36,684 nucleotides of DNA from a virus, in IMG/VR virus record IMGVR_UViG_3300046820_000391, positions 1-36,684 of that record; one strand, written 5' to 3'. Position 1 is the stretch's first letter. Each line of letters opens with the position of its first letter. This document shows positions 1 through 36,684 of this stretch, in pieces. The notes under the pieces were generated by a model. The model made no database searches. It was not told where the DNA came from and was given only the letters and a program-made list of their open reading frames with translations. The position numbers and the translations under genes were made by a program.

Positions 1-1145
1 GATTTATCTGGCTCACCATTTTTGGCGTATGCTTGGCGCTCCAGACCTTCAATGACGTTGGGGCATTTGTCAGGGTTGACCAACAGCCGACGCTTGCCTT
101 GGCTGTAAATCATCTGATTGACCGCCATCAGCCTATCTTTGACCGCAGGGTTTTTACTATTTGCCAGCACCGTGAACCCAGCCGACCGAAGCAGCGTCAA
201 GTCGGACAGGCTTGCGTTGACGCTCTTGGTCGCCCCGCCCGATGCGTCTGGGTAAACCGTTATCTGGTGACCAGCGTATCGCTCCTGCAATATGCGTATC
301 AGCGTTGGCGTATCGCGCACACCGGACAATTCATCCAATGCCATTGGGTCGCCATTCCGTATCACGCACACGACGGCGCTCATGTTGTTGACGTTGAAGT
401 CAACACCGATGTGCAGCGGTTCGCGCTGTTCAATGGTCGCAAACGTGATATTAAGCTTGCGGTCAAACTCTGGGTATATGCTGCCAGCGGTCAGGTTTAC
501 AAATTCACCATCCAAATATGCGGCCAATAGGCTGGACGAATAGCTATTCTGTAGGTTCTGGATGTAATCAGGCGGAAGGTTCGCAGCGTTGTCAGATGTC
601 TTGGCCTTATACAGCGAATATCCTTCGGCCTTGTTCTTCACCCAGCGGTCATAGACAAAGCGGAAACCTTCAGGCGTCGTGGCAACGCCGACAGTATTGC
701 GAACGGGCTTGCCGCCGATGGTAAAAGCCTTTTGGCGATTACGGGCAATAATCTTGTTCCAGACAGCCCGTGCCTTTTCGATGGGCAGCGTATCAAGTTC
801 ATCCACGATGCTATGGGCGACTTCGTAACCGACGATGCGGTCAGGCTGTTCCATGTTGCGAAAGATGATGCGGCCCAATTCCGTTTCCAGCACAGCCTTT
901 TGCTGGTTCAGCTTAAACGGAATGTTGTTGCGCTCAAACAAAGCGGGGAAGCGTTGAAAGGCGATGTCCTCAATCAGCGGATAGGTCGGCAGATAATATG
1001 CCACATCCTGATACGGGCAATAACGCTTCAATCGCATTAGCCGTGCGATACCCGCAGCCGTCTTGCCAGAACCAAATCCACCGACGAACGCAGGGAATGG
1101 GTCTGTGCTGTATATAAAATCCCTTTGGCTTGGCGTGAAGGTCAA
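1..1145 (-). CDS. terL: Terminase large subunit (TerL), 3' end cut by window edge
   Basis: ATPase/nuclease of the DNA packaging motor, acting at the portal of the empty prohead. About 381 codons are visible. Walker A GGFGSGKT lies at residues 22-29, Walker B IVDELD near 113-118, and GVATTPEG near 153-160 fits the ATPase coupling motif. An RNase H-like nuclease follows, with its first acidic residue in GVDFNVNN (about D249) and a second in YPDASGG (about D300). The third acidic residue expected near the C-terminus is not in the visible part, so perhaps 20-50 residues are missing. The chosen start is a TTG at 1145-1143 that overlaps the terS stop (TTGA); no ATG with a ribosome site is available upstream. 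TerS precedes it, as in most tailed phages. The family is certain from the motifs; the exact start is less sure. Confidence 0.95.
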   Translation of the reverse strand, partial: MTFTPSQRDFIYSTDPFPAFVGGFGSGKTAAGIARLMRLKRYCPYQDVAYYLPTYPLIEDIAFQRFPALFERNNIPFKLNQQKAVLETELGRIIFRNMEQPDRIVGYEVAHSIVDELDTLPIEKARAVWNKIIARNRQKAFTIGGKPVRNTVGVATTPEGFRFVYDRWVKNKAEGYSLYKAKTSDNAANLPPDYIQNLQNSYSSSLLAAYLDGEFVNLTAGSIYPEFDRKLNITFATIEQREPLHIGVDFNVNNMSAVVCVIRNGDPMALDELSGVRDTPTLIRILQERYAGHQITVYPDASGGATKSVNASLSDLTLLRSAGFTVLANSKNPAVKDRLMAVNQMIYSQGKRRLLVNPDKCPNVIEGLERQAYAKNGEPDK

Positions 1146-1540
1146 AGCCAATCTTCGTCCGTGATGGGCTTGAAGTGCATATTCACAGCCAGCTTGGTCG
1201 GTTCGTTATAGCCGTGCATGATGTTTAGTTCTTTGACCGCAGCCGTCATCCCTGTCGATGCCTTGGCTTCCAGTGCAATCCTATAGGCGCTCATTAAGCC
1301 CTTCACGGACATTTCGCGTGTCCATAATTGCTTTTCGGCAACCTGTGATTTTAATTGTGCAACCCTTGCCGCAACCTTTCCGTCGCTCATAAGCACAGAT
1401 GCTTTGGAATAGATGGTGTTATCCTTCATCCCTTCAGCGTCGTATGCCATGCGATAAGCGTCTGCTTGGCCTAAGCCATCGGCTATGGCTTGACAGAATG
1501 CTTCTTGCTTTGCGGTCAGTTTGATTTGGGGGTTGCTCAT
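1142..1540 (-). CDS. terS: Terminase small subunit (TerS)
   Basis: 132 residues, the usual size for the Terminase_2 small-subunit family that recognises phage DNA and loads TerL. The N-terminal segment LTAKQEAFCQAIADG followed by a helical region with DAYRMAYDAEG matches the helix-turn-helix opening of this family. The C-terminus (TDEDWL) is acidic, like other TerS tails that contact TerL. The ATG at 1540 has AAGG seven bases upstream. The stop overlaps the TTG start of terL by 3 bases, so the pair is translationally coupled. Function is assigned from N-terminal similarity and from position directly before terL. Confidence 0.88.
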   Translation of the reverse strand: MSNPQIKLTAKQEAFCQAIADGLGQADAYRMAYDAEGMKDNTIYSKASVLMSDGKVAARVAQLKSQVAEKQLWTREMSVKGLMSAYRIALEAKASTGMTAAVKELNIMHGYNEPTKLAVNMHFKPITDEDWL

Positions 1541-1586
1541 TGCACCTTGTTATACGACCATTATCATTTTGGCAACTGGCGCATAA

Positions 1587-1724
1587 TTATCCGACAAATT
1601 CTTTCCATTGCCAGTTGGCCCATTGCCGCATTGTGTCGCTCGACCATTCATGCTTGCGCCATTTGGCAAGCAGTGCAGCCCTATCTTTGTTGCCGCTTTG
1701 ATTGTGGCGTATCAGGTCAGTCAT
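1587..1724 (-). CDS. Small hypothetical protein, 45 aa
   Basis: Starts at an ATG (1724-1722) that overlaps the end of the preceding HTH gene by 8 bases (ATGACTGA), the overlap style used throughout this operon. The product is Trp-rich and basic (WRKHEW, WANWQWKEF) with no membrane segment or Cys motif. An in-frame extension upstream to 1847 would run antiparallel to nothing but would overlap the HTH gene by 131 bases, so the short form is preferred. I recognise no family. Its place between a DNA-binding protein and terS suggests a phage regulator or packaging accessory, but that is a guess. Confidence 0.5.
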   Translation of the reverse strand: MTDLIRHNQSGNKDRAALLAKWRKHEWSSDTMRQWANWQWKEFVG

Positions 1725-1971
1725 AAAATCCGTCGCCGTCAATTTCATCATCATCATCGCAATCGTAATCCAAATGGTCGGGTCTGTATCCATCAAGGAT
1801 AGCTTCGAGTGCAACGGCAGCAGGGCCAGTGATTTCCCTTTTTCCACTCATCCATGCGCGAACAGTCGTGCTTCCAGATGTGCTACTTAAGCGCAATGCG
1901 TCGGCTATTTCACCAACGCTCCAGCCCAGCTTTTTCTTTGCGTCCTTAACGTCTTGTGCTGTTTGTATCAT
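1717..1971 (-). CDS. Helix-turn-helix DNA-binding protein with acidic tail
   Basis: 84 residues. Residues 5-60 look like a small XRE/Cro-type helix-turn-helix: WSVGEIADALRLSS followed by TVRAWMSGKREITGPA, with the typical VRAWMSGKR recognition-helix region and a GPAAVALEAIL helix. The C-terminal 20 residues are strongly acidic (DYDCDDDDEIDGDG). The start overlaps the stop of the DnaA-like gene (ATGA). It probably regulates transcription of this leftward operon or of the late genes beginning with terS just downstream. The target site is unknown. Confidence 0.75.
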   Translation of the reverse strand: MIQTAQDVKDAKKKLGWSVGEIADALRLSSTSGSTTVRAWMSGKREITGPAAVALEAILDGYRPDHLDYDCDDDDEIDGDGFYD

Positions 1972-2210
1972 TCTACTGCTTCCATTTTTGCCATCTTTTG
2001 TAAGGCGTGAACAATCGTGCTGTGGTCACGCTTCATAATGCGGCCAATTTCCGGAGTGCTGAAGCCCTGTTCACGAAAAAACTTTATACATTCGTGGCGC
2101 ACTTCGACCAGCACCTTAAACCGTCGTGGCCCAAGAATGTCGTGCCTGTTATATCCATAATCGGATGCGATGTGGTCAATAATGGTCAGGTTTCTTTCGC
2201 GTGGCGTCAT
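1968..2210 (-). CDS. Stand-alone DnaA domain IV-like DNA-binding protein
   Basis: 80 residues covering only the C-terminal DNA-binding domain of DnaA. GRIMKRDHSTIVHALQKM near residues 57-74 matches the DnaA signature (G.RDHST..HA) that reads DnaA boxes, and the preceding RHECIKFFREQGFSTPEIG forms the helix-turn-helix. No AAA+ or oligomerisation domain is present, so it cannot melt an origin by itself. Homologous short proteins in other phages are known by sequence but their role is poorly defined. It could occupy DnaA boxes in the host or phage origin, or regulate promoters. It overlaps both neighbours by 4 bases (ATGA), so it is co-translated with them. Confidence 0.85.
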   Translation of the reverse strand: MTPRERNLTIIDHIASDYGYNRHDILGPRRFKVLVEVRHECIKFFREQGFSTPEIGRIMKRDHSTIVHALQKMAKMEAVE

Positions 2211-2464
2211 TCCCCTTGCTCCTGCTTTTTAATGGCGATGGCTTCGTTGTAAATTTCGTTCCAAATGCTGTGTATTGTTTCGATGCGGTCATAATGAAAT
2301 GTGCGGTCAATGTTGCACTTTTCGGTGTTCGGATAATCCCTGCCGTTTGGCGTGACTTTCAATAAATCTTCAATGGCAAGCTTTAGGCTGGCGATGGCTT
2401 TCAATCGCGGGTCGATAAGGTCAGATGCACTGGAGCCGTTTATGTTTAGCGTTGGGACTATCAT
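2207..2464 (-). CDS. Hypothetical protein, 85 aa
   Basis: Soluble, helix-rich, 85 residues, with no motif I recognise. The N-terminus is uncharged (MIVPTLNINGSSASD) and is followed by two likely amphipathic helices (LKAIASLKLAIEDLLK; IHSIWNEIYNEAIAIKK). It overlaps the preceding gene's stop and the next gene's start by 4 bases each, so it is a genuine member of the early leftward operon. Function unknown. Confidence 0.65.
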   Translation of the reverse strand: MIVPTLNINGSSASDLIDPRLKAIASLKLAIEDLLKVTPNGRDYPNTEKCNIDRTFHYDRIETIHSIWNEIYNEAIAIKKQEQGE

Positions 2465-2682
2465 GCTGCCACCGCCTTATCTGCGCTGATAGTTGGGGCC
2501 ATTGAAAAGCGACCCCAAGGCATGATTTGCTCAACGCCATCCCAAACCTTGATGCCGTAACGCTTGCCGTCCGTATCAGTGATAGTTTTTTCGGTGCGCT
2601 TGGCGATACGAACGCTGATAATCATGTCGTAATCGCAAATGCTGCGGGTCGAGTATGTGGTGTTAGGTTGAAACTTAATCAT
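2461..2682 (-). CDS. Conserved small phage protein, 73 aa
   Basis: First gene of the transcription unit that starts at the promoter/hairpin module at 2699-2756. The ribosome site AAGGAG lies nine bases before the ATG at 2682. The protein is predicted mostly beta strand: ISVRIAKRTEKTITDTDG followed by KRYGIKVWDG. Its opening (MIKFQPNTTYSTRSICD) resembles small beta-rich proteins that I recall from environmental phages, but no function is known. It may bind nucleic acid or act as a host-takeover factor; this is not shown by the sequence. Confidence 0.7.
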   Translation of the reverse strand: MIKFQPNTTYSTRSICDYDMIISVRIAKRTEKTITDTDGKRYGIKVWDGVEQIMPWGRFSMAPTISADKAVAA

Positions 2683-2701
2683 GTCGCGTCTCCTTGTTGG
2701 C

Positions 2702-2756
2702 GGGGCAGAACCCCTTGCTGATAACTCCCTATGTAAGAGGGTTTATATTATGTCAA
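2702..2756 (-). promoter_or_regulatory. Leftward promoter and leader hairpin (module A)
   Basis: Reading the minus strand: a consensus TTGACA (2756-2751), a poor -10 region around 2735-2727 (TACATAGGG), then the hairpin GGGG-TTCTG-CCCC (2714-2702) followed by GCC, a ribosome site AAGGAG and the ATG at 2682. The hairpin sequence GGGGTTCTGCCCCGCC is repeated letter for letter in module B (3321-3377), and a variant occurs in module C on the other strand. The -35 is good. The -10 is weak, so promoter activity may need help. Confidence 0.6.
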
Positions 2757-2784
2757 ACGACTTTTTCATTATTTTGAAAATATT

Positions 2785-2967
2785 TTATGCCACGATGTAT
2801 CGTTCGCTTGGTTCATCATTGTAATAATCTTGGGCTGCGATTTTTTCGCCAAAAACATCAACGAACCATTCGCGGCAAAAGCCGTCGTTCAAATATTCCC
2901 AAGTCGTGCTAACTGCATCTGCTATGACTTCTGAAAATTTTGCGGCTGTGGCGTAATTCAAATTCAT
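2785..2967 (-). CDS. Hypothetical protein, 60 aa
   Basis: Short acidic protein with aromatic residues (WEYLNDGFCREWFVDVFG). It has no recognisable domain or membrane segment. The ribosome site is weak (GGAT about seven A-rich bases before ATG 2967). A G5/C5 hairpin lies in its leader at 3021-3006. It sits alone between two promoter/hairpin modules, with 100 bases of control sequence on its downstream side. It is probably real because it fills the space in the same strand and has a clean start, but function is unknown. Confidence 0.55.
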   Translation of the reverse strand: MNLNYATAAKFSEVIADAVSTTWEYLNDGFCREWFVDVFGEKIAAQDYYNDEPSERYIVA

Positions 2968-3005
2968 TTTTTTATCCGTGATAGCGAGTGTTGGTTTTGG
3001 TGGGT

Positions 3006-3021
3006 GGGGGACGAAGCCCCC
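3006..3021 (-). promoter_or_regulatory. Leader hairpin GGGGG-CTTCGT-CCCCC
   Basis: Minus-strand stem of five G-C pairs with a CTTCGT loop, followed by ACC. It lies between the stop at 3028 and the start at 2967 of the next gene. No T-run follows, so it is not a typical intrinsic terminator. Shape and trailing RCC resemble the leader hairpins of modules A, B and C, but no promoter hexamers precede it, because the upstream gene runs into it. Confidence 0.5.
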
Positions 3022-3027
3022 GTTTGT

Positions 3028-3300
3028 TTATTCAGCTTCGATGATGTCGAAAATGGTGTCAACGCCAAGGTCGCTTAACCAAAAAATGTGACCGTTGCCT
3101 TCGTTGTCGTCGCCGTAACCCATACCCTTGTTTTCCAGCGATGCGATAAGGGCAGATACTTGCTTGTCGTTCCAACCCAGCGCAGCCTTAAATTCTTTTT
3201 GGCCACCGTTGCTGTAGTTGTCCGAATGCTGGTTAGCGCGGCTGTCGTAATTCAAGCAAACCTTGAGGGCGGTGATTTCGTTTGCAGTCAATGTAGTCAT
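3028..3300 (-). CDS. Hypothetical winged-helix-like protein, 90 aa
   Basis: 90 residues. The order of helices (LTANEITALKVCLNY, KEFKAALGWNDKQVSALIASLENKGM) and a following short strand pair (GNGHIFWLSDLGVDTIFDI) look like a MarR-type winged helix, but the match is by shape, not by a strong motif. It is the first gene after module B, with ribosome site AAGGAAAA before ATG 3300. It could be a regulator of the early operon. Confidence 0.65.
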   Translation of the reverse strand: MTTLTANEITALKVCLNYDSRANQHSDNYSNGGQKEFKAALGWNDKQVSALIASLENKGMGYGDDNEGNGHIFWLSDLGVDTIFDIIEAE

Positions 3301-3320
3301 GGTCGTTTTCCTTAAATGGC

Positions 3321-3377
3321 GGGGCAGAACCCCTGTGGTTGATGCCCCCTTATAAGGTTGGTTGTTTTATATGTAAA
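3321..3377 (-). promoter_or_regulatory. Leftward promoter and leader hairpin (module B)
   Basis: Minus strand: -35 TTTACA (3377-3372), 17-base spacer, -10 TATAAG (3354-3349), then the hairpin GGGG-TTCTG-CCCC (3333-3321) and GCC, then AAGGAAAA and ATG 3300. Both hexamers match sigma-70 promoters at ideal spacing. The hairpin falls inside the 5' leader just before the ribosome site. Confidence 0.75.
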
Positions 3378-3411
3378 CCCCTTTTTTCATTTTTTTGCAT
3401 TTTTTTTGCAT

Positions 3412-3705
3412 TTATTCCTCTTTTACAAAAATTCCATCCACCATGCGACCCTTGCGGTCTTTGATTTCGTGCCATGCGTGAACGACGCATTCCTCAATCT
3501 CCAAATCCTTTTGCGCTGCCAAGATGGTCAGCACGACGAAGGCATCACCGATGCTGTCCATAAACTGTTCGTCCTTGCCCTTGGCGATGGCTTCGGCCAG
3601 TTCACCGATTTCCTCTATCAGCTTCACGAATTGAGCCTGAACCGTGCTGCCTTCAATCAGGTTGCGGTCTTTGGCCCATTCACGGATTAGGTTGGCGTAA
3701 ATCAT
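3412..3705 (-). CDS. MazG-like nucleotide pyrophosphohydrolase
   Basis: 97 residues, the size of a single MazG domain. The metal-binding motif EEIGELAEA (residues 31-39) and the second acidic pair in DSIGDAFVVL (D50, D54 region) are those of the all-alpha NTP pyrophosphatase superfamily, which hydrolyses NTPs or dNTPs, or ppGpp in some phage members. The start overlaps the stop of the upstream gene (TAATG). Phage MazG proteins are thought to adjust host nucleotide or alarmone pools during infection. The product ends 35 bases before module B. Confidence 0.88.
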   Translation of the reverse strand: MIYANLIREWAKDRNLIEGSTVQAQFVKLIEEIGELAEAIAKGKDEQFMDSIGDAFVVLTILAAQKDLEIEECVVHAWHEIKDRKGRMVDGIFVKEE

Positions 3706-4205
3706 TAGTTCATCCCTTTGTTGGTGTTCAGTGATTGCAGTAATTCGTTCTTCAGTTCTGCCATTTCATCGGCAGTGATATAATCCGGCTCTTGCTTGGC
3801 GATGCGCGGCGCGTTGAAGTTATCGACCAATGCCTGTGCATGGCGTATCGCGTCATTCGCCCAACGCACGGCTTCAGGTTCAAACTTGCAGATGAACGGC
3901 ACAATCTTGGCAGGGTGGTCGCAGTTACGACGGGCTTGCTCACAGGCGCGTTGCAGTATCGACAACGGGATATGGTTCACCGTCATGATAGCGGCTTTAC
4001 ACCAAGCTGTCCGTTCGCCCTCCTGCATACCCGATGGAGCGCACAGCATTAGGCATGGCATCAATAGTGTAATGATTTCCTGTGATGTTGCTGGCCGATA
4101 TTTGTCCTGCGCTGCTTTCAAAGCTTCCAGTGCCGCCTGATATTTCGTGCAATGCTTGTCGGGCTGCTCGTTCTGTAACGCCCATTCCATCAAATTCTTT
4201 TCCAT
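3705..4205 (-). CDS. Replication-associated hypothetical protein overlapping the replication initiator
   Basis: 166 residues, all-helical, with SQEIITLLMPCLMLCAPSGM followed by ERTAWCKAAIM and CDHPAKIVPFI. This pattern resembles proteins next to replication initiators in alphaproteobacterial prophages, as I remember them. Function is unproven; a helicase loader or replication partner is possible. The ATG at 4205 has a strong ribosome site (AAGGGG, seven bases upstream) that lies inside the coding sequence of the upstream gene. The first 70 codons are overprinted with the end of that gene in another frame. It ends in TAATG overlap with the MazG gene. Confidence 0.75.
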   Translation of the reverse strand: MEKNLMEWALQNEQPDKHCTKYQAALEALKAAQDKYRPATSQEIITLLMPCLMLCAPSGMQEGERTAWCKAAIMTVNHIPLSILQRACEQARRNCDHPAKIVPFICKFEPEAVRWANDAIRHAQALVDNFNAPRIAKQEPDYITADEMAELKNELLQSLNTNKGMN

Positions 4206-4818
4206 GTAATTGCCCCTTTATTTCGTAAATATCTGCCCAGCAGTTCAATGTGCTTCGGTCTAATACTGCCGCTACATCCTGACCAGCTTGGCGCATTGCA
4301 TCAAGCTTGTTTATCGCCTTCATTGTGGCTCTGGCTGTCAGCGGCTTCTTTTTGACCTTCCGCATTTCAACCCACCCCAGCCAAGCAGGGACAGGCATCC
4401 AATCGGGCAAATCCACTATATCTTGTTTTCCATCTGGTTTAATAACTGGTTTTATATCTGGTATAGGTTCGCCCTTCTGGGCTTCTTCATTTGACCTTTT
4501 GGGCAAATGGGTTTGCAGGTTTAGGCAAGTCGGTGCATACCATTTTGTTCTGTCATAAGCTGATTTGTTATAACAGCCACTGATAATCAATCCGCTGGCT
4601 TCCAGCTTCTCCAAAGCGGTTCGGATTTGCTTGCCAGTGAGATACGGGAACAATTCAGCGAATGCCGTGATGCTGTTATATGTCCACCAGCGACCATCAT
4701 AAAAATGCCTGTCATTGGCAGCGTTCTTTTCAGCCCAGTAAAATAGGTTTTGGTAAATCACAGCGGCGTTGCAACCGACCTGTGCAGCGATGGCAGGGTC
4801 GAAGTGATGGGCGCTCAT
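3997..4818 (-). CDS. Winged-helix replication initiator-like protein
   Basis: 273 residues from the ATG at 4818, chosen because AGGGG lies eight bases before it; an in-frame ATG at 4890 gives 24 more residues but lacks a well-placed site. Residues 1-90 (HHFDPAIAAQVGC, NLFYWAEKN, TYNSITAFAELFPYLTG, LEKLEASGLI) form a winged helix as in phage replication O-like proteins that bind the origin. A middle basic stretch (KVKKKPLTARATMKAINKL) and the ending NCWADIYEIKG are usual for this group, which normally stops soon after. Here a further 70-residue Ser/Gly/Ala-rich tail runs 209 bases into the next gene. It probably recruits helicase to the phage origin. Confidence 0.75.
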   Translation of the reverse strand: MSAHHFDPAIAAQVGCNAAVIYQNLFYWAEKNAANDRHFYDGRWWTYNSITAFAELFPYLTGKQIRTALEKLEASGLIISGCYNKSAYDRTKWYAPTCLNLQTHLPKRSNEEAQKGEPIPDIKPVIKPDGKQDIVDLPDWMPVPAWLGWVEMRKVKKKPLTARATMKAINKLDAMRQAGQDVAAVLDRSTLNCWADIYEIKGQLHGKEFDGMGVTERAARQALHEISGGTGSFESSAGQISASNITGNHYTIDAMPNAVRSIGYAGGRTDSLV

Positions 4819-4893
4819 TGCAAAGCCCCTTGCGCGATTGTATTGTGGTGTATATAATTGTTCATATGCGGTGCTTTCCTCGATTAGCATTGC

Positions 4894-4931
4894 GGCCAGC
4901 GAAATTTTGAAGCTCCTTAATTTCGCTGGCC
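4894..4931 (-). repeat. 13-bp perfect inverted repeat with a Shine-Dalgarno sequence in the loop
   Basis: Arms GGCCAGCGAAATT (4894-4906) and AATTTCGCTGGCC (4919-4931) are perfect complements with a 12-base loop. In the leftward transcript the loop reads AAGGAGCTTCAA, a strong ribosome site. It lies in the gap between the DUF1064 gene and the replication initiator, just before the upstream in-frame ATG (4890). It has no T-run on the minus strand. It could be a translational control hairpin, an operator or part of an origin. Confidence 0.7.
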
Positions 4932-4964
4932 CCCCTCTTACCTCAATATGGCCTTTTCATAAAG

Positions 4965-5318
4965 CTACTTTGTTTGCCGAAATTCGATTGTCGGGAACAA
5001 GGCTTTGAATATCGCCTTGCGTAACGTGAAGTCGGCAGTGATTACCCCTTTAATATCTTCACAAATTTCCTGACCGCTTTCCGTGTAGGAAAAGTCTGGC
5101 TTATATCCAACTCGCCGCCCGTTATCGTGCTTCACCTGGCTGCCATTAATGATGAACCAAAACTGCGGCTGGATGACCAAATCGGCAATCTCACCCGCAG
5201 CCCACAAATCGTGAAGTTCATCACATCGCGCAGCTTCGCGCTTGCTGTCATGCTTATGGCACTGGGAGCAATACGCTTTTTTAGCGTTGAATTTCGACCG
5301 ACGATTAAACAGCACCAC
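4965..5318 (-). CDS. DUF1064 family nuclease-like protein
   Basis: 117 residues. DSKREAARCDELHDLWAAGE, LVIQPQFWF, VGYKPDFSYTESG and ICEDIKG follow the DUF1064 pattern: a PD-(D/E)XK-like core (D in KPDFSY, E-D-x-K in the last motif) seen in phage proteins near replication genes. An N-terminal CSQCHKHDS pair plus Cys further on could bind zinc. It is a candidate Holliday-junction or recombination nuclease; activity is inferred from fold only. GTG start at 5318 overlaps the regulator's TAG by one base; a second GTG follows directly, so the start may be three bases later. Confidence 0.82.
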   Translation of the reverse strand: MVLFNRRSKFNAKKAYCSQCHKHDSKREAARCDELHDLWAAGEIADLVIQPQFWFIINGSQVKHDNGRRVGYKPDFSYTESGQEICEDIKGVITADFTLRKAIFKALFPTIEFRQTK

Positions 5319-5599
5319 TATTCCGATGTCTGTTCATCATAGTTTAAAAGGGCGTCCCACATCGCTTTTTTATCAGCTTCACTGCGCGGGGGTCTGTTTC
5401 TAATTTTCTCCGAAATCAATTCATCCAATGCCTTTTCAACAGCCAGATATGCTTCCAACATTGGCGTTGAACGATTGCGCTTCCAGTTGCTCAATGTGAC
5501 CCGACTTAGGCCAGCGGCCTTGGCAAGTTTGCCAGCGGTAATGTTGTGTTCTGCGGCGCGTCCGTAAATACGCATAACGGCTTGATGGCTTAACGTCAT
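5318..5599 (-). CDS. XRE-family transcriptional regulator at the divergent promoter
   Basis: 93 residues. The helix-turn-helix HNITAGKLAKAAGLSRVTLSNWKRNRSTP (about residues 18-46) is typical of Cro/CI-like repressors, with SRVTLSNWKR as recognition helix. The C-terminal half is short and helical; there is no LexA-like peptidase domain, so it would not be cleaved in an SOS response. It is the first gene leftward from the divergent control region and its ribosome site AAGGA precedes ATG 5599. It is the best candidate to bind the 14-bp palindrome at 5644-5657 and so set the balance between the two early operons and its own synthesis. Confidence 0.85.
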   Translation of the reverse strand: MTLSHQAVMRIYGRAAEHNITAGKLAKAAGLSRVTLSNWKRNRSTPMLEAYLAVEKALDELISEKIRNRPPRSEADKKAMWDALLNYDEQTSE

Positions 5600-5628
5600 T
5601 TCATGTCCTTTTTGCTAAATGCAAAGCG

Positions 5629-5672
5629 CATATAAAAAAATGCTTTACATATGTAAATAGGCGTTTTAGAAA
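5629..5672. promoter_or_regulatory. Divergent early promoters sharing a palindromic -35 region
   Basis: The 14-bp perfect palindrome TTTACATATGTAAA (5644-5657) gives TTTACA on both strands. Rightward: TTTACA (5644-5649), 17 bases, TAGAAA (5667-5672). Leftward: TTTACA (5657-5652), 17 bases, TATATG (5634-5629). Each direction leads to a gene with its own ribosome site (AAGGAG before 5693; AAGGA before 5599). A protein bound to the palindrome would cover both -35 elements. The XRE regulator encoded at once to the left is the obvious candidate. Confidence 0.75.
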
Positions 5673-5692
5673 AAGCACAAGGAGCAAACATT

Positions 5693-5902
5693 ATGGACAT
5701 TGAAACTTGCACAATTTGCGGCTTTGGGCTGACATCTGCTTTTTGCTGCCCAGCTTGCGATGCGGCTGACGCAATTGTTGAAGCTGGCGGCTGTCACCCA
5801 AATTTTAAAGAAGCGTTAGCTGAAAAAATAGGCAACATTCTTTTGGACAATGATTGGCACACGACCTTCAACGTCCGCAAAGTTTATCCACGGTTTTTTT
5901 AA
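5693..5902 (+). CDS. Small Cys-rich (zinc-ribbon-like) protein, 69 aa
   Basis: First gene of the rightward operon, with AAGGAG six bases before the ATG. CTICGFGLTSAFCCPAC (residues 6-22) has two CxxC pairs spaced as in a zinc ribbon or treble-clef knuckle. The rest is helical and has no known domain. Being first after the early promoter, it may be an early host-takeover or regulatory protein; that is inference. It ends ten bases before the ERF start. Confidence 0.7.
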   Translation: MDIETCTICGFGLTSAFCCPACDAADAIVEAGGCHPNFKEALAEKIGNILLDNDWHTTFNVRKVYPRFF

Positions 5903-5912
5903 GGAGCAAAAA

Positions 5913-6482
5913 ATGAGTGAAGATAAAATATGCGCTGCGTATGTTGCAGCATTTGCGGAATTGGAGGCAGCAACAAAGACTGCCAACAATCCGCATTTCA
6001 AATCTAAATATGCCGACCTTCCGACAGTGATTGATGCTATCAAGCCTCACCTATCAAAGCATGGCCTTGCATTTATGCAGATGCCCAAGCCAAGCGACGG
6101 CGGCATCTCAATCGAAACCATTCTGATACACAGCAGCGGTGATAAGCTTTCGATGGGCGTGTTGTTTGTTCCAGCCAATAGGCAGGACGCACATGGTTAT
6201 GGTTCGGCCCTGACCTATGCGCGGCGATACGCACTGCAAACTTGCTTCGGTCTGCCGACAGAGGATGACGATGGCAACGCAGCGGTTAAATCGCAGCAGC
6301 CAGCGCCACGGGTTAAGTTTATCAATGCCCTCCAATTTGATGAATTGCAAAAGCTTGTGGATTACACTCGCACCGATTTGGCCTTGCTTTGCAAGCATTA
6401 CAAAATTGACGCACTTCATGAATTGCCAGAAAGCCGCTTCGATGCTGTTAAGGCCGCGCTCGAAAAGAAAATCGAAGCATGA
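5913..6482 (+). CDS. erf: ERF-family single-strand annealing recombinase
   Basis: 189 residues from ATG 5913, chosen for the ribosome site AAGGAG seven bases upstream; an in-frame start at 5850 would overlap the previous gene. Residues 5-120 are the ERF domain: ANNPHFKSKYADLPTVIDAI near the N-terminus and the hallmark YGSALTYARRYALQTCFGL near residues 101-119. ERF proteins anneal complementary single strands for phage recombination and genome circularisation. The C-terminal part after a Gln/Pro linker is variable and helical. SSB, NinB and nuclease genes lie downstream in the same operon, forming a phage recombination set. Confidence 0.92.
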   Translation: MSEDKICAAYVAAFAELEAATKTANNPHFKSKYADLPTVIDAIKPHLSKHGLAFMQMPKPSDGGISIETILIHSSGDKLSMGVLFVPANRQDAHGYGSALTYARRYALQTCFGLPTEDDDGNAAVKSQQPAPRVKFINALQFDELQKLVDYTRTDLALLCKHYKIDALHELPESRFDAVKAALEKKIEA

Positions 6483-7162
6483 CGGATATTGGACACAACC
6501 AGCCGCCGCCAGTTGACGCGATGGGCTTGCACATTGAGGATTTGTTCCAACTGGTATCAGACACCTTGGCTGGCGTTGATGCAGTGAAAAACGATGAACA
6601 GGATGCAGCGCTTGATGGTCTGCTTGATGATTTCCGCAAGGCGCGGAAAGACGCCGACGAATATCGTGCAGCGGAAAAACGACCGCATGATGAAGCAGCC
6701 AAGGCGGTGCAAGCAAAATGGAAGCCGTTGCTTGACCGATGCGATATGGCAACAGCCGAAATCAAAGCCAAGCTGACACCATATCGCAATGCCAAGATTG
6801 CTGCGCGTGAAGAGGCTGTTCGCATTGCGCGTGAAACTGCCGAGCAAAAGCAGAAAGCCGCACAGGATGCGCTTCGGCAGTCAGATGACTTGGAGGCCCG
6901 TTTTGCTGCCGAGGAACAACTTAAGCAAGCTACAATCCTGACAGCGGCGGCAAATCGCGCCGACCGTTCCGCAACTGGTCTTAGGACTACATGGATTGCC
7001 CAAATCACCGACCGCCGCGCTGCCCTAAATCACTATTTGCGCGAACAGCCCGAAATGTTTGAGCGCCTCATTCAAGACCTTGCGGACAAGGATGCACGTA
7101 ATGAGGCAACGCGCCGAAACATTGCAGGAATTGTATTCATTCAAAAGAAGGAGGCAGCTTAA
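6479..7162 (+). CDS. ERF-associated coiled-coil protein
   Basis: 227 residues, start overlapping the ERF stop (ATGA). N-terminus MTDIGHNQPPP is a motif that I recall from proteins beside ERF genes in alphaproteobacterial phages. Residues 40-165 are rich in Ala, Lys, Glu and Arg with heptad-like spacing, so they are likely a long coiled coil; the last 60 residues are helical and globular. No catalytic motif is seen. It probably works with the annealing protein or in replication. Function is inferred from context only. Confidence 0.75.
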   Translation: MTDIGHNQPPPVDAMGLHIEDLFQLVSDTLAGVDAVKNDEQDAALDGLLDDFRKARKDADEYRAAEKRPHDEAAKAVQAKWKPLLDRCDMATAEIKAKLTPYRNAKIAAREEAVRIARETAEQKQKAAQDALRQSDDLEARFAAEEQLKQATILTAAANRADRSATGLRTTWIAQITDRRAALNHYLREQPEMFERLIQDLADKDARNEATRRNIAGIVFIQKKEAA

Positions 7163-7500
7163 TGTTGAATTTTCTGAAACGTAAAACCCCATCGGAAAAT
7201 CCGGTGGAGGAAGGATTAAGGTTGGCTAAACTGTCTGCCAATAAGCAAGGCCCAGAATGGCAAGCGGCTGCATATCAGGCTTATGTGGAACACGCCAAGC
7301 GCCACAGGTTCTTTACCACCGAAGATGTGCGGAAGGCTGCAAAGAACGTCCCTGCCGCCTCAAACAACAGCGCATGGGGGCATATCGCAAAGAAGGCCAG
7401 TAAGAACGGCATCATGGTGGAGTTTGAAACCATGCGGTCGAAAAGCGCCTCCACGCACGGGCGGCACATCATCATCTGGCAATCGACGTTGCTGTCATGA
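7162..7500 (+). CDS. Hypothetical phage protein, winged-helix-like, 112 aa
   Basis: Starts in TAATG overlap with the previous gene, with AGGAGG nine bases before the ATG. Residues 40-112 show helices (YQAYVEHAKRHRFFTTEDVRKAA; WGHIAKKASKNGIM) followed by HGRHIIIWQS. This layout is common in small phage proteins that look like winged helices, but I know no function. It stands between a recombination-associated protein and an HNH-type nuclease. Confidence 0.68.
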   Translation: MLNFLKRKTPSENPVEEGLRLAKLSANKQGPEWQAAAYQAYVEHAKRHRFFTTEDVRKAAKNVPAASNNSAWGHIAKKASKNGIMVEFETMRSKSASTHGRHIIIWQSTLLS

Positions 7501-7844
7501 TGTTACCGCGCAAGATACCAAAAGAGGCAAAGCGCCAAAGCCGCTGGAAGTCGCCAGCGCATTGCAATTTTGTCAGGGGTCACGCCTGTTCCATATGCGG
7601 CAGCATGGCAGGAATTGAAGTTGCCCACGTTCGCTATGGAAGCGGCGCTGGCATGGGACAAAAGCCGCACGATTGGTTTACTGTCAGCCTGTGCAAGCAA
7701 TGCCACACAAGGCAGCACAGCGTTGGTGAACTTACATTCTGGGCAACGTATAACACCAACCCATTTGCTTTGGCCGAAGCGTTTGCAAAGGCCAGCCCGA
7801 AAGCGGCTGAAATAGCTGCCAAGAAACGGGAGTTGGGGTTATGA
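7497..7844 (+). CDS. HNH-type nuclease (DUF968/Ref-like)
   Basis: 115 residues. CSICG (about 31-35) and LCKQCHTRQHS (about 65-75) supply four zinc-ligand Cys/His residues, with AHVRYGSGAGMGQKP between them giving the His of the first HNH strand. This matches small phage HNH nucleases of the DUF968 or RecA-dependent Ref-like groups used in recombination. Two tandem ATGs (7497, 7500) overlap the previous stop. The protein ends in AAKKRELGL, the same ending as the next protein, because the gene junction is duplicated (7818-7845 and 8210-8237). Confidence 0.78.
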   Translation: MMLPRKIPKEAKRQSRWKSPAHCNFVRGHACSICGSMAGIEVAHVRYGSGAGMGQKPHDWFTVSLCKQCHTRQHSVGELTFWATYNTNPFALAEAFAKASPKAAEIAAKKRELGL

Positions 7845-7845
7845 C
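7818..7845 (+). repeat. Gene-junction direct repeat, copy 1
   Basis: 28 bases that begin GCCAAGAAACGGGAG and end in GGGGTTATGAC. They contain the last codons of the HNH nuclease, its TGA and the overlapping ATG of the next gene. The second copy at 8210-8237 differs at two bases only. The two copies enclose the whole alpha-CTD-like gene. Confidence 0.9.
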
Positions 7846-8236
7846 TGACATCATAAACGTGCCGATTAGAAACTGTGGATTTTCCACACGTTTGGCAAAC
7901 ATCTTATACAATGATGGTTATATAACGACTGATGACCTTTTCAAAAAGCCAATGGAAGAATTGCTGTCTGAAATGAGGCGTTGCTTTAACTTCGGCAAAA
8001 AATCAGAAGAAGAATTAAAGGACTGGATGTATCTTATACATTCTTTGAATTGCAGTGATTTCAAGAAAGATGTGGGCCAGCTTGCAGACCTTTATGACCT
8101 TCAAGCACAGGTGACAAATTTGATAATCCAAAAACAAAAGCAGATGGACGCTTTGCTGTCAGAAATTGAACCAGACGCATATTATTATGCAGATGCAATT
8201 GTGTCTTTAGCCAAGAAGCGGGAATTGGGGTTATGA
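7841..8236 (+). CDS. RNA polymerase alpha-CTD-like protein
   Basis: 131 residues. Residues 7-64 resemble the C-terminal domain of the RNA polymerase alpha subunit: VPIRNCGFSTRLANIL, then ILYNDGYITTDDLF, then LLSEMRRCFNFGKKSEEELKD, which mirrors the LSVRs.NcL / tvgdL / NfGrKSleEI pattern of that helix-hairpin-helix fold. The remainder is a helical, Gln/Lys-rich tail. A role in steering host RNA polymerase, or simply in DNA binding, is possible. The gene is clearly richer in A and T than its neighbours and is enclosed by a direct repeat, signs of recent arrival. Confidence 0.7.
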   Translation: MTDIINVPIRNCGFSTRLANILYNDGYITTDDLFKKPMEELLSEMRRCFNFGKKSEEELKDWMYLIHSLNCSDFKKDVGQLADLYDLQAQVTNLIIQKQKQMDALLSEIEPDAYYYADAIVSLAKKRELGL

Positions 8237-8237
8237 C
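8210..8237 (+). repeat. Gene-junction direct repeat, copy 2
   Basis: 26 of 28 bases match 7818-7845. It includes the end of the alpha-CTD-like gene (KKRELGL codons), its TGA, and the overlapping ATG of ninB. Confidence 0.9.
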
Positions 8238-8619
8238 GCAGACGGTTATTTTGCGGGGCCAGCCACAGCGTGATTTGGCCAAGCAATTGATTGATAAGGC
8301 CCCCGTCGATGCAGTTGTCAAAATCAGCGAAGCCAAGCGCAGCGATGACCAAAACGCAAAAATGTGGGCCATGCTTTCAGACATCAGCCGTGCAAAGCCA
8401 GAGGGCAGGGCGCACATACCTGAAATTTGGAAGTGCATTTTTATGGCTGCATGCGGTCATCAAGTGAGATTTGAACACGGTTTAGATAATCAGCCGTTTC
8501 CCATTGGTTTTAATAGTTCGCGCTTGACAAAGCCACAAATGTCAGACCTTATAGAATGTATAATTTCATATGGTCAGCAACATCGGGTTATTTGGAGTGA
8601 CGGAATTGAGAAATATTAA
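8233..8619 (+). CDS. ninB: NinB/Orf recombination mediator, C-terminus altered
   Basis: 128 residues. AKRSDDQNAKMWAMLSDIS (about residues 34-52), a Trp/Lys helix (IPEIWKCIFMAACG) and LTKPQMSDLIECIISYG near the end are typical of the NinB (lambda Orf) family, which binds single-stranded DNA and helps load annealing or strand-exchange proteins. It overlaps the alpha-CTD gene stop by 4 bases. The natural end seems disturbed: after VIWSD the frame closes quickly in AT-rich sequence belonging to the following HNH gene, and a second NinB-like end (VKWSEKYE) lies at 9108-9137. Confidence 0.88.
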   Translation: MTQTVILRGQPQRDLAKQLIDKAPVDAVVKISEAKRSDDQNAKMWAMLSDISRAKPEGRAHIPEIWKCIFMAACGHQVRFEHGLDNQPFPIGFNSSRLTKPQMSDLIECIISYGQQHRVIWSDGIEKY

Positions 8620-9109
8620 CGGAACCTTTGTAAAAGGTTCGCAGCATTTAATCAGGCATGGAAAGGCCAAAACAAAAATATACAACATATGGAATGCAAT
8701 GAAGGATAGATGCCAAAATCCTAACAATGCAGCATATAAAAATTATGGTGGAAGGGGAATTAAGGTTTGCGAAAGTTGGCAGGATTTTTCTAATTTTTAC
8801 GCAGACATGGGTGAACCAACTGACGGCATGACTTTAGATAGAATTGATAACGATGGAAATTATTCTAAAGATAATTGCAGGTGGGCAGGGCGGCGTCAAC
8901 AAAGCCTAAATAGAAGAAACGCCGTAAAATTAACAATCAATGGTGAGACGCTTTCTGTTTCCCAATGGGCCGAAAGAAGCCCAGTTTCGGCAGGCACAAT
9001 TTACGCACGACTTAAAAATGGCTGGGCGCACGATTTGGCTGTTTTTTCAAACAAAGTATCTCGCTTGGGAATACCCAGAGGTAAGATGCTTAGAGATTTT
9101 CAACAATAA
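8606..9109 (+). CDS. HNH homing-type endonuclease inserted at the ninB 3' end
   Basis: 167 residues from TTG 8606 (GGAG eight bases upstream); an ATG at 8570 in the same frame would give 12 more residues but has no ribosome site. IYNIWNAMKDRCQNPNNAAY, YKNYGGRGIKVCESW, FYADMGEPTDGMTLDRIDN and YSKDNCRWA are the sequence landmarks of free-standing phage HNH endonucleases (motif N..Y...GGRGI.VC through LDRIDN.GNY...NCRW). A C-terminal domain (VSQWAERSPVSAGTIYARLKNGW) looks like a small DNA-binding helix-turn-helix. The gene is AT-rich and overlaps ninB, as expected of an intronless homing gene. Catalysis is inferred from family. Confidence 0.85.
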   Translation: MRNINGTFVKGSQHLIRHGKAKTKIYNIWNAMKDRCQNPNNAAYKNYGGRGIKVCESWQDFSNFYADMGEPTDGMTLDRIDNDGNYSKDNCRWAGRRQQSLNRRNAVKLTINGETLSVSQWAERSPVSAGTIYARLKNGWAHDLAVFSNKVSRLGIPRGKMLRDFQQ

Positions 9110-9137
9110 CGTAAAATGGAGCGAAAAATATGAGTGA
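9108..9137 (+). pseudogene. Possible displaced ninB C-terminal remnant
   Basis: The bases after the HNH stop read NVKWSEKYE then stop in one frame, and this stop overlaps the next gene's ATG by 8 bases, as is normal for junctions in this operon. The peptide resembles the VIWSDGIEKY end of ninB at 8588-8619. This is what would remain if the HNH gene entered ninB just before its end. Confidence 0.4.
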
Positions 9138-9363
9138 ACCACACAGCGAACAGCTTCGGCTTTTGATTGAGCGTATCGAGCGTTTGAATGAAGAAAAGAA
9201 GGGCATCAGCGATGACATCCGCGACGTTTACAACGAAGCCAAAGCGCACGGATATGACACCAAGATTGTCCGCGCCGTTATACGCCTTCGTGCAATGGAA
9301 GATAATGACCGCCAAGAATACCAAGCCGTCCTCGACACATATATGACCGCCCTTGGTCTTTGA
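9130..9363 (+). CDS. GapR-like (DUF2312) nucleoid-associated protein
   Basis: 77 residues, essentially one GapR/DUF2312 domain. [31 protein letters not shown] and the ending [14 protein letters not shown] match the family along its full length. Cellular GapR binds AT-rich, overtwisted DNA ahead of replication forks and RNA polymerase in alphaproteobacteria and helps topoisomerases. A phage copy may organise phage DNA during replication or compete with the host protein. The gene sits between ninB and ssb in the replication operon. Confidence 0.9.
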
Positions 9364-9374
9364 AAGGAAACACC

Positions 9375-9815
9375 ATGTCATCATTGAATAAAGTCAGCTT
9401 GTTGGGTTCGCTTGGCGCTGACCCAGAAATAAAATCGTTCCAGAATGGTGGTCGCGTCTGCAATTTGCGGCTGGCAACATCCGAACGCTGGAAAGACAAA
9501 AACACTGGCGAACAAAAAGAAACGACCGAATGGCACAGCGTGTCCATTTTTAGCGATGGGTTGGTCGGCGTTGCAGAGCGGTTTCTGACCAAGGGCAGTA
9601 AGGTCTATATTGAAGGCCAACTGAAGACCCGCAAATGGCAGGACGCCAGCGGCAACGACAAATACAGCACGGAGATTGTGTTGAACGGCCCAAAGGCTGC
9701 GTTGATTTTGCTGGGCAGCAAGGGTGAGGCAAAGCCACTGGATGCGTCTGTTGACCCATCAAAGGGTGAACATAACACTTGGGATAATGACCTCGACGAT
9801 GACGTTCCGTTCTAA
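9375..9815 (+). CDS. ssb: Single-stranded DNA-binding protein
   Basis: 146 residues from ATG 9375 (AAAGGA upstream); an in-frame TTG at 9360 is less likely. The OB fold begins NKVSLLGSLGADPEIK, continues with RLATSERWKDK and TEWHSVSIFSDGLVGVAE, then LTKGSKVYIEGQLKTRKWQD. It ends in the acidic tip DLDDDVPF that in bacterial SSBs binds partner proteins, so this phage SSB should recruit host or phage partners. It protects single strands made during replication and ERF recombination. Confidence 0.95.
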   Translation: MSSLNKVSLLGSLGADPEIKSFQNGGRVCNLRLATSERWKDKNTGEQKETTEWHSVSIFSDGLVGVAERFLTKGSKVYIEGQLKTRKWQDASGNDKYSTEIVLNGPKAALILLGSKGEAKPLDASVDPSKGEHNTWDNDLDDDVPF

Positions 9816-9825
9816 GGGCTGCACC

Positions 9826-10161
9826 ATGACAAAAATCACAATCAAAGAAGTCGTTGACCAGTGCAGGATTTACGCTTGCGACAAAAAGGTGGCGGAGGTG
9901 CTTAATTGCCCCGTCACCTTGGTCGAAGCCTGTAGGCCCATGATTTACAGTCGTGGGCAGAGGCGCGATGGTTTGGGGCTGAACGAAGATACTGGAAAGC
10001 ATTGCCAAGTGACTTTGCGTCACAAAACGGAAGCCGAAAGCATCAAGGTTGCAAGCCAAAGCCTTCTTATCAAGCAACTGGAAACGGGGCATCACTGGCT
10101 ATCGAACGACAGATTTTTTGCTGTCGTTTCAAAGCTAAATCCCGAGCTGGGGTTGCTATAA
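9826..10161 (+). CDS. Hypothetical DNA-binding-like protein, 111 aa
   Basis: Starts at ATG 9826, just after the ssb stop. An upstream in-frame extension overlaps ssb and is not supported. Residues 5-40 (VVDQCRIYACDKKVAEVLNCPVTLVEACRP) look like a helix-turn-helix, and the C-terminal half is helical (ESIKVASQSLLIKQLE). I recognise no family. It is the last gene before module C, so it ends the first part of the rightward operon. Confidence 0.65.
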   Translation: MTKITIKEVVDQCRIYACDKKVAEVLNCPVTLVEACRPMIYSRGQRRDGLGLNEDTGKHCQVTLRHKTEAESIKVASQSLLIKQLETGHHWLSNDRFFAVVSKLNPELGLL

Positions 10162-10182
10162 TGCAATAAATGAAAAAAGTGC

Positions 10183-10234
10183 TTTACATATATATTAAGC
10201 GACTTTATATGGGTGGTCAGGGGCAGATGCCCCG
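10183..10234 (+). promoter_or_regulatory. Rightward promoter and leader hairpin (module C)
   Basis: -35 TTTACA (10183-10188), 17 bases, -10 TATATG (10206-10211), then hairpin GGGGCA-GA-TGCCCC (10220-10233; also drawn as five pairs with a four-base loop) and GCC. It is followed by a ribosome site TAGGAG and ATG 10256. The arrangement equals modules A and B on the opposite strand. It should drive the small-gene cluster independently of the main early promoter. Confidence 0.75.
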
Positions 10235-10255
10235 CCATCCATAGGAGTTTTAATT

Positions 10256-10369
10256 ATGACCATTCGTGAAATTATCCAATCGCAGCCATTGAGCGAAATC
10301 ATCAGCGGCATTGCGATGGTTATTGTTCTACCCATCGCGTTCATCGCATTGATGGTGGTGCTGCCATGA
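10256..10369 (+). CDS. Small single-pass membrane protein, 37 aa
   Basis: First gene after module C, with AGGAG ten bases before the ATG. The short polar start (MTIREIIQSQPLSE) is followed by a membrane segment (ISGIAMVIVLPIAFIALM) that fills the rest. The stop overlaps the next ATG (ATGA). Tiny early phage membrane proteins often inhibit host envelope functions or block superinfection; nothing here shows which. Confidence 0.6.
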   Translation: MTIREIIQSQPLSEIISGIAMVIVLPIAFIALMVVLP

Positions 10370-10539
10370 AAAAAACTCTTACAGTTGAAGAACGCCGTCA
10401 GTTTTACAAGGGGGTTACTGAAGCCCTGTGGGAACGCATAAAAATAGAAGGCTTAGATGCTGATGCAGATGCGCCACATCCCGACGATTACGATGGCGGA
10501 CGCTTTGATTTTTACACAACACGGGGAATTTCAAAATGA
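10366..10539 (+). CDS. Hypothetical acidic protein, 57 aa
   Basis: ATG overlaps the upstream stop and its own stop overlaps the next ATG, both as ATGA. The N-terminal half is a basic helix (VEERRQFYKGVTEALWERIK). The second half is acidic and poor in helix (LDADADAPHPDDYDGGRF). No known family. The tight overlaps on both sides support it as a real gene. Confidence 0.55.
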   Translation: MKKTLTVEERRQFYKGVTEALWERIKIEGLDADADAPHPDDYDGGRFDFYTTRGISK

Positions 10540-10691
10540 CGCAGCCAAACACGACATCTGAATTGACCATACGCACTGCCGCCCCGATGGGCCTGAAGCA
10601 TCGCGTCAGCCCTCAATCAGCATGGCCTTTGCGCGGTGCAGACGGAAAGACGTTTGCAGAGCGCCGCAAGGAACAGGAGCAAAGCAAATGA
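10536..10691 (+). CDS. Hypothetical protein, 51 aa, ending in EQEQSK
   Basis: Short, basic, with no recognisable fold. It ends with RRKEQEQSK, codons that double as the ribosome site (AGGAG) of the next gene in the junction sequence at 10671-10695. A near copy of this junction gives the same ending to the 58-aa protein at 11458-11634, and a related one ends the protein at 11007-11327. Confidence 0.55.
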   Translation: MTQPNTTSELTIRTAAPMGLKHRVSPQSAWPLRGADGKTFAERRKEQEQSK

Positions 10692-10695
10692 GTGA
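10671..10695 (+). repeat. Second type of gene-junction repeat, copy 1
   Basis: 25-base junction holding codons for EQEQSK, a ribosome site, the TGA stop and the overlapping ATG. Core CAAAGCAAATGA. Copy 3 at 11614-11638 matches it at 23 of 25 bases. Confidence 0.8.
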
Positions 10696-11014
10696 CGATA
10701 GCATTGAAGCAAAAGCCTTGGCACTGGTGAACGAGTTAGCTGCGATTTACGCAAAGCGCGCCTTTACTGTCAGCGAACCACATCTGTCGGGCTATCGTAT
10801 TCTTATTGGGTTTGACAGAAATGCGGACGCCGACGCGCTCTTTCACAGTCTGCCAATCCTTTCGGATTTCATCCCCAAGCCCAAGCCTGACCCGCTGGTG
10901 GAGGTGGCAAAAAGCTTAGGATATTTCAACACCACCGCGCAACATTGGGCTGGAGATGTCCGCGCCGCACTGGACGCCCTTGGCTTTGAGATAAGGGAAA
11001 AGAACGATGAGTAA
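10688..11014 (+). CDS. Hypothetical protein, 108 aa
   Basis: ATG 10688 lies in the junction repeat; a longer in-frame version from 10622 would overlap the upstream gene heavily. Residues 1-60 look alpha/beta (EAKALALVNELAAIY; YRILIGFDRNADADALFHSLP), a linker of Lys-Pro pairs follows (PKPKPDPLVEV), and the last 30 residues are helical (HWAGDVRAALDALGFEI). No family recognised. The stop overlaps the following ATG by 8 bases. Confidence 0.62.
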   Translation: MSDDSIEAKALALVNELAAIYAKRAFTVSEPHLSGYRILIGFDRNADADALFHSLPILSDFIPKPKPDPLVEVAKSLGYFNTTAQHWAGDVRAALDALGFEIREKNDE

Positions 11015-11327
11015 TGAACACGAACGCTTTTACAAAACCGTTCCAATGGTCGGCACGATACCGGAGAACAGCAGGGGCGCAGGCGGCACTGGTTTGCAGC
11101 CTGTGGTCTGCGGCAAAGTTGCAGCGGCTGGCACTGACCGAATTGGTGGGGCTGGCGTTGTGATGCATAGTGTTGTCGTTGCCACACAGAGCGATGCGCT
11201 GCATGAACAGCTTTTGCAGGAATGCTTGGTTAAGTTGCGTGATGTTCAAGGGACGCAAGCGCCGAAGCAATACGCCTGCAATTTAATCAAGCGCATTGAG
11301 CGGGTGCTACAGGGGCAAAGCAAATGA
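11007..11327 (+). CDS. Hypothetical protein, 106 aa, ending in QGQSK
   Basis: Gly-rich, poorly ordered first half (GAGGTGLQPVVCGKVAAAG) and a helical second half (DALHEQLLQECLVKLRDV; CNLIKRIERVL). No known domain. The ending QGQSK comes from the shared junction sequence at 11309-11328, which also carries the AGGGG ribosome site for the next gene. Confidence 0.58.
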   Translation: MSNEHERFYKTVPMVGTIPENSRGAGGTGLQPVVCGKVAAAGTDRIGGAGVVMHSVVVATQSDALHEQLLQECLVKLRDVQGTQAPKQYACNLIKRIERVLQGQSK

Positions 11328-11328
11328 G
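11309..11328 (+). repeat. Second type of gene-junction repeat, copy 2
   Basis: Same core CAAAGCAAATGA as the copies at 10671 and 11614, here preceded by ACAGGGG. It includes stop, overlapping start and ribosome site. Confidence 0.75.
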
Positions 11329-11461
11329 CAACCCAATCCAAACTAAGCGCATTAAAATGGCTGATAAACGCAAGGGCAAGGGCATCTTCTATTTTTCAGG
11401 AAGCAAGGCTGGCCGCATTTCATGGGCTGATTGGTTTTATATACGGGAGAAGGGGCAATGA
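11324..11461 (+). CDS. Small basic protein, 45 aa
   Basis: Starts inside junction copy 2 and ends in ATGA overlap with the next gene. Composition is basic and aromatic (KRIKMADKRKGKG; WADWFYIREKGQ). It is too short for family assignment. The final codons again supply an AGGGG ribosome site for the next gene. Confidence 0.5.
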   Translation: MSNPIQTKRIKMADKRKGKGIFYFSGSKAGRISWADWFYIREKGQ

Positions 11462-11634
11462 GCGCAACATGGCAGCAATATGCGAACGACTTTAACGCCC
11501 TGACCGACGAGCAAATTGAAGCCGAGTGTGACCAGTGCCGTAGGGACATTGACGAAGCAGAAAGCTGGCTGGAAGCCGTTGCAGCTTGGGAGGCAGCGGG
11601 TAGGCCACGCAGGGAACAGGAACAAAGCAAATGA
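11458..11634 (+). CDS. Hypothetical acidic helical protein, 58 aa, ending in EQEQSK
   Basis: Start ATG 11458 has AGGGGC just upstream; an in-frame start at 11431 overlaps the previous gene and lacks a site. The product is one or two acidic helices (FNALTDEQIEAECDQCRRDI; SWLEAVAAWEAAG). The ending REQEQSK is shared with the protein at 10536-10691 through the duplicated junction. Function unknown. Confidence 0.58.
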   Translation: MSATWQQYANDFNALTDEQIEAECDQCRRDIDEAESWLEAVAAWEAAGRPRREQEQSK

Positions 11635-11638
11635 CTGA
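11614..11638 (+). repeat. Second type of gene-junction repeat, copy 3
   Basis: Differs from the copy at 10671-10695 at two of 25 bases. It contains the EQEQSK codons, the AGGAAC ribosome site, TGA and overlapping ATG. Confidence 0.8.
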
Positions 11639-11837
11639 ACACGACCTACACCTGATTGAGATAGGTGAGAGGGCTGGCATAGAAGCCGCCATCAATGCGT
11701 TGGAAGCCGACGCCAAGCTATGCGATTGCGCTGCGCTGGAAGAAAGTGAGTGCGCTTGCGGGGCGTGGGCTGATTACAAGACCATTACATCAACGAGGGC
11801 GATTGAGATTGTCCGTGCATTAAAGGAGAAAAAATGA
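11631..11837 (+). CDS. Hypothetical Cys-containing protein, 68 aa
   Basis: Helical acidic N-terminus (LIEIGERAGIEAAINALEAD) followed by CDCAALEESECACGAW, four Cys that could bind a metal, then a helix (RAIEIVRALKEKK). No known family. It overlaps both neighbours by 4 bases, so it belongs to the small-gene operon. Confidence 0.6.
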   Translation: MTEHDLHLIEIGERAGIEAAINALEADAKLCDCAALEESECACGAWADYKTITSTRAIEIVRALKEKK

Positions 11838-11962
11838 CCGCAGATAACTGGCTTTTCTTGTTGGTCATATCAGTGTGGGTATTGACCGCATACCTGATTA
11901 CAACCGCGCCTGACATTACAGAGCAAGAGCGCAAAGAAATGGAAGAAGATTGGTGGTCGTAA
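11834..11962 (+). CDS. Small single-pass membrane protein, 42 aa
   Basis: Last gene of the rightward operon, with AAAGGAG before the ATG. A hydrophobic segment (WLFLLVISVWVLTAYLI) spans residues 6-22, followed by an acidic cytoplasm- or periplasm-facing tail (EQERKEMEEDWWS). No family recognised. It could be an early membrane-acting factor like the 37-aa protein that opens this unit. Confidence 0.6.
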   Translation: MTADNWLFLLVISVWVLTAYLITTAPDITEQERKEMEEDWWS

Positions 11963-11967
11963 AAGAA

Positions 11968-12006
11968 ATGGGCCACCCATAACGAGCGGCCCATATCTTA
12001 TTTTTT
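11968..12006. terminator. Intrinsic terminator between convergent operons
   Basis: Stem ATGGGCC (11968-11974) pairs with GGCCCAT (11988-11994) around a 13-base loop, followed by ATCTTATTTTTT (to 12006). It ends the rightward operon. The run of T overlaps the stop of the leftward gene that ends at 11998, so both operons meet here. On the minus strand there is only a short T-run (TTTCTTTT), so leftward stopping may be weaker. Confidence 0.82.
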
Positions 12007-12147
12007 GCGCTGCTTCTTTTTTGCATCCGCTGCGGTCGAAAGAGCAATGGCAACAGCCTGTTTCTGGCTCATGCTTGGATGCTTCTTCAACTCATAACCA
12101 ATGTTGCGGCTTATGGTCTTTTGGCTGTAGCCTTTTTTCAGTGGCAT
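11998..12147 (-). CDS. Small conserved phage protein, 49 aa
   Basis: Basic protein [20 protein letters not shown]... with [17 protein letters not shown], a pattern shared by short proteins in many phages (DUF6496-like, from memory). It was preferred over a longer in-frame start at 12249 because that would overlap the next gene throughout. It is the last gene of the leftward late operon. Role unknown. Confidence 0.7.
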
Positions 12148-12148
12148 A

Positions 12149-12355
12149 TCAGCCTCCGATGATTTGCGACAGGCCAACAGCAGCGGCAGCGACAAACGCC
12201 AGCGCAGCAGCAACCGTGGCCTTCCAGCCCAGCTTATCTTCAGCAACATCTTCCATAGGAAGCAGCTTGCCAGTGGCCTTCTTGATGATGGCTTTTTCGG
12301 CTTCTTTTCTCAAAGCCTTGCCAGCTTCTTTCTTTAGCTTGCTTTTCAAATCCAT
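12149..12355 (-). CDS. Small membrane protein, lysis-module neighbour
   Basis: 68 residues from ATG 12355, which has AGGAG seven bases upstream; the ATG six bases before it is too close to that site. The N-terminal half is strongly basic and helical ([21 protein letters not shown]). The C-terminal half is one hydrophobic segment ([21 protein letters not shown]). Being next to the endolysin, it is a candidate holin or holin regulator, but a single short segment of this type is not proof. Confidence 0.6.
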
Positions 12356-12365
12356 TTTCATTCTC

Positions 12366-12977
12366 CTATAGCCAAGAAGCGTATTTCTTGGTTTTCAGTT
12401 TGCGGTCATCAAGGCCGTGCGTTCCGCCATTGATGCGCTTTGTGAGGGCAAGGATTGCAGCATCATTGATGCCTTGGTCGCAGATGCCCCACAACTTATT
12501 GCGGTCAAAGAACCATAGCGCACTTTCAATTGCCAGTTCGCCAGCCACAAGGTCAGGGTTGTCCATAACGTCAGGGCGTCCGATATAATCAGCAAACGCT
12601 TTGAAATTGTCATGGCCCGTCAATTGCAAAAATCCGCGGCCACGAAATTTGAAACCCATGCCGCTGCTTTCAGGGCCATTGCCCATGCGGTTCGCATAAA
12701 CACGGTTTGCAATCTTGGCGGGTTGACGCTCATAAGCCTTTGCTAAAGCGTCAGTCGGAAAATACTTCCCGAAGATGCCCCGCAAGCCTTTCGCGCCATA
12801 GTTAAGGTTCTCACTGGTGGCTTTCCAGTTGCCACTTTCATGGGCGCACTGTGCAAAAAAATGCGCTGCACGATTGTTGTTCAGCTTATAATAAGCCGCC
12901 GCAGCCTTCAGCGTGGCGGGGCCGAAAGCCCCGTCAGCGGGAATGCCAATTTTTTCCTGTAGTTTTATAAGGCTCAT
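12366..12977 (-). CDS. Endolysin, GH19 chitinase-like muramidase
   Basis: 203 residues from ATG 12977, which overlaps the previous stop (ATGA). Residues 1-35 resemble a small peptidoglycan-binding repeat (GIPADGAFGPATLKAAAAYY). The catalytic domain shows AHESGNWKATSENLNY (catalytic Glu in AHES), FGKYFPTD, IANRVYANRMGN and GRGFLQLTG, the hallmarks of family GH19 phage lysins. It degrades host peptidoglycan at the end of infection. No signal peptide is seen, so it needs a holin. It lies last but two in the late operon, the usual place for lysis genes here. Confidence 0.93.
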   Translation of the reverse strand: MSLIKLQEKIGIPADGAFGPATLKAAAAYYKLNNNRAAHFFAQCAHESGNWKATSENLNYGAKGLRGIFGKYFPTDALAKAYERQPAKIANRVYANRMGNGPESSGMGFKFRGRGFLQLTGHDNFKAFADYIGRPDVMDNPDLVAGELAIESALWFFDRNKLWGICDQGINDAAILALTKRINGGTHGLDDRKLKTKKYASWL

Positions 12978-13480
12978 TTCCCTGCACTCCGCCAATCTGG
13001 AAAGTCGTTTTCGTCAACAACGCCGTCACCGTTGGCATCGTAACGCATATCATTGCGATACTTTTCCCAAGGCTCCATTTCGTCATCATCATCGTCTTCT
13101 GGTTCATCAATGAACACAGTTGCCGCTGGGTCATCATAACGTGGCGCTGGTGCAACCATGTCAGGTGTAAGCGGCAGCGGGTCTGGTTCAGGCGATACAG
13201 GGGCCACAGGCTCTGGTTCAGGGTCGTTGCGGTCTTCTGGTGGTGGCGGAACCAACTCGCCCTTCATGCCCATCAGCGTGGCGTAGGAGCCAGCCACAGC
13301 GCCAACAACCGAAGTCATGACGTATGACAGCAATCCGAATACGTCTTTATTGTCGATAATCTCATTCGATATGAACAGGCCAACAATCATGGCGCAAGTG
13401 ATGGCAACAATGACAAACGCCATCGTTTTTGCCGCCAGCAGCAACGCTTTAATCCGTGCCTCCAATAATTTATCTTCCAT
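12974..13480 (-). CDS. Membrane protein with two TM segments and an EF-hand-like loop; holin candidate
   Basis: 168 residues. Two hydrophobic segments, about residues 20-38 and 47-71, are followed by a Pro/Glu/Asp-rich spacer and, near the C-terminus, DANGDGVVDEND (148-159). This fits the EF-hand calcium loop at positions 1, 3, 5, 6, 8, 9 and 12 (D, N, D, G, V, D, D). Directly before the endolysin, it is the best holin candidate by position and topology, although the long acidic tail is not usual for holins. Calcium binding is inferred from the motif alone. Ribosome site AAAGGA before ATG 13480. Confidence 0.72.
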   Translation of the reverse strand: MEDKLLEARIKALLLAAKTMAFVIVAITCAMIVGLFISNEIIDNKDVFGLLSYVMTSVVGAVAGSYATLMGMKGELVPPPPEDRNDPEPEPVAPVSPEPDPLPLTPDMVAPAPRYDDPAATVFIDEPEDDDDDEMEPWEKYRNDMRYDANGDGVVDENDFPDWRSAGK

Positions 13481-13482
13481 CC

Positions 13483-14019
13483 TTAGTCCTTTCCGTTGCC
13501 AGCCAGCGGATTTGCCAGCGTCTTTTGGATACGTTCCTTTGTTTCAGCTTCCAGTTCCTTGATGCGGCGCTGTTGCTCTTGGTCTTGCTGGCGCAACTGG
13601 TCAATGACCGCCCGTTGCATCGCCATGTTTTGTGCATCGCTACTGCGAACGCTGCTACTGACGGCATCAACAGTTTGACGGGTCGCGCCAACGCTGCTGG
13701 ATATGCTGCCAGTGAGATAGTTCAACGCTTCGCTATTGCCCTTGGTCAATCGTTCAACGCTTGTAACACGTTCATCCAGCACCGAAATGCGCCCTTCAAT
13801 ACCAGACAGGTCGGGCGGGACATACGCAGCGGTCACTTCCTGCATCGTCAGGAATTGCTGATACACTTGGAAACCAGCCCACAAGCCGCCGAGTATTGTC
13901 GAAAAAGCCGCAAAGATAATGGCAATCTTGCCGCTGCTTAGGCCACCGATGTTAAAGCTAAAGCCGTTTTCATCAAAAGATACCTTGGGTTCTTCTTTTT
14001 CATCATTTGTATTGGGCAT
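13483..14019 (-). CDS. Membrane-anchored coiled-coil protein (spanin-like topology)
   Basis: 178 residues from ATG 14019 (GGAG seven bases upstream). A short polar N-terminus is followed by one membrane segment (IAIIFAAFSTILGGLWAGFQVY, about 33-54), and the rest is a long coiled coil (ISVLDERVTSVERL ... QDQEQQRRIKELEAETKERIQ). This topology is that of an inner-membrane spanin (Rz-like), and the position near the endolysin agrees. No nested Rz1-like lipoprotein was found, so spanin is a suggestion only. Confidence 0.65.
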   Translation of the reverse strand: MPNTNDEKEEPKVSFDENGFSFNIGGLSSGKIAIIFAAFSTILGGLWAGFQVYQQFLTMQEVTAAYVPPDLSGIEGRISVLDERVTSVERLTKGNSEALNYLTGSISSSVGATRQTVDAVSSSVRSSDAQNMAMQRAVIDQLRQQDQEQQRRIKELEAETKERIQKTLANPLAGNGKD

Positions 14020-15478
14020 CGACAATCTCCCGCCATTTGGCGTCGTTGGTTTGGTTCATCCGATACATCTCAAAGTCAGCGTCACGCAGCCTTCTGTTGC
14101 GGTATATATCACGCACAACGTAAAAGTCAGCCCTGTCAGATAATGCCACCTGTCGGTAAGCATTGAACGCAGGAACCGAACCCATTTCGGCAATCGTATC
14201 TGACTGCCCTTCGGCCATTTCATTGTTTGATTGGTCAGCCGATGCGGTGGGCGATGCAGCAACAGGACGGCCCCCCATGTTGTTCAGCACCTCAAAGTTG
14301 CTTGTGACCGACATGGGGCTGCTAAACGAAACGGCGGCATCCACGCCAGAACCAGAACCGCTGGCGGCATTGCTTATGGATGCGCTTGCCGATGCTTCAA
14401 ACCTGACTTGCACTGATGCAACATTTTGGATGCCTCCTGCGCCATCCTCAAAGGTCGCTGAAGCCTGTTGCGACATATCCTGCTCTAAACTACCACTCGC
14501 CAAATCTTGCGCCTGTGAAGCGTTTTCTGGGCCTGTGGCGGAAAGCGCAGCCACTTGGTCGGGCGACAATCGTTCCGCTTCGGCTTTTTCGGCCACCGCA
14601 GCCCGTTCAACGGCAACTTCGACCGCTGCGTCAACCGATGCTTCAACGGATGCATTTGCTGTTTCCAATGCCTCTTGCGCGGTTTCAATCACTTGCTCAA
14701 TTTCGGCAATATCTTCAATCAGCACTTCTTCTTGCGTTTCTTCCATCGCAGCTTGCTCGACCGAAGCTACAGCAGCTTCCAGTGCGCTTTCCGTCGGGTC
14801 AGGTGCGCCGACATCAACAGCGACTGAAACTGGTGGGCATGATGGGTGCTGCGGTGTGGCGTTGCAGTCAATTGCCACTTCGTCAGGGATTGGCGAACCA
14901 TAGGTCAACAGACCCGATTGGTTTTGCAGGAATTGCGGGTTGCGCCCGTAAAAAAGCGGCACATTGTCATCCGCTTCAGGCCCAGTGATACCAGCCGTAA
15001 AATCGCGCCAACCGGATGCAGACAAAGACCCGTAGTTGAATTGGATGTTGCCGTTGCTGAACAGGCCAATTTCAAACGTGTTGGAATTGTTCGTGCCGTA
15101 TTCCTGCACGTTATACCAACCGAATAATGCTACCCCATCGCTGACGCGATAGTAAGGGTTGCCAGTGAAGCTGATAAGGTCTGACCAGTATGCGTAAATC
15201 GTGTTGCGCTGGGCCTGTTCAATCGGTTGACCATTGCAGCACAGGTTTGCTGGGCTTTGGAACGATACAAAGCCGTTGCTCGACACCCAAACGTCTGTGA
15301 ACGTCTGCCCCCAGTATTCAAACTCAAACCCAAGGGCCACTTGCCGTGTGTTGTCATCGCCAAGGTTTAATGGCGTCATGGTCGTAGGAGCGCCGTTGAT
15401 TTGCGGAGGGATTAGGGCAGCCTCGTAGGTCTGCGCCCACACAGGTGTCGCGCAAGTCAGCAGGAAAGCCACCCGCAA
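14003..15478 (-). CDS. Exported protein with NIDO-like beta domain and Ala/Glu coiled region
   Basis: About 490 residues. The start is uncertain: the TTG at 15478 gives MRVAFLLTCATPVWAQ, a short signal peptide with cleavage near VWA/Q. An ATT at 15493 would give MKTYALRVAF, a more usual signal peptide, but its AAGG site is too close. The mature N-terminal domain has GFEFEYWGQTFTDVWVSSNG, IYAYWSDLI and NTFEIGLFSNGNIQFNYG, resembling nidogen-like beta domains in secreted proteins. It continues with an acidic Ala/Glu-rich helical part (about 250-340) and Ser/Ala-rich and Arg-rich ends. It is presumably exported or virion-associated; role unknown. Confidence 0.7.
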   Translation of the reverse strand: MRVAFLLTCATPVWAQTYEAALIPPQINGAPTTMTPLNLGDDNTRQVALGFEFEYWGQTFTDVWVSSNGFVSFQSPANLCCNGQPIEQAQRNTIYAYWSDLISFTGNPYYRVSDGVALFGWYNVQEYGTNNSNTFEIGLFSNGNIQFNYGSLSASGWRDFTAGITGPEADDNVPLFYGRNPQFLQNQSGLLTYGSPIPDEVAIDCNATPQHPSCPPVSVAVDVGAPDPTESALEAAVASVEQAAMEETQEEVLIEDIAEIEQVIETAQEALETANASVEASVDAAVEVAVERAAVAEKAEAERLSPDQVAALSATGPENASQAQDLASGSLEQDMSQQASATFEDGAGGIQNVASVQVRFEASASASISNAASGSGSGVDAAVSFSSPMSVTSNFEVLNNMGGRPVAASPTASADQSNNEMAEGQSDTIAEMGSVPAFNAYRQVALSDRADFYVVRDIYRNRRLRDADFEMYRMNQTNDAKWREIVDAQYK

Positions 15479-15488
15479 AGCGTATGTT

Positions 15489-16325
15489 TTAATCCTTAAC
15501 AGGGCGAAGCTCGACGTTTTCAGTCCAAGCGGCACGGGCTTCCTCGCCAATCAACCCCAAGAATGGGCAGGGTGTTCCGGCCATCTCCATTGCCCTAAAG
15601 ACGCGAAAGTCTTGGCATAGGAGGCTCACAGCGGCAACGCGCATACCCATATCGTAAAGCGTCTTGGATAGCTTCATACGTTCGCAGTTTTGGTCACGCA
15701 CAGTGCGGCCAGCCGACAGGCCAATGATTTGCGTCTGCACAGCGCCCGATTGCCCCGTGGTGCAAAGGTCTTGGCTGTATGACATCATCGACGGCGCGAT
15801 GGCGCTTGGTGGCGGCGACTTGATGTTCTGGTCGATAATCTGGCGATTGACGCTTTCACTGTAACTCTTGCTGTCGCTGACGTTGACGTTGTTGTTTTGG
15901 TTTACGTTGTTGGATGTCTGATTGATGGTGTCGGTGTTGTTGCTAGTGACGTTGCTGTTGACCGTCTGATTTACCGTGCTGTTGCTAACGTCGGTGTTGA
16001 AATTGCGATTGGTCGCGTCGGATGTGTTGACGTTCGTATTCTGATTGATATTGGTCATCGTGCCAGAATTGATATTGTTATTTGTGTTTACCGATGTGCT
16101 GGTGCTGACATTGACGTTGTTGTTGGTGTTGGTGTTTGCCGATGTGCTGGTCGAAGTGTTGTTATTGTTATTCGTGTTGGTGCTGGTGGACGTATTGTTG
16201 TTGTCCGATGTGCTGGTCGTGGTCGTGGTATAGACGTATTCCGTTGGCGCAACAGATACAGCCTGTGCCAGCACCATCGACGATGATGCAATTAACGCGA
16301 TAAGAGCCAGCACAAATTTTTTCAT
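15489..16325 (-). CDS. Exported protein with long Asn/Thr/Ser low-complexity region
   Basis: 278 residues. Signal peptide MKKFVLALIALIASSSMVLAQ, then about 120 residues made almost only of Asn, Thr, Ser and Val (residues 33-156). The C-terminal domain carries Cys residues (DLCTTGQSG, DQNCERMKL, LLCQDFRVF, GTPCPFLG), which could form disulfides. I recall this C-terminal domain from proteins of marine and freshwater phages, where it is a suspected structural or envelope-acting protein. The gene overlaps the next by ATGA and may overlap the following one as well. Function unknown. Confidence 0.75.
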   Translation of the reverse strand: MKKFVLALIALIASSSMVLAQAVSVAPTEYVYTTTTTSTSDNNNTSTSTNTNNNNNTSTSTSANTNTNNNVNVSTSTSVNTNNNINSGTMTNINQNTNVNTSDATNRNFNTDVSNSTVNQTVNSNVTSNNTDTINQTSNNVNQNNNVNVSDSKSYSESVNRQIIDQNIKSPPPSAIAPSMMSYSQDLCTTGQSGAVQTQIIGLSAGRTVRDQNCERMKLSKTLYDMGMRVAAVSLLCQDFRVFRAMEMAGTPCPFLGLIGEEARAAWTENVELRPVKD

Positions 16326-16537
16326 GGTCGGTCAGCCTTGTTGTCAAGTTTGTCTTCGATACGACGAAGGTGCATCATCACTTCGTCAAACTTCTTGTCG
16401 ATGCCGTTGAACCGCTCTTCGCCAAAGCCAAGGCGCGCCTCCATGAGGGTGAGCCTGTTGTTGAGGTTGACCCAGACCGTTATCAGGCCTCCGATGAAGC
16501 CGAGAATGGTAATTATGGTGTTGGCGTCGATGTCCAT
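16322..16537 (-). CDS. Single-pass membrane protein with coiled coil, 71 aa
   Basis: Start ATG 16537 overlaps the upstream TAA (TAATG). One N-terminal membrane segment (TIITILGFIGGLITVWVNL) is followed by a heptad-rich helix (IDKKFDEVMMHLRRIEDKLDNK). This layout resembles XhlA-type lysis accessory proteins. An accessory holin role is possible, not shown. It separates the tail genes from the exported-protein genes. Confidence 0.65.
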   Translation of the reverse strand: MDIDANTIITILGFIGGLITVWVNLNNRLTLMEARLGFGEERFNGIDKKFDEVMMHLRRIEDKLDNKADRP

Positions 16538-17022
16538 TAGCTTGTTTCCGTCAACTGTGTGAAGACTGTGCAATTAGGGCCATATACAACATTGCTGGCG
16601 CTATCGGTTACACGGCAGCGATATACGCCTGTGGCCTCGACAGTCTGGCCAACCGATACCGTCATATTCTTGCTGAATGTGGTGCTGTTTGATGTGCTTG
16701 TATTTGGCGAAAATGTGTCGCCACTGACATATTCCCACAGATACGAATAAGGCGATGTGCCGCCAGATGGCGTAACAGATGCCGCAGACGTAGTGACTGT
16801 TTTAGAACCAGCGCCCAACCGAGTATCCGAACCAGATACGCTTGTGCTTCCAGTGGCGCTAAAGCTGCTTTTGCCACGAAGGTTGTTCATGGATATTGTG
16901 CCAGACGGAACGCCAGCCAGTGTGCGGACGGCAGTTTCGTTCAGCGAAATCGTCGCCGTTGCTGACCTACCAAGTTCCGTATTCACTTGGCCCATAGTGA
17001 TTGTTCCGGTTGGCAGTGTCAT
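16537..17022 (-). CDS. Virion-associated protein with C-terminal Ig-like domain
   Basis: 161 residues. N-terminal MTLPTGTITMGQVNTELG and AVRTLAGVPSGTISMNNLRG recur in phage minor structural proteins. The second half, a Ser/Thr-rich segment ending in YLWEYVSGDTF and GVYRCRVTDSAS, is the pattern of an Ig-like beta sandwich (Trp and Cys/Tyr core). Such domains often decorate tails and help adsorption to carbohydrates. It directly follows the S74 fibre gene. Confidence 0.75.
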   Translation of the reverse strand: MTLPTGTITMGQVNTELGRSATATISLNETAVRTLAGVPSGTISMNNLRGKSSFSATGSTSVSGSDTRLGAGSKTVTTSAASVTPSGGTSPYSYLWEYVSGDTFSPNTSTSNSTTFSKNMTVSVGQTVEATGVYRCRVTDSASNVVYGPNCTVFTQLTETS

Positions 17023-17024
17023 GG

Positions 17025-18188
17025 TCAGCCAGCTTTCTTCAGGGCTTCAACTTCAGCCTTCAATTCAGCGATTGCAGCAAATGCCACGGCGACCAGTTTT
17101 TCATAATCAACCGCCAGTGTGCCATTTTCGCGGGTGCGGACAGCAAGCGGGAATACAGCCTCTACGTCTTGCGCGATGACACCGAAGTCGCTCTTGCGAA
17201 TGAAATAACCATCCTCGCCGCCGTTTTCCGCGATGTAGGCATCCGTCCAATCAAAGGTCTTGCCACCGATTGCCGATGCGACATCAACAGCGCCTAAAAT
17301 CGGCTGCACGTTTTCCTTAAACTGGATGTCAGATGTGGCATAAGCGGTCACGTTGCCCGTTGCCGAAATCGCGCCGTTCACTGTCAGGCCAGCCATTGTG
17401 TAGCTGTTGGCAGTGTTCAAGGCATTGGCTGTTGAGGCAGTTGTTGCGCTGTTGGCTGTTGATGCCGTTGTTGCGCTACCAGCCGTCGTTGCAGTGGTCG
17501 CAGTTGCAGCGTTGCCGCTGATGCTGATGCCCCATGTGCCTGTCGCGCCAGTTCCTGACGTAGTGACGCCACCCAAAGCCGAAAGTGCTGCGCTGCCCGA
17601 AGTTGCGCCAGTGCCGCCGTTGGCGATGGGGAGTGTTCCAGATACCTGTGTGGTCAGGCTGACACCCGACAATGTGCCACCAAGGGTAAGGTTACCGCTT
17701 GAAGTCACTGTGCCGCTTAGGGTGATGCCATTGACCGAACCCGTGCCGCCAACAGAACTAACAGTTCCGCTGCTTGTGCCGACTGCAACGCCATTAACAA
17801 ACAGGCCAGCAGCGTTGATTGTTCCAGAGCCTTTAGCGCCACCCGTAGGAGCGCCGACCTGCAATCCAGCAGCGGGTGATAATGATGTGATGTCAGTATT
17901 TGCCCCCGATGCAGCCGCGCTTAAATTCGACCGCGCCGCAGCCGCCGTTGTTCCACCTGTCCCGCCATTGGCAACAGCCACAGTGCCGCTGACATTGTTC
18001 GCGGTGATGTTCCAACTGCCAGAAGCATTCGCGCCATCTGCACGGGCAACAGGACGGCCACCGACTGTCGCACCATCATGAACGCGCAAAGCAGAATTGG
18101 TTGTATCAACAGTGACTTCACCAACGACGCCAGTGAAGCTTGCGTGTTCCGTTGCGGTTCCGCGCCGCATTTTGACTTGCTTACTCAT
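17025..18188 (-). CDS. Tail fibre with C-terminal S74 intramolecular chaperone
   Basis: 387 residues. Residues 1-280 are Gly/Thr/Ser/Ala repeats (SVGGTGSVNGITLSGTVTSS, GTLPIANGGTGATSG, NSATTASTANA) typical of trimeric beta-structured fibres. The last 105 residues start at SDIQFKENV (Ser near 286, Lys near 291), the Ser-Lys entry of the Peptidase_S74 chaperone that trimerises the fibre and then cuts itself off; a GVIAQDVEAVFP core and a coiled-coil end (IAELKAEVEALKK) follow. It is a likely receptor-binding fibre. Repeats are shared with the fibre gene at 31657-34410. ATG overlaps the previous stop by 8 bases. Confidence 0.9.
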   Translation of the reverse strand: MSKQVKMRRGTATEHASFTGVVGEVTVDTTNSALRVHDGATVGGRPVARADGANASGSWNITANNVSGTVAVANGGTGGTTAAAARSNLSAAASGANTDITSLSPAAGLQVGAPTGGAKGSGTINAAGLFVNGVAVGTSSGTVSSVGGTGSVNGITLSGTVTSSGNLTLGGTLSGVSLTTQVSGTLPIANGGTGATSGSAALSALGGVTTSGTGATGTWGISISGNAATATTATTAGSATTASTANSATTASTANALNTANSYTMAGLTVNGAISATGNVTAYATSDIQFKENVQPILGAVDVASAIGGKTFDWTDAYIAENGGEDGYFIRKSDFGVIAQDVEAVFPLAVRTRENGTLAVDYEKLVAVAFAAIAELKAEVEALKKAG

Positions 18189-18789
18189 TTATAAATCCCC
18201 AATCGTCTTGCTCATCATATACAACGTCGATGCCATTCCAGTCTTCGTAACCGCTTGAAAAAGAACCAACATAATCAGCAAAGTTTTGCATAGTTATGGA
18301 AAAGGAACGTGCGCTGCCGTAAAATGCGTTGGCCTTGCTTTCAAAAACTATCTGGCCGTCGTTGCGTAACGGGGTCGGCGCGATGGTCGAAACGACAGGA
18401 CGGGTCGGGTCAACAACTTCGGGAGCCGATGGGTCTTCAACTGTATCAATCCATTCGCCAACCGTATTTGCATCAGGAACGAACGCCACCATGCTTGCAA
18501 GCAAATCGTCGATAGCATCAGCCAAAACGCTGCCAGTAAGCGTGATTGTCGATGGCGCAGCATTGATGAAATGGGTGATGGCGACAGGTGCGCTGCCAGT
18601 GATTGCCGACAAGTTACCCCATTCAAACGGGTCGAATTTAGCTGTGTTGAGATAGGTCGATATGGCGTTGCATTCGTCCGTGAAATCAATTTGGGCATCT
18701 AAAAAATCGAGGCTTTCGGTGACAAAGTTGTCAGGGTCACCCAATCTTGAAGGCGCAGACGGCAGCGTTGTAATCGCGGGATATGGCAT
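18181..18789 (-). CDS. Tail-associated structural protein, 202 aa
   Basis: Sits between the distal tail protein and the fibre gene and overlaps both (TAATG at start, 8 bases at stop). Sequence opens with MPYPAITTLPSAPSRLGDPDNFVTE, a pattern I recall in phage tail proteins. No catalytic or metal motif is visible. Probably a tail-tip or fibre-attachment protein by position. Confidence 0.68.
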   Translation of the reverse strand: MPYPAITTLPSAPSRLGDPDNFVTESLDFLDAQIDFTDECNAISTYLNTAKFDPFEWGNLSAITGSAPVAITHFINAAPSTITLTGSVLADAIDDLLASMVAFVPDANTVGEWIDTVEDPSAPEVVDPTRPVVSTIAPTPLRNDGQIVFESKANAFYGSARSFSITMQNFADYVGSFSSGYEDWNGIDVVYDEQDDWGFINE

Positions 18790-19688
18790 TAAATCAACCC
18801 CTCAACCGAAAGTGAACACTCCGAAATAGAAGGATTAGATAGCACAACACTGAAGTCGCGGTAATACCCTAAAACGATGGTTTCGCTCCGATTTGGGTCA
18901 CCAATGTAAACGGCTGGCGTCGAACGTATAGAGGCCAAGAATTTGTTAAATTGCCCGACCTGTGTGGTTTCAACCGTTACGTCATAATCTGCACGTTTAC
19001 TGTAGGCTCTTGGCGTGATGGTGACGTTGCCAAAGTCATCAATCGTTTTGACCGAATAATCCTTGATGCCCACAGCCGTGCCGAAGTTCGTGACAGCCAG
19101 CGTAGATTTTTGACCGATAATCATTTCGCCGCAAGTCGCCGTGCCGCCGCCAGCATCAATGATAAGCTGGAATGATGCGCCGGAATAATTCGGGATGTCG
19201 ATGAAGGCCAATTCCGTCGCGCCTGTTTCGGCTATCGGCAGGAAGTAATAGCTGAAATAGCTGGTCAGCCCGCTGTAATCTGTCAGGCTGATTGTTTCAT
19301 CATAAACGATGGTATCGTCAGATGTGCGGACGATTAGCTGGGCAGTGGCTCCGTCAACGTCAAACAGCACGACAGAGTTACAAACCGTGGTCGGGGTGAT
19401 GGTAACATCAATGCTGCCAGAATTGGTGGTGGCAGAGCCGACAGATATGTCGAACATCTTGTATCGGTTCGTGGCGCTGACAAAGAGCCACGTTGCAGGA
19501 ACCGCAGCCGCGCCGATGTCAGGCCTGTCTACAGTGGCCGATGTGACCACCTCATAGATTTTGTGGTCATAGATGCGGCGGTCACCCAGCACATAGGTTC
19601 CAGCCGTCCATGCAGGGTAATCGGTTTCGGCAACATTGCTGCTGGTTAAGGTCGCAGCCGTGACATCCGCTGGCTTAATAATAATCAC
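18789..19688 (-). CDS. Distal tail/tail-tip structural protein, 299 aa
   Basis: Starts at GTG 19688, overlapping the end of the tape-measure gene by 14 bases. The beta-rich sequence (MIIIKPADVTAATLTSS; AGTYVLGDRRIYDHKIYEVV; FVSATNRYKMFD; SISECSLSVEGLI) matches tail proteins that follow the tape measure in many siphoviruses. The YVLGDRRIYDHKIYEV segment resembles a small carbohydrate-binding module. It probably forms part of the distal tail complex. Confidence 0.75.
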   Translation of the reverse strand: MIIIKPADVTAATLTSSNVAETDYPAWTAGTYVLGDRRIYDHKIYEVVTSATVDRPDIGAAAVPATWLFVSATNRYKMFDISVGSATTNSGSIDVTITPTTVCNSVVLFDVDGATAQLIVRTSDDTIVYDETISLTDYSGLTSYFSYYFLPIAETGATELAFIDIPNYSGASFQLIIDAGGGTATCGEMIIGQKSTLAVTNFGTAVGIKDYSVKTIDDFGNVTITPRAYSKRADYDVTVETTQVGQFNKFLASIRSTPAVYIGDPNRSETIVLGYYRDFSVVLSNPSISECSLSVEGLI

Positions 19689-22600
19689 TTGCGTCCTCCC
19701 TTATGTCAGGCAGACCGTCGCCATCCCATCTGTCCATCAATTCGTATGATTTACCAGTGTTTCGGGCAACCTGATACATCGCATTATACAGCATATTGCC
19801 CATGTTGGATAGGTCGCCAGATGTTTGTTCAGCATTTGCAGACGCAGTATTGTTGCCATCGAACGTCAGGCCAGCGCCCGTGGTGTTCACTGTCGCATTG
19901 CTTGCTGCTTGTGCGGCCAATGTTTCGCTAAGGCTTGCTGACAACCACGCACGAATACGAGCAACTTCAAGCGCCGATGTTGCGGAACCAAGCGTTGCTT
20001 CTTCGATAGAACGGCTAAGTTCTGGAAGCTTGCCAAGGGCGTCAAGGTTTCCTGCCCGTGCTTGTGCCGTTAAGGTGGCGAATTGCGCCTTCAGCAATAC
20101 AGAAGACGATGATGTGTTGATGCCACGCAAACGATTGATTTCGTCGATGACTGTCTGGCTGACATCCGCCAGCGTTTCCATATATTTCTGCATAGCATCA
20201 GCGGCATCTTGCGCGGCCTTTGCTTGTGCATCAGCGGCTTCTTCAGCGGCCTTTGCAGCTTCAGCATCTGCCTTGGCTCTAGCTTCCGCAGCCCAGATTT
20301 GCTCTTGTAGCCCACGAAGGCTTGCATCCATCGCTGCCAATTCCAATATGCGCCGTGCGGCCAATGCTTCAACAGTCCGCCCTTGTGCCTCCATCAACTG
20401 TATTTCAAGTTCACGGCGATCATTGGCAAGTTTGGTAGCTGCTTCCAATGCCTTGGCTTGTGTTTCAGCCGCTTCCTTAGCCGCTTCAGCCGCAGCCTCA
20501 CTTGCGGCACGGGCGTCTTCTGCTGCCCATATTTGCCTTTGCAATGAACGCAGTGTTTCGTCCATCGCTTGTAATTCAAGTTCGCGCCGTGCGTTAAGTG
20601 CGCCAGTCGAATTGCCCAGTGCATCCATCAGGTCAATTTCGAGCGAACGGCGGTCACGCGCCAAGGATGCCGCCGCTTCAGCCGCTACTGCCGCTTCTTC
20701 AGCAGCCTTTGCTTGCGCTTCAGCCAAAGCTTCAGTTGCCTTTGCAGCGTCTTCAGCAGCCCAAACTTGCTGTTGCAAGGCGCGAAGGGTTGCGTCCATG
20801 CCTTCAAGTTCAAGCGCACGTTGTGCAGCCAGTGCGCCAGTTGCATTGCCCTGCGCTTCCATCAGTTGAATTTCCAATTCACGGCGTGGCCTGTTGGCTT
20901 CAAATATCGCCTTGGCTTGCTTGATGGCATAAAGTTCTTCAAGCTTGGCATAATCAGCAGCCGATGCGCCAGCTTCAGCAAAGATAGCCTTCAGCTTTTC
21001 CATTTCAGTGGATAGTTCATCAAGGCTTGAACGCAGCGGGTCTGTTTCCTTGACCAAATCCTTGAACACTTGGTCAAACTTCAGTGCCTTTTGCACCTGT
21101 TCATTCAGATCGTTTCCAGCACGAATAAGGGTTTGCGCTCCCGCACTGATGCCCGTGACGATACCCTGTTGTATTGCCAGTTGCGTGACATAAGCGACAG
21201 CAGCCGCTTGGTCAGTGCCGAAGTTCATTACGCCAGAACCTGAAGTGCGACCAGCACCAGTAGGATCAACAACGTAATCCTTTTTACGCATACCAAGGCT
21301 GACTTTGACGTTGCCACCCAACGTGCCGCCAAGCTGTTCTGCTATGTTGCCCAAGCCCTTCAGCAAGCCATTCGCCATATTGTCAGCGATGCCCTTAAGC
21401 TGTGCGCTGTTACCGGAAAGGGTGCGCTGCATAGCGCCGCCAGCAATCTGTGTAAGCGTTGCACTGCCTGTCTTTGTTTTTGTCAGCAATCCACCAACAA
21501 GGCCACCAAGCAAACCGCCAGCTATTGCGCCAAGTGGCCCAGCCAAAGAGCCAAGCGCCTTGCCAAATACTTTGCCGCCGATGTTCTGCAATCCCTTGGT
21601 CAAAAATTCCTTGCCAAGCGCACCTCCGATAGCGCCACCGACAGCACCACCGATACCGCCGCCAACCATGCCGCCGATTTTGGCATTGGCAAGGACATTT
21701 GGCAGAGCATCAAGAAAGCCGCTCAATGCCTCCTTGGTTTTTTCGGGAAATGCATCAAACATGGTCTTGAGGTTTTTCTCAAGGTCAGGTGCAGCAATGC
21801 GGATTTCATTGCCAAGGTTTTGCAGGAATGAACCAGCGCCACCAAAGAGGTCATCAGTCAGACCAATCAGGCTACCCATCGTTTTTTTGAGTTCTTCAGC
21901 CTTCTTCTGCTCCTTGGTTAAAACACTTTCTGCGTTAATGATGTCTGTTTGGGCTTTGACGTATTCCTGCCATGCGGAATTTACATCCTTAATGCCATCC
22001 GCCGCAGCCTTAGCCTTGAAGCCTTCTTCTTCAAGTTCTAAGGCCCGTCGCGCACGGGCTTCACCAGTTAGGCCAACCAGTTCCAATTCGTTCTGCAATG
22101 GCTTGATGATGTTGTTTTGGAAATCCTTGCCAGCCTGTGCGCGGGTCGCTTCTTCCCAAGCAGCGCCAGCCGCCTTAATCTGGTCAGCAAGTTCCTTGGT
22201 AGGCGCGGCAGCAGCGGCTGCGGCAACTTCAATTTTCTTGATTTCAATGGCAGTTTTGCCGATGCGATTAGTTTCCTTTTCGATATTCTCGATAAATTGT
22301 TCAGCTTGCTTAACGCGCTGTTCAAATAGCTTCTGTTCTTCCGATTTCTTTTCGGCAGCAGCCTTCTTCTGTTTGCGTTCCTCATCAAGCCGCCCCTTTG
22401 CAACTTTGATGCTGTTTGCATTCCACTTGTCCATAAATGCGCCAGCGTCCGAATAGGCGTCGGTGTATGCCTTACCGATGGCCTGACCAGCCTTTTGTGC
22501 AGCGCCAGCATTTTCATTTGCGATTTGAGCAAATTTGACGGGGCTTAAAAGCGGTTCGCCAGCGAGGTCGTTGATAGCCGCAACGATATTGTTGACCAAA

Positions 22601-23760
22601 AAGCTGACAGCGCCAATCGCAGCGTTGACTGCTTGAACGAACAGATCACTTAAAACGGCGGGGAATGTGGCCCAGATTATTTTGACGGCGTTAAATGTCC
22701 CTGCAAAAGCCGCATAAATGACTTTGGCTGATGTGACCGCAAACTTCCCAGCCTCATCCAACCAGCCTTTGATTGTGTCAAAGACAGCCCCAAGATTAAG
22801 CCCCTCATAAATGGTCATCCAAAGACCTTTGATGGTATCCATCGTGGTCACAGATGCGCCGCCAGCCTTGTCAATTTGCTCCGCTGTCATGCCCATTGAT
22901 TTGGCATAAGCTTCGACTTCGCCAGATTTATCGAATTGCCCAGATATAAGCGCAAAGCCAGCGGTCAGGGTCGCGGCGGCTGCGGCCACGCCAAGGATAA
23001 TTGCTGTCACAGGTGCGAATGCCGTTGCAGTGGCAGCACCAGCAGCAGTTGATGCGGCAGCGGCTTCCATTTCTGCGGCAGAAAGAACCCTTGCTGTGGC
23101 AGCGGCTTCAACTTGTGCGGCGGCAAGACGGGCTTGACCAGCGGCGCGTCTTTCGGTCGCGGCTTGCGATGCCAATGCAGTCGTTGCGTTTTCAGCTTGG
23201 GCAGCAGCAAGCGCCAATTCAGCTTGTGCAGTAATCACCGCTTCAGCAGCTTGGGCATTTAATGCACGGAAACGTGAGGCGGTTGCCCCCGTGGATGCTG
23301 CGGTAGCATCAAGCTGTGCGTCAGATGTGGTTTTCAAAATGCCGATCATAGACAGCAGGGCAACGCCAAACTGCTTGGTGGACATCCCTGACTGCATCAT
23401 GATGCCACTGATCTGGCTACCCTGCTGAACAAAGGCTGTCAGTGGGTTTGCGCCAGATGCAAGCTGCACACCCAAATCCTGAAACTGGAATGCAAGGTTC
23501 GTGATTTGATGGCTGGCAAGTTGGCCTGTCTGTCCGACAGCCCTCATTGCGTTTGCGGCGGCGGCTTGGGCAGTCGCACCTTGGGCGATGACTGTATTCA
23601 TGCCGTTGATGGCTACAGATGTTCGCGTGGCTGTCGCACCAAAGCTGCGAACACTGCCTTCAGCGCCAGCAGCGGCAGAACCCATTTTATTTAGGTTTTG
23701 CGATGCTTCATTGGCATCACGGCTATCAACTGAAATACGAAGGTTCGCTAAATCTGCCAC
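19675..23760 (-). CDS. Tail tape-measure protein
   Basis: 1361 residues from GTG 23760, chosen because AGGA lies eight bases upstream; a TTG two codons earlier is also possible. ADLANLRISVDSRDANEASQ and the following Gln/Ala-rich helices (QITNLAFQFQDLGVQLASG) are the usual opening of siphoviral tape measures. A Gly-zipper region (about 705-770, GGMVGGGIGGAVGGAIGGAL) could form the membrane-active part. The C-terminal third has three tandem 78-residue helical repeats. No lysozyme or peptidase motif was seen. By the usual rule of about 1.5 angstrom per residue, it would set a tail roughly 200 nm long. Confidence 0.95.
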   Translation of the reverse strand: MADLANLRISVDSRDANEASQNLNKMGSAAAGAEGSVRSFGATATRTSVAINGMNTVIAQGATAQAAAANAMRAVGQTGQLASHQITNLAFQFQDLGVQLASGANPLTAFVQQGSQISGIMMQSGMSTKQFGVALLSMIGILKTTSDAQLDATAASTGATASRFRALNAQAAEAVITAQAELALAAAQAENATTALASQAATERRAAGQARLAAAQVEAAATARVLSAAEMEAAAASTAAGAATATAFAPVTAIILGVAAAAATLTAGFALISGQFDKSGEVEAYAKSMGMTAEQIDKAGGASVTTMDTIKGLWMTIYEGLNLGAVFDTIKGWLDEAGKFAVTSAKVIYAAFAGTFNAVKIIWATFPAVLSDLFVQAVNAAIGAVSFLVNNIVAAINDLAGEPLLSPVKFAQIANENAGAAQKAGQAIGKAYTDAYSDAGAFMDKWNANSIKVAKGRLDEERKQKKAAAEKKSEEQKLFEQRVKQAEQFIENIEKETNRIGKTAIEIKKIEVAAAAAAAPTKELADQIKAAGAAWEEATRAQAGKDFQNNIIKPLQNELELVGLTGEARARRALELEEEGFKAKAAADGIKDVNSAWQEYVKAQTDIINAESVLTKEQKKAEELKKTMGSLIGLTDDLFGGAGSFLQNLGNEIRIAAPDLEKNLKTMFDAFPEKTKEALSGFLDALPNVLANAKIGGMVGGGIGGAVGGAIGGALGKEFLTKGLQNIGGKVFGKALGSLAGPLGAIAGGLLGGLVGGLLTKTKTGSATLTQIAGGAMQRTLSGNSAQLKGIADNMANGLLKGLGNIAEQLGGTLGGNVKVSLGMRKKDYVVDPTGAGRTSGSGVMNFGTDQAAAVAYVTQLAIQQGIVTGISAGAQTLIRAGNDLNEQVQKALKFDQVFKDLVKETDPLRSSLDELSTEMEKLKAIFAEAGASAADYAKLEELYAIKQAKAIFEANRPRRELEIQLMEAQGNATGALAAQRALELEGMDATLRALQQQVWAAEDAAKATEALAEAQAKAAEEAAVAAEAAASLARDRRSLEIDLMDALGNSTGALNARRELELQAMDETLRSLQRQIWAAEDARAASEAAAEAAKEAAETQAKALEAATKLANDRRELEIQLMEAQGRTVEALAARRILELAAMDASLRGLQEQIWAAEARAKADAEAAKAAEEAADAQAKAAQDAADAMQKYMETLADVSQTVIDEINRLRGINTSSSSVLLKAQFATLTAQARAGNLDALGKLPELSRSIEEATLGSATSALEVARIRAWLSASLSETLAAQAASNATVNTTGAGLTFDGNNTASANAEQTSGDLSNMGNMLYNAMYQVARNTGKSYELMDRWDGDGLPDIREDASDYY
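20191..20886 (-). repeat. Three tandem 234-bp (78-residue) repeats in the tape measure
   Basis: Copies at 20886-20653, 20652-20419 and 20418 to about 20191 each begin RR.LEI.LM and contain RxLELxxMDxxLRxLQxQ(V/I)WAAE followed by an Ala/Glu-rich helix. Unit length is exactly 78 codons for the first two. The alignment was made by eye from the translation. Confidence 0.9.
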
Positions 23761-23817
23761 GCGCAATATCCTATTAGGCCCACAGCGTTATCGCTTAATC
23801 TGGGCCATAACACAAGA

Positions 23818-24279
23818 TTATCGTCCTGTCTTGGTGTTGATGCGATTTGCCCAATCAGACATTGCTTTTGATATTTTGTCGCGCCGTTCTGGGGTCATCA
23901 TTGCGGGATCAACCCAAGGTGGCGGCGTATTTGGCTCAATGGCTTCAGATAGCATTGCAGCGTATTCGCGGGACAACTGCCTCACTGCTTTGGCTTCCCA
24001 AGGCGTCAACATCACGCACTGGTTCGCCATCCAAGCAGCCAAATCGACTTCATCTATTGCGATGTTGCCACCCATGCCAATGGGCTTGGCGGGGCCAACC
24101 TCGAACAGTATTTCGACAAGGTAGGCTCCGCCAAGCAGGGGAGGCATTGCGTCTGACTTGGTTTCCCGTCTAGGGCGTTTTGCCTTCGACGGGATTGTAT
24201 TAAGCCAAGCCGCTTGCTTTACGAATAGGGTTAATTGCTCAATCGTTTGAGCGAAAGAAGTTTGCGCGGTCAGCGACAA
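23818..24279 (-). CDS. Tail assembly chaperone, second part (gpT-like), possibly made by frameshift
   Basis: 153 residues if read from TTG 24279, which has only a poor ribosome site. It overlaps the end of the previous gene by 41 bases in the +1 frame. Middle region DEVDLAAWMANQCVMLTPWEAKAVRQLSREY is helical and usual for proteins just before the tape measure. Lambda-like phages make the second chaperone as an extension of the first by a ribosomal frameshift. The sequence TTCTTTC near 24259-24253 would allow a +1 slip of tRNA-Phe. Confidence 0.7.
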   Translation of the reverse strand: MSLTAQTSFAQTIEQLTLFVKQAAWLNTIPSKAKRPRRETKSDAMPPLLGGAYLVEILFEVGPAKPIGMGGNIAIDEVDLAAWMANQCVMLTPWEAKAVRQLSREYAAMLSEAIEPNTPPPWVDPAMMTPERRDKISKAMSDWANRINTKTGR

Positions 24280-24646
24280 ACTCCGCGACTTGCTCCTTGA
24301 TCCACGACCATTCGTTATAAACTTTGCGGACGTTTTCAGGTGTGCAATCTAGCTTCTTGCTATCAAGCGTGAAGCCTTCCCATGAAACAGTAAGCTTCAC
24401 AAGATCATCAATGCTGTCTTCAGCCAGCTTTTCAGCGTCAAAATCGACAGCCTTCTTGCCCTTGGAAATGCGGTTTAATGCCGCTTGCTGCTTTGCAAGT
24501 TGGATTTTGCGATAAACTTTGCTGTCCTGTCCAAGCAAAGTGATCGTCATGCCCTCAATAATTTCTTCGCTTTCAGGGTGAACGATTTGCAAAACAGCGC
24601 CATCGTCAGCCATAACTGGCTTCAATGAATTAAGATCAAAAGACAT
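24239..24646 (-). CDS. Tail assembly chaperone, first part (gpG-like)
   Basis: 135 residues from ATG 24646, with GGAG six bases upstream; a longer in-frame start at 24658 contains that site and is not preferred. It is acidic and mixed alpha/beta: LQIVHPESEEIIEGMTITLLG followed by KVYRKIQLAKQQAALNRIS. Position between the tail-tube gene and the tape measure identifies it as the chaperone that coats the tape measure during tail assembly. A strong hairpin stands between it and the tail-tube gene. Confidence 0.8.
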   Translation of the reverse strand: MSFDLNSLKPVMADDGAVLQIVHPESEEIIEGMTITLLGQDSKVYRKIQLAKQQAALNRISKGKKAVDFDAEKLAEDSIDDLVKLTVSWEGFTLDSKKLDCTPENVRKVYNEWSWIKEQVAEFVADRANFFRSND

Positions 24647-24684
24647 ATTAAACTCCATCCGAATGCACCGATGTTAAATGTCTC

Positions 24685-24716
24685 CCCCGCCGTGGTCGGA
24701 TGCAGCCACGACGGGG
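24685..24716 (-). terminator. Strong hairpin after the tail-tube gene
   Basis: Stem of 11 pairs (CCCCGTCGTGG with CCACGGCGGGG on the minus strand, one G-U pair) and a 10-base loop. It lies in the 84-base gap before the chaperone gene. No T-run follows, so it may be an attenuator or an mRNA-stabilising 3' structure that leaves more tail-tube message than chaperone message. Confidence 0.65.
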
Positions 24717-24730
24717 AAGTTTGTGTGTCG

Positions 24731-25186
24731 TTAGTCTACTTTAACGACCGAATTGTCGATTTCAAGCGTGACTTCAGCCATCGTGATGGCGTCAGCGTTA
24801 CCGACATTCGTTTTGTAGGACATAACCTGTGCAGTGAAATACTGGATTTCACCAGTTACAAGCGCAACCTTGACGGATACCTGTGCATCCGAACCAGCAG
24901 GTGCTTCACCAGCAGTCTTCAATACGCCTTGACCAGCATCGTCAAACGACGAAGCCATTGCAAGCGTAACCGAACCATAGTTCAGCGAACCACGGCGCTT
25001 TGCAACGATACCCGTGCCAAGTGGCGTGTGGGTAGCAAGCGCAGCTTCTGCGCCGAATGCTGGCAAATCGGAAAGTTCGCCGCAAGCCGACCAAGTAAGG
25101 GCAGCAAAGCCAGTAGCGTCATAGGTAGCGGGGGCAGTGGCGGACACTGAAACGATAGTGCCAACCGAAGAAACAACGTCAGACAT
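24731..25186 (-). CDS. Major tail (tube) protein
   Basis: 151 residues, beta-rich with N-terminal MSDVVSSVGTIVSVSATAPATYDATGFAALTW, usual for siphoviral tail tubes, and the typical ELSDLPAFGAEA and KRRGSLNYGSVTLAMA segments. It comes after the tail terminator and before the chaperones, as expected. The ATG at 25186 is preceded by GGAGATTAAATT, and the gene is bounded downstream by a strong hairpin, in keeping with high expression. Confidence 0.88.
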   Translation of the reverse strand: MSDVVSSVGTIVSVSATAPATYDATGFAALTWSACGELSDLPAFGAEAALATHTPLGTGIVAKRRGSLNYGSVTLAMASSFDDAGQGVLKTAGEAPAGSDAQVSVKVALVTGEIQYFTAQVMSYKTNVGNADAITMAEVTLEIDNSVVKVD

Positions 25187-25243
25187 AATTTAATCTCCAT
25201 GCATGGGATTTAACATTTAACACAAAAAAGCAGCCAAGTCACC

Positions 25244-25657
25244 CTAACGCATTTTGCGTTCTGCGCGGTTGATTGCCAGCCGCACCATACCACTTGGCGC
25301 TTGCTTTGACCATTGCTCAAATTCAAGGCGATAAATGTATGGCAGGTTGTTACTTATCCAAAAGATATTGCGTGGCGCATTGGCAACGGCAGCAGCACCA
25401 GCAGAAATGGCATAAGTGGAACCACCACTGATTGCTGGTGCGCTAACGCCACGACCAGCATCAGCCTCAAATGCTATTTGCCCCGTTGATGGAGAGCCTA
25501 TGCTGCACTGCCAGTTGGCCCTTGCCCGACCTGTATCGACAGGCGTATTCAAAACGATGTCAGACAACAGGTCTAAACATATTTTGCTAATAACGGCGTC
25601 AGCGTCCTTTCCAGCCTTTTCCGCAAATTTCTTTACGTCCAAGCTAAAGCTGGTCAT
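25244..25657 (-). CDS. HK97 gp10-like neck/tail-completion protein
   Basis: 137 residues. FAEKAGKDADAVISKICLDLLSDIVLNTPVDTGRARANWQ follows the HK97-gp10 family pattern, with the PVDTGRARANW core that is a hallmark, and ends in a basic helix. Such proteins join the tail to the head-tail connector. It overlaps the tail terminator gene by 4 bases. Confidence 0.85.
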   Translation of the reverse strand: MTSFSLDVKKFAEKAGKDADAVISKICLDLLSDIVLNTPVDTGRARANWQCSIGSPSTGQIAFEADAGRGVSAPAISGGSTYAISAGAAAVANAPRNIFWISNNLPYIYRLEFEQWSKQAPSGMVRLAINRAERKMR

Positions 25658-26049
25658 GCGAAAGCCCTGTAGGTCACGCTGACAGGGATGACAAAGCGAT
25701 CACCAGACATAAACGCTGGGTTCTGTGTCGTGCGCTGTATCGTCACTGTCACGCCATCATAAACAAGCCTATCGCCACGTTGAAAGGCAGCAGCAACATT
25801 ATCAGCAGTCGCACGGGCTGCGCCCTTGTTGGCGTCCGCAGGGGCATAGACAAGCACTTGGTAAACGCCGCCAAATTCATCCGATGCCGCGCTTGATACG
25901 CCGACAGGGATGGTATCACCGCTCAATAAGGTTTCGCTCAAATAAATGTCGCCAGCAGGGGGAATGAATTTTGCATTTTCCCAATGTGTCGGCAATTCAA
26001 GTGTGTTCAATTGCGTGGCAAGCGCCGCGCTAATCTTGCTGTTAATCAT
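25654..26049 (-). CDS. Tail terminator protein (DUF4128-like)
   Basis: 131 residues. Landmarks YLSETLLSGDTIPVG, GVYQVLVYAPADANKGAA and FQRGDRLVYDGVTV agree with the tail terminators (lambda gpU/DUF4128 type) that cap the tail tube. The gene order gp10-like, terminator, connector supports it. Start overlaps the small gene before it by 8 bases. Confidence 0.82.
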   Translation of the reverse strand: MINSKISAALATQLNTLELPTHWENAKFIPPAGDIYLSETLLSGDTIPVGVSSAASDEFGGVYQVLVYAPADANKGAARATADNVAAAFQRGDRLVYDGVTVTIQRTTQNPAFMSGDRFVIPVSVTYRAFA

Positions 26050-26230
26050 CTAAAGCCTCCACGATCTGAATATCTATGGCGACCTTTTTACCATCATCTA
26101 GCCGAATTATATAGGCGATAACATTGTTCTGACTATCATGCAGAACGCTATCCAAAATGCCAGAGTTCCATTGCGATGGAAAGAAAACCCTCTGGCCTAT
26201 TGGCAACATCAGTTTGACCTTAGTTGGCAT
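26042..26230 (-). CDS. Small beta-rich protein in the connector module, 62 aa
   Basis: Short protein with VKLMLPIGQRVFFPSQW and a second strand-rich half (VIAYIIRLDDGKKVAIDIQ) like a small SH3-type barrel. It overlaps the head-tail adaptor by 22 bases and the tail terminator by 8. I know no family. It could be a neck accessory. Confidence 0.6.
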   Translation of the reverse strand: MPTKVKLMLPIGQRVFFPSQWNSGILDSVLHDSQNNVIAYIIRLDDGKKVAIDIQIVEALDD

Positions 26231-26562
26231 ATGTAAATCACATCCTCACCCGTCAGGCGGATCGGCTGCACATCCATGATGCGGTAAGTCGTGCCGTCTA
26301 TGGTCGATAAGCAGCCCACAGCAGGGCGTGTGGCGATAAGTTCAAGGATAAGGCGCACATCACCCGCTTGAATGACAGTGCCGTCAATATCGCGCTTGTG
26401 GTAAGCAGCGGGATAACCTTTGCCCGTTATCGTCGTGCTTGTGTCCGTGCCAATTACTGCGCCAGTGATAGGGTCTGTCGCGTCATAAACAGGGAAGATG
26501 ATGGACACCGCTTCGCCATATTTAGCAAGCAGCCGTGATGCTGTTTGCGCTTGGCTGCTCAT
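26209..26562 (-). CDS. Head-tail adaptor / head-closure-like protein
   Basis: 117 residues, beta-rich: LLAKYGEAVSIIFPVYDATD, GKGYPAAYHKRDIDGT, VIQAGDVRLILEL and YRIMDVQPIRLTGEDVIYICQL. This matches the small neck proteins (stopper or head closure type) that follow the first adaptor in siphoviruses. ATGA overlap with the upstream gene. Confidence 0.75.
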   Translation of the reverse strand: MSSQAQTASRLLAKYGEAVSIIFPVYDATDPITGAVIGTDTSTTITGKGYPAAYHKRDIDGTVIQAGDVRLILELIATRPAVGCLSTIDGTTYRIMDVQPIRLTGEDVIYICQLRSN

Positions 26563-27071
26563 GTGCGGACAACCCGTGTTACACCGAAGCCGCTTTCCGA
26601 TGACGATAAAAGGTATGGCGTTACCATGCGATTGACCAAGGGATAGCGTTGCGTCGGGTCTGAATAATCTTGGTATTCAATTTCAATTACGTCGATCTTT
26701 TCGCGCTTCACCTTTTGGCCTTGATCGGCAATCAGCGTGTCGCCAGCCGAAGCCCGTAACGCCATCTCTACGCAAGCGTTGATGACCTGTGGCGGCACAA
26801 CATCACTGGCGTAATTAAAGCCATCAACGACCACGTTATAGCGGGGCCATGACAATGCTTGTGTTTCGCTGACGCGATTGCCCTTCCAAGCATCGCGGTA
26901 TGTAGCCTCCAGATAGTCGGTTGCCTTAACCAGCGATTGTTCTTTGATTGTTTGCGACAGGCTCGACCAGCCCGTTATGCCACGGTCAGCAACATAGCCA
27001 TCCGCAGCCGAAACGCTGGCATAGCTGTTAGCGTTAGAAAGCCCTGCACCTGTTTCGACCACGAATGCCAT
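26559..27071 (-). CDS. Head-tail connector (DnaT-like phage family)
   Basis: 170 residues. AFVVETGAGLSNANSYASVS, YVADRGITGWSSL and ATDYLEATYRDAWKGNRVS are landmarks of the phage family that databases call DnaT-like single-strand-binding; by position and size it is the first connector joining the portal to the neck. The second half contains SWPRYNVVVDG and ALRASAGDTLI. The assignment of DNA binding in that family is weak; a structural role is more likely. Confidence 0.78.
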   Translation of the reverse strand: MAFVVETGAGLSNANSYASVSAADGYVADRGITGWSSLSQTIKEQSLVKATDYLEATYRDAWKGNRVSETQALSWPRYNVVVDGFNYASDVVPPQVINACVEMALRASAGDTLIADQGQKVKREKIDVIEIEYQDYSDPTQRYPLVNRMVTPYLLSSSESGFGVTRVVRT

Positions 27072-27074
27072 TTG

Positions 27075-27386
27075 TTACTCCTTGCGGCTTTTGCCAGTTT
27101 TCGCTTCTGGTTCTGCTTCTTCGGCAACAGGGGCTTCTTCAGCCACTGGCGCTTCTTCAACAGGTTCCTCAACGGCTGGTGTTTCTTCTACTGGCGCTTC
27201 TACCACTTCCACTGCCTCTGGAGCAATGACGGCTTCTGCTTCAACAGCAATTTCTTCTACATCCAGTTTTTCGTGCAAAGGTGTGCCAGCGGGGGCAAAA
27301 ATAGCATCAATGATTTTATAACCTTGCTCTTGCAACTTGGCTTTACGGGCAGGGTTGATCGGATGCGGTTCGTAAATGATTTTCAT
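27075..27386 (-). CDS. Acidic Glu/Ala/Pro/Val-rich protein after the major capsid gene
   Basis: 103 residues. The N-terminal 45 form a small globular part (IIYEPHPINPARKAKLQEQGYKIIDAIFAPAG). After that come repeats of APVEE, PAVEEP and PVAEEA up to a basic end (TGKSRKE). Such acidic low-complexity tails are found in head decoration or head-neck proteins of phages. Position right after the capsid terminator hairpin suggests a head-linked protein; function is unproven. Confidence 0.7.
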   Translation of the reverse strand: MKIIYEPHPINPARKAKLQEQGYKIIDAIFAPAGTPLHEKLDVEEIAVEAEAVIAPEAVEVVEAPVEETPAVEEPVEEAPVAEEAPVAEEAEPEAKTGKSRKE

Positions 27387-27407
27387 TGCTCTACTCCATT
27401 AGGAAAA

Positions 27408-27440
27408 GCCGCTGGCAGGGACTTCCAATCTGCCAGCGGC
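27408..27440 (-). terminator. Hairpin/terminator after the major capsid gene
   Basis: Minus strand: GCCGCTGGCAG pairs perfectly with CTGCCAGCGGC (11 pairs, 11-base loop) and is followed by TTTTCC. It lies 14 bases beyond the capsid stop. The short T-run suggests partial termination, letting some transcription pass to the connector genes. Confidence 0.8.
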
Positions 27441-27453
27441 CTTATCTTAGGTT

Positions 27454-28425
27454 TTAGCTTGCAGCGTTACCAACAGCCATAACACCAGCAGTGTGCTTGA
27501 TGGATGTGGCTACCTTGTCCCAGTTGGAACCAGTTGCAAGTTCAGCATCCGTTGGCGACTTGCCACCGTTTGCTACATCCCAGCTATAACCCTTAAGGGC
27601 AACGCCGAAGGTGTAATCGACTTGCATCGTGGTTTCGATACGGGTCTGACCGTTGTTGGTCTGGATGTTGCTGATAACGTCACCGCCATCATAAACAACA
27701 GCAGCACCGTCAACGAGGCCAAGAACACGCAGCTTGTTTGGTGTGCCAGCAACATAAAGGGCAGGGGCATCAGTTACGATGACCGGACGGCCCAAGATGT
27801 CAACGACCTGCACGTTCTGCGCCACGAAAAGCTGACCAGCGTTCGTGATGTTCTGCGAAATCAGCTTGTGATAAGCAGTGCCGTTCATGACGTTGGCAAC
27901 GATTGCTTGGCTGCTGTCACCGAACAGTGCGTGTGCAGTGTTCATTGCGGCATAGCTGATACCAGCCGATGCCGAAACGTCATTGGTGGTTGCAGCGCCT
28001 TGGTTGGCGATTGCAGCGGACAATGCAGCGATTGCAGTGTTCAACTGATCAGCAAGCAATGCTTCAGCAAAGTTGCGCGATGCGACTTCGATGCCTTCAG
28101 TCGTTGGCTTCTGCAACCATGTAAGCTGCGAAGGCTCAAAGCGGATTGGGCCAAAACCACCAGCAACCTTAACGCCATTTGCTTGAAGCTGCGTCAGGTC
28201 AGTTGCGGTAGCCGATGCTTGCGAAGCATAGCGGTCAACACGGCGCTGTGCCGAATGGATTGCAGCAAAGAAGCTCTGCTGCAAAAAGTCACCGTCAAAA
28301 CCAGTCGTGGTCAGGCGGATTGCACCATTCGATGCGGTGTTAAACTTATCAACCATCTGTGCCAATGTTTCGATGGTTGCTGGCATGATGTATTCATTGA
28401 ATACCTGCATTTGAGAAAGCGACAT
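27454..28425 (-). CDS. Major capsid protein (gp13-like family)
   Basis: 323 residues. MQVFNEYIMPATIETLAQMV near the start, RVDRYASQAS and LTWLQKPTTEGIEVASRN in the middle, and DILGRPVIVTDAPALYV toward the end are typical of the gp13-like major capsid family (HK97-fold type). It directly follows a scaffold gene, and its ribosome site AAGGA is well placed before ATG 28425. A strong hairpin ends the gene on its downstream side. Confidence 0.88.
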   Translation of the reverse strand: MSLSQMQVFNEYIMPATIETLAQMVDKFNTASNGAIRLTTTGFDGDFLQQSFFAAIHSAQRRVDRYASQASATATDLTQLQANGVKVAGGFGPIRFEPSQLTWLQKPTTEGIEVASRNFAEALLADQLNTAIAALSAAIANQGAATTNDVSASAGISYAAMNTAHALFGDSSQAIVANVMNGTAYHKLISQNITNAGQLFVAQNVQVVDILGRPVIVTDAPALYVAGTPNKLRVLGLVDGAAVVYDGGDVISNIQTNNGQTRIETTMQVDYTFGVALKGYSWDVANGGKSPTDAELATGSNWDKVATSIKHTAGVMAVGNAAS

Positions 28426-28439
28426 AACTTAAATCCTTA

Positions 28440-29033
28440 TTACGCGAGGTTTGGGAACATTTGTTTAATTGCATTTACCCGCTGCGTCTTGTCGCCACCA
28501 AGGTTACCCTTGGGTGTTACAGTCGTGCCATTGCCATTCCCACCAGTGGCTCCACCACCAGAGTTCGCGGGTGCGGAAACGAAGTGCTTGCCTTCATCAC
28601 CAGCGGCCCATTCAGCAATCGCCTCATTCAGCGGTTTATCACCCATAAGTGCGGAGTATTGACCATTGTCTGCCATCAACTTGGTTTGCGACTTCAGCAT
28701 GGCCTTTGCTGCCGTCATAAATTCAGGTTTGATACCAGCCTTTAGCATTGCATCGTTTAATCCGTTGTCGATCAGATAAGACTGAAGCGCACCATCCTTT
28801 TCGGTCAGGTTTGCTTGCAACTGTTCAATCGTCTTCGCGTTATCCTTTGCAACCTTGTCGAGTTGCGACTTAAGCGTTTCATTTTCAGTTTGAAGCGCCA
28901 TAAAATCGTTTGGGTCGATCTCCACGCCTTTTGCTTTCGCTCTGGCAATTTTGACTTCCCTTAAAAGTTCAGCGTTTTTGGCATTCATTGCCTCCATCGC
29001 TTCTTCTAACTCTGCAATCCGTTCTTCACTCAT
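28440..29033 (-). CDS. Capsid scaffold protein
   Basis: 197 residues from ATG 29033 (GAGGAC upstream); an in-frame extension to 29063 has no site. A long coiled coil (MSEERIAELEEAMEAMNAKNAELL ... KSQLDKVAKDNAKTIEQL) fills the first half. It ends with a Gly/Asn-rich linker and a basic helical tip (QRVNAIKQMFPNL), the typical build of phage scaffold proteins that bind the capsid protein by the C-terminus. It stands immediately before the capsid gene. Confidence 0.85.
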   Translation of the reverse strand: MSEERIAELEEAMEAMNAKNAELLREVKIARAKAKGVEIDPNDFMALQTENETLKSQLDKVAKDNAKTIEQLQANLTEKDGALQSYLIDNGLNDAMLKAGIKPEFMTAAKAMLKSQTKLMADNGQYSALMGDKPLNEAIAEWAAGDEGKHFVSAPANSGGGATGGNGNGTTVTPKGNLGGDKTQRVNAIKQMFPNLA

Positions 29034-29056
29034 AGATTTGTCCTCTGGACTTGGTT

Positions 29057-29081
29057 GCCCCACGGGGGCGGTTTATGCCGC
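29057..29081 (-). promoter_or_regulatory. Leader structures before the scaffold gene
   Basis: The 123-base gap between the gene ending at 29157 and the scaffold start holds two short stems on the minus strand: GCGG-CATAAA-CCGC (29081-29068) and GCCCC-CGT-GGGGC (29069-29057), which cannot both form fully. Upstream are AT-rich sequences (TTGATA near 29158, TATAGT near 29132) with a 19-base gap that might be a late promoter, but the fit is poor. Confidence 0.35.
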
Positions 29082-29156
29082 AGCACAGCCTTGGCGTAAC
29101 TTCTTTATTATCACGATAAATACGCAATTACTATAGGTGCGATAATTTGTTAAATA

Positions 29157-29414
29157 TCAATATATAACGCCAGCCTCACTATCCAGTTGAGGCTCATCCA
29201 TCTCAATACCCATTTCTTGTGCAGTGTAAAATTCGATCATCCCAACTGACGGCATATATTCCGCTTTCTTTTGGGCCTCAAAAAACGCCATTTCAGCAAG
29301 GGCGATGACACCATCTTCAAATGGCTTACCATCCGGCTGCTTACTCTTGGCGGTGAATGTGCCATCTGCATAAGCCACCTCATAGGTGCTGACGCCAACG
29401 TCAACGACAAACAT
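29157..29414 (-). CDS. Hypothetical protein, 85 aa
   Basis: ATG 29414 overlaps the stop of the MuF gene by one base and has AAGGAGGG eight bases upstream. Small alpha/beta protein (MFVVDVGVSTYEVAYADGTF; FEDGVIALAEMAFFEAQKK) with no known motif. It lies between the MuF head protein and the scaffold, so it may be a head accessory. Confidence 0.65.
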   Translation of the reverse strand: MFVVDVGVSTYEVAYADGTFTAKSKQPDGKPFEDGVIALAEMAFFEAQKKAEYMPSVGMIEFYTAQEMGIEMDEPQLDSEAGVIY

Positions 29415-31294
29415 CAATCAACCCTCCTTAGAATTTCAAGCATAAAGCGGAAATACTCTGGGTCTTGATCAGCAAATGATTTGGCATCTGCCAGCATCCG
29501 CTCAATGCCCATAGTCAGCAATTCAGTTGATGCACGCTGATATACCTTGCCCATGTAATGACTGCCGCCGCGCTTTTTCCATTCATCCTCATAGGCAACC
29601 TCATGACGCCCAAAAACTTTGCTGCCCGTCAGGACGCGCAGTTGCCTTGGCTGCTCCCCATTGGCGCGTTTGGCAAGGAATGCCTTGGTTTTCCGGCTGA
29701 CATCAGGGTGTGAATACTCAATATCATGCACAATTTCATGCACGATAACGGAAACACTGGTGTCCTTGTTGATGTGAATGGCACGGCTTTGGTTTTGATA
29801 AAAAGCGCGATTACCCCTCACCCCATTGACCTTGATGCCAGTTGGCATGATGTCACGATGGACAAGCATGGCAACCAAAGACGATGCTTCTGTAACGCTC
29901 TTGCGATAGTTTGTGTTGTAACCGCGAACAACAATATCATCAGGGTTACCACGCATTTCATTCGGCAAAGCAAGGATGCGAACCATGCGATCACGTTCAG
30001 CAACTTCAATCGCCCTGAATTTCTTAACAGTCTCATTATATGTGTCTTGGGCAGCAATAGCTATTTTGCGCTTTTCTAAATCTCTGCTGCCAGTGGCATA
30101 GAAATCCTTTGCCGCTTCATCCAAGGCTTTACCTTCAGCATTCATTTGTGCCTTGGTCGCTTCGTATTCAGGCACAAACTTAAAGGCTTTGACATCTACA
30201 ATAGTCTTGTCGATGTCGCTCATGCGCGGCTGTGGCGCTGCCATTGGCTTAGGTGCAGCCTTGGTCGCGCCATATTGTGCTTTCAACTGCGCCAAAGTCA
30301 GTGGGTTCCCGCGCTGATCAAGCAACTGGTTTAACGTAATCTTTCCGCTGCGCCAAAGTTCTGCACGGCCTTTGCCAAGCATCTTATCTGCAAATTCGGG
30401 TGGTTTGTTTTTCAGAAATTGATCGAACGTCAGGTCGGCGGCAACATAGCCATCCATGCTGGCACGGGTCGCTGGCTCAACCTTGTCTTTGATCTTGCCG
30501 CCCGTCAGTTCTTCAAATGACTTCGTGATGGGTATGAAGCTGCTTCGGCAGTTCCAATGCGCGGGTGGGCCACCGTTCCACGGGATTTTGTGACCGATGG
30601 GTTTGAAATCAGGGTAACTCCATGTCTTGCCCGAACGTGCCATGCAAATTTCGCTGGTGCGGCTATCAAGGGTCGAAACCCATTGCACTGCCTTAATGAT
30701 GTTGGCGTTGGCTTCCAGTGATGCCAGCCTTGCGTCCTTTGCTACAGTCTGAACGGCTGTGCGGGTAATCGCCATTGCATCGCGCCGTGCCTTGGCAATC
30801 GGTTGACCACCCTTGTCGCCAACGCCAATAAGTTCCTTGGCAATCTGTGCGTTGGTCTGCCCAAGCGATACGCCGTTTTTAACGGTGCGCTCAATGTCGA
30901 AACGTGCGCTTTCGGTCAAACGGGCGAACCAGTTGCCCATCGTTGCGCCTTGTATCAGGCTGCTTTGTGCAACACTTTCCAACACGGTCACAGGGGGCAG
31001 CACAGCGTCGATGCCGACGTTTACCATGCTATCCCTAAAGAAACCTGCTTCCGCTGCCGTCAGGTCGCTTAAATCAGGTTCTTTGACTGTTACGATCTCT
31101 TTCAGTTCAGCAATCGCCTTATCCAAACGCTTGCCTTGGTATTCTGTAAGCTCCTTGCCCTTCAGTTGCTTTTGCAACGCAGCGGCAATGCTATCAAGCT
31201 GCTTATTGAGGGCAGCACTTTGCCCAGCAATCACCCGCTCTAATAGCAGTTGCCGGATGATGGTCAGGTCAAGGAGTTTGTCCGATACGTTCAT
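29414..31294 (-). CDS. MuF/SPP1-gp7-like head protein fused to a zincin-like metallopeptidase domain
   Basis: 626 residues. The first 160 are helical and pack against the portal in this family. The MuF domain spans about 165-256: STLDSRTSEICMARSGKTW and PPAHWNCRSSFIP are its hallmarks. After a helical linker the C-terminal part (about 430-626) holds HEIVH (residues 519-523) in IVHEIVHDIEYSH, the HExxH zinc motif of zincins, and a candidate third ligand in ASTELLTMGIERM (E591). The domain could be a virion-carried protease or toxin injected with DNA, or a head-maturation protease. No other head protease gene was found. Confidence 0.88.
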   Translation of the reverse strand: MNVSDKLLDLTIIRQLLLERVIAGQSAALNKQLDSIAAALQKQLKGKELTEYQGKRLDKAIAELKEIVTVKEPDLSDLTAAEAGFFRDSMVNVGIDAVLPPVTVLESVAQSSLIQGATMGNWFARLTESARFDIERTVKNGVSLGQTNAQIAKELIGVGDKGGQPIAKARRDAMAITRTAVQTVAKDARLASLEANANIIKAVQWVSTLDSRTSEICMARSGKTWSYPDFKPIGHKIPWNGGPPAHWNCRSSFIPITKSFEELTGGKIKDKVEPATRASMDGYVAADLTFDQFLKNKPPEFADKMLGKGRAELWRSGKITLNQLLDQRGNPLTLAQLKAQYGATKAAPKPMAAPQPRMSDIDKTIVDVKAFKFVPEYEATKAQMNAEGKALDEAAKDFYATGSRDLEKRKIAIAAQDTYNETVKKFRAIEVAERDRMVRILALPNEMRGNPDDIVVRGYNTNYRKSVTEASSLVAMLVHRDIMPTGIKVNGVRGNRAFYQNQSRAIHINKDTSVSVIVHEIVHDIEYSHPDVSRKTKAFLAKRANGEQPRQLRVLTGSKVFGRHEVAYEDEWKKRGGSHYMGKVYQRASTELLTMGIERMLADAKSFADQDPEYFRFMLEILRRVD

Positions 31295-31647
31295 GCCGTA
31301 GGCGCTTCTACCTCAACCCATGCCAATGTAGCTTCGTCCCAGATATACAGTTTGCCGTCATCTGGATATGGTGTCGGCGCGTCCCACAAAAAGGTATCTT
31401 CGTTCAGCGCCCATGATGCGAACGGCTGTGGCGGGATGAAGGCATCGCGCTCTGCGTCGTATGTATAACCAATGCCAGCATAATTCATACGAAGCGGACG
31501 GCCTTCGGGATGCTGGCCACCATAGGTGTTGTATGATGTCTGCACCCAAAGCGATGGGTCGCCAAATAGTCCCGTGTCGATAACGTCTTGGTCGATAACC
31601 AGAACCTCTGTGACAACCCCGTGGATAACCTTTGCAAAATGAGCCAT
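31291..31647 (-). CDS. Conserved virion-associated protein, 118 aa
   Basis: HFAKVIHGVVTEVLVIDQDVI, WVQTSYNTYGGQHP, MNYAGIGYTYDAERDAFIPP and YPDDGKLYIWDE match a short protein common in marine and freshwater phages. It is taken as structural because it occurs in virion gene clusters; no activity is known. It overlaps the MuF gene by 4 bases and follows the glycine-rich fibre, so it may attach to or fold that fibre. Confidence 0.78.
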   Translation of the reverse strand: MAHFAKVIHGVVTEVLVIDQDVIDTGLFGDPSLWVQTSYNTYGGQHPEGRPLRMNYAGIGYTYDAERDAFIPPQPFASWALNEDTFLWDAPTPYPDDGKLYIWDEATLAWVEVEAPTA

Positions 31648-31656
31648 ATGATGTCC

Positions 31657-34410
31657 TTAAAATGCAATCGTGCCGGACGAAGTGAATGTATAAATCGTGA
31701 GACCGCCGGAAGTCGTTACGACAGGAGAACCAGTTGTATAAACAGCAGCAACTGCTGATGAAATAATTACTACACCAGAGCCGCCGTTTGCGTTTGAACC
31801 AGCGCCGCCACCCGTGTTCGCGCCGCCATTCGTTCCAGTTGTCGCAGAGCCATTGCCGCCGCCGCCAATGCCGCCTACGCCGGAACCATATGTGCTTCCA
31901 CCAGCACCGCCACCAGCGTAAAAGACAGACGCGCCAGTGATTGTGCTTTCTTTACCAGCGCCGCCATTTTGAGCCGAACCATTAAAGGAACTGTTGGCAG
32001 CAGCGCCAGCACCGCCGCCGCTACCACCTGTGATGCGTGTAAAATCACTTTGATACGAACCAGCACCACCAGCGTTGCCGAAACCGCCAGAGCTTGATGT
32101 GGGTTGTTGCCCTGCACCACCGCCGCCAAGCCACCAACCGCCGCCGCCAGAACCTCCGGCCAAACCAGCATTATTACCGCCGCCACCGCCGCCGCCAAGG
32201 GCAGTTAAGGCGTTAAAGGTGCTGTTTGCGCCGCTAGTTCCACTTACATCGCCCGTGGCAGCCGACGCAGTTCCCCCAGCACCCACAGTGACCGTATAGA
32301 CAGTCAAACCTGTTAAAGTGGCGCTTCCTGTGACAAAGCCACCGCCGCCGCCGCCGCCGCCGCCGGAACCGTTGCTGTTGTAACGCCCACCACCGCCGCC
32401 GCCGCCCACGAGCAAATAAGTAACTGAAGCGTTATTTCCCGTGAAATTTCCAATTATACTAACCCAAGAATTTTCTGCCGTTTTGAGCATCTGAATTGAG
32501 TTATTTGGTTGCACTTGGGGCGATGGAAGCGGAACCGGAAAATTGTTTACAAAAATAGAAACGCCTGATGCGCTCAAAGTTATAGGGTTTGTTCCCCTAT
32601 TCACAATCGTCACCAGCGTCCCAATCGGAAACGCAACCGACGCATTTGTCGGTATTGTGATTGTCTGTGCGCCAGTGTTTGCAGAATAGATGTGTTTGCC
32701 AGCGTCACCGATGACAAGCGTGTAGTTGCCATTTTGTATGTTCTGCGGATATGAAACAGCAGTGCTTCCGCCGCTTCCGCTTGATGCAGCAGTAAGGCGA
32801 CCTTGTGCGTCCACCGTGATATTTGCGTTGGTATAGCTTCCTGCGCTCACCGAAGTGTTTGCCAGCGCGATGGTTCCGCTTGACGTTATTGTCCCGCCTG
32901 AAAGCCCTGTGCCAGCCGTAATGGAAGTGACCGTTCCTGTGTTGGACGTATAGCCATTTGGGTTTGTCGCATTGTAAGGCGTGTAACCAAGGCCATCAGT
33001 GACGTTTGCAGATGTCAGGGCCAGTGTGCCGCCAAGGGTCAAAGAGCCAGACGATGAAATACTGCCTGTAAGCGTTAAACCGCTAACAGTTCCAGTTCCG
33101 CTTACCGAGGTTACTGTGCCTACATTTGTGGTATATCCAGCAGGGTTGGTGGCATTGTAAGGTGTGTATCCCAGCGCCGTTACAATAGACTTCTTTTCCC
33201 ACAGGCTTGTCGATGTGTTGTAAAATATACCATCATTGTTTGCAGGAGATACCGCAGAAACATCGTGCAGTTCATCCAGTTCGTATCCGTTCTGCACAGT
33301 GACAAACAAGCGGCCAGATGTGGCATGGCTTTTGATACAACGCGCAACATAGACCATGTGAAGCGGGGCAACAGGCTTGGTCGCAGTTAATCCCCCAGCC
33401 GTTGAGCCGGAAAGGTAAAGCTGTGCGCCAGCAGTAAATGCGGATGTATTGATGTTCTCAATGATGCCGAGGCTGGTCACCCATCCCTCTGCGCCGTTCG
33501 CAATGGCTTCCGCAACAATGCCGAGCGTCCGTGCAGATGTTGCGTCACCCGTAGCAAGCGCCAATGCAACTGTAGGACGCTGCCCCTGCGCTCCATTGGT
33601 GTAAACAACCTGCCCCTTGGTTAGCGCCGCGCCTGTGCCGTTATAAACAAGAACCTGTTGCGATTGCCCTACCTCTTGAACGACATTGCCGCCCTTAAGC
33701 GTGTATGACAGGCCACCCTCACCATCATTGAAATATAGGCGACCAGTAGCGGGGGTGACCGTCGCTGTCGTGTCAAACTGCACAAAGTCAGGCGATGATA
33801 TGCCGCCCGTGATGCCTGTCAGTGATGTAATATCAGCGTTAGCACCTGATGCAGCAGCGCCAAGGTTTGACCGCGCATTTACCGCCGTGGTCGCGCCAGT
33901 GCCTCCATTGGCAATGCCAAGTGTGCCAGTGATTTGTGTCGATAGGTCAATGCCTGACAATGTGCCGCCAAGCGTTAAGCTGCCGGATGATGTGACCGCG
34001 CCTGTCAGCGTCAGGCCATTAACTGTGCCTGTGCCAGATACCGAAGTCACTGTGCCGACGTTGCTCGTGTATCCAGCGGGGTTGCTTGCGTTGTATGGCG
34101 TATAGCCCAAGCCGCCTGTGATGTCGCCAGATGTAAGCGCCAACGTGCCGCCAAGGGTGAGCGAACCAGATGTGGTTACCGTTCCTGATAGCGTCAGGCC
34201 GCTAACGCTGCCCGTGCCTGATACGCTTGTGACGGTTCCAGAGCCGCCGCCACCACCCGCGCCAATTTCGACAATGCTTTGCGTCCCATCGTCTTTTTTC
34301 AGGAACAGCTTGCCATCATAGGTGTTGATGGCAAGTTCGCCCAACGCGAGGTCGTTAATCGCAGGAACCTTTGCGGGAACCGCGCTTCGCTTAAACTTCA
34401 TCAACGCCAT
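31657..34410 (-). CDS. Large glycine-rich fibre/adhesin
   Basis: 917 residues. N-terminal MALMKFKRSAVPAKVPAIND and LALGELAINTYDGKLFLKK form the attachment part common in phage fibres. Residues 55-500 carry repeats of the type GTVTSVSGTGTVSGLTLTG, SGSLTLGGTL and LGYTPYNATNP. The last 250 residues are mostly glycine (GGGGGGGRYNSNGSGGGGG and more) ending in YTFTSSGTI, as in glycine-rich adhesin domains that may form polyglycine helices. It is probably a receptor-binding fibre. Its place inside the head module is odd. Confidence 0.87.
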   Translation of the reverse strand: MALMKFKRSAVPAKVPAINDLALGELAINTYDGKLFLKKDDGTQSIVEIGAGGGGGSGTVTSVSGTGSVSGLTLSGTVTTSGSLTLGGTLALTSGDITGGLGYTPYNASNPAGYTSNVGTVTSVSGTGTVNGLTLTGAVTSSGSLTLGGTLSGIDLSTQITGTLGIANGGTGATTAVNARSNLGAAASGANADITSLTGITGGISSPDFVQFDTTATVTPATGRLYFNDGEGGLSYTLKGGNVVQEVGQSQQVLVYNGTGAALTKGQVVYTNGAQGQRPTVALALATGDATSARTLGIVAEAIANGAEGWVTSLGIIENINTSAFTAGAQLYLSGSTAGGLTATKPVAPLHMVYVARCIKSHATSGRLFVTVQNGYELDELHDVSAVSPANNDGIFYNTSTSLWEKKSIVTALGYTPYNATNPAGYTTNVGTVTSVSGTGTVSGLTLTGSISSSGSLTLGGTLALTSANVTDGLGYTPYNATNPNGYTSNTGTVTSITAGTGLSGGTITSSGTIALANTSVSAGSYTNANITVDAQGRLTAASSGSGGSTAVSYPQNIQNGNYTLVIGDAGKHIYSANTGAQTITIPTNASVAFPIGTLVTIVNRGTNPITLSASGVSIFVNNFPVPLPSPQVQPNNSIQMLKTAENSWVSIIGNFTGNNASVTYLLVGGGGGGGRYNSNGSGGGGGGGGGFVTGSATLTGLTVYTVTVGAGGTASAATGDVSGTSGANSTFNALTALGGGGGGGNNAGLAGGSGGGGWWLGGGGAGQQPTSSSGGFGNAGGAGSYQSDFTRITGGSGGGAGAAANSSFNGSAQNGGAGKESTITGASVFYAGGGAGGSTYGSGVGGIGGGGNGSATTGTNGGANTGGGAGSNANGGSGVVIISSAVAAVYTTGSPVVTTSGGLTIYTFTSSGTIAF

Positions 34411-34447
34411 GTGGCTTCCCCTTGTTGCTATGTAGCTGGGCTAATCT

Positions 34448-35143
34448 TTAATACGTTCCGCCGTCAAAAATGCCAGCGCCATTTATCCATATTCCTGTTT
34501 CGGCGTTATACTGCAAAACATCGAAGTCGGAAACATCTGTTATCGAAACATCTGTTAAATCAGACAAGGATGTTGCGCCACCACCTCCGCCACCGCCGCC
34601 GTAAAAGCCGCTGACCTTGGGCTTGGGCAATTCAATCTGAAACTCTTGCCCGTCGGTCAGTGTTATCCAGAAAGACGTATCGTCGCGCTGTTCCACCAAT
34701 GCCACGCCAACGCCGTCGGAACCAGCAGCACCAGCAGCACCGTCACGACCATTGCTACCATCGCGGCCATCCCGACCATCAGCACCATCGCGGCCATCGC
34801 TTCCAGCAGGGCCAATAAGTGAAGCACGGTTGACTTCAAACCAGACATCAACGGCAAGCTGTATTTCCTCATCTGTGGGTGGGCGTCCTTGCTGTCCGTC
34901 CTGTCCGTCGCGTCCGTCCTGTCCGTCGGCTGGCTGGGTGATGTTTTCTTGCAGCCAAGCGACAGCAGCAGACTTGATTTGTTCGTCAGTAATAGGAGGT
35001 GCATCTTCGCCCCGTTCACCTTGTGGCCCAGCTTCGCCTTGTGGCCCTGCGACCATCGTGCGTGACATAGCGTCGTTGGTGCGCTGATTTAACGCAGCAA
35101 CAGCCTCCACAAGTGAGGCAATGATTTCCTCACTGACCGCCAC
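34448..35143 (-). CDS. Collagen-like structural protein
   Basis: 231 residues from GTG 35143. Three Gly-X-Y stretches (GPQGEAGPQGERGED; DGQDGRDGQDGQQG; GSDGRDGADGRDGRDGSNG) can form collagen triple helices; they separate short helical parts. The C-terminal part has SFWITLTDGQEFQIELP, a (Gly)8 run and a beta segment (DLTDVSITDVSDF). Likely a trimeric fibre or fibre-attachment protein. It lies between the portal and glycine-rich fibre genes. Confidence 0.85.
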   Translation of the reverse strand: MAVSEEIIASLVEAVAALNQRTNDAMSRTMVAGPQGEAGPQGERGEDAPPITDEQIKSAAVAWLQENITQPADGQDGRDGQDGQQGRPPTDEEIQLAVDVWFEVNRASLIGPAGSDGRDGADGRDGRDGSNGRDGAAGAAGSDGVGVALVEQRDDTSFWITLTDGQEFQIELPKPKVSGFYGGGGGGGGATSLSDLTDVSITDVSDFDVLQYNAETGIWINGAGIFDGGTY

Positions 35144-35146
35144 GGC

Positions 35147-36655
35147 CTAAAGCCCCAAACGGCTGCGGATGTTATCAAGCAATCCGTTATCAGGCGCAAC
35201 GTCATTGGAAGCGACAGGCATGTCAGGCGATTGTGCATCAAAGCTTGGGCCAGCGTCAGCCAACTGCGCTTCATATTCCTCATATTCCATGTCGGGTGAA
35301 ATAAGTTCACCGCGCTGGAAGTTATCGAATAGAACCGAAAGCGGCATTGCATCGCCTTGATATGCGCCAAGCAATGCTGTGACCATCTGCGGGGCCATAC
35401 GTGCAGCGCCGAAGTCGGTGTTAAGGTGAAACTCTGCCTCTTGTGGTGCGCCAACCCATTCAGCCATCCAGTTTAGAACGCGCTCAATGGCGTCAGATGC
35501 AGAACGACTGATTGACGCAAGCACAGAGCGTTCGCCAGCGGTCTTCAATTCGACCGTGCCAAAGGCTTCAGCGGTGCGCTTATCGTCGGCAAGCATCCGT
35601 GCGCCAAGCACTGCCATGCGCTGTTCTTTATCCTTCAGGGCTTCACGCAATGTCTTCAGGCCATCGCCCTTAAATTCGAGATAACCAGCGTTGGCGGCAG
35701 GGTCGGGAAATATCCACGCGCTCATTGAGCCGACCGAAAGCGTTGCACCTTCAGGTAACTGCACACCAGCAACATATGGCGTCGGCAAACCAGTAAAGTG
35801 CAAGCCATGCTCATAATCGGCGCTGTTGCGATAGTGACCAAGGTTCGTATCCACCAAGTCAAGCAATGGCGGTTTCTGCACTGTGGCAGTCGCGCTGTTG
35901 GCTCCAAGGATGACGAACGGGATGTAACGCAATGTTCCGCCGTTCTGTATCGGATACACTTCGCTAATCAGTTCGTTGTCGTCGGTCATGACGCGAACGC
36001 GATAGCCTTGCTCCGTCAGGTCAAGGACGCGATATTGCACGACCTGATTGGACGTAAATTCGTCCTCTTGCACATCGACAGTTTCTTTCAGCACTACCAA
36101 CGTTAACACCTGTGCGCCATTGATGTAACTGGTGCGCCAGTTGATGATGCTTTCGGCTGTGTAATACCGCAAGAATGGGCGGATGTTTAACGCTTCGGCA
36201 GCGGCAATCGTGATATTGGTCGGCGCATTGGCTGGATAATCGACCATGATGCCGACGCGACCCACGGCAATCTGTTGCTCCACGACCTGTTCGCTAAATT
36301 CGCGCAGATTATCGCCAGCAAGTGTGATATCTTCAGCATAAGGCTCAATGGCTGTAGGCAGCTTATAAACAGGGTCTTTGGCAAATATCATGCCCGTGAA
36401 GGCATCCAGCGTCCGTGCGCTTGCGTTGAAGAAGCCAGCCCGTTCCTGATACGTGATATATTCAACATCCGTCTGGCCTGTGAGCCGTGGCAGATAATTA
36501 TTTGTGTCGAACGACGGGTTGTAAAGGCTTCCGGTGTATCGCGTATTGCTGACATAGTTCTGGATTAGAGCGTCACGCCCAGCGATGACATCGCGGCAAC
36601 GCTTCCACTTAAAGCGGTTGGCGTCATATTCGGTGTTGGTGTTGGAGACAGACAT
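35147..36655 (-). CDS. Portal protein (DUF4055 family)
   Basis: 502 residues. KWKRCRDVIAGRDALIQNYV, ITYQERAGFFNASARTLDAF and MIFAKDPVY near the start, QIAVGRVGIMVDYP and IRPFLRYYTAESIINWR next, and DTNLGHYRNSADYEHGLHF later are landmarks of DUF4055 portals. The portal forms the ring through which TerL packs DNA. ATG 36655 directly follows a TAA that probably ends terL. GGGGTG upstream is the ribosome site. Confidence 0.9.
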   Translation of the reverse strand: MSVSNTNTEYDANRFKWKRCRDVIAGRDALIQNYVSNTRYTGSLYNPSFDTNNYLPRLTGQTDVEYITYQERAGFFNASARTLDAFTGMIFAKDPVYKLPTAIEPYAEDITLAGDNLREFSEQVVEQQIAVGRVGIMVDYPANAPTNITIAAAEALNIRPFLRYYTAESIINWRTSYINGAQVLTLVVLKETVDVQEDEFTSNQVVQYRVLDLTEQGYRVRVMTDDNELISEVYPIQNGGTLRYIPFVILGANSATATVQKPPLLDLVDTNLGHYRNSADYEHGLHFTGLPTPYVAGVQLPEGATLSVGSMSAWIFPDPAANAGYLEFKGDGLKTLREALKDKEQRMAVLGARMLADDKRTAEAFGTVELKTAGERSVLASISRSASDAIERVLNWMAEWVGAPQEAEFHLNTDFGAARMAPQMVTALLGAYQGDAMPLSVLFDNFQRGELISPDMEYEEYEAQLADAGPSFDAQSPDMPVASNDVAPDNGLLDNIRSRLGL

Positions 36656-36684
36656 TTACACCCCAGAAATTTGAGCAAAGGATA
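36656..36684 (-). CDS. terL: Probable last codons of terL
   Basis: Minus-strand frame reads SFAQISGV then TAA directly abutting the portal ATG. It is the only one of the three frames with a stop here and fits a terL-portal junction. This frame is not in phase with the left-edge terL if the edges were joined without a gap, so a missing piece of length 3n+2 is implied. Confidence 0.35.

Follow-up and report, generated by a model that had tools for sequence, protein, structure and literature searches.

The lambda CI/Cro OR region and the DicA/DicC region of the Qin prophage each place a small helix-turn-helix (HTH) regulator next to a short gap between divergent genes, with operators that overlap promoter elements and divergent early units on either side, and both rely on three operators and two opposing regulators. 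Controller proteins of restriction-modification systems, such as C.Esp1396I, are small XRE proteins that autoregulate and control a divergent promoter, and their operators are paired sites, not one palindrome. Warman and colleagues described bidirectional promoters in which a symmetric promoter serves two directions and opposing polymerases cannot both bind; in five such promoters of E. coli, exclusion had little effect at basal activity and mattered only when one direction was strongly active (PMC12825309).

The locus considered here lies in an uncultivated virus genome, IMG/VR record IMGVR_UViG_3300046820_000391, of which the whole stretch of 36,684 nucleotides (hereafter, the window) was analysed. 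The record has no terminal repeat, and its left end truncates the large terminase gene; it is accordingly treated as near-complete and not as proven complete.

Gene layout, regulator and probable host

Rightward genes span positions 5693-11837 and all others run leftward, as judged by open reading frames and family matches. The 93-bp gap at 5600-5692 is the only divergent junction in the window, and AT skew changes sign near the boundaries between rightward and leftward genes. The leftward unit begins with the XRE gene (5318-5599, - strand), followed by genes for a DUF1064/Holliday-junction-resolvase-like protein (4965-5318, -) and a replication initiation O-like/DnaD-like protein (3997-4890, -), both assigned by family match, and then for MazG, a DnaA-domain protein, terminase, portal, head, tail, and endolysin. 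The rightward unit begins with a gene for a Cys-rich protein of 69 aa (5693-5902, +) that has no family match, continues with an ERF single-strand annealing protein (5913-6482, +; Pfam ERF, E = 7e-26), and includes exonuclease, HNH, NinB, GapR, and SSB genes. The initial annotation described two early operons, a description too narrow for the leftward unit, where the replication genes are followed, in the same direction, by those for terminase, portal, head, and tail.

Other genes observed in the window include one in the rightward operon for a 131-aa protein with an RNA polymerase alpha C-terminal-like domain (7841-8236, +), present in none of the 14 related records searched; one for an 80-aa protein that consists of a DnaA C-terminal DNA-binding domain alone (1968-2210, -) and is conserved in several relatives; and one for an Asn/Thr/Ser-rich low-complexity protein between the tail and lysis genes (15489-16325, -). 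A nucleotide search among cultured phages returned nothing beyond a weak match, in a replication gene, to a Lactobacillus phage.

The first product of the leftward unit, and the proposed palindrome binder, is an XRE/Cro-C1-type HTH protein of 93 aa that matches Pfam HTH_3 at 30.2 bits against a curated cut-off of 23. Its AlphaFold2 model is confident and all-helical, with lambda-repressor-like helices, and its best relatives in the PDB by both sequence and fold are those of the P22 C2 repressor (36% identity, 1.5 Å). It is an HTH protein without a cleavage domain, and its aligned relatives, of 67-105 aa, consist of a DNA-binding domain with a short tail at most. The recognition helix, R-V-T-L-S-N-W, is invariant in 30 aligned relatives. 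No XRE relative was found in cultured phages, and none was recovered from bacterial genomes save three short partial matches to the helix region. A second small HTH protein, with a weak HTH_3 match, is encoded within the leftward unit at 1717-1971 (-).

This phage group probably infects Alphaproteobacteria. A GapR-like DNA-binding protein is encoded at 9130-9363 (+; Pfam, E = 1.9e-32), GapR is present in 14 of 15 related records, and among control genomes the GapR profile matched Caulobacter only. An alphaproteobacterial host fits both the distribution of GapR and the form of the -10 hexamers in the divergent gap, which lack a T at -7 in both directions in 29 of 29 contigs. In studied Alphaproteobacteria this T is missing from more than 60% of sigma70 promoters, and CarD has been proposed to help such promoters (PMC8407463). 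The TTG triad of the alphaproteobacterial -35 element was absent, both -35 hexamers of all contigs in the window's clade (clade A) carrying TTT.

Palindrome and predicted promoters in the divergent gap

Between the XRE gene and the 69-aa gene, at exactly 5644-5657, lies the perfect 14-bp palindrome TTTACATATGTAAA, the proposed operator. Its two arms, 2 bp apart, supply a TTTACA hexamer on each strand. Rightward, TTTACA (5644-5649, +) is followed after 17 nt by TAGAAA (5667-5672, +), with a predicted start near 5679; leftward, TTTACA (5652-5657, -) is followed after 17 nt by TATATG (5629-5634, -), with a predicted start near 5622. This arrangement, proposed in the initial annotation as divergent promoters built on one palindrome, was confirmed to the base, and each pair, with 9 of 12 consensus matches, is the top-scoring pair on its own strand of the gap. 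A standard promoter scan requiring T at the last -10 position misses both promoters. The -10 hexamers are 32 bp apart and not common to both directions, and the predicted starts are about 57 bp apart, so that polymerase footprints would be expected to overlap.

In dinucleotide shuffles of the gap, a perfect palindrome of at least 14 bp arose in 2.4%, a divergent promoter pair with two 17-nt spacers and at least four of six matches per hexamer in 2.8%, and such a pair with the exact abutting geometry in 0.1%. The palindrome is also the only perfect one of at least 14 bp in the whole window, against 4.4 ± 2.1 expected, and is located in the divergent gap. Elsewhere in the genome it is matched only with two or three mismatches, not clearly above chance. 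Conservation among relatives outweighs these shuffle figures as evidence.

Conservation and loss of the palindrome among relatives

Close relatives were collected by protein sequence alone, with 20 contigs from a protein-only search and 33 from an alignment search. TTTACA-NN-TGTAAA is kept in the gap of 28 of the 33, and the five exceptions (L083-L087), with one arm broken, are the most divergent at 58-66% identity. When the 56-nt core is compared in 21 distinct versions, none of the 12 arm positions varies; of the 44 other positions 17 are invariant, chiefly in the -10 blocks, which are largely kept. The difference gives a hypergeometric P of 9e-5, the sequences being homologous and not independent. 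Among four-fold sites of the XRE gene, by contrast, 14 of 20 vary. The palindrome centre alternates between TA and TT, the rightward -10 may be CATAAA or AAGAAA, and the leftward -10 may be TATAGG, TATGGA, TATGGG, or TATACG. Both 17-nt spacings are nevertheless kept in every one of the 29 contigs, including some relatives with a 22-nt insertion before the XRE gene, and five contigs with a wholly different rightward leader (L066, L078, L079, L082, and L088) still keep TTTACA-17-CATAAA. In all 11 clade A records the palindrome is single copy and always in the divergent gap, and in most relatives the 69-aa protein is the divergent partner of XRE. Divergent promoters with palindrome arms as -35 elements, and a small XRE gene alongside, are thus all conserved, and common control of the two directions is plausible, being better supported by this comparison than by the single sequence.

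Conservation of the arms would be expected equally from two functional -35 elements alone. The gap may hold a pair of ordinary promoters, set back to back, with -35 hexamers identical by chance, the palindrome being a by-product and the XRE protein acting at another site within the gap or outside it. Such an origin accords with the way the symmetry ends at the hexamers, whose invariant flanking bases differ between the two sides (A and G), and with distant relatives that keep the layout, gap length, and recognition helix with unequal hexamers; it is harder to reconcile with the 58 arm hexamers of 29 contigs, every one of which is TTTACA, with T at position 3 where the sigma70 consensus has G. 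A G at this position is confined to loci with a broken palindrome, and the invariant columns of the 56-nt core show no further block of evident symmetry. A by-product palindrome is regarded as rather unlikely.

In a wider search, extending to 80 contigs and down to 38% identity, most deeper relatives proved to have divergent genes about 90 bp apart (80-121 bp), with an operator-like sequence that varies: TTTACATATCGCAAGC in clade B, TAGACATATGTAAAGC in clade C, TTTACA-N15-TGTAAA in L208, and direct TTGTAAA repeats 11 bp apart in clades D and E. Upstream of the XRE gene in L209-L252, such repeats, or a single TTGTAAT, replace the palindrome. An interlaced promoter layout for clades D-F was considered from the sequences and is too weak to claim. 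At the eight loci with one arm changed (five of the 33 contigs and three further divergent ones), the changed hexamer (TTGCGA, TTGCGG, TTGAGA, TAGACA, or TGGACA) always has G at position 3; likewise, in clades B and C, the arm departing from TTTACA always takes the G of the promoter consensus. This pattern suggests a second constraint besides sigma, a bound protein, holding both main-clade arms at TTTACA, and is the chief ground for that view. An extension of this idea is offered tentatively, namely that the repressor operator occupies the same bases as both -35 elements, that the repressor and not sigma fixes the sub-consensus TTTACA, and that sister clades release one arm towards G at position 3. 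If true, the family would show an operator capturing and releasing core promoter elements.

The deeper relatives also limit the role of the palindrome. TTTACA/TGTAAA occurs in the gaps of all six of the most divergent representatives, against 0.6 expected for these homologous sequences, with the recognition helix invariant; this enrichment is supporting evidence only, as it is confounded by homologous descent and -35 function. Relatives with a broken or missing palindrome keep the same recognition helix, so XRE may bind somewhere other than the palindrome. Across the family the divergent layout does not depend on a perfect palindrome, an arm being lost in distant relatives with the same recognition helix.

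Proposed switch and comparison with known systems

The main reading, given a probability of about 0.6, is that back-to-back promoters and an XRE dimer on the palindrome that shuts both form an autoregulated early-gene hub with no lysogeny module. The two promoters would be of the sigma70 type in alphaproteobacterial style, with 17-nt spacers and no T at -7, and host polymerase would start both units after infection. The leftward promoter would serve the XRE gene, replication, terminase, and probably structural genes, and the rightward promoter the small Cys-rich protein, ERF, exonuclease, NinB, GapR, and SSB. As the XRE protein built up, its dimer on the palindrome would cover both -35 elements and turn both promoters off, resulting in Cro-like negative feedback. 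We infer promoter activity, start sites, XRE binding to the palindrome, two-way repression, and steric exclusion of polymerase from the sequence, and consider XRE binding and mutual exclusion of polymerases plausible. The predicted rightward leader, just 14 nt long with a Shine-Dalgarno sequence at its 5' end, counts against this reading. Given the small effect of exclusion at basal activity in E. coli, polymerase competition alone is a weaker argument than the initial annotation made it.

Unequal action from the same site, in which the XRE protein would repress one promoter while assisting polymerase at the second, as regulators of the CI and DicA types can, has a precedent in DicA, a C2-like relative reported to repress a divergent gene and activate its own (PMC10448788). 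The two -10 hexamers and their flanks are indeed asymmetric, but a dimer seated between the -35 elements would cover both and leave no promoter to activate, and there is a single site; such unequal action is improbable. It is more doubtful still that the palindrome is a host-regulator site or part of a replication origin and not an XRE operator, since the gap, although within the most AT-rich 0.25% of 93-bp stretches and next to replication genes in a phage encoding O-like and DnaA-domain proteins, contains no DnaA box in a window with no excess of them, and the palindrome keeps a fixed 17-nt spacing to both promoters in all clade A relatives as a single copy per genome.

If the two-way repression reading is true, one 14-bp element would control both halves of a whole phage genome and offer a natural system of very small size for testing how operator binding competes with promoter recognition. 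The relatives are a ready-made variant series, from perfect palindrome through one broken arm to rearranged half-sites. Even an ordinary reading of the gap identifies the control hub of an uncultivated, probably alphaproteobacterial phage group with promoters of the host's -7-less type.

The initial annotation called the element a compact switch simpler than lambda OR/PR/PRM, a comparison that is loose and does not hold well. No tyrosine or serine integrase (PF00589, PF00239) was found in 15 records, some of which may be incomplete, although the profiles did match the controls; on this account Cro-like feedback is preferred to a lysogeny switch, which is unlikely, and the phage is probably virulent. 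Tandem operators between two regulators were absent, the divergent partner of XRE being either ERF or the 69-aa protein, which has no regulator match. In contrast to the three operators and two opposing regulators of lambda OR and DicA/DicC, the locus has one palindrome and one HTH-only regulator, without a CI-type C-terminal domain, facing a recombination operon. The operator arms of P22 C2, which we take to be ATTTAAG, resemble TTTACA, but the XRE protein lacks the cleavable dimerisation domain of C2 and differs from it in recognition residues and operator spacing. C.Esp1396I is a small XRE protein of similar fold, and no restriction-modification genes were seen beside the XRE gene. The bidirectional promoters of Warman and colleagues share a -10 element, with starts beside or within it (PMC12825309), whereas here the -35 elements abut and the predicted starts lie well apart. 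The element is a compact example of a switch type already known and not a new principle.
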